Assembly: GCA_963920635.1 (NCBI GenBank)
Contig: OY987299.1
Coordinates: 133,297,373-133,361,372, forward strand
Source of the DNA: Pseudeuparius sepicola
Lineage: Eukaryota; Arthropoda; Insecta; Coleoptera; Anthribidae
Length of the DNA stretch: 64,000 nucleotides
Reading direction: 5' to 3'
Below, piece by piece: positions 1 through 64,000 of this stretch. The notes beneath the pieces are model-generated. The model had not been told where the DNA came from and ran no database searches. It saw only the letters and a program-made list of their open reading frames with translations. Every line of letters begins with the position of its first letter. The first letter of the stretch is position 1. The position numbers and the translations under genes were made by a program.

Positions 1-94
1 ATCCGCAATTCGTGTAATTTGTTTCAATGAAATTTTTAACTTGTAGCGTTGATTTCGACGCTTGTAATTTTTGTTTGGTCGCACGGGTTGACAC

Positions 95-2003
95 TAGAGA
101 TGGATCATAACCGGTTAATTATGGGTTTGTTCCCGCAGCAGTTCTGAGTTCTGAACCGGTTCTCAGCGATTTATTAATTGAGCCGAATTCGAGCGGATAA
201 CCAGTTGAACCAGGTTATAAAATTTAAATTTTGAGTAAATTTTACAAATTTATTTATTTGATCAAGAGCCAGATTATATGCTTTTAAGGCACTGTGAACA
301 CACCAGATTTTTCTATTATCATCAAAAATTATTGAACATTAAGTTCAATTTCTTATAATCTAACCTAACTTTTTATAACCTGGTTAAAATCGGTCATCCG
401 CTCGAATTCGGCTCTGGTTGAAAACAGTTCAGGAATAATTACTTTTTGTATTTTGATTCGCAAGAACTGGTTTAGAACTATTATTGGAACACCTATCCTA
501 ACCTAACCTATATATTTTGTGATTGGAACATAGCCATATTATTATTATTGTCCTCTGTCCTCTCGCTATAGATTAGATGAACAATTTGCTACAAAAACAA
601 AATCGTTGATTGTCCATCGACGAAAAAACATAGTTTTTGGCACATCAAAAGAATATTAAGGTTATTTTACCAATAATTTTCCAAAATAAAACATATCTGT
701 TAGCAAACGTGATTTATTTCGTAATTTCGTGGAATAATGGAATATTAAAAAAAAACAAATATAGAAAAAAGAAAGTCCATAAAAATATAGATATTTTTTT
801 ACATATAGGTACATTATTAAAACCAAAGTAAAATTTTGATCTGAAAGCAAATGTAACGGGTATGGTATAAATGAAATAAATAAGTCACTTATGGAACAGA
901 ATAAAAAACGCTTGGGCGGCGGCGGCGTTTGCTTTGTAAAACTAAAAATTTTATTTAAATGCTCTAAAAAAGAATAAAATAAACTTTGAAATAATTCAGA
1001 CCAAAGCAAACCACAAATTTTGTTTCACACAAAACACGCACCACACAAAAATATAAACACAAAACCAAAATCCGTAAAATAAAGCGCAATCCTTATTTGG
1101 TTATACTGGCCTAACTGGCCTACGTAGACATTGGCTGCCTCCTTGACTAGGTCGACGTCGACTGCATAAAAACCTTTGAATTTTATACGGGTGATTTCTG
1201 CTGATAAGTCTAATATTTTTACCAGTAGCAGAGCAGTAAATAGTATGAAATAGATCGCGTCCCGTATATATCACTGTGTTCGAAGCACAGATTAAATAAT
1301 ATAATATATGTTCGAAGTGTATACTTTACCCGGGTGCATTAGTAGCTATACATATATACACCTACCTATAACTAACATAAAAATATCAAAATTAAGTTTT
1401 TAGGAAATTTACTAGCTAAACCTTGTTTCTTTGTTGTTTTTTTTGGTAGCTTTATTATTGTTCTCTATACAATAAGGTTCATTGCTTCTTTTTACAATAT
1501 TAATGCCAGAATGCTTCCGCCTTCCGCGTTTCGCATTCGCTTGACAGTTTTTGTATATATTGTGCATGACAGTATGACAGAATATACATATACAACATTA
1601 TATTTACATTCTCCCCTTAAATATTTTTGTCCAGTTTCCAATTTTTATTTTTTATACTATTTCCACACTATTGTATCTGTTTTTGACATTTCCGTATTCT
1701 TTTCCTATTCCCTTAGGAAAACTCGAACTGTTTAATATGCTAGGGTTAGGGATAGTGGATAGTCGTAGTGGATTAATTTTAAAAAATTAGAAAATTACAC
1801 AACACTATTTGCTTTTTTTTCACCCTCACTACAAGCATAGAATAACCAAGTAAACATGTATAAGTGTGAAATAAGAAGAAATCATAAATGAAATAATAAA
1901 TTTGAATTTTTTGACATAACCTCACTTTTCTTTTAACCGGTTAATTTCGAACTTTTTTAACCAGTGGTATAAGTTTGGTTAATTATAGCCCCACCCATCA
2001 CTA
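95..2003. mobile_element. Non-autonomous hAT-like DNA transposon
   Basis: The ends are short inverted repeats, TAGAGATGG on the left and the complement of TAGTGATGG on the right. They are flanked by an almost perfect 8-bp duplication, GTTGACAC (87-94) and GTTGACAG (2004-2011). TAGRGATGG ends and 8-bp target duplications are characteristic of hAT elements. AACCGGTTAAT motifs lie just inside both ends (about 109 and 1937) and could be transposase-binding sites. About 1.9 kb long with no transposase-like reading frame, so it would depend on an enzyme supplied elsewhere. Confidence 0.72.
179..415. repeat. Inverted repeat inside the hAT-like element
   Basis: About 42 bp at 179-222 recur as the reverse complement at 374-415. 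The arms share GAGCCGAATTCGAGCGGAT and the motif AACCTGGTT, with a spacer of about 150 bp. It is an internal stem of the hAT-like element or a smaller element inserted in it; no target duplication decides between these. Confidence 0.6.
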
Positions 2004-2217
2004 GTTGACAGAGACAGAGATAGACTTATCTGTTTGAATATTTGAAAGACATTCTATAAAAAAATATATTTTTGTTTTCTTAAAATAAAATAGCAAAAAT
2101 AAAGAAAAAAAAAGGCCGAGAAAAAATTACCACCAGTTAAATTGATTTAAGTAATAGGTACCTATTTGTTGTTCATATAATAGGGGACCTCGAGTTTTTT
2201 CATTCATCTATACCTTT

Positions 2218-2403
2218 TCAACTTCAAATTGGGAATAATCAATTTCAAATTGGGAATAAACAACTTCAAATTGAGAATAGTCAACTTCAAATTGGGATTA
2301 ATCAATTTCAAATTGGGAATAGACAACTTCAAATTGGGAATAGTCAATATCAAATTGAGAATAAACAATTTCAAATCGGGAATATTCAATATTAAATTGA
2401 AAA
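2218..2403. repeat. 21-bp minisatellite, left foldback arm
   Basis: About nine tandem units of 21 bp with core CAAYTTCAAATTGGGAATA and a variable dinucleotide. Because the period is a multiple of three and the unit lacks stops, both strands are open and give a seven-residue NFKLGI-type repeat. I regard that as a by-product, not a protein. Confidence 0.85.
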
Positions 2404-3654
2404 TCAAAAACTTCATATTAAACAATATTTTAATTACTTATATCTAAATAAACAGACAATATGTGCCTACTTATTGAATTTAAAATATCATATTTTTGCA
2501 ATACAGGTGTGGTCATTTAAGTGTGCAACATATGGGATTTTTTTATTAATTGGCACAACGAAAATACAAATACTCCCGAAAGTTGGTACATGTTCGATAA
2601 TTATACTAGGCGCACTTAGAATGATTGCAAGTCAAACAGCGTACAGGGTAGGTCAAAAAATACAAAAATTTTACAAGAGTAAAGTACCCTTATTTCAGAA
2701 AATTTAGCAAAATGTTATTGAGAAAAGTTATCTATATAGAATTAAAAGTAAAAAGCCTAAATACCGAAACATGGCCTCCTAAGAAGAAAAAAATATATTT
2801 TCTTGAAAAACATCATAATTTTCTAAAAAAAAATGTCTTAATATTCACCCTAGACAATTTCATAAATCAATCAAAATTAAATCAATTTCGCATAACTTTG
2901 TTCAAATTCAAGCATATTTGTAAAATGTACTTAGATTTTTAATTTTTTAGGGAATCACAAACTTCATGTTTGTTGCAGTTGCAACGATATTAAACAAAAC
3001 TTTAAAATTTCGCAAAAATTCTTCGGAACAAGGTAAAACATTAGTAATGATAATGTGCATATTAAAAAACTCTCATTTAAGGTGCAAAATTTGTATTTTA
3101 ATTGTTTATTAAGAAACTGGAAATTAATTATTGACGAAAATTTTTGTTCTTAGGTGGCTATGTTTTGGTATTTAGGCATAGTATTTAATTCTAAACCACT
3201 TTTCTTAATAACCTTTTGCTGAATTTGTTGAAATAAGTGTAGGTACTTTTACTCTCCTACAATTTTTATATTTTTTTACCTACCCTGTATGCTGTTTAAC
3301 TTGCAACCTTCCTAAGTGCACCTAATATGATTATTAAACATGCATCAAGTTTCGGCAATGTCTATCATTTAATATTTCTGGTACCTATATGTATCTCTGT
3401 ATAGCTATTTCCTATAAATCTGATGCAACTCGCTACAGTTAATTTGTTATTTATGTTATTTTGCACCACGTATACTCTCTAATTTCTATAAGCTAACTTT
3501 AGTTTGCGATAAATGATTTGGTCTTTGTCTTCTTTCTAAGATTTCTGGCCTTTTTGAACCTTACCAGGTAGTCGAAATTTTGCTTAATATTATAAACTTT
3601 AGTTAACAAATTGAGTTTTTCTTGTTGATAAGTGTTTTTATAGCATGAAGTTAT

Positions 3655-3843
3655 TGATTTTCAATTTAATATTAAATATTCCCAATTTGAAATTGTTTAT
3701 TCTCAATTTGATATTGACTATTCCCAATTTGAAGTTGTCTATTCCCAATTTGAAATTGATTAATCCCAATTTGAAGTTGACTGTTCTCAATTTGAAGTTG
3801 TTTATTCCCAATTTGAAATTGATTATTCCCAATTTGAAGTTGA
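3655..3843. repeat. 21-bp minisatellite, right foldback arm
   Basis: Inverted counterpart of the array at 2218-2403, with the same unit order and only a few substitutions. The arms have therefore stayed nearly identical, through recent formation or conversion. Confidence 0.85.
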
Positions 3844-3943
3844 AAAGGTTAGTCTGTTTGGCATCGAAATTTTAAAAAATTTCCCCTGGGCCCAATTTTT
3901 AACCACAAAATTTAAATTTAATATAAAAAAATTACATAAATTC

Positions 3944-3984
3944 CACAGAAAATATACGCTACGCGGAAGCGTATATTTTCTGTG
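3944..3984. other. Perfect 17-bp hairpin upstream of the promoter
   Basis: CACAGAAAATATACGCT (3944-3960) is followed by a 7-base loop and its exact reverse complement (3968-3984). The stem lies about 100 bp before the CpG-rich stretch. It could be a tiny mobile-element relic or a structural element of the promoter region; the sequence does not decide. Confidence 0.7.
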
Positions 3985-4039
3985 ATAAATTCATTTTAAA
4001 AAGGGGTGTTTTTGTGGCATAGACGTCGAAGTCTCCTAC

Positions 4040-4281
4040 ATCTCACCGCTAAGTACTCACTGTACAGTCGGCAACGCCGCATCGCCCCCTCCCTTCTTCC
4101 TTAAAACCCGCCCCGCCGCCACCCCCGACAAAAAAACAAACAAAAGCCCCGGCGCACCGCGCACGCGCCCCGCCGTCCGCGGCACGCTCGGATCTCGCCC
4201 CCGCCGGCCCGCCGCCGCGCTCACTTGGTCGTCCGCCGGTCGTCGCGCGAGCCACACCGACCGGCGAGCGCCGAAATCGAG
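4040..4281 (+). promoter_or_regulatory. CpG-rich promoter and 5' leader of the glypican-like gene
   Basis: Composition switches abruptly from AT-rich repeat to a very GC- and CpG-rich stretch that leads into the ATG at 4282. No TATA box is apparent, which fits a CpG-type or Inr/DPE-type promoter. A start site near CACTGTACAGTCGG (about 4058-4071) is possible but is a guess. Open frames on both strands here reflect base composition, not genes. Confidence 0.5.
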
Positions 4282-4441
4282 ATGGCTGTGATCGCGGGGT
4301 TCGCGCTGGTCGCGCTGTCCTTCGCGGCGGGGTGCTACGGGGCAGCGACGGCCCCTCATCAGGGGGACGCCTGCGACGCCGCCCGCCAAGAGGTGCAGGC
4401 GAGGGGGTTCGCCGATTCCCCCCTGCAGCAGCCGCAGAAGG
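4282..4441 (+). CDS. First coding exon of a glypican-like proteoglycan (Dally/Dlp type)
   Basis: The ATG opens a 53-codon segment. Residues 1-24 form a typical signal peptide with a hydrophobic core (IAGFALVALSFAA). The mature part begins near residue 25 and has its first cysteine at 31 in DACDAARQEVQARGFADSPL. That spacing (Cys, Arg four later, GF, then D-x-P-L) resembles the start of the N-terminal cysteine domain of glypicans, cell-surface heparan sulphate proteoglycans that shape Wnt, Hedgehog and BMP gradients. The exon ends at AAGG|GTGAGT, a strong donor in phase 1, about 22 codons after the cysteine; a similar early intron exists in vertebrate glypicans as I recall. The ATG was chosen because the frame upstream lacks a good start. 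That this is an expressed secreted-protein exon is fairly sure; the family name is tentative because only one cysteine is visible. Confidence 0.5.
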
Positions 4442-5334
4442 GTGAGTTATTATCAGAGTTGGCCGGGTGATTGACAGCTGTCGTTTGCTTTGTTTACGTT
4501 CGGCGAAAGGGGGACGGACGGCGATTGGTTAATGACGGCGCGTTGCCAGGCGACGGGGAAACGAGGGGAAGGTGTGTGGGTAGGGGAACGGGGATTTTTT
4601 GCGATCGCCTGATCTAGTATCTCCATGGTATGTTGATTTTGAACCAATAATTATTGGAACTATATTAACTTGCTATTACGTGTTTTATGAGCCAAAAGTG
4701 TGCAGTTATGAAGTCATAATTTACACACGGTATTTTCTTGCAGGTCAAGCTAAATTTTCGTTGGAAAAAGTGGGCTATGAGTCGTGGTTGCTACTTTGCT
4801 ACGGTCGTTCGTTGCTCGATCTCGATACAGATACATAATACAAACAAAACAATCTGTCAATTGGTGATTTACTTAATTATTTTAAAAAAAATCCTACTTC
4901 AGAATATTCGCAATGATTTCAGATATACATGTAAATGTAAGTTCAGTCCAAATGTAATTAATGTGGGTATGTGGGCACCTATACTTAATTAAAATTAAAT
5001 TCAGATCGGGTCGAGGGGTGGAAAACTAAGACTGATTAGGTATATTTTACGCCGTTGTTAGACTTTTTTACTATTTTTCAAACATATTTTTCCTTTTCAG
5101 AAAATGTTTATTTTTTACCAATATAACCAGACTACTATTCCTAATGTATTTTCCGCAAAAAAATATTTTTTTCTTTAGTTATTTTAACGTCACTTTTCTT
5201 AACTTAATGGTAGTTTTTGTTTTAATTGCTGGCATATTGTTGGTGATTTAACATGTCAAAATCGATTCTTAGGTTCTTCGACATGCAGAGAAGATTCCCC
5301 ATTCCCCAGAATACTTTTTTTAAGACTCAATGTA
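4442..5334 (+). other. Start of the large intron, no gene seen
   Basis: Begins with the donor GTGAGT after the first exon. The first 150 bp are still fairly GC-rich; the rest is AT-rich intron. No second glypican exon (cysteine-rich, acceptor-flanked) is recognisable here or later. Confidence 0.5.
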
Positions 5335-5813
5335 CAGGGTGTCCAGATTTGATTATAAATGCGGGGTATCTCGGTTATTTTTAGAGCTTAATATAGATAA
5401 TAACTACATAGTGTTATATATTTTTGTAAAGCTTACAACAATCTGAATATAACTAGTAGAAAATATACCTACAAGGTGTTCTATTTAAAAAAACCTCGAA
5501 AAAAACCTAAGTTTGGTCCATATATCGAACACTATCAATTTGAGTGAAAAACTGAATAAGGCACTGAATTCTACTATAAGATACAGTTTTTGCCATTTCA
5601 ATATCATTAACCGTTCCCAAAATACGAAATATGCCCCAAAAGCGCAAATTTTCAATTTCACCCTATATCTTAAAAACGAAGGTGGCTATGAAAAATCTGT
5701 TTACGGTATCTTTCGTTCCACAAAAAAGTAGCAACGGTTCGCGAAAACCGCAACTCCGTATCTCTAAAAATAACCGAGATACCCCGCATTTACAACCAAA
5801 TCTGGACACCCTG
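5335..5813. mobile_element. MITE with CAGGGTGTCC ends
   Basis: Ends CAGGGTGTCCAGATTTG and its complement, flanked by TA on both sides (5333-5334, 5814-5815), the mark of Tc1/mariner-type insertion. Homologous stretches continue inward (GCGGGGTATCTCGGTTATTT against its complement near 5762-5788). No transposase. Confidence 0.75.
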
Positions 5814-5828
5814 TACAGCACGTGCGTG

Positions 5829-6130
5829 GTGATTCAATATTTTGACTCATAAAATGGCTTTTTTCGATCTGTAGCGAGCAACGCGAATAATTTTAAACTT
5901 TTGGTCAAGTTCAAATTTTAATCTAAGTAATTACTCACATTTTGAGACAAAATTTATTTTAAAATATTTTTATCGCAATGGCCATTATTAGAATTTGCGC
6001 AAAAAGCCTAATGACGGCCATTGTGATAAATATTTTTAAATAAATTTTGCCTCAAAATGTGAGTAATTCCTTTAAAATTTGTATTGACCAAAAAAAATCC
6101 ATTTTATGGGTCAAAATGTTGATTCAAAAT
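5829..6130. repeat. Inverted-repeat element, about 300 bp
   Basis: GATTCAATATTTTGACTCAT near 5831 is mirrored near 6100-6128, and an inner stem ACTCACATTTTGAGRCAAAA (5934-) pairs with 6040-6067. The centre lies near 5990-6005. The target duplication is unclear. Confidence 0.65.
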
Positions 6131-6454
6131 TTCCCATTTTGTTGCGAACTTTTTTGGACCACACTGTAGTAGTCATGGAAAAAGCCTAGTACTCAACTCG
6201 TGAGTTATATATGGTCATTACTACGAGTAAATGGTTATATCATAACTCATAACCCGTTCGTTGAGTAACAATATATTTACTAGGTATAAGCTAAGTAAAT
6301 ACCCCCGTAATGGCCGTAATTACTATAATCTCGTTTATAATATACAAGTGGCAGTCTTATCCAATTCAATATATTCTTACAAAATTAGTAAGTACCTATC
6401 TCGTATATTATCAGTCTCGTCTAAAGTAGGTAGGTACTTACTTTATACCTATAC

Positions 6455-6810
6455 CTATACTAAAATCAAATAACTCTTACGCCTGATGTAAACAAGAACG
6501 TGTGCGTTGAGATTTTCACCAGATCCGCACTGAGGCACGACCTTTATTTAATTTTACTTTTATAATAATTGTTTGCGTCAAAATATTTCGGAAAAAATTT
6601 ATTGGCTTAATTAAAATGAGTCAAAACATCGATAAAATTATTTGTGGCAGTGTCTAAATAGTTTAAAACAACAAGATAAAACCGCATAAATACGCTTTTG
6701 CGATCGAGTATATCCCTGTTGTCAGACGCGCTGATATTTTATGGCCTATTAACCAATCGCCACGTGCTTTTATTCACGCCAGGCGTAAGAGTTGCTTGAT
6801 TTTAGTATAG
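6455..6810. mobile_element. MITE with 31-bp terminal inverted repeats
   Basis: The first 31 bases (from CTATACTAAAATCAA) match the complement of the last 31 with few differences, both containing ACTCTTACGCCTG. The interior has no reading frame. TA dinucleotides at the edges would fit a mariner-type MITE. Confidence 0.65.
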
Positions 6811-7979
6811 ATGTATGCTGTTTTTTTAGGCTTAAGTGTCCCTCAATACTTTATCCTTTGACCGGGATTACACAGGTTGAGTGACTTCTTATTTTCAATT
6901 TCTTTTCTCCCAAAGTCATTCATAACGACCACGACTTTTTAAGGTTGTGCTTTGATTTCGGATTTTCGTTTCTGTATATCCATGGCAAACCGCTCACTGA
7001 AACAGGCTGATATAAATAAAAATGTCACATTCAAAATTATTATTGCCTATGCAAAAAATCTACAGCCAACACTTAAATACCTACATATTTTCTGTGTCCA
7101 CAATTATTATAAAATTATCTGGAAATAACAAACTTTACATATTATACTTATATTTTGTATTTTTTTATATGAAATAAATAAGAGTATATATACTTATATT
7201 TTGTATTTTTTTATATGAAATAAATAAGAGTATATAATAGGTATTATTATTTTGGTTTAAACATGGATTCTGTCTGGTCTTATGTTTTCAACAATAAACA
7301 ATATCTCTTGGCAAGTAGGTAGTGACTCGGTAGGAGGTAGGTACCTACGGTGAGGCAGCACCTTTTGTCAGATGATAAATTTTACACGCTCAGACTTAAA
7401 GGGACTTAAATTTAATCTCCCATAAAATAACAATATTTAACTACCTACTTATAGGCATTTTTGGCACCATTGATCTCTTTATGCTTATTTTTATACCTAG
7501 TAGCTACCTTATCTACAGTCTGAGCTGTGGAGTTGACTGAGATATGGAAAGATATTCCACACAATGTTAAAGTATCGAGATTAATTTAATTTATCTCGTC
7601 AAAACGCCATCTACCTATTATATGTCAGATCAAATTAATAAAACAGGTCGTAGGTAGTTGCCTAAAACTTACGAGGCCTTGCTGTGTCCGCCAAAGTATT
7701 TTTTCTTGTGCGCCACTGTGTTATGGCGAAATAATCAATTAGGCAGAACCAGCCCCCATGATGGATGGGGGGTGCCAAATGACACACGCATCTGCGGAGA
7801 AATCGAGGGTGGCGGAGTTTTACGGCCAACCCCCAGGCCTCCCGTGTTTGTGCTTTGAATTTATTAGAACGTTTCGATTTAAGTTATTGTACCTACTTAC
7901 CGAGAGCAAAATCAAACTTTTAGCGAAAATTCCCGTTTCCACCATGATTACTACAAAAAACGGAAAGTTATGGTTATTG
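6811..7979. other. Unique AT-rich intron, nothing recognised
   Basis: No reading frame, palindrome or known motif apart from the 46-bp duplication listed separately. Short open frames near 7660-7990 lack start context and homology signs. Confidence 0.5.
7146..7237. repeat. 46-bp tandem duplication
   Basis: ACTTATATTTTGTATTTTTT and the following 26 bases occur twice head to tail with a 46-bp period. Identity is essentially complete, so the duplication is young. Confidence 0.8.
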
Positions 7980-8713
7980 TCCGGGAGATAGTGACAGTTT
8001 TTTGGACGTGATTTTACTCAGCATGCCTTTCAAAGGACATTATGACAATATAATAAGGTGTGAATCAGAGAGTCATCCTGGGTTGTTCATATGGAAAAGT
8101 CAGTTTTCATTTATTCGAAAAATATGCGTTTTGATATGATTTTAGTCAAATGAAGTTCAAAATAGAAAATTCCTCGGAAAACCTAATAGGCATACCGTTA
8201 ACATGGACCCAAAGGGCTACTAACAGGGCTGAACAGGCTGCCAATGATAAGTATGTAAGTTCTTGTCATAAAACTGCCGAAGAAAAGATGGCATACCGTT
8301 TGCGCATGTCCAAGTACACTTTACATCGAATAAATCGTTTAAATGATTAAATAACATTCAATTTAAACTTTACTTGGACATGCGCAAACGGTATGCGATA
8401 TGCGATCCTTTCTTCAGCAGTTTCATAACAAAAACTTGCATATGTACTTCTCATTTGCAGCCTGTTCAGAAACGTGGAAAAATTAATTACTAAAATACAA
8501 GTTCACGTGACAATACTAGCCCTTTGGGCCCACGCTGACAGTATGCCTATTATGGTTTTCCGATTCTATTTTGAACTAATAAATGAAAATTCAGTTTTTC
8601 ATATGAAGAACCCAGGAAGACGCTCTGATTCATACCTTATTATTGTGAGAATATACGCCTTTGAAAGGCGTACTGAGTAAAATCACGTCCAAAAATCTGC
8701 CACTATTTTCCGG
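7980..8713. mobile_element. Palindromic (foldback) element, arms about 340 bp
   Basis: CCGGGAGATAGTG at the left end and its approximate complement at 8701-8713 open a long inverted repeat. Paired landmarks include TTTGGACGTGATTTTACTCA, AATAGGCATACCGTTAACAT against 8533-8563, and a stem at 8285-8395 around a very short loop near 8335-8365. Arms differ by scattered substitutions. No transposase piece remains in the loop. Confidence 0.75.
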
Positions 8714-8861
8714 TCTATTAGAACCACAACTGGACTGCTTTTCCAATACAATCATTTGTCCCACCTATATACATATATATGTCTCACCGAAAGGTCGGCC
8801 ATATTGGGCGCACACGTCATTGGCTGTCAAATATCAAATGCACGAGGGTCGTGGTCAAGGT

Positions 8862-8924
8862 CCAAGAACGTTATTAACGTTCTTGGTCAAGGTCCAAGAA
8901 TACTAGACAGGCTAGTATTCTTGG
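8862..8924. other. Two adjacent hairpins sharing a CCAAGAA stem
   Basis: CCAAGAACGTT and AACGTTCTTGG (8862-8886) form one stem with a 3-base loop. CCAAGAATACTAG and CTAGTATTCTTGG (8894-8924) form a second with a 5-base loop. GGTCAAGG repeats separate them. Confidence 0.75.
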
Positions 8925-10195
8925 TCAAGGTATATAAGACCTTGGGCCGTGGTTGGCCGTTGTCAAATGTCATTTTGTGTTGCTACCACAAATTTCGCTT
9001 TTCCCCTAGAAAGCATTCTAAATCCCCTAGAATGCACACAATATGGCGGCTATCCAGCGCCAGCGCCCTGTGCCGTACGGCTAAAAATTGGTGGAGGAAC
9101 TAGGGCCCAATGCCCAATGGTGGTCCAGTTTATTTTACGAGGGTCGTTATTGGAACATAAAGTGACATTACAGACAAAGGGTTGTGGTAGGGGCAAGCGG
9201 GTGAGGACCAGTTAGGTTGGTAATAATCTTGGTCCAAAGTCATGTATTTTGTCCAAACCTCTGCAGTAACCTTGCGTTTTCACAATTATTATCGAACATC
9301 CAAATCACTGGAGTATACAAACGTAAGTTTGTGCTTGCTCAATGGTCTATGATAACCTCATGACCCTCTATTGTTTCTCTGGTTGTAATTATTGTATTAA
9401 CCTAACCTTGATATTCTGCAAATCTAATCTAAGTGTTCTGCCTTCAGCCGATGCGGCGATGTTCCTTTTGCTAATGATCCCTAACGCTAAAATGGAATAT
9501 GAAACGGCGTACGTGGTAGTACAGTAAAACTAACTCAAAATTAGGCCAAACCCAAACATCCAAAAAAAAGATCTTTCTAGCGCGAAATAGTTCCATACCC
9601 TCCTAAGAGTTAGCACTAAAAAGTTACACCACCACCAGCGTCGGGTTTCGGGGGGAGGGGGTGAAAAGGGCAGGAAATTCTTATTTTTCACAGTTTTGCG
9701 TGAATATCTAGTAAACTATGAGCGTTGGGTGAAGTGATACACATTAAATTCCGAACAAGAATTGTTATATACAGAATTATGGTAAAGTGAGGGTGTCTAC
9801 CAACCTGGAAAACCTGGAAATGTCAGGGAATTATTTTTGGTCAGGGAAATCAGGGAAAAGTCAGGGAAATCTATCAAATAACCTGGAAATTTGTGGTGTA
9901 ATAGATAGATAGGAAATCTTTAATTTTTACAAAAACTAATCAAAATTATATCATTCATTTTGATTCTACTCCACAGAAATCACATTATGTTTTTTATTTA
10001 AATGTGATCCCTATGCTTCTACTATACTGCAAAGATAATCTAACGAAATAAGATTTTACGAAGCTATTTATTTTTCTTTTGAAGGTGTTTATTTTTTATA
10101 TGTTTTTTTTATTTTGGAGAATGTGTAAAAGATATTTTGTTTGTTTTATACGTGATTTTATATTTTTACAACAAATCTTGTATCTTTATTTTTTA

Positions 10196-11319
10196 CAGGG
10201 TGGCTCATTATAAATTGACACCCCCCCTTAACTTGCTAGTTTTTGAGGTTAGAAAAAAAGTTTTTTTTACAAAAGTTATAGATACTAATACAAAGTTTTT
10301 TGTGACACTATTGGACCTTATACAGTGTGTTCTAAAAAGCCGTGGCAGACATAACTTATGTTTCTTTAAATGGAACATCTTGTATATTTTTGTTATATGT
10401 TCGCTCCAACCGTTCGTTCAGAACTAAGCCTTTTTTGTGGGATTAGGGATTATTCCTTGGGTCATAGGCTGCCATGAAAGACAAATGCCAAATTATAGTA
10501 ATAGCTGACAGTTTGCAAGTATATTCATGCTTTGGAAAACAAAATGGGCTCTTTTAAGATTTCAGGGAAAATGAAGGAGGGAAATTGAGAGAAATAAGAA
10601 ATTTTAAATAGTAACGTAGGTAATAAACTTCGTCAAATTTATTGTTTTAATTTAATTTTTATTGAAAACGACAATGACATTTAGAAAAAGGATATATTTT
10701 TATATGTTTTTGTGGGGTTATTTAAAAAACAGAATTTATTATGACAGACCGAAAAATGTAGAAACACTGAAAGGTAGAATTCGGGAAGAAATTCATATAT
10801 TAAATACTGAACACAGAAATTTTATTGTTGCCCCAATAAACAGAAACTTAGTAGCAAATATCAATAAATTCATACGTATATCCTTTTTCTAAATTTTATT
10901 GTCGTTTTCAATAAAAATTAAATTAAAAACAATAAATTGGACGAAGTTTATTGACTATGTCACATTTTGTTTTCCAAAGCGTGAATATACTTGCAAACTG
11001 TCAATAATTGTTACTATAATTTGGCAACCTATGACCCAAGGAATAATCCCTCACAAAAAAGGCTGTTCTGAACGAACGGTTGGACCGAACATATAACATA
11101 TATGCTTCATTGGAATCGGAAAAATGCATAGAAAATATACAAGGCGTTCCATTTAAAAAAACAAAAGTTATGTTTGCCACGGCTTTCTAGAACACACTGT
11201 ATAAGGTCCAATAACATCACAAAAAAACGTTGTATTAGTAGGTATCTAAAACTTTTGTAACAAAACTTTTTTTCTAACCTCAGACACTAGCAAGTTAAGG
11301 GGGGTGTCAATTTATACTG
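10196..11319. mobile_element. Foldback nested in the 8-bp-TSD element
   Basis: Left end CAGGGTGGCTCATTATAAAT with TA at 10194-10195; right end is the complement with about 10 bases deleted next to the TA at 11320-11321. Arms of almost 500 bp pair (GGTGTCAATTTATA; CTTAACTTGCTAG; AACCGTTCGTTCAGAAC) around a loop at about 10697-10864 that encodes a transposase fragment. The same nested structure occurs in the second copy, so it inserted before that element was copied. Confidence 0.75.
10697..10864 (+). pseudogene. Mariner-like transposase C-terminal relic in a foldback loop
   Basis: The loop translates without interruption and begins with FYMFLWGYLKNRIYYDRP, followed by NVETLKGRIREEI. This matches the conserved block after the third catalytic acid in the mariner-related transposases common in arthropods (a ...DFFLWGYLK...V...P...L..RI...I pattern). 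The rest of the gene is absent: the flanking sequence is the inverted arms. Family assignment is from remembered motifs; a protein search would settle it. Confidence 0.65.
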
Positions 11320-12101
11320 TACTTTATTAACCTCGTTAGCAACAGTTTCTGCCAAAAAGTTGAAATTCCAAGCCACTTTATAACTTTCTTCGAAAACATA
11401 ATAGGACATAATTTGCACATTTATTTAATTAATGTCAGATGACATCACTGAAACTAATAGTCCGCTTTTGAATTTTTTTGTTAGTAAGCACGATCGTTCA
11501 GAGTAATTTCATCTTAGGGGATCTGTTGACTCTTCCATTTTATTTAAATTCGCATATTTATCTCAGTAGGTAGGTATTAGTCAGGGAATTTTTTGCTTTT
11601 TGGTCAGGGAAAACCTGGAAAAGTCAGGGAATTTTAAAAACTCGATTTGGTAGACACCCTGTAAAGTGAACGGTTTCCATGATATGGAGGGGTAAAGATT
11701 TCTTTGTTTTTATTTCACGTAGTTTTTGTTGAAAAAACTTAAAATGATTACAGTATAAATTAGTAACTGAATAATGTATGTAGAATATATATTGATATAT
11801 CTATGCATATATAGATACATATTACACCCATAGATTGTTATTTTTTGTCACAACATAACCTCATAAGTATATGACTGTAAATATGTCCAATACAAGTTAG
11901 TAAGTAGCCTTAGTTAATTTGTACTCACTTTTTGCCCTCATTCATTATAGCGTTCTGATTTCCATTCGTTCTTTTATGTCAAATCATTCCCATATCTAAT
12001 TTGTCCTTAGCTTGTAAAAATGAGAAAGTCATGAATAGGAAGCTCATGTGAAAAACAAGAAAATATATATTAAACAATCCTCATCGTATGCTTCTGCAGA
12101 G

Positions 12102-12302
12102 ATGGATGCGTCCGAAACTGCGAGTGTCGAAGAAGTGGTCTCAATTGTTCCAAGTATGTGCAGCAATTGCTTAGGACTTGCATGTCTCAATAGAGATACT
12201 GTAATCATCGACGACGATTTAAATGATGATTCTCAAGTGGACGAAGAACACGAAGATTTGTTTCCTCTCACCAGCCCGAGTGAACTATTTGGTGCTGACT
12301 GA
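12102..12302 (+). CDS. Acidic open reading frame in a foldback loop, unknown function
   Basis: From an ATG two bases after a splice-acceptor-like TTCTGCAG, 66 codons run to a TGA. The product is strongly acidic (IDDDLNDDSQVDEEHEDLF) and has three cysteines (MCSNCLGLAC). The composition resembles a transactivation or low-complexity tail. It may be the last exon of a gene once carried by the element or captured from the host. The mirrored arms on both sides contain no obvious first exon. It could also be chance, but GC content and codon use are unlike the AT-rich arms. Confidence 0.4.
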   Translation: MDASETASVEEVVSIVPSMCSNCLGLACLNRDTVIIDDDLNDDSQVDEEHEDLFPLTSPSELFGAD

Positions 12303-12939
12303 TAACGCAATTAATGATTCACCTAAAACGTATAACCTTTTGTATCATTTTGATTTCCCTCCCATTTTTTCAATATAGATTGTTTAATATATTTTCTTGT
12401 TTTTCACATGAGCTTCCTATTCATGACTTTCTCATTTTTACAAGCTACGGACAAATTAGATATGGGAATGATTTGACATAAAAGAACGAATGGAAATCAG
12501 AACGCTATAATAAATGAGGGCAAAAAGTGAGTAGGTACAAATTAACTAAGGCTACTAATTTATACTGTAATCATTTTAAGTTTTTTCAACAAAAACTACG
12601 TGAAATAAAAACAAAGAAATCTTTACCCCTCCATATCATGGAAACCGTTCACTTTACCATAATTCTGTATATAACAATTGTTGTTCGGAATTTAACGTAT
12701 ATCATTTGCGTATAGGATGACGTTTGCGCTAAACCTCATAGTTTACTAGATATTCACGCAAAGCTGTGAAAAATAAGAATTTCCTGCCCTTTTCACCCCC
12801 TCCCCCCCGAAACCCGACGCTGGTGGTGGTGTAACTTTTTAGTACCAACTCTTAGGAGGGTATGGAACTATTCCGCGCTAGAAAGAACTTTTTTTTTGAT
12901 GTTTGGGTTTTGGCCCAATCTTACTGTACTATGGTTTAA

Positions 12940-13400
12940 ACCCACATTCTACGCTTCTGCCCTATCGCACGGCGGTTGTTTATGAGTGCCGGTCCCCTCC
13001 ACCCCCGCCTGGCAACGCGGCACGCCGCATCGGCGAAATGTTTGTCGCCCGCCGCATTGTCGGGGCAGTCGGTTTCCTGTTTCGGAAACATTTTCATAAG
13101 GACGGCGCCTTTGTGATGGGGCGCGAAGCGCGGCACCGGCGCTCGCCGTGTGCGGCCTAGCAGAAGCACCGGGGCACAGAATAGACCGGGGTCCTTTGTT
13201 GGCGCTTTTGGTGAATCTACAGGGGCGGAGACCGACGTCTTATTTTCTAAGGTGGCGGGCGGAAATGAAAGGCGGCCGTGCCGTTCTGTGGAATTTCGGG
13301 GCGGCTACAAAAAAGTGCGGTGAGCAGTCCGCGGAAATAGAGGGGGAGAAGAAAACTGGCAGGTTACCGGGAAAATTCTTAAATGCCTGACGGTAAATGA
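12940..13400. promoter_or_regulatory. GC- and CpG-rich island in the intron
   Basis: Unlike its surroundings, this stretch is rich in CpG and contains runs such as GCATCGGCG and GCGCGAAGCGCGGCACC. It flanks the foldback insertion. Frames open on both strands but show no family resemblance. Candidate intronic control element or alternative promoter; purely compositional evidence. Confidence 0.3.
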
Positions 13401-13585
13401 ACGCAACTTTGAACGTTTAATTCGAAAAATAACTTCAACTATTTTGTTTTTTGAGTTTTCGGAGAATAAATCTTCCTCGTTTCTCAAAAAGTAGACAAAG
13501 CTGCACATGGACTGCCAGAACCATTGTTGAAATTTCCGCACGCTATGCTACACTAAATATTTTGCATAAAAAATTAAAATATCTA

Positions 13586-15197
13586 CAGTGTGTCCCACTT
13601 AAGGACTGACCACCCCTGTAAAATCTTTATTTATGGCTCGATTTCGATAATCTTTTTTTTGTTGGATAGAGCTTTAAAAATGGCATTAAATGTATAATTC
13701 AGGTACCTCGTGCCTTAAATTCATGGCCCACTGAGGAAAATCAATGCCGGATTCTTGTTCAGCGTTGTTCGAAACCCAAACGTACCAATTTGCATTACCA
13801 TAGCTCTACAGGGTGTTTCAAAATTTTTAGTGTCCCACTTCATTAGTGACCACCCCTGTAAAATTTTTATTTTTAGCACGATTTCATAAACTTTTTTTTT
13901 GTTGGATAGAGCTTCAATAATGGCATTAAATGCATAATTCAGGTGCCTCGTGCGTTACATTCATGGCCCACTGAGACGAAGTTTTAGTGCTGAAATTTCG
14001 AGAAGTACCTACTATTAGGGACTTTTTTAGAGAAAAATTAATGCTAGATTTTTATTCAACGTTGTTGGAAACCCAAACGTACCAATTTGCATTAGAAAAT
14101 GGAGGACTAATTGAAATGACTGAAATTTGAGTTTATGTTATGTTGTTTATTCATGTATTTGATGATATTAAATTAAATAAAAAAAATTTTCCCTAATAAA
14201 TTTTTGAAAGAATATGAGTTCTTCATGAATATTTTAGTGACCAACTTACCAGAAATTAAGAAAATTAACACAAATTAGTACGTTTTTGTTTGGAACCTCT
14301 CACTGCATATAAGAATCCGGCCTTACTTTTCCTTTTAATTTTTTGGAACACCCTGTGGAGCTATGGTAATGCAAATTGGTACGTTTGGGTTTCCAACAAC
14401 GCTGAACAAGAAACCGGCTTTAATTTTCTGTAAAAAATCCCTAATAGTACTTCTCGAAATTTCAGCACTAAAACACCGTCTCAGTGGGCCATGAATTTAA
14501 CGTATGAGGCACCTGAATTATACATTTAATGCCATTTTTAAAGCTCTACCCAACAAAAAGTTTATGAAAATCAAGCTATAAATAAAAATTTTTCGAGGGT
14601 GGTCAGCCATAAAAATTTTGAAACTCCCTGTAGAGCTACGGCAAAGCAAATTGGTACGTTTGGGTTTCGAACAATGCTGAATAAGAATCTGGCATTAATT
14701 TTCCTCTAAAAAATCCGTAACAGTACTTCCCGAAATTTCAACACTAAAACACCGTCTCAGTGGGCCATGAATTTAACACACGAGGCACCTGAATTATGCA
14801 TTTATTGCCATTTTTAAAGCTCTACCCAACAAAAAAAAGTTTATGAAAATCGAGCTATAAATAAAAATTTTACGAGGGTGGTCAGCCCGTAAGTGAGGCA
14901 ATAAAAATTTTGGAACTCCCTGTAGAGCTACGGCAAAGCAAATTGGTACGTTTGGGTTTCGAACAATGCTGAATAAGAATCTGGCATTAATTTTTCTCTA
15001 AAAAATCCCTAATAGTACTTCTCGAAATTTCAGCACTAAAACACCGTCTCAGTAGGCCATGACTTTAACGCACGAGGCACCTGGATTATGTGTTTGATGC
15101 AATTTTTGAAGCTCTATCCAACAAAAAAAAGTTTATGAAAATCGAGCTATAAATAAAAATTTTACAGGGGTGGTCAGTCCTTAAGTGGGACACACTG
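13586..15197. mobile_element. Multi-unit foldback element, five subunits
   Basis: Ends CAGTGTGTCCCACTTAAGGA and its complement with TA on both sides (13584-13585, 15198-15199). Inside are two forward and three reverse copies of a 240-290 bp subunit, each with TGGCCCACTGAG and ACGTACCAATTTGC landmarks (forward near 13720 and 13960; reverse near 14480, 14757 and 15048). Such stepwise multiplication of terminal units is known from Drosophila FB and Galileo elements. No transposase seen. Confidence 0.75.
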
Positions 15198-16400
15198 TAT
15201 ACCTCAACTTAGTAGAGTCCCGAGAATTGTAGACGTTACAATTGATGTGTTATAATTTGTTTTCGATCTAAAATTAAAGTTTGAAAGTTGGTGTAGCGGG
15301 ATTTTTTGCGGAGGGTTTCAACAATGCTTTTGACTATCTATGGCTCCATTAATCTATGCTCAAAGATAACTTAATCAATACCTTAATCAATGGTTTGGCT
15401 CACGTGGATGTGCATGCCTTTCGGCTTGAAAATATAAATTCATCAAACAGTTTTTCGCTATAGGTACACGCGCGGCCTCATAAATCGTTCCACTATTTAG
15501 GCATGAGAAATAGGCAAGAAAACAAGAATTTCGGGTAAGTGCGGCAACGTTGCGCCAATTCCACGGCTTCACAAATCGACAACTTCCCCTACATTCCCTA
15601 GTACCGACCCGCTCCTCCCCGTAGAAAATAAAAATTGCGATACGTCAGTCAACGAAAATAGGTTAATAAATCGCCGCATTATCATTATAATAAAGTGGAT
15701 TTATAGTTTTACACAGTTTCTTGGTGTTTTGAGATTCACGTAACGTGAAATTAGGCGGATTTCTTTGATTGTCAAAGTGTTATTAGTTAAACAAGGTTTA
15801 ATATCTAAGTATAATTGTGTTATAGAAGAATCTTGTAGTGGTTTTTTACATTGGTTTATTACACTTCTTTATCTTAACCGCGAACCAAATCTTTGGATTA
15901 TTTCAATTTTTAAAGCTTCCCTGGAGTCCTCGGGTGAGGTTCTGATGCTTCCCGGGCCCCCTAAAAATCGTGAAATGAGAAAAAACAAGCAATTTCCAAT
16001 AGTGGTTTCAGAGGATTTTCCGTCGGTTTCGCTGATTCTACAGCCGTCCCGTTTCTCGAAAGTGGTTAATCGTGAATCGGGAATTTCTCTTAGATATCGG
16101 ATTTTCGAGGTTCTTTTTATTCTTTTTTAATTAAGAGATTTACCACCTTCTTCGATTTTTAGAACGGTTCTATATTCGAGGTTGTCGAAAGACTTTTGCG
16201 AAAAGAGCCACCAATGTCCGTGGGCAGGGTTATAAACACAGATTCATATATTTCTTATCTATGCACAGATTACTGAATAGGTGTTATAAGATTTTCCACT
16301 ATTATTCAGGCAATCTAAGACCTGGACCAACACTATATATTACTAAGATCTACAGTGGCTTTAGTATAGGTTGGTCTTAACAGCGCCGAATTTACTGTTT
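15198..16400. other. Unique intron, nothing gene-like
   Basis: AT-rich with moderate islands. A 121-codon open frame at 15765-16130 has no domain or codon signature. The stretch 15923-15952 recurs at 18845-18874 (see findings). CCTGGACCAACACTATA (16321-) pairs loosely with ATAGGTTGGTCTT (16366-16378). Confidence 0.4.
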
Positions 16401-16479
16401 TTTGCACTGTAAACTGGCAATGTCACGTAAGGTAATGTCGCGTAATAAGATGTTAGATTTGCCGTCACTTACGCTTTTA

Positions 16480-17180
16480 AGGTTATCGCTGGCTTTCAAA
16501 CCGCGGGAGAGGGGCGGGGTAATTGCAACGTTGTCAGTTGAACGCCTTTGCGTCCGCACGTATTGGAACGATTTCAAGGGCCGCGCGTGTACCTACTTTT
16601 GATAATCTTAAGTCTATAAAACTTTGCTATTAATGTTTCTTTTTGCGATTCAAATCGCTTGGTTTCCGATTTAAAAGCAACGAACGCGAATTTGCAATTT
16701 ACAAGCCGGACCGGGTCTCGTTGTTGGCTGTCGGGCAGGCCTCGCGGCAAGTGAGTAATGCTAACCGCCGGGGTTTATGGATTTTCTTCCTCGCCGCAGC
16801 ACGATTTTACAACCTCTCGCTTTATTAATAGAGCCCGGGCCGACGTAAAAATCGCACCGGAGGGGCATTTCCGAGGTAATTGCTTTGCCGGCCCCGGCTC
16901 GCAAGGCGCAATTAAGGGAAAATTCCCTCGAAAAAAGTCGATGCGCAAGCAGGAGCGCTTCGATGGGTGAAGCCAATGACGTCAGAACCTACTTCAGAAC
17001 CTATAGACTGGTTTGTTTTGATAAACGCTTGGCGCCCAGAACTAATCACGATCTAAGCGCTCCATTAAATTATTACGAAAATGTCGCGAGATTGTCAGAA
17101 ATTGCCCCTTTTTGTCGAGCCGTAGCCATAGGCGCCGACTCCGCGGGTGCTCCGGGGCTCGAGCACCCGGCCAAAAGTTT
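16480..17180. promoter_or_regulatory. GC-rich island with a CRE octamer
   Basis: CpG-rich unique sequence with a perfect TGACGTCA at 16977-16984 and palindromic GC motifs such as GGTGCTCCGGGGCTCGAGCACC (17148-17169). Open frames on both strands are compositional. Candidate intronic enhancer or alternative promoter lying just upstream of the exon-like segment at 17537. Confidence 0.3.
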
Positions 17181-17536
17181 GGCCAGTTGTTGGAAGCTCA
17201 AGCAAAGGTGACAAACTGACAATCATATATAATGATGATAATATGAATGATATTATGCTTTTAAATATTTATAAAGAATTAGCAAACATCATAAGCCTGG
17301 ATGAGTTATGTGATAAGTTTATAAAAAAAATCGTCCGAAAGACTAAGCACTGTTGCGTTATTTAGGTACGCAAAGTTAGTTAATTAAACTCTATTCAAAC
17401 TAAACGCAAGTGAAACATAAACACAAGTTGTTGCATGGCTAGAGCGCGATACGCACGTGATCGGCTTGCTATATTGGCTGGCCGGCAATAAAATCTGACC
17501 CGGCGGGCGAGTGCAGCGAGTCGGTGTTTCTTACAG

Positions 17537-17640
17537 AGGTGTATTGAGTTGCAAGTGGAACTTTATTTTTTACGATATAATTCTTTCGCTGTTTATTAAT
17601 TGTTGGAGCTACGATTTGTGTTAATAGTAGAAATTTGCAG
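17537..17640 (+). other. Exon-like segment with consensus splice sites
   Basis: A 104-bp segment lies between TTTCTTACAG|AG and TTTGCAG|GTAAGT, both close to consensus. It has stops in all frames, so it would be untranslated. It follows a GC-rich island and could be an alternative 5' leader exon of the gene starting at 4282, or of a separate transcript. Evidence is limited to the two splice sites. Confidence 0.35.
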
Positions 17641-17837
17641 GTAAGTGAATGAGTAGGTATGCCATAAAAGTTTGTTTTTAAAGTTCTTAATACTGGGGCA
17701 TATTATTTTAATATTTTATATTATACAATTGCCTCAGAATTGTTCACGTGCTTTCATCGTGTAAATGTTTACGCGCCACGTGCATTTAGTTTGAATAGAG
17801 TGTAGTCGTTTTTTGTTTTTTGTTTGTTTTTGTTTAA

Positions 17838-17982
17838 AGACCGCATCTTAAAATTCAGCGGACTCTCATGCGGATGAATCAGCTGGTATCTCCCTCTCAT
17901 TTGTTTCCCTTTGGAGGAAGTAAGAGACAGATATCCAGCTGATTCATCTGGATGAGAGTCTGCTGAATTTTAAAACGAGGCC
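17838..17982. mobile_element. Small palindromic MITE, 145 bp
   Basis: TTAAAATTCAGCGGACTCTC on the left is mirrored by GAGAGTCTGCTGAATTTTAA on the right, and GATGAATCAGCTGG pairs with its complement, around a loop near 17890-17930. No clear target duplication. Confidence 0.7.
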
Positions 17983-18039
17983 TTTCTTATAGGAAATACC
18001 TTCTTATAGAAAATACCTATATTATTATCTCTATCTCGG

Positions 18040-18695
18040 TAAACGTCAAATCTCAAAGGTATATCACATACCAAATTTCATAATTTTATCTTTCTTCGTT
18101 CTGGAAATATTCAGAAAAAAAGTGCCAAAGTGTCCATTTCGGGGGCTATAGCCCCCCTTAGGGGACTTTTTCAAAGCCATGTTTATAGGAACTTTTTTCA
18201 TTTTTTTGAATCAAAAAACGTGGTGGTAAATTATGGCAGGCTAATTTCTAATAGGCATTTTCATTGCAGTCTGCAAACAATTTTCAGAACGAAAACGATG
18301 CATGCTATCGAATTTAATCAAGAGCACCTTTTCTTCGTAGAATACCTTCAACTTTCATAATTTGGCAATAAATCTAGAAAAAAGTATACAATTTTTTTTG
18401 TGGTAATTTTAACTCCTGAACCTCCCCATTTGGGATGCCTATGATTAAGAATGTCTAACTATCGCTACCTCGGTAATTGTCAAATCTCACAGTGTACATC
18501 ACATACCAAATTTCAGAATTTTATCTTTATACGTTCTAGAAATATTTATAGAAACCCGTTTGTGAAACTGCCCCTTTCGGGGGCTATAGCCCCATTAGGA
18601 GGCATTTTTGAGGCCATGTTTATAGGAACTTTTTTCTTTTTTTAGGTCGTAGAACACGCTGGTAAATTATGGCAGGCCAATTTCGGGACACCCTG
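18040..18695 (+). repeat. Two diverged direct repeats, about 230 bp each
   Basis: Sequence at about 18030-18250 recurs at about 18462-18690: CATACCAAATTTCA, TTCGGGGGCTATAGCCCC, GCCATGTTTATAGGAACTTT and GGTAAATTATGGCAGGC align in order. Each unit contains the palindrome GGGGGCTATAGCCCC. The second ends in GGGACACCCTG|TA, a mariner-type element end, so the pair is probably part of one old element. Confidence 0.65.
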
Positions 18696-19079
18696 TATAT
18701 TTATAATAATAAAAAAATTAAATATCATTTTGGGGGGGTTGTATACATTGGGCACCCAGCCAAATTTTGAGAAGTCGGCGCCTATGGCCGTAGCGAACTT
18801 ATTTCGACTCTGGGCTCGGAGGCTGGCGTCGTTAGACCATCCCCCGAGTCTTCAGGTGAGGTTCCGATGCTTCCGGCGCCCCCAAACAAGAAAAAACATG
18901 CATATACATATCTAAGTGTGATTCTGGAGGAACTATAACCGGGAATCACCGGGTGTATAGTTGGTTGATGGTTGACTTTCTGTCTTTGTTTGTAGCATGT
19001 TTTTAGAGTACCTAGTATGGATATATTTAATCTTGGAGTCAAAATAAAGGGCATTTTAACAATGGGGCACCACGTCTAT

Positions 19080-19600
19080 AGGTTTTGACGTCATTGGCTG
19101 AAGCGGACCCGATCATTTTTGTCGATGAAGGGAGCTAGACTGGGAGCTAGATCGATAATCAGTTTTTGAAATTTTCTTCAGGAGTTCACTAGTGCGAACC
19201 TTCCCCTGAAGCGAACATCGACCGCCTTCCCTTTCGGCGTGTCAAATCTCAAAATCGCAGAGGGCGTGCCGTAGGTGCCACGTGCGTTTCCGTTTCCTCT
19301 AAAATTAGGTTAGGCGGCACGTGTCCCGAGGCCCGTGTTTGTTTGCACGAGCCGGCACCCAGAAAATCATTACCCGGGTAATTATTGCCCCGTTTTTTCG
19401 AACACAACAAGCCGTAGAAGGCCCGCACGGGCCCCGACGCCAGGAAGTCGTTGTTGGTTTTATTGGGGAAACGGGCGGACGGATGGCGCTTGATTTGGAC
19501 GAAATTAGAATAACGCAACGATTTTTTTTGTGGGGTGCAACCACTATACACAGAAAACGGTATGTCCGCGCGCAGAGGTGCTGTGACGTCAACGGTGACG
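19080..19600. promoter_or_regulatory. GC-rich island with clustered CRE octamers
   Basis: TGACGTCA occurs at 19086-19093 and 19584-19591, and again just outside at 19911-19918. The stretch between is CpG-rich. A 136-codon open frame crosses it (19321-19731), but two opposite-strand frames are just as open, so I do not call a gene. The CRE octamer is the binding site of CREB/ATF bZIP factors; function is inferred only from density. Confidence 0.35.
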
Positions 19601-19619
19601 CTTATTCGACAAAATCATG

Positions 19620-22322
19620 GCTTACTTTTAATTTTAAACGGAAATTTGACTCGTTTTATAGTGAGCTAGGCAACCACATATACACCAAAGTGTCTCAAGG
19701 TGCCTACATTCTATCTTCGGATTTAACATGACGCGAAATTGATAACTGACGTATGTCAGTGAGACTAATTTCAGGACAATTTCTTATAAGTTATACCCCG
19801 ATTACTGTAAGAAGTCCCGATTTTGTCAAATGACATTCTCTACAAAATCCCTAGGAATTTTCTGTTAACCATGGGTATAATATATTGGTATATGCGTCGC
19901 AACCAGTTAATGACGTCACTCATTGATTTATGATGTGAAAAATTACCGAAGTGATACGAAAAAAGAACATAATAAAATAAAAACCCTATTGCAATCACGA
20001 TTATACCGCTACAAATAAAAATAACTATGACTACAACTCATTTTAATAATGATTTCAAACGTCATGGAAACACTTTCATTTTGGTATTTTGGTATAATCA
20101 GCTACTTGCGACAGCGTCTATGGTGCGTACTCAGGCAAATTTTATTTCGGTGTTGTGAAAGTGACAGTGAAGGTTTTCCGGATCGTTCAAAAAGGTTCAT
20201 ACTTTGGGCAGTGAAAATATTCACGGGTTTTGTACGTTTCGTGACTTTTACCGATATCTGTGTTGTTCTTGTTCGTGTTATTAGTAGTTATTCATTGTGC
20301 AAATGGGCTCCTTACTGACCTGAACTTTTGAACAGGTTGCATTTTTTCTGCATTGATGCCAACTTAGGATGGCAAAATTACCAATTGACAGTCCCAGTAA
20401 GGAAATAATTTGACTATAGCCGCGCTTTTGTCGAAGTGACGTAGATGCGCAGAAGAGTTTAATTTTCGTTCTCCTAGCTGGCATACCGTTATCTGTGTAT
20501 CGTGGGTGCTACGTGAACCTTCGTGTGCTACCGACACTAGATGCTCTATTTGGGTAACCCTGGTTGACAACTAATAATTAGCAATCACAAAACACTAAAG
20601 GTAGACATATAAAAAACAGGTTATGTTGGCAGAAACAAAATTGTAATTTTAAATCTGCTAGGTACTTATTTTGGTAACCCTGGTCTGGACCAACACAGTG
20701 TCGGACCAGCAGTTTTGTATGGCTTCTGAAAAAATATCCGAAATATTTATATTTACAACTACTGTAAACACAAAACAGTGGTGTGCGAAGACACGGAAAT
20801 TATTGCTGTTTTATACTGTCCGCTCATCGTAATATAACAATCAATACTATAACGAATCATTCATGAATTTATATTTTTTAATAATGTAGTAAAACTAATA
20901 AATAATTAATGCTAAAATATGTAACGAAAAATATGAAAAATGAAACAAAGTCGAAAAAGCCACTATTTACCCAAAGCACTACCATAAACAATGCTACCTA
21001 CTAAAATACAATACAAACCGTCTCACGTCATCTTCAAAGCATTGTTGTGGGATTGGGCAAAAATCTCAGAAAAATAAAGTAAAAATGGCCAATAAGAAGG
21101 GTAAATAGTTATGTGATAGATAATTGATATTTAAGGGCAACGATTGATCAAATTGATAATGCTATTTAATTTCCCTTGGGACAGCTTTGTTTTCTATATA
21201 AATGTATTATTCAACATAATATTAACCTTATTTTAACTAGCACTAGTATTGTTTACATAGCACCTTGTAATCATGGCAACCTCGCTTTTGGCCTATTGCA
21301 AATAAACAAAAATCCTACAGAAACAAAACATTGGCGGTAGTGGAAGCCATTTCTATATTTGTAACCGGTTGCCTCAACATTGGAATGTAATAAATAGTAA
21401 ACACAATATTTCGTTAGACACGCCTAAACGCCTAAAAACAGTCTCCTGAAAACGCATTTTCACCATTTCGACAGTTTTTTTAGCGCTTCCCACGCACCGA
21501 ACATTATTTTGACGAATACTTCGGTTTGTTTACCTTTTACCCGGATACCTATATTGGTTTTTGTCATTACCCTCACGAATGCTGCTTTCAAACAGAAACT
21601 GGTATGCGTGTTTGTGTGTTTGCCTTACGAATACTCACTGTTTCCTCGGTTTTATTTAGATGCTTCTCAAATACCTATCGATTTGCTTTCATAACCCGTC
21701 GTTTGCATCACAAAAAAACGTTAGGTGCGCTTATTTACTCTCGAGGTGAACGATCTTCGTCTGTGGATGCCTGGATATCGTTTGGGCGTCTCATTCCGGT
21801 CAAATAAATTCATTCCAATTTGAAAACACAGAAAATACTGGAAAACTACAGTACGTTTACTTGTTATTATTCTTTTTCCTTTCTTTCTTCTCTACCACCC
21901 TTTGGATTCTAGATTGATGCGAAAGTACTTATAAATAATATGTCCTTGCCACGAGTGCAACAGTGTTACCAGATGCCTACTGTTTTTACGAGGTTTTCGA
22001 ATAGCGCGTAGGTTATTGCTTACTCATTTCGTTACGTGGAGAAGTCATAGAAGAAATTAAGAATGCTTTACGGGGTGTTAGTACCGCTGGCCCACGACGA
22101 ATCGCAGAGTGGGAACAATCGGAATCCGAGAACTTGGTACTGCCTCTAAGAGTACTAAAATCCACAACAGTCGCGTTGATAATTAATTGTATACGAATGG
22201 TATTTATAGATTTATAGCGACTATTGTTTATGTACAGTTGAAGACTAGGAACTGTGATAAGGAAAGTACAGAAAGAAACCATGGAGTCTCGGAATTACAG
22301 TTGTTGTGAACAGAAAATGCCA
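19620..22322. other. Unique intron, no gene recognised
   Basis: AT-rich sequence without long frames, palindromes or tandem arrays, apart from a short palindrome CTGGACCAACAC/GTGTCGGACCAG (20685-20709). Open frames near 21500-21800 and 20049-20318 show no conserved motif. Confidence 0.45.
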
Positions 22323-22330
22323 GGCAACAT

Positions 22331-23648
22331 CTCAGAGAAATAACCAAGGAGTAAGAGCAACAAGTAACCAGAGCCAATCAATATATTTTTGAGTGATTTT
22401 TAACACTGTTTATATCATTTCATTTCTCTCTGCATTTGTTTTGTTTTCCTCTCGTGTGTCATATTCTCTGATTGTTTACGTGTGAATTTTTCGTGTTTTC
22501 AAGTGTTTCTTTGTTAAATCATAGCGTTGACTGACGTATTAATAAACACTGCTCACGGCTGTCATGTTTGACAGTTCTCTGGCTCACCATGCGCTTCCCG
22601 GAGTCAAAATACAATGCAAAATACATTGTTGATCATAGGCGACATCTAATTTTAAGGATATGAAGCTATAGCCGTGAGAAGTCTTATTAATACGTCAGTC
22701 AACGCTTATAGACTATTTATTATGAGGCAAATAATAAACATAGACTAACCTAAAAGCTGCATTGTAATCAACCAACATCAAACATAAAAAATGCGTACTC
22801 AAAACAAAAACAACAAATTTGACACTTGAGCCTGCATCAATCATATGATAACCAGAGGTTACGTTTCCTATGCCACAAATCCAACACTTTACTCTTCCCA
22901 TCGTTCTTAAAACTACACTAATTCACTATATAATTACTAACGTAACTATATGTCTTTTGTCCAATAACCTCAAAATCTCCTAAAAAAAAAAACAAGACTA
23001 ACGCAAAAATAAACACTCGAAACACATCAACACAAACCAGCGAAATCTCAACGAACTCTGGAACAGCTGTTAGGGCATAATAAAGCAAATGCGCATCGAA
23101 CGAAAGTGCTCGTGCAACGTTGCCACGTTAGCCAGAATAAGCAATTTATTAAGGATATTATTTATAGACCAAGTAGGATCGGTAAATTCTCAAAATAAGT
23201 AAAATTTATTGTTATACTGTCCAAATTTTTACTATATGTAGATTGTAGATATCAACTAATTGTTCCAAATTGATGTTTTTTAACGTTGGTTGTACATTTA
23301 TTTCATAAGTACAAGATAAATTTATGAAGAAGTTTGGCAATGGTGCAATCATTGCATTGTTTTGTTTTAGATTTCTATTAGTAACTCAGACAAATAATGT
23401 TACTAAACATTTTTTTATCTTGGCAGGGTCTTTATTGTATTGCATTATTAGTCTATGTTTATTATTTGTCTGAGCTATTTATTAGTGTGTGTAAAAAGTG
23501 TGTGGTGAGTGGCCAAAGTGATATTTCTCAGAACATCACCTATTACGGGTAATCTTTGTTTACTTTGGTTTTCCGTTAGATGTTGATTGACCACAAACGT
23601 GTACATTTTGATGCTTTTGCTCCCTCTATCCTTGGTTATTTCTCTGAG
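22331..23648 (-). mobile_element. P-element-like transposon copy 1
   Basis: Ends CTCAGAGAAATAACCAAGGA and its complement (23623-23648), flanked by GGCAACAT and GGCAATAC, a diverged 8-bp duplication (6 of 8). The end sequence is similar to the GAAATAAC-type end of the Drosophila P element, and the second copy carries a THAP domain as P transposases do. Its right 250 bp correspond to the left end of copy 2, so it lies in the opposite orientation. A small MITE (22523-22706) sits inside. No intact transposase. Confidence 0.5.
22523..22706. mobile_element. MITE nested in the P-like copy 1
   Basis: AGCGTTGACTGACGTATTAA is mirrored by TTAATACGTCAGTCAACGCT at the right end, with inner stem CTCACGGCT/AGCCGTGAG. 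184 bp, non-coding. Confidence 0.75.
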
Positions 23649-24149
23649 GGCAATACTTTTACTTTACCTACATCGTTTTTACAACATGTTTGCAATGTGG
23701 AGTAGGTTAAGGTCAATAGCTCAGGCCAGAGCGGAAACAAAATATCTGGTAACATTGCCTCGTGCGAAAAAGATATTATACCTAAGCTCCAACCCCCGGG
23801 GTATCAGTTACATGGACTTTAATAGACGGATTGTTACATCCGACCATTATTTATAGCATGTTTGGGTTGGGCAAATGGGTGTTTCGCAAATATTTTGACA
23901 GCAAAGTGCTTTTACAGAAACTGGAGATTGGTATTTTTTGCTGGCTCGCTGCTCACTAATTCCATATACTTTTTTGGAGTTGTATCCCCTCGTATTATGT
24001 ACCAAATCATTTTGTTTCTTCAAAATCATGCCACAATTCAATTCCTTGATCCCGAAAACCTAGAAACGGCATAATAAAATATAATAATTAATGTATCACG
24101 AATTATTAAACATAATAAATCTCCATACCATAAAACAAGTCATGGCTGA

Positions 24150-24236
24150 AGTGTTGGATCTGGAGTGCCTCAAGGCTCCAATCTAGAACCACTGTTATTT
24201 ATTCGCTTTATAAACGATATAGCAATCGCTGTATAG
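24150..24236 (+). pseudogene. Non-LTR retrotransposon reverse-transcriptase relic
   Basis: Twenty-five codons read SGVPQGSNLEPLLFIRFIND and continue IAIAV before a stop. SGVPQGSxLxPLLFxxFIND is the hallmark of reverse-transcriptase motif 4 in jockey/R1-type LINEs. The following YADD block is not in frame, so this is a dead fragment. It shares no target or end with the neighbouring P-like copies. Confidence 0.75.
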
Positions 24237-24450
24237 TGTGACAATTTTACATTGCCAACAGTCTCTGCTTGTTCTGCTGAGGATAAACAAATGACGTATT
24301 TAAAATACCGAAAAAACGTATTAGAAAATTGTTCCCTGCAATCATTTTCCCCTGTACCATAATCAGATATGCGCGCCAAGAAACTAGTAGGCGAACAGTA
24401 AAAATTATAACAATAAACATCATAAAAAATGAGTTTTATGAGTTTTAAGT

Positions 24451-25095
24451 ATGAATAAAATAATTGCATTATACTTTTTGAAGGCGCCGGTAAAATCACA
24501 AAAGTCATCGTGACATAATGTTTTTTTAAGAGATGCGTTTTTAGTTTTTAATGGCGATTTTTCTTTTATATTTCTACGGTTGATAGCTTTCCGTTTTCAA
24601 AAAAAGTGACTTCGTAAACCATCGTAATAATGCAAAGATACTTTTACATCCAGATTTTGAAATTAAATTCCATAGGTAATTAAAGATGTATAATTTTTTA
24701 GCAAATAATATTGTTTTTTCAGTGATATTCTCCATGTCTTGACGATTTTTAGGTTTCCAAGAGAAGAAGCTAATTTTTATTAAGTGGCTTGGTAATCTAG
24801 GAGTCATCGACACAGACTATCCTCTGGAAGGACTCTATGTATGCGTCTTCTATTCATTTTGATGAACATGATTTTGTAATGTAACACGAAAGAACGCGAA
24901 AAGTAGCACTCTAACTTAAAACTTAAAACTCAGGAAAAATGAGAAAAATGAGAAATTGTAATTCTCGATACGACGAAGAGAGCTGCATTTCTGGAGCAAA
25001 TAGAATTAACCGAAGAAATTGATTCAGCAGCAAGTAAACCACAGCAGCAGATCACCACCAGCAAAATTATTGAAGCTTATCAAAGAAGAGCGTAA
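24451..25095. repeat. Dispersed repeat, uninterrupted copy
   Basis: Aligns in order with 28208-28313 plus 31613-31991: GCATTATACTTTTTGAAGGC, TTTACATCCAGATT, TCTGGAAGGA, TTCTCGATACGA and AAAATTATTGAAGCTTA. This copy has no large insert and so shows the empty site of the element at 28314-31612. A stretch near 24974-25095 is open for about 40 codons (includes KRAAFLEQIELTEEIDSAAS), but the second copy is broken there. Confidence 0.7.
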
Positions 25096-25198
25096 TTAGA
25101 AATCACTTCACTTTAATGCATTTTTTAAGCACAGATTAAGGTAGTTAGTAAAAGCTGAAGAGACCAAGTTTTATTTTGCTTGTATGTATTTCCTAAAC

Positions 25199-25235
25199 CT
25201 GGATCGACACTATATGAATAGTGTTGGTCCAGCCT
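25199..25235. repeat. Short palindrome with CTGGACCAACAC core
   Basis: CCTGGATCGACACTAT and ATAGTGTTGGTCCAGCC form a stem with a very short loop. The same core occurs at 16321, 20685 and 63525. Confidence 0.6.
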
Positions 25236-25581
25236 AAACAAACAAAATGAAAGAATGTCATTACTGAAAGTTCTAAAAACAGGTTCCTGTAAAATTATGT
25301 ATAAGAAAAATTATCAATTAGAAGCAGAGCATATAAAACAACCAGCAGTATTACTCCCCATGGCGGGAAAATTCTGCGCACCTGTTCGCGCAGCCGCCAT
25401 TTGGGAATAGATTCTGTCAAATGGATGCAGTGTCGGGGCGAGTGGGCAGTTCTTTTTTGGCTGTATGAGAGATATTACAGTGCCGTGGAGTGTGTTTTTT
25501 TTGTAAATTGTGCTTTTTACTAGTATCTTGAAATAAAGATTCCCAAGAAGGAGTCAAAGCTGGTTGTGCTTACCACGGCAC

Positions 25582-27029
25582 CTCTGAGAAATAAACAAGG
25601 ATAGAGGAGACAAAAGCATCAAAATGCAGACGTTTGTAGTCAACCAACATCTTATGCAAACTTACCGAAATAAACAGGTTATATCCTGGCCACACACCAC
25701 TCACTTTCTGCCTCCCATTGTATACAAAGTCAGTCACTATATCCTAAATACTTACTAATAAATAGTCTATAAATTAGCAAAAAAAAAACAACTGAAAACG
25801 CGAAAACTACATACGTAAACAATCGAAAAACTTGACTCGCTGGGCAAACACAAAACAAATACCGCGGAGTAATGAACCGGCACCGTCGCAATGATAAAGG
25901 CCTGCCAGCTGGCGACGCGAAACGTCACTACGTCATCACAGAGAGGTCGGAAGGCTGCTTTTTGTAGTTGTTTGCGTTTACTTGTCTGGCGATTTTCCTG
26001 TTGTTCTGTTGTGTGTTGGACTGTGTTTTTTAGTAATATAGGACGTGGAGTTTTATTAATAAGGTGGTAAAACAGCAGTGGTTCAGAATAAAGTGATTAA
26101 AGTTCAATTTTAGTTTATAGGTTTTAGGTTGTGTCTATAGTTTCGGACTAATTTAAATCATGCCGTGGACGTGTTCCGTTCCCAACTGCAAGGGAAACTA
26201 CAAAGGTGGTCCTAATGTGTCCGCTTTTTCCCCCATAAAGACCCCATTTTAAGGAAAAACTGGGTTAAGGCCATCAAAAGAGATTTTGTTCCTACACAGT
26301 TTTCCAGGATTTTGGTTTGGACTGTTGGAGAGTGTTATACCTAACAATTTTACCCGATTAAACGTAACCACCTTGAAATCAGTAAGTTTTATGGTTTTAT
26401 TTATTCGAACTTAGTTGTATCTAAGGCAGGCAAATAAGAAATAATTGGCATTTACTAAAATTTTACCGGTAGATATCCAAATGCACCAAAACCCCTTGAA
26501 AATGTGACTTTCACTCTCGTAGATTATTATCCGTGTTGTAAAACCATGAGCTATATATATATATATGTAAACAATCATTTTAAAGTGTTTTTTTACCAAA
26601 TTTACCAAGTTGACACCTTGAAATTTGAATTTGGCGCCTTAGGCTCACCTCCCTTGGATGACTCATCGCTTTCAGCTGGCGGGCCTTGTCATTGCGACGG
26701 TGCCGGATGAACGCGGCGGCAACGGCGGCGTTGCCATGTTGGGCGGTTTGAGGTATCAGTTGACGATTTTATTAAAGTGATAATTAGCTGCTATAATTAC
26801 AGCGCGATTCAGTTTTAGTTTAAAATTGTTACATACAATGAATTAATAGCTACAATTGTTAATTGAGCGTTATGGGAGGTGTGCCTTCATTTAATCCCAT
26901 TATTAAAGCCGTCTATTTTGAAATAAAATGCTGTAAACCATGGAGTACGTGGCATCACTCAAAAATATGTTGGCTCTGTTTATTTTGTGTTCTTATATTA
27001 TTCCCTCTATTCTTGGTTATTTCTCCGAG
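25582..27029 (+). mobile_element. P-element-like transposon copy 2
   Basis: Terminal repeats of about 27 bp: CTCTGAGAAATAAACAAGGA on the left and the complement of CTCGGAGAAATAACCAAGAA on the right. The flanking octamers CACGGCAC and GTAGGCAC match at 5 of 8 in the same register as in copy 1. An inner inverted repeat (CCGGCACCGTCGCAATG near 25879 and its complement near 26690) recalls the subterminal repeats of P elements. A THAP exon lies in the middle. Ends match the fragment at 48729. Confidence 0.55.
26160..26381 (+). pseudogene. Broken THAP-domain exon
   Basis: The ATG starts MPWTCSVPNCKGNYKGGPNV, giving the first two zinc ligands (C5, C10) of a THAP (C2CH) DNA-binding domain. After an indel in a C-run near 26227-26235 the reading shifts and continues with DPILRKNWVKAI, the conserved tryptophan region; a second shift near 26320 reaches IPNNFTRLN, the end of the domain. 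The expected C-x2-H ligand pair is degraded. The segment ends at AAATCA|GTAAGT, a good donor. P transposases begin with exactly this domain, which supports calling the host element P-like. At least two frame breaks mean it is not functional. Confidence 0.65.
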
Positions 27030-27039
27030 GTAGGCACAA

Positions 27040-28205
27040 ACTTTGTTTATGTTTCAAAAATGGCCCAAAAACATAATACCATAGTATCATTTGCCTCATA
27101 TGGGATTTTTTAAATTAATTAACTCTGATGAATTTTCACTCCGCCAATAATAGTTTATGCTTGAATGTTGATGCTAAATAACGTACCCAAAGGCAAAGGC
27201 GTCAAGTGTGTTTTTTTTCAAATTTTGAAAAGTTTATTTATCAATTTTTTTAATTCTATGCCCCATTATCTGGGCATGCCCAATAACCTACGAATTAATT
27301 AAATGACGAGATATTACAAAAAGTTGTTTTAATTTTACTTGTGAAAAACAAAAATGCGCAAACAATACTGAATCTTCTTCGCACAAAGCCTTACATCCTT
27401 TCTCGAAACTATTTATGGCTAGGTGTTTCATCTAAAGCCGTTTATAACACCGTGAGTAATCCCTTATTTAAAGAACGTTTCAAATTTCTTTGTGCAGAGA
27501 TCTCGTATTATAAATTCTGAAGATAAGAAATGATGAAAGCAATTTATTCATATTTGCCCAGTGGTTAAGAAAGCATAGTTTACTAGGTAGCGCCTTCTTT
27601 GATTTTTAAGAGTAGGTAAATGTGTACGGATTGTACGTTTTATTATATTTACTGGGTTTGTTTGCAGATGGCAGAATGGATATCAAAATAAACAAGAAAA
27701 AAACGTTAATAAAAATGGCGGTATCACCAAAATGAGCTGGGAATTGCTTAGAGGTGAGAATTCCCGAACAGAATGTGAGTGACGAGAAAGTTCTGGTGGT
27801 ATCACAGAATCAGTGTTATCTTCATTAATTAATTTTGTTCCTCTATATCTTATCATATTTTCCGTATCATACACACAGGCCTATCAAACACTATACCGGC
27901 ACACGGTCACGCACGTTGTTTTCAAATATCATAGGTATATTTTATTTGTGAAAGATAAGCTATGAGAGGGTGCAAAGTTACACCCGCTGTTCAACTATTG
28001 ATGAAACCTTCCTGTAAAAGTGTCAAATACATTATTTCTAGAAAACGTTTTTCGTAATTTATACATATAATGTCTATGATTCGTATACCTACCGCTTTTG
28101 GTGATATTGCGCACGACAAAGAGATGGAATTCGCCGCCATTTTTAACCCCACATTGGCAGTTTGAATCGTGGCTATCTTATTCCTTGTTTTAATTTTTTT
28201 ATACA
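27040..28205. other. Unique intron, nothing certain
   Basis: AT-rich. A 63-codon minus-strand frame at 27683-27874 contains YRGTKLINEDN, loosely like the start of the 106-residue protein encoded at 28682-29865, but too weak to call. No palindromes or tandem repeats seen. Confidence 0.4.
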
Positions 28206-28646
28206 GTATTAATAAAATTGCATTATACTTTTTGAAGGCAACGGTAAAACCATAAAAGTCACCATGACATCCTTTTTTTCGCGATTTTTTCTTCATATTT
28301 TGCACGGTTAATAGGCGGCCCGGCGGATAAAGTAGTATAAGTCTAAAATCAGAGTTCTGAGATAATCAGCCTTTAACTTTGATTGTTTTGCATTTTGATT
28401 GTAATTATCATAAATGAAAAATTGTCATAGGGTATGAATAATAACAATGGTGTATATTGAAAACCAAATTTTGAATATACCCAAAAGCATTTTTAGCAAA
28501 AAAATGAAATACTTATACCAATTGACACAATTATTTATTGAAAAAATATTACATATATCTCTTTTCACTATAATAATAAGGAACAATGGTAACCAAAACA
28601 AAAATAATATTTAAATTGTAAACTTTGAATGGAGCTTAAAAAATGC

Positions 28647-28652
28647 TTTATT
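28647..28652 (-). terminator. Poly(A) signal of the three-exon gene
   Basis: AATAAA on the minus strand, about 30 nt downstream of the TAG stop at 28684-28682. Confidence 0.5.
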
Positions 28653-28681
28653 CATTTTCGGTGTCATCACCATTTTTGTAT

Positions 28682-29865
28682 CTATATAATATGGTCTCTA
28701 TCATCGAACGGTTCATCAGACTCAGAATTCCAAAAACTACATGAAGGCTCAGCTGTAACCCCAGTTACTTGACTTTTGATGTCTGAGCTTTCTTTTAAGG
28801 CATCTTCTTTTGTAGATTGGGTTTCACAAAACTGTACTGGAACAAGTTCTGTAAAAAAAACAGAACAAATTAGAAAGGTTTATGAAAATATTTTTATATT
28901 AACACACATAAAGCCTTTTTTAGATCATTTAATAATCTAGTACAGTAGCAGGTAATAATAATTTGTCATAAGCAACAATAATGATGAAGGATAGGTTTCT
29001 AAAACAAAACAAAAAACATACTCACAGGCAGTAATCAAACACCATGATATTAAAAGAGCATGAACATAGATAGCCGAGGACAAAAAATAATACTCTTTAT
29101 ATATGGTGCTCCTAATAGAAAACTCCCAACTCAAGAAAACATAAGTAGAAGCGTTTTTATAGATGCGACTAGAGTGATTTCTTTATCTTATTTTATTTAA
29201 ACAGTTTTTCTTCAAAAGAAAAAAAAATATTTATAGTTTTTATCAAAATATTTCGACATAATAGGTCATTGAAAATACAATTGGAAATGGAAATAATTTG
29301 AAAATGAAAAGTGTTTAAAATTCAAAATTCCAATTATTGCGGCTTTCTCATTTTTCATATATATTTTTCCTTTCATTGGAATACTTGACTACATTATTAA
29401 ATGTCTCTGAATAAAGAAGTGTAAACTAACGGACAACTAAAGTTTATATACCTGTCAACGTTATTTCTTGGCCTCCAATGACGTCTTCGTTGTCTGATGA
29501 AACAGAAGGATTATTATTATTGTCAGCTGTAACCATTTCTGCAAAAAAACTGCCCAGATTAGAAAGATCTATGAAAACATACACCAGCCCCAACAAAACG
29601 GAAGGAACAGATAATTTACACATTAGCTGCTTATATACAAATTTAAATTTTGTTACCTAATTTGATAGATAAATTATAATTAATTTGCAATAAAGTCTTT
29701 TAAAATTAACACCTATTATTCAATTGTTAATAGTAATATTATTTTTGCGCTAGTTTAATATAAGCCATAACTTATAATTACGTTAAAATATATCTTACCG
29801 TTATGATCATCTTGTTTAACAGCCACAGCGTTTTTCACTATTAACCTCGTCCCTTTAGAGAACAT
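28682..29865 (-). CDS. Intact three-exon gene for a 106-residue acidic protein
   Basis: Coding exons on the minus strand are 29865-29799, 29538-29452 and 28848-28682. Exon 1 starts MFSKGTRLIVKNAVAVKQDD and ends AACG|GTAAGA. Exon 2 follows TTTTTTTGCAG and ends ACAG|GTATAT. Exon 3 follows TTTTTTTTACAG and reaches a TAG. Both introns are phase 1 and the frame stays open across both junctions, each joining codon being GAA. The product has a basic start, then a Ser/Asp/Glu-rich body ending SDEPFDDRDHII. An AATAAA lies 30 bases past the stop. I recognise no domain; the make-up is that of a disordered acidic regulatory protein. It sits wholly within the transposon at 28314-31612. Consistent phase, splice sites and poly(A) signal together make chance unlikely. 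Confidence 0.65.
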
Positions 29866-30253
29866 TTTGTCTCAATAACAAAAAGTCCTATTTGAAATAA
29901 AAGGATGCACAAAACAAAATCACCCAGCTGCATCGAACGCCGACACGATACTGCTCACTGGTGCTTAATAAGTTAGGTTAGGTTATCCAAATTTCAAGAT
30001 GTCCGCCGACAAAATTAATATACAAGCTGGGATTTTTTTGGGAAAACTGGTATAAGTGTACTAAAACCAACTATTAATCCATGCCTTGTTGCTTGTTATA
30101 TTTTGGGAAAAATGGTATAAGTATACTTATTTCAATTGAATTATAGGAATACTATATCGAAAATAGTGAAAAATGGTTTAAGTCAACTTTTACCATTTTT
30201 CACGGAATTTGTAGGCAGCATTATTGAAAAAAAAATTGATATGTTTACATATA

Positions 30254-31421
30254 CAGGGTGTCCGGTAAGTATGGGGCTATCTCACAGGAGCAAGTAGGGG
30301 ACGTCAAAATATTACGATTGAGCTCAACAACTACGGATCAGATCTCAATAGTTACTGAAATACAGGGCGTTGTAACTCTTTTTTTTCAAATTGAATTATG
30401 GCAATATCTCCCAAACTAATCAAGCTGTTGAACTGAAATTTGGCACTGCTGTGTTTTTGGCGATGGAGAATAAGCTGAAAATGTCAATTTCGCCGTATCT
30501 CACAGAGGGCGCCACTTGCGCTGTTTTTGGCTCGTGCTTTTACTCGTAACTTTTTTGAGGTTATCTCTTTGGTCCTGCAGGTCTATTATTTTAGTGCATC
30601 TTTTTATTCTGCAAGAAAAAAGTACTCTTGTTTCATAACGATTAAATCAACCGTTTGCGTTGAAATCGGCAAAATGTGCCCCAAAACACCTGTTGAGTTC
30701 AATATTCGACACTTAAAATTTTCACCTACCACTTTCAAATATTACAGATCAACTGTACATTCAAAATGATGAAAAAAATGCCAAATGAGCAGTGGTCAAA
30801 ACACCATTGGTTTTCTTGAAACAGCGTGTCAAAATTTTGTCAAATTCAATCCTTTCCATTTTGAAAGCGAATAATTTTTGGTACTTTGTTCATAGGGATT
30901 TTTTTTCACTTCAAATGGTACCGTTGATATGAAACACTTGAAAGCGGTAGGTGAAAATTTTATGTTTCGAATATTGAACTCAACAGGTGTTTTGGGGCAC
31001 GTTTTGGCAATTTCAACGCAAACGGTTGACTTTATCGTTATGAAACAAGAGTACCTTTTTCTTGCAGAGTGAAAAGATGCACTAAAATGATAGACCTGCA
31101 GGACCAAAAACATAACCTCAAAAAAGTTACGAGTAAAAGCACGATCCAAAAACAGCGCAAGTGTCGCCCTCTGTGAGATACGGCGAAATTGACATTTTCA
31201 GCTTATTCTCCATCGCCAAAAACACAGCAGTGCCAAATTTCAGTTCAACAGCTTGATTAGTTTGGGAGATATTGCCATAATTCAATTTGAAAAAAAGAGT
31301 TACAACGCCCTGTATCTCAGTAAGTATTGAGATCTGACCCGTAGTGGTAAAGCTCAATCGTAATATTTTGACGTCCCCTACCTGCTCCTGTAAGATTGCC
31401 CCATACTTTCCGGACACCCTG
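30254..31421. mobile_element. Foldback element nested in the gene-bearing transposon
   Basis: CAGGGTGTCCGGTAAGTATG and its complement are the ends, with TA at 30252-30253 and 31422-31423. Arms of about 550 bp pair throughout (GAGGGCGCCACTTGCGCTGT against its complement, TGCGTTGAAAT), with a short centre near 30790-30840. Open frames on both strands are the two arms of the palindrome. Related in sequence to 54085-55273. No transposase. Confidence 0.8.
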
Positions 31422-32140
31422 TATTTGTTTCCACATTAAATTTTGAAAAAAAATTGACATATACCGAATGCCACAAAAAATAAGGGGGTTAGGAAACGAT
31501 TTCAACTTATATCACTATTCCCAGCTGTAGTTTACGTTGCGCTGAGTTCGGAGGTATACTTAACTCATTTTTCACAAATTTGTACTTATACCACTTTTCC
31601 CGCCGGACCGCCAATAGCTTTTCGCTTTTAATATTTACGAGATCAAAAAATGACTTAAAAATACTAAGACTTTTACATCCAGATTATGAAATTACATTAT
31701 AAATAATTAAGGCTGGGTTTATAAAGAGAAATAAAATAAAATAAAATAAGAAATAAAATAAGCAGGTGGTCTATTGTTGGTCTATTTAGAAAATGGCTTA
31801 TTATTAGTACGATATAGGTGTCAGCGACAAGAATATTCTCTGGAAGGAGAAATTGTGCAATTCTCGATACGATGAAGAGAGCCGCATTTCTGGAGCAAAT
31901 AGAATCAACCCTATAGCAGCATAGCCGAACGATACTTAACTGCAGATCACCGCCAGCAAAATTATTGAAGCTTAGCAAAGAAGAGCGTAAAACTGCATTT
32001 TTGAAACAAAGGATAAAGTGAATTTAAAAATTTTATTTTGCTTTTATTTTCTAAACAAAGAAAATGAAAAATGTCATTATTATTAAAAGTAGTTAAAGAA
32101 ATAATTATTAAAAGTAAAAGTATTATGAAAATGTTATATA

Positions 32141-32275
32141 CAGGGTGGCCCATTTGAAATGGAAGCACCCCCGTAATTTTTTTATTTTTTATCCGATTTT
32201 CGTCTGTTTTTTTTTCTGAAGATAAGATAAAAATAAGAAAAATTTTTTTATGGCGGTTTCAAGTGGGCCTCCCTG
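32141..32275. mobile_element. Small MITE, 135 bp
   Basis: CAGGGTGGCCCATTTGAAAT on the left and GTTTCAAGTGGGCCTCCCTG on the right, with TA flanks at 32139-32140 and 32276-32277. Confidence 0.7.
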
Positions 32276-32524
32276 TAGAGTTAAAAATATTTTCATTTTT
32301 TTTTTCATATTTATAACGGATTGTCACATAATGTTGTTTTGATTAAGCTATATAATTTCTCAACCTAGTTAATTGCTTTGTTTCCCCACCGAATGCATTA
32401 ATAACTTAAAACCGACCTTTATCGTACTTTCGATTAAAATAATAGAAATAATTAAAAATATAGGTACCCCTATAAATTATTTCAAATTTCCCTTCTCATT
32501 TTGAGGGCCCTGAAGTCAGAGAAA

Positions 32525-33638
32525 TGGATTTCTCTGCCTGAAGTTGAGAAAACTGACAACAAGGGATGCGGGTCCACGTCGCTTGCTCTGACATTGTCTG
32601 TTAGTTGATTTTACAAGAAATTTACCAGAATTAATTTGTGTAGTGCGGGTAGTGCAATCTTCGCCAGATTGCTACGACGAGGCAGTATGTCTCTAGGTGG
32701 AAACAGACAGCCCGAAGTGCTGGCGACAGCTTTTTTATAAATTTGTTTTGTTTGTGAAAAAATGAAACATTTCTCTAAAAGTTCGAAGTGAAGAATCGTT
32801 CCTTCGCAATTTCAAGCCTCAAGATGCCTAGAACCGTCGAGGGAAGCTAGAACTTAGTTATATACCTGGGTGGAAGTAAAATCGTAATAATAACTTAAAG
32901 TAGCTAGGTTTTCTTTGCTTGACGACAAGCGGTCAACATGTATTCATTTTGGGCTTTCCAAACGACGAAAATTTAAGAATAAAATGATTAAGGGCCAATT
33001 GCATAGGCAAACTAAAGTACCCTTTAAAATTAAAGGAGCTTTCTAACAATCCAACCATTGTTTAGTATTGTTGCAAAAGTTTCTTTACCTAATGTTAAAG
33101 TCAAAAGATAATTTAGTTGAATGTATTATGAAATTGACCCTAAACTGCCATTTCAATCAGAAGAGATTACTCTTCTTCGCAACATGCTGTTCTCTGTTCG
33201 CTTGTTTGTATCTTTATGAAAATTTAACCATAAGGGAAGATAGATCATTTGCCTGACGACGCACTTTGCGAAAAATTCTCACAAAAATTCGACTTAACAA
33301 AATTTTTGCCCAAATTTACCATATTATTTGTCGAAAATGTACTTATCCACACCAGGAATCGTACTTTTTATAAATACTTATACTTCTGTGTATATTTTGT
33401 TACTTGTTACTGTTGTTATTGTCTGTTAAACAAATGTATCTACTTACTTAGGTACCCAATTGTTGAAACAAAGTTCACAAATGTATCTAATTATAATTAA
33501 AAAGAGGGTTGAACATTTATTAGAAAATATAAACTAAGCCAAAGTGCAGACTGCTCTATATTGCATAGACCCGTTGAACCGTCCCGCTGCGGCGTTGCCA
33601 CATGTTTGCACAGGGCTAGTAAGCTTGAGAAGGTTGTG
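32525..33638 (+). repeat. Dispersed 1.1-kb repeat, copy A
   Basis: Same sequence in inverted orientation at 60511-61633 and, with insertions and a partial duplication, at 49205-51045. The region matching the small cysteine-rich protein at 49152 carries a premature TAG where that protein has Trp in CLWVE, so this copy cannot encode it. It ends with AAGCTTGAGAAGGTTGTG. Confidence 0.7.
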
Positions 33639-33747
33639 TCACAGCTATAGGTGAAAAGGTGAATTTTTAGGAGAAACAGCCATGGAAGGGTATTTATTTG
33701 GCAGACTTCACTGTTTTATCTTCATCTTTCGTAAAGAACGGCATATA

Positions 33748-34758
33748 CAGCGTGTCCATTTACTATCCCCTTCTTCGATTGTGGCTATACTTTTAAAGAT
33801 AAAAAAAATCCGTTCGGGGGTTAAATGGAACGACCAGATTTTTTTATCGCAAATGAAGCCTATCAAAGTATAGTATACATCCCTACATTATTTCCGCTTC
33901 CATCTGCGGCGTTGCCAAGTTATAATTTTTTTAAGGTATTTTTTGCTAAATACCAACCCTTCATTAATATTGCTATATTTTTCTTGCGGCTTGATTTTTG
34001 CTCTTGAAACTTTGGTTGTGGATTTACACTTAACAATTTCTAAAACATTCACCAATTACGTAAATCATACTTATCAAGTCTTGTTTACAATAATTCATTT
34101 TGTGACAACTTTTTGCTGTTTGAAATTAAACAACGAACACAGAATACAAGCAGCAAATGAAATATTTACCAAATGTCAAACTAGAAACAAAACCATGGCC
34201 ACCTATGAGTTCTCCTAAAACGTTTAACTTTTTATAATTTAATATTCTATTGCAGGTGTAGTAGGTATACAAAAATATGGTAAACTACAGATTGTAACTG
34301 ATACTAACGCTTTTTTTATATGCAGCTTTTTAAATAAGTACAAGTTTGATTCCCGAGTAATTTGCATGTATGTAATAAGTAAAAAAGTTGCAAATTTGTG
34401 TAAATCCACAACCAAAGTTTCAAGAGCAAAAATCAAGCCGCAAGAAAAATATAGCAATATTAATGAAGGGTTGGTATTTAGCAAAAAATACCTTAAAAAA
34501 ATTATAACTTGGCAACGCCGCAGATGGAAGCGGAAATAATTTAGGGATGTATACTATACTTTGATAGGCTTCATTTGCGATAAAAAAGTCTGGTCGTTCC
34601 ATTTAAAAATTTTTATTTCTTTGTCTCCACACTTTTTTGGAACACCCTGTATATACCAAACTAATTTTAAAATGTGCTCCATCTCCCCTTATTTGGATCC
34701 CCCGAACGGATTTTTTTTATCCTGAAAAGTAAAAAGGGAATAGTAAATGGACACGCTG
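33748..34758. mobile_element. Foldback element beside the Tc1 transposon
   Basis: CAGCGTGTCCATTTACTATC and its complement, flanked by TA (33746-33747, 34759-34760). Arms of about 270 bp pair (GGAACGACCAGA; CCATCTGCGGCGTTGCCAAG; GAAACTTTGGTTGTGGATTT); the right arm holds about 100 extra bases (34607-34700). The loop, 34030-34395, shows no transposase. The Tc1 element begins 25 bp after its right end. Confidence 0.8.
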
Positions 34759-34783
34759 TATTCTATGATCCTTGTCAAACATA

Positions 34784-36307
34784 CACTCACCGGCACGAAA
34801 AACGGAGCACTTTTAAGTAATTTCTAATAACAATTGGGCGCTTTTTTTTTAAATAAAAACTTTTGTTACAATTTAAAAAATTAGAACGATAAACCCACAT
34901 TGGTGTTGTGGCAAAATGTCCTTAAATGAATCAAAACTTAAACGATTTTTGAGCAAAAACTAATGAGGAGCATTTTTAATAACGGGTATTACCCCCGCGA
35001 GCTCGAATGATTGCATGCATTCTCCGTGGCATGCCTAAAATCAAATGGCAAATGTCCTCTTGAGGAATAAGGTCCCATTCCTCTAAAAGAGCTTGTTTCA
35101 ACTGATTTATGGTTAAAGGAGCAGAAACACGACTTCGCATTCTTCGCCCAAGCATGTCCCAAACATGTTCAATCGGGTTCGCATCTGGACTTAACGCTGG
35201 CCACTCCAAAACAGGAATGTTTACATCATTTAAATACTGTTGAGTGATTCTTGCGGTATGAGGTCTGGCATTATCATGCATCAGAAGAAAGGTATTTCCA
35301 ATAAAATCAACATACGGGACAACAAAATCTTGGAGAATTTCATCAATGTACCTGGCAGCAGTTAAGGAGCCTCTTGGAACGATGTACAACTCAGTGTGTG
35401 CCTCCAGAGAAATTCCAGCCCACACCATTACTGAACCTCCTTGGTATCCTACTCTAGGACTGAAGGTACATTCTGCAAAACGCTCTTGTGGTCTTCGCCA
35501 TACTCTCTCGCGACCATCTGGAGATCGCAGGCTAAACCTGGACTCATCAGTAAATAAAATTCGCCCCCAATCATTTTCACCCCAGTGCTCATGATTTCTG
35601 GCAAACCGAAGTCGCGCAACACGATGACGCCTAAGAAGCTCTGGACCTGTTGCAGGTCTACGACTGGTAAGATTGGCTTCTGCAAGTCTTCGTCTAACTG
35701 TACGTTCGCTTACATTGGTATTCCGAACATGATGAAGTCTATTTCTGATTTCTACAGCTGTAGCACGACGATCTCGTAGACTTTGCAAGAGGATGAAGCG
35801 ATCATCATGAGCGTTAGTTTTTCGTTGGGGACCAGTTCCAGGTCGTCTGGTGTAAGCTCTAGTTTCCAAAAAACGTGTATAAATACGGTGCACAGTGCTA
35901 TTGGATACGGCATATTGTTGGGCAACATATCGCTCAGTTCTTCCGTCTTGAAGCAACGCAACAATAGCAGCCGCTGTTTCAGGATTAACAGCCATATTTT
36001 TACCTTAAATAAACGCAGTACAGCTTTGAACTGTTTCACTTCTTTAAACTCAGACTTGTCAAAACAATAAAAACAAAAGAAAAGTCATGGCCAACTAAGA
36101 CTTGTGTACTTTTTAATTTTTGGAAATTTTTATTCAAAACAGTCTAGTCTTGCTTTTCAAATAAACGTTTAATTGTTGTTAGATATTACTTAAAACATGT
36201 TGTTGTTTGCTTTTAACTTATTATAATAATAAACCATTGCAAAGTATTAAAATTTTACATTTTTTAAATAAAAACTATAAGTGCTCCGTTTTTCGGGCCG
36301 GTGAGTG
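34784..36307 (-). mobile_element. Complete Tc1-type transposon
   Basis: Terminal repeats of 29 bp starting CACTCACCGGCMCGAAAAAC, with one mismatch between ends, and flanking TA at 34782-34783 and 36308-36309. It holds one full-length transposase gene. About 1.52 kb, the usual size for Tc1 elements. Its last 118 bp form the start of every unit of the tandem array that follows. Confidence 0.9.
34976..35995 (-). CDS. Tc1 transposase, DD34E, apparently intact
   Basis: 339 residues from ATG to stop with no break. The first 115 residues contain two helix-turn-helix regions for terminal-repeat binding (AQQYAVSNSTVHRIYTRF; SERTVRRRLAEANLTSRR), joined by a GRPR-like basic linker (RRPGTGPQRKT, residues 50-60). 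The catalytic core has D150 in FTDESRFSL, D241 in LMHDNARPHTA and E276 in SPDANPIEHVWD; 34 residues separate the last two, the DD34E signature of Tc1 enzymes. The enzyme excises the element and inserts it at TA dinucleotides. Length is normal for the family. No promoter is obvious in the 312 bp between the ATG and the right end. Intact catalytic residues suggest recent arrival and possible activity. Confidence 0.93.
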   Translation of the reverse strand: MAVNPETAAAIVALLQDGRTERYVAQQYAVSNSTVHRIYTRFLETRAYTRRPGTGPQRKTNAHDDRFILLQSLRDRRATAVEIRNRLHHVRNTNVSERTVRRRLAEANLTSRRPATGPELLRRHRVARLRFARNHEHWGENDWGRILFTDESRFSLRSPDGRERVWRRPQERFAECTFSPRVGYQGGSVMVWAGISLEAHTELYIVPRGSLTAARYIDEILQDFVVPYVDFIGNTFLLMHDNARPHTARITQQYLNDVNIPVLEWPALSPDANPIEHVWDMLGRRMRSRVSAPLTINQLKQALLEEWDLIPQEDICHLILGMPRRMHAIIRARGGNTRY

Positions 36308-39300
36308 TATATACCTAGCAATACGACAGACGACGGAAAGAGATGAGTAGGTATTCGGTCTACGTGTGTAAGGCGTAAGGCCGCGACGACGCGAAGGTCG
36401 TTTCCCGTGCAGCATCGCCGACCGATATCGGCGATACACCGGCCGCACCGTACGACCGTCTCGCCCGCCGAATTCCGCCGGGGCCAGGGCGGTTCATTGG
36501 CCCGCAACCAGGAATGCGGAGTTCATTGGGGGGTTTGCATAAAGTGCAGCGCAGTTCGCACGGTGCGGCCGCCCGCCCGTCCGAATCCGAGCCTTTTCGC
36601 GGCGGGCGCTCCGCGCTCCTCGGGCCAGCGAAAGGGAATTCCGATAGCCGCGGCCGGACACTTTGTACCGAGGTAAAATAGGTAAGGTGGGTTTATCAGG
36701 GTGTCTACCAACCTGGAAAACCTGGAAATGTCGGGGAATTATTTTTGGTCAGGGAAAAGTCAGGGAAATCTATCAAATAACCTGGAAATTTGTGGTTTAA
36801 TAGATATAAAAATAGGCAATCTTTAATTCTTACAAAAACTAATCAAAATTATATCATATTCATTTTGATTCTACTCCACAGAGATCACATATTATGGTAT
36901 TTATTTATATGCGATCCCTGTGCTTCTACTATACTCCAAAGATTTAAAACATGTTGTTGTTTGCTTTTAACTTATTATAATAATAAACCATTGCAAAGTA
37001 TTAAAATTTTACATTTTTTAAATAAAAACTATAAGTGCTCCGTTTTTCGGGCCGGTGAGTGTATATACCTAGCAATACGACAGACGACGGAAAGAGATGA
37101 GTAGGTATTCGGTCTACGTGTGTAAGGCGTAAGGCCGCGACGACGCGAAGGTCGTTTCCCGTGCAGCATTGCCGACCGATATCGGCGATACACCGGTCGC
37201 ACCGCACGACCGTCTCGCCCGCCGAATTCCGCCGGGGCCGGGGCGGTTCATTGGCCCGCAACCAGGAATGCGGAGTTCATTAAGGGGTTTGCATAAAGTG
37301 CAGCGCAGTTCGCACGGTGCGGCCGCCCGCCCGTCCGAATCCGAGCCTTTTCGCGGCGGGCGCTCCGCGCTCCTCGGGCCAGCGAAAGGGAATTCCGATA
37401 GCCGCGGCCGGACACTTTGTACCGAGGTAAAATAGGTAAGGTGGGTTTATCAGGGTGTCTACCAACCTGGAAAACCTGGAAATGTCGGGGAATTATTTTT
37501 GGTCAGGGAAAAGTCAGGGAAATCTATCAAATAACCTGGAAATTTGTGGTTTAATAGATATAAAAATAGGCAATCTTTAATTCTTACAAAAACTAATCAA
37601 AATTATATCATATTCATTTTGATTCTACTCCACAGAGATCACATATTATGGTATTTATTTATATGCGATCCCTGTGCTTCTACTATACTCCAAAGATTTA
37701 AAACATGTTGTTGTTTGCTTTTAACTTATTATAATAATAAACCATTGCAAAGTATTAAAATTTTACATTTTTTAAATAAAAACTATAAGTGCTCCGTTTT
37801 TCGGGCCGGTGAGTGTATATACCTAGCAATACGACAGACGACGGAAAGAGATGAGTAGGTATTCGGTCTACGTGTGTAAGGCGTAAGGCCGCGACGACGC
37901 GAAGGTCGTTTCCCGTGCAGCATCGCCGACCGATATCGGCGATACACCGGCCGCACCGTACGACCGTCTCGCCCGCCGAATTCCGCCGGGGCCAGGGCGG
38001 TTCATTGGCCCGCAACCAGGAATGCGGAGTTCATTAAGGGGTTTGCATAAAGTGCAGCGCAGTTCGCACGGTGCGGCCGCCCGCCCGTCCGAATCCGAGC
38101 CTTTTCGCGGCGGGCGCTCCGCGCTCCTCGGGCCAGCGAAAGGGAATTCCGATAGCCGCGGCCGGACACTTTGTACCGAGGTAAAATAGGTAAGGTGGGT
38201 TTATCAGGGTGTCTACCAACCTGGAAAACCTGGAAATGTCGGGGAATTATTTTTGGTCAGGGAAAAGTCAGGGAAATCTATCAAATAACCTGGAAATTTG
38301 TGGTTTAATAGATATAAAAATAGGCAATCTTTAATTCTTACAAAAACTAATCAAAATTATATCATATTCATTTTGATTCTACTCCACAGAGATCACATAT
38401 TATGGTATTTATTTATATGCGATCCCTGTGCTTCTACTATACTCCAAAGATTTAAAACATGTTGTTGTTTGCTTTTAACTTATTATAATAATAAACCATT
38501 GCAAAGTATTAAAATTTTACATTTTTTAAATAAAAACTATAAGTGCTCCGTTTTTCGGGCCGGTGAGTGTATATACCTAGCAATACGACAGACGACGGAA
38601 AGAGATGAGTAGGTATTCGGTCTACGTGTGTAAGGCGTAAGGCCGCGACGACGCGAAGGTCGTTTCCCGTGCAGCATCGCCGACCGATATCGGCGATACA
38701 CCGGCCGCACCGTACGACCGTCTCGCCCGCCGAATTCCGCCGGGGCCAGGGCGGTTCATTGGCCCGCAACCAGGAATGCGGAGTTCATTGGGGGGTTTGC
38801 ATAAAGTGCAGCGCAGTTCGCACGGTGCGGCCGCCCGCCCGTCCGAATCCGAGCCTTTTCGCGGCGGGCGCTCCGCGCTCCTCGGGCCAGCGAAAGGGAA
38901 TTCCGATAGCCGCGGCCGGACACTTTGTACCGAGGTAAAAGAGGTAAGGTGGGTTTTCAAGGTGTCTACCAACCTGGAAAACCTGGAAATGTCGGGGAAT
39001 TATTTTTGGTCAGGGAAAAGTCAGGGAAATCTATCAAATAACCTGGAAATTTGTGGTTTAATAGATATAAAAATAGGAAATCTTTAATTCTTACAAAAAC
39101 TAATCAAAATTATATCATATTCATTTTGATTCTACTCCACAGAGATCACATATTATGGTATTTATTTATATGCGATCCCTGTGCTTCTACTATACTCCAA
39201 AGATTTAAAACATGTTGTTGTTTGCTTTTAACTTATTATAATAATAAACCATTGCAAAGTATTAAAATTTTACATTTTTTAAATAAAAACTATAAGTGCT

Positions 39301-42300
39301 CCGTTTTTCGGGCCGGTGAGTGTATATACCTAGCAATACGACAGACGACGGAAAGAGATGAGTAGGTATTCGGTCTACGTGTGTAAGGCGTAAGGCCGCG
39401 ACGACGCGAAGGTCGTTTCCCGTGCAGCATTGCCGACCGATATCGGCGATACACCGGTCGCACCGCACGACCGTCTCGCCCGCCGAATTCCGCCGGGGCC
39501 GGGGCGGTTCATTGGCCCGCAACCAGGAATGCGGAGTTCATTAAGGGGTTTGCATAAAGTGCAGCGCAGTTCGCACGGTGCGGCCGCCCGCCCGTCCGAA
39601 TCCGAGCCTTTTCGCGGCGGGCGCTCCGCGCTCCTCGGGCCAGCGAAAGGGAATTCCGATAGCCGCGGCCGGACACTTTGTACCGAGGTAAAATAGGTAA
39701 GGTGGGTTTATCAGGGTGTCTACCAACCTGGAAAACCTGGAAATGTCGGGGAATTATTTTTGGTCAGGGAAAAGTCAGGGAAATCTATCAAATAACCTGG
39801 AAATTTGTGGTTTAATAGATATAAAAATAGGCAATCTTTAATTCTTACAAAAACTAATCAAAATTATATCATATTCATTTTGATTCTACTCCACAGAGAT
39901 CACATATTATGGTATTTATTTATATGCGATCCCTGTGCTTCTACTATACTCCAAAGATTTAAAACATGTTGTTGTTTGCTTTTAACTTATTATAATAATA
40001 AACCATTGCAAAGTATTAAAATTTTACATTTTTTAAATAAAAACTATAAGTGCTCCGTTTTTCGGGCCGGTGAGTGTATATACCTAGCAATACGACAGAC
40101 GACGGAAAGAGATGAGTAGGTATTCGGTCTACGTGTGTAAGGCGTAAGGCCGCGACGACGCGAAGGTCGTTTCCCGTGCAGCATCGCCGACCGATATCGG
40201 CGATACACCGGCCGCACCGTACGACCGTCTCGCCCGCCGAATTCCGCCGGGGCCAGGGCGGTTCATTGGCCCGCAACCAGGAATGCGGAGTTCATTAAGG
40301 GGTTTGCATAAAGTGCAGCGCAGTTCGCACGGTGCGGCCGCCCGCCCGTCCGAATCCGAGCCTTTTCGCGGCGGGCGCTCCGCGCTCCTCGGGCCAGCGA
40401 AAGGGAATTCCGATAGCCGCGGCCGGACACTTTGTACCGAGGTAAAATAGGTAAGGTGGGTTTTCAGGGTGTCTACCAACCTGGAAAACCTGGAAATGTC
40501 GGGGAATTATTTTTGGTCAGGGAAAAGTCAGGGAAATCCATCAAATAACCTGGAAATTTGTGGTTTAATAGATATAAAAATAGGAAATCTTTAATTCTTA
40601 CAAAAACTAATCAAAATTATATCACATTCATTTTGATTCTACTCCACAGAGATCACATATTATGGTATTTATTTATATGCGATCCCTGTGCTTCTACTAT
40701 ACTCCAAAGATTTAAAACATGTTGTTGTTTGCTTTTAACTTATTATAATAATAAACCATTGCAAAGTATTAAAATTTTACATTTTTTAAATAAAAACTAT
40801 AAGTGCTCCGTTTTTCGGGCCGGTGAGTGTATATACCTAGCAATACGACAGACGACGGAAAGAGATGAGTAGGTATTCGGTCTACGTGTGTAAGGCGTAA
40901 GGCCGCGACGACGCGAAGGTCGTTTCCCGTGCAGCATCGCCGACCGATATCGGCGATACACCGGCCGCACCGTACGACCGTCTCGCCCGCCGAATTCCGC
41001 CGGGGCCAGGGCGGTTCATTGGCCCGCAACCAGGAATGCGGAGTTCATTAAGGGGTTTGCATAAAGTGCAGCGCAGTTCGCACGGTGCGGCCGCCCGCCC
41101 GTCCGAATCCGAGCCTTTTCGCGGCGGGCGCTCCGCGCTCCTCGGGCCAGCGAAAGGGAATTCCGATAGCCGCGGCCGGACACTTTGTACCGAGGTAAAA
41201 GAGGTAAGGTGGGTTTTCAAGGTGTCTACCAACCTGGAAAACCTGGAAATGTCGGGGAATTATTTTTGGTCAGGGAAAAGTCAGGGAAATCTATCAAATA
41301 ACCTGGAAATTTGTGGTTTAATAGATATAAAAATAGGAAATCTTTAATTCTTACAAAAACTAATCAAAATTATATCACATTCATTTTGATTCTACTCCAC
41401 AGAGATCACATATTATGGTATTTATTTATATGCGATCCCTGTGCTTCTACTATACTCCAAAGATTTAAAACATGTTGTTGTTTGCTTTTAACTTATTATA
41501 ATAATAAACCATTGCAAAGTATTAAAATTTTACATTTTTTAAATAAAAATTATAAGTGCTCCGTTTTTCGGGCCGGTGAGTGTATATACCTAGCAATACG
41601 ACAGACGACGGAAAGAGATGAGTAGGTATTCGGTCTACGTGTGTAAGGCGTAAGGCCGCGACGACGCGAAGGTCGTTTTCCGTGCAGCATCGCCGACCGA
41701 TATCGGCGATACACCGGCCGCACCGTACGACCGTCTCGCCCGCCGAATTCCGCCGGGGCCAGGGCGGTTCATTGGCCCGCAACCAGGAATGCGGAGTTCA
41801 TTAAGGGGTTTGCATAAAGTGCAGCGCAGTTCGCACGGTGCGGCCGCCCGCCCGTCCGAATCCGAGCCTTTTCGCGGCGGGCGCTCCGCGCTCCTCGGGC
41901 CAGCGAAAGGGAATTCCGATAGCCGCGGCCGGACACTTTGTACCGAGGTAAAATAGGTAAGGTGGGTTTTCAAGGTGTCTACCAACCTGGAAAACCTGGA
42001 AATGTCGGGGAATTATTTTTGGTCAGGGAAAAGTCAGGGAAATCTATCAAATAACCTGGAAATTTGTGGTTTAATAGATATAAAAATAGGAAATCTTTAA
42101 TTCTTACAAAAACTAATCAAAATTATATCATATTCATTTTGATTCTACTCCACAGAGATCACATATTATGGTATTTATTTATATGCGATCCCTGTGCTTC
42201 TACTATACTCCAAAGATTTAAAACATGTTGTTGTTTGCTTTTAACTTATTATAATAATAAACCATTGCAAAGTATTAAAATTTTACATTTTTTAAATAAA

Positions 42301-44477
42301 AATTATAAGTGCTCCGTTTTTCGGGCCGGTGAGTGTATATACCTAGCAATACGACAGACGACGGAAAGAGATGAGTAGGTATTCGGTCTACGTGTGTAAG
42401 GCGTAAGGCCGCGACGACGCGAAGGTCGTTTTCCGTGCAGCATCGCCGACCGATATCGGCGATACACCGGCCGCACCGTACGACCGTCTCGCCCGCCGAA
42501 TTCCGCCGGGGCCAGGGCGGTTCATTGGCCCGCAACCAGGAATGCGGAGTTCATTAAGGGGTTTGCATAAAGTGCAGCGCAGTTCGCACGGTGCGGCCGC
42601 CCGCCCGTCCGAATCCGAGCCTTTTCGCGGCGGGCGCTCCGCGCTCCTCGGGCCAGCGAAAGGGAATTCCGATAGCCGCGGCCGGACACTTTGTACCGAG
42701 GTAAAATAGGTAAGGTGGGTTTTCAAGGTGTCTACCAACCTGGAAAACCTGGAAATGTCGGGGAATTATTTTTGGTCAGGGAAAAGTCAGGGAAATCTAT
42801 CAAATAACCTGGAAATTTGTGGTTTAATAGATATAAAAATAGGAAATCTTTAATTCTTACAAAAACTAATCAAAATTATATCATATTCATTTTGATTCTA
42901 CTCCACAGAGATCACATATTATGGTATTTATTTATATGCGATCCCTGTGCTTCTACTATACTCCAAAGATTTAAAACATGTTGTTGTTTGCTTTTAACTT
43001 ATTATAATAATAAACCATTGCAAAGTATTAAAATTTTACATTTTTTAAATAAAAATTATAAGTGCTCCGTTTTTCGGGCCGGTGAGTGTATATACCTAGC
43101 AATACGACAGACGACGGAAAGAGATGAGTAGGTATTCGGTCTACGTGTGTAAGGCGTAAGGCCGCGACGACGCGAAGGTCGTTTTCCGTGCAGCATCGCC
43201 GACCGATATCGGCGATACACCGGCCGCACCGTACGACCGTCTCGCCCGCCGAATTCCGCCGGGGCCAGGGCGGTTCATTGGCCCGCAACCAGGAATGCGG
43301 AGTTCATTAAGGGGTTTGCATAAAGTGCAGCGCAGTTCGCACGGTGCGGCCGCCCGCCCGTCCGAATCCGAGCCTTTTCGCGGCGGGCGCTCCGCGCTCC
43401 TCGGGCCAGCGAAAGGGAATTCCGATAGCCGCGGCCGGACACTTTGTACCGAGGTAAAATAGGTAAGGTGGGTTTTCAGGGTGTCTACCAACCTGGAAAA
43501 CCTGGAAATGTCGGGGAATTATTTTTGGTCAGGGAAAAGTCAGGGAAATCTATCAAATAACCTGGAAATTTGTGGTTTAATAGATATAAAAATAGGAAAT
43601 CTTTAATTCTTACAAAAACTAATCAAAATTATATCACATTCATTTTGATTCTACTCCACAGAGATCACATATTATGGTATTTATTTATATGCGATCCCTG
43701 TGCTTCTACTATACTCCAAAGATTTAAAACATGTTGTTGTTTGCTTTTAACTTATTATAATAATAAACCATTGCAAAGTATTAAAATTTTACATTTTTTA
43801 AATAAAAATTATAAGTGCTCCGTTTTTCGGGCCGGTGAGTGTATATACCTAGCAATACGACAGACGACGGAAAGAGATGAGTAGGTATTCGGTCTACGTG
43901 TGTAAGGCGTAAGGCCGCGACGACGCGAAGGTCGTTTCCCGTGCAGCATCGCCGACCGATATCGGCGATACACCGGCCGCACCGTACGACCGTCTCGCCC
44001 GCCGAATTCCGCCGGGGCCAGGGCGGTTCATTGGCCCGCAACCAGGAATGCGGAGTTCATTGGGGGGTTTGCATAAAGTGCAGCGCAGTTCGCACGGTGC
44101 GGCCGCCCGCCCGTCCGAATCCGAGCCTTTTCGCGGCGGGCGCTCCGCGCTCCTCGGGCCAGCGAAAGGGAATTCCGATAGCCGCGGCCGGACACTTTGT
44201 ACCGAGGTAAAAGAGGTAAGGTGGGTTTATCAGGGTGTCTACCAACCTGGAAAACCTGGAAATGTCGGGGAATTATTTTTGGTCAGGGAAAAGTCAGGGA
44301 AATCCATCAAATAACCTGGAAATTTGTGGTTTAATAGATATAAAAATAGGAAATCTTTAATTCTTACAAAAACTAATCAAAATTATATCATATTCATTTT
44401 GATTCTACTCCACAGAGATCACATATTATGGTATTTATTTATATGCGATCCCTGTGCTTCTACTATACTCCAAAGAT
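36190..44477 (+). repeat. Young satellite: eleven tandem 753/754-bp units
   Basis: Units start at 36190, 36944, 37698, 38452, 39205, 39959, 40712, 41465, 42218, 42971 and 43724. Each has three parts: the right-terminal 118 bp of the Tc1 element including its inverted repeat, about 395 bp of CpG-rich DNA, and the left 240 bp of the 8-bp-TSD element. The unit joint is CCAAAGAT|TTAAAACATG. The first unit is continuous with the complete Tc1 element and the last with a complete 8-bp-TSD element, so both parents remain attached. Units differ at only about a dozen sites; the 1-bp length difference is TTTATCAGG versus TTTTCARGG. Reading frames recurring in each unit (86-116 codons) are by-products of the repeat. 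Confidence 0.95.
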
Positions 44478-46161
44478 AATCTAACTAAATAAGATTTTAC
44501 GAAGCTATTTATTTTTGTTTTGAAGGTTTTGAAGGTTTTTTATATGTTTTTTTATTTTGGAGAATGTGTAAAAGATATTTGTTTGTTTTATACGTGATTT
44601 TATATTTTTACAATAAATCGTATATCTTTATTTTTTACAGGGTGGCTCATTATAAATTGACACGCCATTGCTACTTTTTGAGGTTAGAAAAAAGTTTTTT
44701 TTACAAAAGTTATAGATACTAATACGAATTTTTTTGTGACACTATTGGACCTTATACAGTGTGTTCTACAAAGCCGTGGCAGACATAACTTATGTTTCTT
44801 TAAATGGAACATCTTGTATATTTTTGTTATATGTTCGCTCCAACCGTTCGTTCAGAACTAAGCCTTTTTTTGAGGGATTACTCCTTGGGTCATAGGAAAG
44901 ACAAATGCTAAATTATAGTAATAGCTGACAGTTTGCAAGTATATTCATGCTTTGGAAAACATAATGGGCTCTTTTAAGATTTCAGGGAAAATGAAGTAGG
45001 GAAATTGAGAGAAATAAGAAATTTTAAATAGTAACATAGGTAATAAACTTCGTCAAATTTATTGTTTGTTATTTAATTTTTTTGAAAGCGACAATGACAT
45101 TTAGAAAAAGGATATATTTTTATATGTTTTTGTGGGATTATTTAAAAAACATAATTTATTATGACAGACCGAAAAAATGTAGAAACACTGAAAAGTAGAA
45201 TTCGGGAAGAAATCCACATATTAAATACTGAACACAGCAATTTTATTGTTGCCCCAATAAACAGAAACTTAGTGGCAAATATCAATAAATTCATACGCAT
45301 ATCCTTTTTCTAAATGTTATTGTCGTTTTCAATAAAAATTAAATTTCGAACATTAAATCCAACGAAGTTTATTAACTATGTTACTTATTAATTAAAATTT
45401 CTCATTTCTCTCAATTTCCATTCTTAATTTTCTCTGAAAACTTAAAATAGCCCATTTTGTTTTCCAACGCGTGAATATACTTGCAAACTGTCAATAATTG
45501 TTACTATAATTTGGCCTTTGTCTTCCATGGCAACCTATGACACAAGGAGTAATCCCTCTCAAAAAAGGCTGTTCTGAACGAACGGTTGGAGCGAACATAT
45601 AACATACATGCTTCATTGGAATCGGAAAAATGCGTAGAAAATATACAAGGCGTTCCATTTAAAAAAACAAAAGTTATGTTTGCCACGGCTTTCTAGGACA
45701 CACTGTATAAGGTCCAATAGTGTCACAAAAAACGTTGTATTAGAATCTAAAAATTTTGTAACAAAACTTTTTTTCTAGCCTCAGAAACTATCAAGTTAAG
45801 GGGGGTGTCAATTTATACTGTACTTTATTAACCTCGTTAGCAGCAGTTTCTGCCAAAAAGTTGAAATTCCAAGCCACTTTATAACTTTCTTCGAAAACAT
45901 AATAGGACATAATTTGCACATTTATTTAATTAATGTCAGATGACATCACTAAAACTAATAGTCCGCTTTTGAATTTTTTTGTTAGTAAGCACGATCGTTC
46001 AGAGTAATTTCATCGCAGGGGATCTGTTGACTCTTCCATTTTATTCAAATTCGCATATTTATCTCAGTAGGTAGGTATTAGTCAGGGAATTTTTTGCTTT
46101 TTGGTCAGGGAAAACCTGAAAAAGTCAGGGAATTTTAAAAACTCGATTTGGTAGACACCCT
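44232..46161. mobile_element. 8-bp-TSD DNA element, copy 2
   Basis: Same ends as copy 1 (AGGGTGTCTACCAA), flanked by GGTTTATC (44224-44231) and GGTTTATA (46162-46169), 7 of 8 identical. It begins in the last satellite unit and is the only complete copy in the array. Like copy 1 it contains the inner foldback. The left 246 bp are the part repeated in the satellite. Confidence 0.8.
44638..45820. mobile_element. Foldback nested in copy 2, with transposase relic
   Basis: Counterpart of 10196-11319 with the same TA-flanked ends (44636-44637, 45821-45822). The loop near 45118-45290 encodes the same transposase fragment (begins YMFLWDYLKN) but with a frameshift in an A-run near 45172. Confidence 0.7.
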
Positions 46162-46169
46162 GGTTTATA

Positions 46170-46698
46170 CATCTTTCCACGAGGATGATATTAGTAATAG
46201 TAAGTAATAAGAATAACCTAAATATAGCGCAAAACGGACATCCGACCAGGGGAATAATTCGGCGGCCATTTTTAACCCTTAATGAGGCGGGAAATTTGAA
46301 ATAATTTACACGGGTGGGTTCCGCAAATAATGTAATGTACTGCTGGTTGTCATTTTGTACAAAAGAGAATTAATTTAATCGAAAGTACGACATAAGTCCA
46401 AGATTTTATTTATTTAAGTTATTAATGCATTGGGGAAACGAAGCAATTAACTAGGTAAAGAAAATATACAGCTACAATACATTATAAATAATTACTTATA
46501 AAAAACATGAAAATATTTTTGATTACCTAACGTTTTCATAACACTTCTAACAGAGCATATAAAACAACCAGCAGGATAACTTACTCTTGAGAAATCATCC
46601 GCAAATTCAATGACCTTGAGCCATATTGGGGGAATAAAAGTCAGAGGTGTAGTCGGGAAAATCAATTCAGAAATACAGAGTAGTATTAGTAAAGTATA
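46170..46698. other. Unique intron between elements
   Basis: AT-rich, no gene seen. It ends at the TA target of the next foldback. A stretch near 46380-46450 resembles 32390-32450 in inverted form (TAATGCATT..GGGGAAAC), probably another dispersed repeat. Confidence 0.35.
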
Positions 46699-48207
46699 CA
46701 GTGTGTCCCGGATAAGAATGAACAGCATGGGGATATTGCAAACGGTGAGAGATAGGGCAACGATTAAATGGGGAAAAAGTTGCGCAATTTCGATGTCAAT
46801 AAAATGGCACAAACAGATTTCTAATATCTTTTTTCGTTTTTGAGTTATTTTGAAAAAAGTAAAATTTTGCGTTTTCGATTTTATTTTTTCTGAAGTTGCT
46901 ATCACAGATAGAGAAAAAATAAAAGCACTTTCTTATGGCACTTTTTAACGGGCCTTAAGATGGCATTTTTAGATTTGTTCTACAACGTTTCGTTTTTGAG
47001 AAACCATCTTCAACTTAATTTTTTTAATAATAATTTAATAATTTTTTTTCAAATTTTGAAAGCACTTTTCATTGCAAATACCATGATGTATGACAAGAAA
47101 TATTTTTAAAATGTTTTGAGACAATTATACTGAAAATTCCTCTTTTCCATTATTTTTTTTTCTAATGCGGCCCTGTATTTAATAATAAGAAGTCTAAATA
47201 ATAATCAGTATTGTCAACAATTTAACTTACAACTTATCTTTCAATTGGAGAATTAAAAAAAGGACGGCACATACGATAATAAAAAATAAATAAAAATCCT
47301 CCACCTAGAAGGCTTTGAAACAACGAAACCAATCCCTTGTCATTTGTCACAACTCCCACTGTATCATTTAGTTAACAATTTATTTCATTACAAATGGAGG
47401 GTGCTTTTTCAAATGACGACAAATTTAACATGTGAGCATGTTATATCTTGTGTCACAGAAATAGTGTAGAGGCCGAATGTATTTTTGCAATTAATAAATG
47501 GCAAAAGTTATTGATTACGTTGGCTTAATGCTTTCTTCTCGAAATTAGGAAAAGCGAAGAATTTACTCCAAAACACAGTGCGATACTGTTTGCTGTACAA
47601 CAACAGAGGAAAACACTTTACGAGACGCAGGGCCGTACAATTTAAAAATATTAAGTTTTCGAAGTGAAAATAAACTGCAAGTTAAATTGTTGTCAATACT
47701 GATTAATATTTAGACTCCTTATTATTAAATACAGGGCCGCATTAGACAAAAATGAATGGAAAAAAAGGAATTTCAGTATAATTGTCTCAAAACATTTTAA
47801 AAATATTTCGTGTCATACATCATGGTATTTGCAATGAAAAGTGCTTTCAACATCTACAAAAAAAAATCCAGGTCCGTATTTAAAAAAATAAAGTTGAAGA
47901 TGGTTTCTCAAAAACGTAACGTTGTAGAACAAATCTAAAAACTTCATCTTAAGGCCCGTTAAAAAGTGCCATAAGAAAGTGTTTTTCTTTTTTCTCTATC
48001 TGTGATAACAACTTCAGAAAAAAATAAATCGAAAACGCAAAATTTTACTTTTTTCAAAATAACTCAAAAACGAAAAAAGATATTAAAAATCTGTTTGTGC
48101 CATTTTATTGACCTCAAAATTGCGCAACTTTTTCCCCATTTACCGTTGCCCTATCTCTCACCGTTTGCAATATCCCCATGCTGTTCATTCTTATCCGGGA
48201 CACAGTG
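46699..48207. mobile_element. Foldback element, arms about 500 bp
   Basis: CAGTGTGTCCCGGATAAGAA and its complement at the right, TA at 46697-46698 and 48208-48209. Arms pair through GAACAGCATGGGGATATTGC, CAAAATTTTACTTTTTTCAA and AAGTTAAATTGTTG. The loop, about 47230-47650, contains a degenerate transposase start. Confidence 0.8.
47394..47500 (+). pseudogene. Possible transposase N-terminal relic in a foldback loop
   Basis: The ATG starts MEGAFSNDDKFNM, followed by a stop and then, in the same frame, ACYILCHRNSVEAECIFA. The pattern F..D...M...Y..C..NS.EA resembles the N-terminal helix-turn-helix region of the mariner-related transposases whose C-terminal pieces occur in other loops here. Degenerate and short, so tentative. 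Confidence 0.35.
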
Positions 48208-48209
48208 TA

Positions 48210-48728
48210 TAGTGTGTGTGGTTTCTATTTTCTCTGTATTGTAAACACCCAAACACAAATTGTTATAAACACGTCCACAAGACGTATCGTTTCTTATCTC
48301 CTCCCTGTCAGTAAGTGTGTTGTATTTCGACATGCCAGCCGTTTAAAGACGTACACCTTGCCTCAAGCCGTAGATAACTCTCCAGACAACGAGGGTTTCC
48401 CACAAGACGGAGAGCGAATAGACGGTTTCTAATATGTATTTTTATGCCTACCGTTGACACGCCTAGCCAGCGTTTATTTGTTCTTGTCCCATAAAATTTA
48501 CCTTTTACATGCGCCTTATCTGTGATCCGCAGCAGACTTCCACAGACTTTGTGTATCTTTGAGAGCTGTGTATGTTTTCACGTGATTATACTGTTAAACT
48601 TGCGGGTACGGTCCCGAAACTATATGAGGCTTTGCCCTTTGTTTTCCTCACGACAAGACAATAATTACACTACTAAATTTGTGAGTGGGGTTATGGAAAA
48701 CTGACAATATAAATTATTGAGGTTTTGT
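48210..48728. other. Unique intron, nothing recognised
   Basis: No palindrome, tandem repeat or convincing reading frame. Short open frames on both strands near 48178-48432 cover each other and show no motif. Confidence 0.4.
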
Positions 48729-49140
48729 CTCAGATAAATAACCAATGATGGAGAGAGTACGAACAACAAATAAACAGTGCCAACATCTTTTTGAGTGATG
48801 CCACTTACTCCATTATGTACAGTATTCCATTTCAAAGTAGTTACACGGGTTTAATAATGCGATTAAATGAAGACACACTTCCCATAACATTAAATTAAGA
48901 AATCAAGCTATTAATTCATTGTATGTGACAATTTTAAACTAAAACTAAATTGCGCTCTAATTATAGTACCTATGCTAATTATAACTTTAATAAAATCGTC
49001 AATAGACACATCTAATCGCCCAACATGGCAACGCTGCCTTCCGCCGCCGCATTCAATCTCTCTGCATTGCTTATGTTGTTTACCCCAGTGTCATTAATAT
49101 TTTTATAGTCTTAGTAGTAGTATTTAATTATAGTGACTGA
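48729..49140 (-). mobile_element. P-element-like terminal fragment
   Basis: Begins CTCAGATAAATAACCAATGA and matches, in reverse orientation, the right 330 bp of the P-like copy at 25582-27029, including TTTTTGAGTGATGCCAC and CCCAACATGGCAACGC. A matching opposite end occurs only at 52623-52635, and its flank does not match, so whether this is one 3.9-kb element or a fragment is unresolved. Confidence 0.5.
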
Positions 49141-49151
49141 TTTTGTATACA

Positions 49152-49457
49152 ATGGGACGCAGAAAGTGTGTGATGTGTGGCCAAATGGATATATCTCAGG
49201 ACATAGCCACAGCCGACTCTAGGAAAGCCCTGAAGTTGAAAAAGCTGGCAACATGGCTTGCGGGTCTGCGCGGCGTGGCCTGTCACTACCTGTCAGTTGA
49301 TTTTACAAGAAATTTACCAGAATTAATTTGTGTAGTGCGGGTAGTGCAATCGTCGCCAGATTGCTACGACGAGGCAGTGTGCCTTTGGGTGGAAACAGAC
49401 AGCCCGAAGTGCTGGCGACAGCTTTTTTATAAATCTGTATTGTTTGTGAAAAAATGA
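49152..49457 (+). CDS. Small cysteine-rich protein in a dispersed repeat, function unknown
   Basis: 101 codons from MGRRKCVMCGQMDISQDIAT to a TGA. It has six cysteines, including a C-x2-C pair at residues 6-9 and CHY, DCYDEAVC and KCW further on. ATG 49152 is chosen over an upstream TTG because ACAATGG is a good context and a related P-like end (minus strand, about 25720) has the same ATGGGAGGCAG. The first part overlaps P-like sequence; the rest lies in the dispersed repeat. Copies at 32640-32750 and 61385-61545 preserve much of the protein sequence with several silent third-position changes, but A has a stop. I do not recognise the family; a zinc-binding protein of a transposon is the best guess. 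Confidence 0.45.
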   Translation: MGRRKCVMCGQMDISQDIATADSRKALKLKKLATWLAGLRGVACHYLSVDFTRNLPELICVVRVVQSSPDCYDEAVCLWVETDSPKCWRQLFYKSVLFVKK

Positions 49458-51045
49458 AACATTTCTGTTTGGGATTTATCTAATTTAATTTTATTTTGTT
49501 TTATAAAATATACGCATATATTTTCTTTGGGCTTAGTTAATATTTTTGGGGTGCTAATTATTGATATTTGAGAATTTATTTAGTTTTCATAGTTCAGTCT
49601 TTATATATAAATTCAAATTTTAACTTGCGCGACATGAGATTGCACTAAGGAAACGCGCGCATGCGCACCTAAGAAGACCCCGAAGAGACCAGTACGAATA
49701 CGGAAGCGGCACGCTCCGGAGCTACCAGATCGTGTGGAGAAGGAACATTAATATCTTTCGCATATCGCCGCGTCCCGCCCTTTTTAAAAGCTTTTATTTA
49801 ACTTGCAATGTATGTATGTATGTATGTATGTAATTTGTTCGGGTGGAATCTTGCAACTCAATTTTGAAGCAGATATCTTCAACCGATCGAGCTGAAATTT
49901 TGTACACACGTTTAATTTGGATGACAATGCATGATTATATTTTCACTCGCGTCGCTGGAGGGTGTGCACACCTGGACAACTGGGGACCAAGGAACAAGAA
50001 ACAAGTAAGTGCATTCTCATTCGTATAAACTTCAACGCAATACGCGTGATATGAGTAAAAAACGCACAATTTCTCTAAAAGTTCGAATTGAAGAATCGTT
50101 CCTTTACCATTTCAAGCCTCAAGATGCCTAGAACCTAGGAAGCTAGAACTTAGTTATATACCTGGCTGTAAGTCAAATCGTACCTAATAATAATTTGAAG
50201 TACCTAGCTAGGTTTTCTTTGCTTGACGGCAAGCGGTCAACTTGTATTCGTTTTAGGCTTTCCAAAGGACGAAAATTTAAGAATAAAATGATTAAGGGCC
50301 AATTACAGAGACAAACTAAAGTACCCTTTAAAATTACAGGAGCTTTCGAACAATCCAACCATTGTTTAGTAGATATTGTTGCAACAGTTTCTTTACCTAA
50401 TGTTAAAGTCAAAAGATAATTTAGTTGAATGTATGACGAAATTGACACTAACTGCCATTTCAATCAGAAGAAATGCTGTTCTCTCTGCGCTTGTTGTTTG
50501 TATTTTTATGAAAATTTAACCATAAGGGAAGATAGGTAATCATTTGCCTGATGGTACACTTTGCCAAAAATTCTCTGCTTTTATTGTCTGTTAAACAAAC
50601 GTACCTACTTACTTAATACCCAATTATTGAAACAAAGTTCACAAATGTATGTATCTAATTATAATTAAAAAGAGGGTTGAACATTTATTAGAAAAGATAA
50701 ACTATGCCAAGGTGCAGACCGCGTTGCCACATGTTTGCACAGGGCTTGTAAGTTTGAGAAGGTTGTGACATTGTGTACGAAAAAATAAAAAATATAATAA
50801 TTACATTATAATTTATATTTTTCTGTGTTTGCGTACCTACTTCCTTGGGTACTTACTTACCCAATTATTGAAACAAAGTTCACAAATGTATCTAATTATA
50901 ATTAAAAAGAGGGTTGAACATTTATTAGAAAATATAAACTAAGCCAAAGTGCACCCTGCTTATATTGCATAGACCCGTTGAACCGTCCCGCTGCGACGTT
51001 GCCACATGTTTGCACAGGGCTTGTAAGCTTGAGAAGGTAGTGAGT
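49205..51045 (+). repeat. Dispersed repeat, copy B, rearranged
   Basis: Matches copies A (32525-33638) and C (60511-61633) but is interrupted after 49460 by about 600 bp including a microsatellite, and its right end (about 50600-50765) is duplicated at about 50860-51045, both with CACATGTTTGCACAGGGCTT. It contains the best-preserved version of the small cysteine-rich reading frame. Confidence 0.65.
49808..49832. repeat. ATGT microsatellite
   Basis: Six tandem tetranucleotides. The next 100 bp, with GATCGAGCTGAAATTTTGTA, looks like another dispersed repeat that often follows such tracts in insects. Confidence 0.85.
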
Positions 51046-51136
51046 CACTACTAGTGACTAGTGACATAGCCTGTCACAGGTAAACGTTGTACACGGGCGT
51101 AACTTTGGTAAATTTCCGTTATACAGAGTTATACAG

Positions 51137-52559
51137 AGTTTTTTTCGATGCTCACTATGGGGATCTCGGAAACTAGCAGAGCTAGAACAAAGGTTAAATG
51201 GGGAAAGAATTGCAGTTTTGAATGCTTAATCTAATGCCCCTTTTGGATTTTTAAAAAAGTTCACGGCTCACTAGATATTTTGAAAAAAGTGATTTTTTGC
51301 TATTTCTTCAGATCTCTGTAGCTCCGTTATTTCTGATTATACAGAAAAACTGTAGAGAGAAAAATTGTAGATAATTTCTGGCTTAATAAGATAATCTAAT
51401 CCAATTTTTTATGTTGTTTGTGATTTTTGAGATATGACATAAACTTGTGTTTTTTTAAATGTAAATCATAGTTGGCTGTAAAATCGGTCATTTTTTTAGC
51501 TTTCCAAAGATATAATACTCGGCATAGTTATTACAAAAAATAAAAGAGCTATGGCTAATTTTCTGATTTTTTTTTAAATTTTCACATAGTCAGCCATGGA
51601 ATATTTTCATAAACACGTTCTATTTTATAATTAGACATTCTTAAAACTTTCTAATATTTTGTTTTTAGCTGGTAACAAAATGTAAGAAAATAAAACAAAA
51701 ATTAAAAAACTCAAATTCAAATTATTATTATTTTAGAAGGTGACCTTTCAAAATAAAAAAGGTGTTCAAACAATCCACCATTATTGTTTATGCAAATATT
51801 GCATCTTTTTAAAGCTGAATTTGTCGCCTTTCTTAGAGAGCGCCTGTCAATACTGGCAATTGGTTCTAAAACAGCTGCTCTTAATTTAACAATTGTCTCA
51901 TATTTTATTTTGCACTGTTCCCCACAAAAAGAAATCCAAAACGGGCAAATCGGGGGATCAAGACTGCCAGGAAATAGGTCTATTTCTCCCTATCCAACTA
52001 TTTGGATAGAGCTGATCTAGGTAGTTTCTTACGGGCAAGTAATTATGTGGTGGAGCTCCATTATGATAATTTTTGTTTTATTTTGTTACATTTTGTCACC
52101 AGCTAAAAATAAAATATTTGAAAGTTTGAAGTATGTCTTATTATACAATAGAACGTAATTATGAAAATATTCCATGGCTGACTATGTAAAAATTAAAAAA
52201 AAAAAACCAGAAAATTAGCCATAGCTCTTTTATTTTTTGTAATAACTATGCCGAGTATTATATCTTTGGAAAGCTCAAAAAATGGCCGATTTTATAAGGC
52301 CACAGCCAACTATGATTTACATTTAAAAAACACAAGTTTATGTCATATCTCAAAAATCACAAACAACATTAAACATTGGATTAGATTATCTTATTAAGCC
52401 CAAAATTATCTACAATTTTTGTCTCTACAGTTTTCTGTATAATCAGTGAGCCGTGAACTTTTTTAAAAATCCAAAAGGGGCATTAGATTGAGCATTCAAA
52501 ACTGCAATTCTTTCCCCATTTAACATTTGTTCTAACTCTGCTAGTTTCCGAAAAAACTC
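51137..52559. mobile_element. Foldback element with transposase relic in the loop
   Basis: GAAACTAGCAGAGCTAGAAC near 51169 is mirrored at 52530-52550, and GGTTAAATGGGGAAAGAATT, CCAAAAGGGGCATTAGATT and GCTCTTTTATTTTTTGTAAT all pair. Arms of about 550 bp; exact ends are uncertain because about 22 bases differ between the tips. The loop, about 51690-52100, carries a transposase C-terminal piece on the minus strand. Confidence 0.75.
51738..52066 (-). pseudogene. Mariner-like transposase C-terminal relic
   Basis: Minus-strand reading gives HNGAPPHNYLPVRNYLDQLY, then WIGRNRPISW, then after a frameshift SPDLPVLDFFLWG. This is the second and third catalytic region of mariner-related transposases (HDGAPPH...WIGR.GP..WP.RSPDL..LDFFLWG); the second catalytic Asp is replaced by Asn. 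Later pieces include RRSLRKA and CINNNGGLFEHL, the usual C-terminal end. At least two frameshifts and a stop make it inactive. Confidence 0.75.
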
Positions 52560-52654
52560 ACCATGTATGTTGGTCGACTACAAACGGGTCCATTTTGATT
52601 ATTTTGCTCGCTCCGTCCTCTGTTATTTCTCTGAGAGTCTTCAAGTATCAAACT

Positions 52655-53470
52655 TGTTGTTCCGCGATCCAAGTCAGGAATCTGGACCGCACCGGACAGA
52701 AACCGCGTCGCCGTGCCATCGGCGAAGAGATTTTTCACCTTCCGGGAACTGAACGCGATAAGTATTTATAAACCGAAAGTTTGTTTGCTCTAGAGCGCAC
52801 CGCCGAACGATTGGCGGATTGACGGTGCTGCGAGACCGTCGCATTCTTCGAGTTTTCGTTCGCATTTTTTTGTACCTAGTTCATAGATAATAAACTTGAA
52901 GAAGGTTGGCCAGCTGCAGTCGAAACGCAACGCCATGCCGGCACCGAAGCATCGTCTGGAAGAAGGGAAAAATAGTGACGCGCGAGCGACAAGTCGCGAA
53001 GTGTGTAAACAGCCTTATAGGCTATTGTGCCATTTATAAATTTCGTTCGGATTGCAAAGGCGCCATCTTCTCGTGAGTGACGAGAACTACGGGCGCGGCG
53101 TAGTAAAACAAACCGTAAAATAGGAGATCCGTCCCTCTGGGTGGCTCTCAGACGATTTAACTGCCGAAAAACAGACCTGAGCAGACGGCGGCAAATGAAC
53201 CGAACGCCACCGATGTTTATTCAATCGCCCCCATTAAATAAATGCCATTGTTTTTATGGCATGTCGGATCTCGCCGGGAATAAGCTATTGATGGCAGGCG
53301 GGTTGTTGTTACGATTTTCGGGTGGCATATTATCGCATATTATCGCAAGCGGAAAAATTGGGTTTCGAGGAGACAGGTTAACATACAATCGTCATTCAAA
53401 AAATTATATTGCAGTAAAAATTAAGAGGAAATCGATGGTGTACTCGGATTCTGTGTACGGGGGTCGGTAA
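52655..53470. promoter_or_regulatory. GC-rich unique island
   Basis: CpG-rich sequence between two foldbacks, with runs such as GACCGCACCGGACAG and GGCGGCAAATGAACCG. Open frames appear on both strands and none has recognisable domains. Candidate intronic control sequence by composition only. Confidence 0.25.
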
Positions 53471-53955
53471 AAAAGTTATCGCGAAAAAAACATTTTTTGC
53501 AAAATAAAAAATATTTTTTTACCCGCACAACCTTTAGAGAACCTTCAAGTAGTATTCCTGATTATTTAGTTTTTGAAATAACTTCTGGTTATAGCGGAAA
53601 TGAAAGTGATTTTCTCTATTTTACAACTTACACATTCCGTTTAACCAATATAAATTTCCTTTTTTAATTCAGATTCCAAATATATATAATTTGACCTATT
53701 TATCTCCAACCGTTTCCGAGATATTTATCAGAGAAGCTCCATTAAACTAGATACATGGTCCATGGTCAGTGTCTGATGTTCTATGTTCTATCCGCGTATG
53801 CCAAACAATAAAACCAAATTTACGACAATCAAGTCAGTCATGGTAATAAAACTGACAATCAAGTAGGCTGTATTATTTGTAATATTTCAATTTAACTTGT
53901 CAGATTAGTCTTAAAATTTTGCTACTGAAGCTGTTACTAGGTACAGTTTTAAAAA

Positions 53956-55470
53956 ATGGTTTTGAAAGAAGAATGCTATGATGTTTTAAAGGTTTTTATC
54001 AAAAATGATAAAAGACACGTAGAAACTTTGAGGGAGTGTTCTCGCAAATATCCAAATAGAAATGTTCCGAGTACTTCATTTATACAGGGTGATTCATTGG
54101 GAATGGGAAATCCCGAAACTTTGGGTAGGGGAGACTAAAATATTGCGATTGAGTCCAACATTGCTTAAATAAATGTTGTTTGTTTGAGAGATACAGTGCG
54201 TTCAAGTTCTTCTTTTTTAGATTGAATTATGGCTATATCTACCAAAATAATCAAGCTGCTGACCTGAAATTTAGCAGTTTTTGGGGATGGAGAATAAGCT
54301 GAAAATGTAAATTTCTACGTATCTCACAGAGGGCGCCACTTGCGCGGTTTTTGGATCGTGCTTTTACTCGTAACTTTTGTGAGGTTATCTTTTTGGTCCT
54401 GCAGGTCCATCATTTTAGTGCACCTTTTCATTCTGCAACAAAAAGGTACTCTTGTTCCATAACGCTCAAATCAACCTTTTGCGTTTAAATTGCCAAACGT
54501 TCTCCGAAACACTTGTTGACTTCAAGATTCGAAAAATAAAATTTTCACCTACCACTAGTTTATCTCTGGACGCTGCTACTACTTTCAAATGTTACAGATC
54601 AACTGTACATTGAAAATGAAGAAAAAAATGCCAAATGAACATTGGTCGAAACACATTTGTTTTGTTGAAATTGGGTGTCCAAATTGTGTCGAGTTTCAAT
54701 CTGTTCCATTTTGAAAGTGAACATTTTTTGGGACATTGTTCATCTGGTTTTTTTTCTCGCTTTAAACGGTACAGTCGTTGTGCAATATTTGAAAGCAGTA
54801 GGTGAATATTTTATTTTTCTAATCTTGAAGTCAACAGGTGTTTCGGGGCACGTTTTGTCAATTTCAACGCAAACGGTTGATTTTATTGTTATGAAAGAAG
54901 AGTACCTTTATGTTGCAGAATGAAAAGGTGCACTAAAATGATGGACCTGCAGGACCAAAAAGATAACCTCACAAAAGTTACGAGTAAAAGCACGATCCAA
55001 AAACCGCACAAGTGGCGCCCTCTGTGAGATACGTAGAAACTGACATTTTCAGCTTATTCTCCATCCCCAAAAACATAGCAGTGCCAAATTTCAGGTCAGC
55101 AGCTCGATTATTTTGGTAGATATAGCCATAATTCAATCTAAAAAAGAAGAACTTGAACGCACTGTATCTCTCAAACAAACAACATTTGTTTAAGCAATGT
55201 TGGACTCAATCGCAATATTTTGGTCTCCCCTACCCAAAGTTTCGGGATTTCCCATTCCCAATGAATCACCCTGTATGTAAGCTGTATCGAAGATTAAGAT
55301 CGACAGGAAGTGTGATTAGGAAGAGAAAAATTGTGTTTAGAATTAGTGAGGACGACAGAGAACGAATTTTAAATTATTTCAGAAGAAATAACGAAAAATC
55401 GCAGATATGCAGCGAGAGATTTATTTCAACTGTAACTAGTAACAGCTTCAGCAACAAAATTTTAGACTAA
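53956..55470 (+). pseudogene. Transposase N-terminal relic split by an insertion
   Basis: The first part (53956-54083) begins MVLKEECYDVLKVFIKNDKR and contains TLRECSRKYPNRNVPS. After the 1.19-kb insert, YRRLRSTGSVIRKRKI continues at 55280. A run of LRE..R.YPNR..PS..F followed by RLR.TGSV.RKR is the standard N-terminal helix-turn-helix and linker of mariner-related insect transposases. Each half is open, so the insertion is the main lesion, but nothing after about 90 residues of the gene remains: the sequence passes into the inverted arm. Confidence 0.75.
54085..55273. mobile_element. Foldback element inserted in the transposase relic
   Basis: CAGGGTGATTCATTGGGAAT and its complement, TA at 54083-54084 and 55274-55275. 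Arms near 550 bp. Much of the arm (CGTTTGCGTTGAAAT; GAGGGCGCCACTTGCGC; GACCTGCAGGACCAAAA) is related to the element at 30254-31421, so the two belong to one family with different tips. Confidence 0.8.
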
Positions 55471-55869
55471 TCTGACAGGTAAATATAAATATTCAATTAA
55501 CAGACTACTTGATTGCCAGTTTTATTATCAAGGCTGACTTGATTTGTCATAAACATCAGACACTGACCAGTAGACTATGTAGGTATCTAGTTTAATGGAA
55601 CTTCTCTGATAAATATCTCGGAAACGGTTGAAGATAAATAGGTCAAATTATATATCGTTAAAATCAGAAATAAAAAAGGAATCCTATGATGGTTAAACGG
55701 AATGTGTAAGTTGTAAAATAGAGAAAATCAATTTCATTTCCGCTATAACTAGAAATTATTTCAAAAAACTAAATATTCAGGAATACTACTTGAAGGTTCT
55801 CTAATGGTTGTGTAGGTAAAAAACTATTTTTTTTATTTTGCAAAAAATGTTCTTTCGCGATTTTTATTT

Positions 55870-58000
55870 ATTTCATGGCATGCTTGACCACGGAAATCTT
55901 TGACAACAAAAATACCTACCTTCTTCTTTCAAATAACATGTTAACAATAATTATTCTTTTGGCGATAACTCCGAAACTAATGAAGATATCGATTTGAACC
56001 TTTGGTATTTTTTGTTGTATACATTTAATCTATTTTTCGATTATAACGGAATAAATATATCATTGCATTTAAAAATTCGGAGAAAATTATAATAAAAGGG
56101 AAATTTTTTAAATTGCGCCCTCTAGCGGTGACCACGAAATTCGAAATAACCTTACTGGACAATCATTTGATAGAAGAAGGAAAGCTCTCTTCAACAAGAC
56201 CAATTCGGTAAAGCCAAACCGGAGTTGGCAGCATTTTTTCAAGTCAAGGTTTATCCGCCCGTTTCACCCCTATTTGAAGAGCTGGAGCAAAAAATCCTTA
56301 ACGAAAATTGTTCAGAATTTGCTGAGGAGTGCAATAAAATTATGTTTCATATACCTACGAGCTTAAAAATAAGTTCCAGCGATTTTTCGGGACCATATTA
56401 CTTAAAAAGGTTTTTTTCCAAAGCTCCAGGACTATTAATTCCTGAGATATGTTACCTCTTCACCCTTAATGAAACAACCTGTATATTCTTTTACTCAATG
56501 AATATAGTTGAAATATTTGGGGTACAGAACATATTAGTTCAAATTTAAATCAGATTATATCGACATACCGACCCACCCGGTCGTGTTCGCCCGCCGAAAA
56601 ATTCCAATGTAATAAATCGTGTGAGCATTTTTCGACTCAATAAAACAGGATTCCACAAGACATCATTAATCGTTTCGGGGGTGTAACCTGCTAACCCTCG
56701 AAAATGAAAAATGACCGCCCGTCTCTGGACAGTCGGGTTATTATACAAAAGTGGAGAGATAGAATCTGGTTTTGGTTTCCCACAGCACGAAAGAGTATGC
56801 GCATTTTTTATTTCTAAAAATGTTTTCACTAAGTGTATTGTCGATTTTCAGTTGCTACAAGACAGGATACTGAGGATACTACTCGTGTTGTCAAGGATTT
56901 ATGCATTTCCTTTTAAATAAGGAAATAAGGAACCCCAATTGAGCTTCCTAGAGTTTGCCTTCGAATTAATAAATCTTAAGTAGCACAACAATAGATTTTT
57001 GAAGGACCTGCGCATTTATTTATTTACGATATTAGAAGGATTTTGTTACTATTAACCAACATAAAAAAATAAAGTTTTATGCAAAGTATCCCACTAACAA
57101 TAATTGGCATTTAAAAATTTTGCAAAAAAATGTATAAAACACAAATTATTTTCGAGTTAATGAAAAAATTCGCAGTTTTACGCAAAATTTGCTGAATCCC
57201 TTTAAGAAGGATTTTATTTCTCATGTTTATCTTAAGGTGGAACCTCCTAAAATAAGGTTTTAGCTGGGACTCACTGTACGGATACGAATGAACGGAACTC
57301 ATTGTTTGAGCTAATTCGCCGAGCGAGCTGCATAGAAACAATATGGTTACTTCAAATTAACTGTTATGAGGTATTTAATAGTCTATTCACCATTCAGCAA
57401 AACATTGGTTGCTATTCTAATTGCTGGGTGGTCATGATTCACTTAAAAACATATTATGACGGAGTTCTTAGTAACTTAGGCCATTTTTATTGAGAGACCT
57501 TACAATATTACAAGTTGTTTTGTACAATAACTGATTTTTCTTGAAATCGGCAGTAAAGTGTCCCAAAATCGTCATTAAAAGCACAGAAATCGTACAATAA
57601 TGGGCTATATTATTGTATGACTTTTTCAATAAGTAGGCCTTGGCGAGATGTAAACATCAAACGTCAGACTCGGAGAAATCCCCCGTCAAAAGTGACCAAA
57701 TATTCAAAACCCGGCCGATAAAGGCCCATTTAACTTTTCGTACACATTGCGAAACTGTCCTATAGAAGCGCAATCCTTCAGTATACATATTTTAGTAAAT
57801 TTGAATATCAATAGATTTGTTGTGTAGGCTGCACAAGAAGCGGCAGTTTGGTTTTTCTGTACGAAGATGCCGTGTCTTGTCTTACCTGACCTAGGTAGAG
57901 CGATCCTCAAAGTCAAGCAACGCCGCGCGTAGTCGGTTCATGGACGGGTGATCCCTTATTATTATTTTCTTGCCTAATAAAACATTTTTTTTTCCGATTT
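55870..58000. other. Mostly unique intron with a one-armed element fragment
   Basis: The stretch near 56200-56490, ending ACAACCTGTATA, looks like one end of a CAGGKTGT-type element without a partner, and its 107-codon frame is probably incidental. The rest shows no genes or large repeats. Confidence 0.35.
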
Positions 58001-58013
58001 CAAAAAAATATAA

Positions 58014-58133
58014 TATGTACCTCGGCACTGAAGTTCTTTTTGACTCATGTGGTTTATTTGCCTCGGCCAGAGGCCTCGGCAACTAAATTCCACATGAGTC
58101 ATAAAAAGTTGAACTTCAGTGCCTTGGTACATA
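58014..58133. mobile_element. Small palindromic MITE, about 120 bp
   Basis: TATGTACCTCGGCACTGAAG and GACTCATGTGG are mirrored by CCACATGAGTC and CTTCAGTGCCTTGGTACATA. The loop contains GCCTCGGCCAGAGGCCTCGGC, another small stem. Confidence 0.7.
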
Positions 58134-59585
58134 AATAACTATTTTCTACTCCTATGCTAGTAACATACCTATTAAGTGACGGTTTAGGTTATAAGTAAGT
58201 CCATTGTTACGAACACTGACACGTAATGACTGACACGTAATAAAAAAATTACGTGTCTGTTCTTAATTAAAACGCAATTATCACGGGTGCCTTGTTAGCG
58301 CGGCATCCGCGTCACCATAGCAACTAACCAACATACTATAATTGTTGCCTGTCAGATAATCAGAAGTATAGTTTATCTATTATAATAGTTTTTCTTTCGT
58401 CGAATTACAGCACTCGCCGCTGCGCGGCTCGTGCGCAACTTTTCCACTCATACGCAATAAGCTGTTTACAACTCTCGCTATGTAATATACTATTATATTT
58501 TTCTCCTATGACATGTATTATGAGAAAACATTTGCAGTACAATACAATTATTATTTGTTAGCGACTTATTTTATTGTTAGTGACTATATTAGATTTTTTA
58601 GTGCTTAGTTACAGTTTTTATTTCATAACTTTTGTTGGGGTCACTTTTCAAGGACAAGCACCAACTTTTATCAAGAGCAAAATTTTCTGACAAATAAAAA
58701 ATAAAAAAAGTGTTCCATAATATGTTTCCAACTTTTTGGGACACACATGGTTCGTCATGGCATTTTCTTTACCGACAGAATCAGGCTTCACTACAAATAA
58801 CACGTCGTAGCGGAGGATATAAAAAGCCATGTTACAGCGCTAATTGATTCCTGTTCTGAGCTTCGAATCGAAGCTAAATTAGATTTCATTAATTTGTGCT
58901 AATGTCATTCCCTTTTTTGTCCCTTCTTCCGACGCCGTTACCTACGCACTTACATTCTATTGGCTGTCAGAAATTGGCTGTCTCGGCGAGTCTATATTTT
59001 TCTCGTTGCATTCGCGAAAGGAAATTTATCTTGTAGAATGTGATCCACATAACATTTTACACTATAACTTCTTTATTTTTCGAAAAAAAAATATAGGGAC
59101 AAAAGTTGTCAAAAAAGCATCTGCGAGTTCAACGAATCTGGCACAGAAGGTCTGTTTTCGAGATACGAACGAAATCTACATTTTTTAATAATTGAAACAC
59201 GCTAGGTGTATATTTTTCGTTTTTTGAAATCTACAGCTTATCCTAATTACCACAACGTGCCGAGTGATTCCTACTAAAAAGGAAAATGCAGAATTTTTTT
59301 ATTATTAGTTATAAAAATATAACTGTATAAACGCCTTTTTAAGAAAAACTGTTATTAACACTTATTATGTATAACTCGATTTTCATAAAAAAAAATACCA
59401 TGGCATATTTTTCATATTTTTACAAATAATACGCATATAACTTTTTAATGAAACAAGATATAAAAAAAATATATTTACGAAAGTTTATCAGAAAAACGTG
59501 CTCTTCCTAACTATAAAGAGAAACAGGTATGGTCCTGGGAAAAATATATTTGATGACGTCATAACCTATATTTCGCATATTCCTA
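58134..59585. other. Unique AT-rich intron
   Basis: No genes or long repeats seen. One perfect CRE octamer at 59554-59561. Confidence 0.4.
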
Positions 59586-59589
59586 AAAT

Positions 59590-59870
59590 AGTATATTTCC
59601 TAACAAGTGCGGAAAGTGCGACTTTTCCGCACGCGATTGCAGTTAGCGGAGTTCAGCCAAGAAATCGAGTGTGGAAAAGACACTTTCCGCAAGAGTTAGG
59701 AACACTATTTTTTCTACAAGCGTGCGGAAAAGTAAGACACTTTTCCGCACGCATTTTAGTTTAGAAAGTGTCACTTTTCCGCACTAGTGCGGAAAAGTAG
59801 TGCGGAAAAGTGACACTTTCTAAACTAAAATGCATGCGGAAAAGTGTACTTTTCCGCACGCTTATAGAAA
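59590..59870. repeat. Cluster of TTTCCGCAC inverted repeats
   Basis: About a dozen copies of GTGCGGAAA or its complement lie in 280 bp. The core at 59749-59832 is a near-perfect palindrome (ATTTTAGTTTAGAAAGTG...CACTTTCTAAACTAAAAT) around CTAG. Outer pairs are present near 59607-59635 and 59684-59730. It could form a branched cruciform. Probably the tips of a small foldback family. Confidence 0.75.
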
Positions 59871-60510
59871 AACTATCTTTTCGACCCAAAAGCAAGTTTG
59901 AATGGTCCTACAAGAAACCCACAAGTCAAACTTTTACTGGCTGTTTTTGTTTGCCTATAATAAGCCTGGGACGTCGAGTTTGGGACACCCTGTACGAACA
60001 CCTACTAGCCGCATCCTCCACTCACCATACGTTATTATTTACCCCACAGTGGTTACCAAAAGTTTGATATGCGACGACTGTTGGCCGCGTCCTACGTGTG
60101 AACCAAAAAACCAAACATTTATTGTCGGGGCATTGCTGCCGCACAAATATTAACACAGGCGGCAGAACCTGAAGGCCTAATGAGCCGGGGACCGCTAATC
60201 CGGTCTAGATAAGAGCTAAGTAACATCTCCATAAAGATGGACAAAGCGGACGCCGCCTCCGTAGATGCCGTCAGTGGCGTAACTGGGACAAAGAGTTTGA
60301 TAAGATGGCTCGAGACAGATGTACTCGTGGTTAGTTTCAGATTACGGGCGAGTAGAAAATAAGTAGAAAAGTTTTCAAGGAGGAGCTGTTATTTGGGATA
60401 TCATTTTTTAATGAGTCCTATCTCGCAAATTTAGGGACAGCCTATATTTTATCAGTTCCAGGACGGTAAACAGTTGTCGTATCTTTAAGGTTAGGTTTCT
60501 CTAGCGTTTA
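59871..60510. other. Unique intron, nothing certain
   Basis: GGGACACCCTG|TA near 59982-59994 is a solitary mariner-type element end. A 41-codon frame at about 60238-60361 (MDKADAASVDAVSGVTGTKS) is in a GC-richer patch but too short to call. Confidence 0.35.
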
Positions 60511-61633
60511 CCCACAACCTTCTCAAGCTTACAAGCCCTGTGCAAACATGTGGCAACGCCGCAGCGGGACGGTTCAACGGGTCCATGCAGTCTAGAGCAG
60601 TCTGCACTTTGGCATAGTTTATCTTTTCTAATAAATGTTCAACCCTCTTTTTAATTATAATTAGATACATTTGTGAACTTTGTTTCAACAATTGGGTACC
60701 TAAGTAAGTAGATACATTTGTTTAACAGACAATAACAACAGTAACAAGTAACAAAATATACACAGAAGTATAAGTATTTATAAAAAGTACGATTCCTGGT
60801 GTGGATAAGTACATTTTCGACAAATAATATGGTAAATTTGGGCAAAAATTTTGTTAAGTCGAATTTTTGTGAGAATTTTTCGCAAAGTGCGTCGTCAGGC
60901 AAATGATCTATCTTCCCTTATGGTTACATTTTCATAAAGATACAAACAAGCGAACAGAGAACAGCATGTTGCGAAGAAGAGTAATCTCTTCTGATTGAAA
61001 TGGCAGTTGGGGTCAATTTCATAATACATTCAACTAAATTATCTTTTGACTTTAACATTAGGTAAAGAAACTTTTGCAACAATACTAAACAATGGTTGGA
61101 TTGTTAGAAAGCTCCTTTAATTTTAAAGAGTACTTTAGTTTGCCTATGGAATTGGCCCTTAATCATTTTATTCTTAAATTTTCGTCGTTTGGAAAGCCCA
61201 AAATGAATACATGTTGACCGCTTGTCGTCAAGCAAAGAAAACCTAGCTACTTTAAGTTATTATTACGATTTTACTTCCACCCAGGTATATAACTAAGTTC
61301 TAGCTTCCCTCGACGGTTCTAGGCATCTTGAGGCTTGAAATTGTAAAGGAACGATTCTTCACTTCGAAGTTTTATAGAAATATTCCACTTTTGCACAAAC
61401 AAAACAAATTTATAAAAAAGCTGTCGCCAGCACATCCGGTTGTCTGTTTCCACCCAGAGACACACTGCCTCGTCGTAGCAATCTGGCGAAGATAGCACTA
61501 CCCGCACTACACAAATTAATTCTGGTAAATTTCTTGTAAAATCAACTGACAGGCAGTGCCAGGGCGCGCGACGTGGACCCGCATCCCTTGTTGCCAGTTT
61601 TCTCTACTTCAGGGCTTCTCCTAGAGTCGGCTG
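60511..61633 (-). repeat. Dispersed 1.1-kb repeat, copy C
   Basis: Full-length inverted counterpart of 32525-33638, highly similar over its whole length. The segment matching the cysteine-rich protein remains open (SSPDCYDEAVCLWVET, then CWRQLFYK) but the start is lost. Its left boundary CCCACAACCTTCTCAAGC equals the right end of copy A. Confidence 0.7.
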
Positions 61634-61639
61634 CGGCTT

Positions 61640-63530
61640 ACCGCTTGCAACTGTGCCATACAATTTTAAATGAGACAAAATTTAAAAATACAAATCCAGG
61701 TAAGTGACAGGTGCAAATTTTCCAAGCACCAGTCTTTCAACAGACGCTAACGCCTTTTAAAGACACGGGTGGATAAGTCCGCCGCCACAGGGTCCATGGT
61801 CCAGTCGAACTTCCCCCCATCATAAATATCTGATGGTCGTCGTAGCGTGAACGCAGAAAACACGCATTGCTATTGTACCTATATTAATTGTTTCGTTATA
61901 CCAACGGTAGTAATATTTCATCGCCAAAAATGTACTTTTTTTAAATGGAACTCCCTGTATATTATTTCACAGATCAAAACATAATTTTATTCTGTACAAA
62001 AAATCTTTATAACTTTTTCATGTAAAACAAAAAACTAGGCAGATATTTTGATATTTTACTATAAAACAGAGCAGCCTGGGAATTCGTTATTACGAATTAA
62101 AAAAAATGTCCAATACAAAGCTCGATGGAACAAGAAATTAAAGGTTTATGTTTTATTTTTAACATAAAAGATATAATCACAGTAGGTGTACAATACAAGC
62201 AATTTTCTTGCTCGTAAGTAGTGGCAACGTCGTATTTATATCTATCCCTTTTTTACTATTTGATTTCTTAAAGAAAAGGTTTCTAAAGAATGCGGGCAGC
62301 GTTGCGAAATTTCCTATACGAGTAGTCGTTATTTATTGGCGAATTTTAACATATTGAAGACGAATTCTTGAACTCTGTAATACCGAAAAAATAAAGCTCG
62401 CATCACGCGACCACTTACTCCTTTTTATTTATCATTTATTTTTAACGCGGTGTAATAAAACACCTGTTATATTTTTTTCAACATCGTCGCGTCTACCATC
62501 GTCTTTGATATACGGCAACAAAGCACTTCTGCCAGCGAACCGGCCGACAAAACCAGTTAGCCAACGCGTTTTGTGCCCGTTTCTATAGTACGTAAAGTTA
62601 ACTGCGTATTTGGGCTACCACACAGCGCTCACTTTTTCGGCCGCCGGCAAGCTTGGCAGAGAGCTCAGTGGCGTGTCGTATGTTCGGGAGTTAACGTCCG
62701 CAAAATTAGTAAACAGGGAATAACGTTGCATTCTCAAGGACGAGAAATAATTGCCAATTTTATAAGGGATTTGCCTTCCTCCATAGTCTAAGGCAACACC
62801 GTTAAGAATAATATTAACTATAAATGAAATAACAATCGTTATGCCATGTGGCAGTCGGTAACACGGCCGCGAGCGCTGTTAGGCGTCCTCTCTCTTTCCT
62901 TGCCTAAGGGAACAGCCGTATAAGTGAAACATGTTTTGCCGACATCCATTCATTGCCATTTTTGTGTCTTGCAATGGTCAAATACAATGCGACCGTTAAT
63001 TAGTAGTCCCCGTGAAATGTTTGGAATGTTTTGCCTCCTAACGCCGTGAATAGAAGCGACGCAAAAAAAATGTCGCCACACAGCCTGCACAATAACCATT
63101 TAAAATTCATGCGCGATAAAACACTTGAGCGACGGACCTCCCAAACAGTAAAAACCAGAGAGGATACGTCGAACTTACGTCCGCTGCCCATCAAGGGACT
63201 GACTCTCTAAGAGCACCGCACCATTCACATGTTGAGTATAAATAAACACATTTCTATTTGACCGTCTCGGTTGATTCAATTAATTTGTGCCTGGGGCGGA
63301 GAACCAGTTCCTCTTCGAGAAGCTCTCAGATTTTTGTAGTGGACTTCGTCAAGGTATAAAAAGGGTATAGATAGGATCTTGTATGGCGTTGGATGGAGTG
63401 CTGACACGGTGAGAGCAAGTCATATATTTATAATATAAAAAATTATGTCATCGCCTATCTCTATCTGTAATATGTTTATTATGCAATCGCTTATTGAATG
63501 GACATTTTTGAAAGATAGTCTTGGGCTGGA
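61640..63530. other. Unique intron with a moderate GC island
   Basis: GC content rises at about 62500-63330 without a recognisable gene or repeat. AAATGGAACTCCCTGTA near 61945 is a solitary mariner-type end. Confidence 0.35.
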
Positions 63531-63539
63531 CCGACACTA

Positions 63540-64000
63540 CAGGGTGGCCCACCACGAACTGCATCGATCTATATATGGAAAACAAAAAGTAGGAAAATTC
63601 TGAAAATTTGGCACCTCACCAATGCCGATGGGCGCTGCTCAACTAAAATATTTTGGTGAATCTGGCACTTCCGGTTATACCGGAAGTCGATATCAACTTT
63701 CTTATCTCAAATGGAACACCCTGTATATTATTGCATTTTTGGATTCTAGACGTCATTTAGGAACAAAAACATGCAACATGTCCTATGTCTAAATCCAACC
63801 GTTTTTGAGATATTTGCATTTTTCCGAAAAAAAATGCAGGTGCAGACCTAAAGTCAATTAGCAATTTATACGAGGAAACCGCAAAATTTCAAAACGAATT
63901 TTTGGCATCGTATAACAGAAGCCCTGACCTAGTGATCACTGCTGAGAAATAAATCCGTTCTTATACAGGGTGTTCACAAAATATGAATAAAAATTACATT
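63540..64000. mobile_element. Mariner-type element or MITE, right side of window
   Basis: CAGGGTGGCCCACC follows a TA at 63538-63539. A possible partner GGAACACCCTG ends at 63723 before TA, giving a 184-bp MITE with poor inner pairing; otherwise the true right end lies beyond the window. ACTTCCGGTTATACCGGAAGT (63668-63688) is a perfect small hairpin. A further CAGGGTGTTC at 63967 starts another copy. Confidence 0.45.

Follow-up and report, generated by a model that had tools for sequence, protein, structure and literature searches.

Satellite birth begins with the conversion of unique DNA into a tandem array, a first step that is often inferred only after the parents of the repeat have decayed. 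A recent review (PMC12628747) treats the origin of composite monomers made of transposable elements (TEs) as an open question and proposes the tandemisation of mixed loci. How did an array arise in the beetle Pseudeuparius sepicola, in which pieces of two transposons are joined and both parents adjoin the repeats? The window analysed here is a 64,000-nucleotide stretch of contig OY987299.1. This locus still shows both parents and the seam, and it reveals part of the sequence in which events took place; sister transposon copies allow some mutations to be polarised, and the units could be counted in individuals. With both transposons still attached, it gives a clear view of how an array of repeated DNA begins.

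Structure of the array and its parent elements

Run for long periods, Tandem Repeats Finder places the array at 36190-44477 with a period of 753, 11.0 copies, 99% matches and 0% indels, bearing out the eleven 753/754-bp tandem units described in an earlier note on this DNA. The units lie head to tail over 8.3 kb and start at 36190, 36944, 37698, 38452, 39205, 39959, 40712, 41465, 42218, 42971 and 43724. Unit 1 (36190-36943, + strand) runs on at its left side from a Tc1 element (34782-36309), units 2-10 follow (36944-43723, +), and unit 11 (43724-44477, +) runs on at its right side into an 8-bp-TSD element (44232-46161), a continuity that the note had correctly recognized. With boundaries read off the sequence, unit 1 comprises a Tc1-derived part of 118 bp plus TA (36190-36309, +, the TA at 36308-36309), a GC-rich, host-derived core of 388 bp (36310-36697, +) and 246 bp from the start of the 8-bp-TSD element (36698-36943, +); the note had given the first length exactly and the others as about 395 and 240 bp. 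The 10 unit junctions are identical, the first lying at 36934-36953 (+), and read CTCCAAAGAT/TTAAAACATG, without microhomology and without inserted bases. The core has a GC content of 0.62 and a CpG observed/expected ratio of 1.44; since the ratio is already 1.14 for the whole window, the core is distinguished mainly by its GC content, and its reading as a CpG island on a CpG-poor background was rejected. No known RNA in the window reached its gathering score, and the unit gave one match only, far under its gathering score (E 0.68).

The left-hand parent, on the - strand, has the TA target site duplication of Tc1/mariner elements on both sides. Its 339-aa transposase frame (34976-35995, -) is open, contains PF01498 and PF13358, both above cut-off, and is 91% identical to the nearest protein among the best 120 of 1857 relatives. 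The inverted repeats are incomplete, about 85 bp of the left one being absent relative to other copies, and the earlier description of this element as intact has to be dropped. In all 39 other scored copies the single-block alignment begins only at query base 30, and the first 31 query bases are placed 82-89 bp further out in 32 copies, those with the outer end counted among the matches listed. Outside the unit, 3 substitutions in 1360 bp are private to this Tc1 copy.

The right-hand parent is a full, hAT-like fold-back element (+) with ends AGGGTGTCTACCA/TGGTAGACACCCT. Its flanks, GGTTTATC (44224-44231) and GGTTTATA (46162-46169), are alike at 7 of 8 bases; a sister copy (9790-11660, +) is flanked by a perfect GTAAAGTG target duplication. 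An 8-bp target duplication and short terminal inverted repeats (AGGGTGTCTACCA ends) agree with hAT, although neither trait is exclusive to that group; a fold-back element with duplications of 8-10 bp is assigned to Mutator in PMC4079207. Within 44232-46161 no reading frame of at least 110 aa was found.

Distribution in the assembly

In the 769-Mb assembly of the species the core (36311-36690 as query) yielded 11 matches, all within the array; all 12 candidates were scored, the twelfth being a weak 49-bp match. The junction pattern, allowing up to 2 mismatches, gave 10 matches in the same 769 Mb, all in the array, and its reversed control gave none, so the pattern is no product of chance. A genome search for unit and core had been proposed earlier; with the whole unit, no older array was found elsewhere in the assembly among the best 40 of 925 candidates, which were scored. 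Since core and junction occur at the array and nowhere else in the assembly, the evidence of the assembly is that the array arose at its own locus. That it was copied in from an older array elsewhere is exceedingly improbable: no evidence in favor of such a transfer was found, the distribution of core and junction contradicts it for the assembled part, and each parent element runs without a break into an end unit.

A Tc1 end followed by an 8-bp-TSD element recurs at a second locus (C10, L009). The intervening DNA there matches fold-back arms, not the core, and this candidate was rejected, the arrangement being taken as a coincidence of two abundant families. Two other arrays with a period of at least 150 and at least 2.5 copies, neither exceeding 3 copies, were found at 14341-15187 of the window and at L035, in a sample that comprised the window and 152410 letters of loci, was biased to transposon surroundings, partly overlapping, and left out the array loci L001-L008, L012-L020, L028, L056 and L064.

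Exchange among the units

The 11 units vary at 14 sites, core variants at sites 227-297 among them; none of the 14 is a singleton private to one unit. Four-gamete violations affect 26 of the 91 site pairs, or 20 of 45 when linked sites are merged, and together with the shared variants they demonstrate exchange between units. Units 2 and 5 are identical, as are units 8 and 9, and in their left halves units 4-6 repeat units 1-3; this three-unit periodicity is weak (2284 of 50000 shuffles; p 0.064 for similarity at offset 3 and 0.129 at offset 1). That none of the units has acquired a private mutation marks the 11 copies now present as young. The identical pairs and the heavy mosaicism could also reflect stitched reads, in which case the true copy number or unit order would be different and mosaic units would stem from haplotype switching in the assembly. 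Such an artefact is very unlikely in view of clean flanks on both sides, an invariant junction, the absence of N from the array loci L001-L008, 9 distinct unit haplotypes and a position within a 137-Mb contig; as the junction exists, a minimum of two units is real in any case.

The difference between units, on average 5.9 and at most 10 of 754 positions, exceeds the roughly 3.3 expected by arithmetic from the private divergence of Tc1 had the units split at the Tc1 insertion, although the Poisson range of 3 events covers the gap; exchange with diverged alleles may be needed to account for it. Five sites were polarised using 21 copies of the fold-back element and 8 copies of Tc1 as outgroups. 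Unit 11 is ancestral at four of them (86, 510, 628 and 668) and derived at 582, a state that would be predicted for the founder end; unit 1 has derived bases at 86 and 628 and is thus not a pristine founder. The extra A at site 506, retained in units 1, 2, 3, 5 and 11, appears, judging from the right-hand target duplication, to be ancestral as well.

The earlier proposal of later unequal exchange holds as far as exchange is concerned; simple crossover alone does not reproduce the observed variation. In simulations of simple unequal crossover with steady mutation, halted, as a rough form of conditioning, once they first matched 11 units and 12-16 sites, none of 758 kept runs was free of private sites, and at 30 exchanges per mutation none of 300 runs passed the filter. 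The continuous crossover-plus-mutation model was rejected, every kept run having singletons. With 3 founders and conversion set to 80%, a two-phase model produced no singleton and at least 15 violations (observed, 20) in 12% of 651 kept runs, the best result of 15 settings, and the pattern it reached is still weaker than that observed. According to these models, a few diverged founder units followed by recent growth and much conversion would fit nearer than simple crossover.

Origin of the array

The array probably originated at its source locus by a homology-free local tandem duplication, which was followed by unequal exchange and gene conversion. At the outset, about 390 bp would have separated a Tc1 copy from a hAT-like fold-back element, both probably lying within an intron of a glypican gene. 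One end-joining event that needed no homology would then have linked a break 246 bp into the fold-back element with one 118 bp into Tc1 on the sister chromatid or the homologue, duplicating about 754 bp head to tail. Once duplicated, the repeats would have supplied the homology for unequal exchange and gene conversion, by which the copy number could rise and the variants be shuffled; how large a share fell to gene conversion is suggested by the simulations. The topology of the duplication can be read directly, whereas the break-and-join step is one that we infer. With source and product both in place, the local duplication between two neighbouring transposons, as already suggested in the earlier note, is supported at the sequence level by the attachment of both parents to the end units and by the single-locus occurrence of core and junction. 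A duplication made by a transposase was rejected because each break falls inside an element, 118 bp from the end of Tc1 and 246 bp from that of the 8-bp-TSD element.

The same topology and a single constant junction would result if the 754-bp segment had been excised as an extrachromosomal circle, amplified by rolling-circle replication, returned by homologous recombination and then subjected to conversion, and a circle closed without homology would leave an identical seam. Published proposals invoke rolling-circle replication both in the origin of long satellites (PMC4935994) and in clusters of Bari1, a member of the Tc1-mariner superfamily (PMC9659126). However, free circles might be expected to land elsewhere at times, and no copy lies outside the source locus in the assembly. 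A single burst also predicts later private mutations; with none among the 14 sites, this route needs added exchange anyway, and we hold it to be unlikely.

Replication could also have made the first duplication, if a fork that had stalled at the large fold-back palindrome resumed synthesis upstream, at the inverted repeat of Tc1, possibly more than once. From the right break (44477) it is 171 bp to the start of the fold-back arm at 44648, and the left break (36190) falls inside the Tc1 inverted repeat of about 140 bp. Template switching usually leaves microhomology, but the junction has none, and nothing in the present data distinguishes replication restart from end joining; a replicative first step seems quite improbable.

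Host gene

The predicted first coding exon of the host gene lies at 4282-4441 (+) and encodes a signal peptide and a cysteine segment, with a GTGAGT donor at 4442. Its product presumably resembles glypican N-termini; the exon alone gave no glypican match in Pfam or PDB sequences. Outside the window, five of seven PF01153 matches follow the profile order on the + strand (C2, 133454486-133465781), all above cut-off, giving domain exons ordered on one strand as in a glypican gene. A motif scan of the three + frames of the window for a second glypican exon returned 3 matches, none convincing. The array probably sits in an intron of this gene for a cell-surface protein; a literature search for tandem repeats in glypican first introns found nothing relevant among the papers listed. 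One might imagine the core to be an intronic promoter or enhancer of the glypican gene, its 11-fold amplification altering expression of the co-receptor and being kept by selection. We regard this as very doubtful; were it true, satellite birth would at once be a regulatory mutation, affecting a morphogen co-receptor. Most likely the array is neutral or nearly neutral, and local.

Comparison with known repeats

Young TE-derived arrays with a known source are already in print (PMC4079207; others are reported in PMC12628747 and PMC9659126). The array described here is a known kind of event in a well preserved example. Tetris/TIR-220, a satellite emerging from a fold-back transposon in Drosophila virilis, is likewise a young tandem array with a known transposon source, involvement of a fold-back element and a proposed role for unequal crossing-over (PMC4079207). 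There, a single element already contained the repeat, and beta-heterochromatin is given as the site of amplification; the present unit instead combines the ends of two elements unrelated to each other with the host DNA that separates them, and is probably intronic. The composite satellite monomers of "TE graveyards" (PMC12628747) resemble it in combining pieces of different transposons from a tandemised mixed locus. The TEs there are decayed and heterochromatic, and the first step is not demonstrated; here, in contrast, the parents are recognizable and attached, and one of them is very young. Local expansion of DNA transposons is also known from tandem TE dimers and a 16-copy expansion of hobo (McGurk and Barbash 2018, via PMC12628747), which are reported to consist of tandem copies of one element, double insertion being a main route to dimers; the present unit, unlike the hobo expansion, is a segment between two different elements.

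As in satellites, the repeats are homogeneous and head to tail (11 units, 99% matches). Satellites are also abundant, and their long arrays commonly occupy more than one locus or lie in heterochromatin; here there is one locus of 8.3 kb and 11 copies, probably intronic, so that the earlier designation as a satellite does not apply in the usual sense. A single locus, one constant junction and flanks continuous with the source, all of them seen here, are the properties of a VNTR-like local array that stems from a tandem duplication. The 8.3-kb single-locus array is not yet a satellite; without spread in the assembly, it could act as the seed of one.

In the satellite life-cycle model of Ruiz-Ruano et al. 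2016 (PMC4935994), satellites are born when a segment of the genome is duplicated at a single locus, as here, and spreading comes before growth past about 1.5 kb. The present array departs from that order in having reached 8.3 kb without spread in the assembly, and growth past 1.5 kb without spread would be the reverse of the order in the model if such arrays count as satellites.

Structure of the array and its parent elements

A long-period tandem repeat scan returned a single array at 36190–44477, with a period of 753 bp, 11.0 copies and 99% matches, which bears out the eleven-unit array described in the earlier note. Read from left to right, a unit starts with the final 118 bp of a Tc1-type element plus TA, continues with GC-rich DNA of about 388 bp (the core) and closes with the initial 246 bp of an 8-bp-TSD, fold-back element. 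Unit 1 is the unbroken end of the Tc1 element (34782–36309), and unit 11 continues into a full fold-back element at 44232–46161. All ten seams read CTCCAAAGAT followed directly by TTAAAACATG; across this join the donors, AAAGAT then AATC in the fold-back element versus ATTAC then TTAAAA in the Tc1 element, have no bases in common, and none are inserted.

The Tc1-type element has a 339-aa transposase frame that is open and in which the domains HTH_Tnp_Tc3_2 and DDE_3 both score over cut-off. Its family is young: 39 other copies agree with it at 99–100% over query bases 30 to 1528/1529 (best 40 of 367 candidates scored). To call this copy "intact", as had been done, is too strong, because about 85 bp of its left inverted repeat are missing, the repeats being about 140 bp long in other copies. 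In the copy at locus L009 the offset of the repeat's outer end is 85 bp, and hand-worked offsets of the first 31 bases are 82–89 bp in 32 copies among the matches listed. Adjoining the Tc1 insertion, at 33821–34606, is another young fold-back structure, whose 209-bp inverted arms are 99% identical.

The right-hand parent, a fold-back about 1.9 kb long with the ends AGGGTGTCTACCA and TGGTAGACACCCT, contains no frame of at least 110 aa. Its flanks, GGTTTATC and GGTTTATA, are identical at 7 of 8 bases, and a sister copy in the window (9790–11660) has a perfect GTAAAGTG pair; the 8-bp duplication, together with the termini, is the basis of the putative hAT label. The element is abundant, with 2559 candidates in the genome and a best non-self match of 97% (40 of 2559 scored). 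The window also holds a 1.5-kb, many-copy fold-back family with inverted arms (~46695–48211; mostly 93–96%, 40 of 5390 candidates scored), as well as two arrays of 21-bp units about 1.3 kb apart (2218–2399 and 3662–3843), whose consensus units are apparently mutual reverse complements and which resemble repeat-bearing arms of a fold-back element. Another tandem array, at 14341–15187, has a period of 292 bp, 3.0 copies and 88% matches.

Origin at the locus

The earlier note had named an older array elsewhere as a finding that would refute its reading. When the core was searched against the 769-Mb assembly to which the window belongs, 12 candidates resulted and all 12 were scored; 11 were the units themselves and the twelfth was a 49-bp match. 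The whole unit matched end to end at this array only (best 40 of 925 candidates scored), and the junction pattern, with up to two mismatches allowed, occurred 10 times in the genome, 10 of 10 in the array, the reversed control pattern occurring nowhere in it. An older array is therefore absent from the assembled genome, in agreement with an origin in place. The 49-bp stretch (L054, G000:C2:92287279-92287327), on the same contig, is similar to the core start (82%, E 3.3e-6); the only other core trace found in the genome, it may be a conserved motif or the remnant of an old repeat. At L009 (C10:3682000-3690000), a Tc1 copy lies about 608 bp ahead of another 8-bp-TSD element and adjoins fold-back sequence; this pair has the orientation seen in the window but different DNA between its members, and no array.

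Variation and exchange among units

The units differ at 14 sites, none of them a singleton, with a mean pairwise difference of 5.9 and a maximum of 10 of 754; unit 2 is identical to 5, and 8 to 9. Four gametes are present in 26 of 91 site pairs, or 20 of 45 once the linked groups 227–297 and 339–340 are merged. Units 4–6 repeat the left halves of units 1–3, a pattern that is suggestive only, because 2284 of 50,000 left-half shuffles produce it and the unit similarity tests give p 0.064 (offset 3) and 0.129 (offset 1).

Polarised against 21 copies of the fold-back element and 8 of Tc1, unit 11 is ancestral at positions 86, 510, 628 and 668 of the unit and derived at 582; unit 1 has the derived base at two of these positions, 86 and 628. 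The end units too have exchanged, as they have derived bases in common with inner units. To judge from the right-hand target duplication, the A at 506 appears to be the ancestral state, in which case the 753-bp units would have a derived one-base deletion. All 11 units carry two substitutions that none of the compared copies has: one lies in the Tc1 part (0 of 8 copies) and the other in the fold-back part (0 of 21). They are therefore older than the array or homogenised.

The proposal that a tandem duplication was followed by unequal exchange holds in outline; crossover alone would probably not suffice. Sister-chromatid crossover under steady mutation was simulated, and runs that reached 11 units and 12–16 variable sites were kept: of these, 0 of 758 were free of singletons and the mean number of four-gamete pairs was 0.8–2.2. 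With 30 exchanges for each mutation, 0 of 300 runs passed the filter. In a two-phase model, a few already diverged founder units grew with exchange and without new mutation. The best of 15 settings combined three founders with 80% gene conversion; of its 651 kept runs, 12% had zero singletons and at least 15 four-gamete pairs (20 observed, merged sites). Without conversion, this outcome was seen in 0.1–1.2% of kept runs. These models, which are rough and from which rates are not derivable, suggest that gene conversion and recent growth are needed. Mixing of diverged alleles could have the same effect.

Outside the repeated part (34830–36189), the Tc1 element has 3 private substitutions in 1360 bp relative to 8 other copies, or about 0.2%. 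By our own arithmetic, units splitting at the Tc1 insertion would differ by about 3.3, versus the mean of 5.9 seen; because the Tc1 estimate rests on three events, this gap is within its uncertainty, yet it strains the simplest order of events. Over the 1931 bp of the fold-back element, 17 substitutions are private, including two within unit 11, as scored against nine fetched rows representing 8 distinct copies (L010 and L059 being the same place).

Relation to known systems

Tandem arrays derived from transposable elements (TEs) are well documented. Tetris of Drosophila virilis is described as a young array arising from repeats inside one fold-back element (PMC4079207). A 2025 review lists routes that have been proposed for TE-derived arrays, reports a 16-copy hobo expansion and suggests that composite monomers stem from tandemisation of mixed TE loci, treating their origin as an open question (PMC12628747). 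Routes named in another source are end joining, non-allelic recombination and, for Bari1, rolling circles (PMC9659126), and spreading has been proposed to precede growth (PMC4935994). The mixed-TE route has a clear local instance in the present locus, which has young parents and host DNA within its unit and lies away from the heterochromatin that the review's proposal envisages. No array of exactly such make-up appeared among the open-licence papers listed, judged by titles and abstract starts. Overall, the initial observation was sound and its mechanism right in outline, subject to a damaged Tc1, the addition of conversion and recent growth, and an array that is not yet a satellite. We regard the array as a good example, found in nature, of a process already known, and not as a new kind of system.

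Genomic setting

A glypican gene spanning about 164 kb probably holds the array in one of its early introns. On the + strand, a predicted first exon (4282–4441) has a frame that includes a signal peptide as well as a cysteine segment and ends in a GTGAGT donor. By itself it has no glypican match in Pfam or PDB sequences, and a second glypican exon was not located in the window, so its putative link to the gene is based on position, strand, splice signal and resemblance to glypican N-termini. No known RNA reached gathering score in the window. On the same contig and strand, five Pfam glypican-family matches, all over cut-off, follow in profile order at 133454486–133465781, the first about 113 kb past the array. 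Two further glypican-family matches lie elsewhere on the contig. A second glypican match, at G000:C2:8753220-8754020 (L072), is one long frame containing one TGA.
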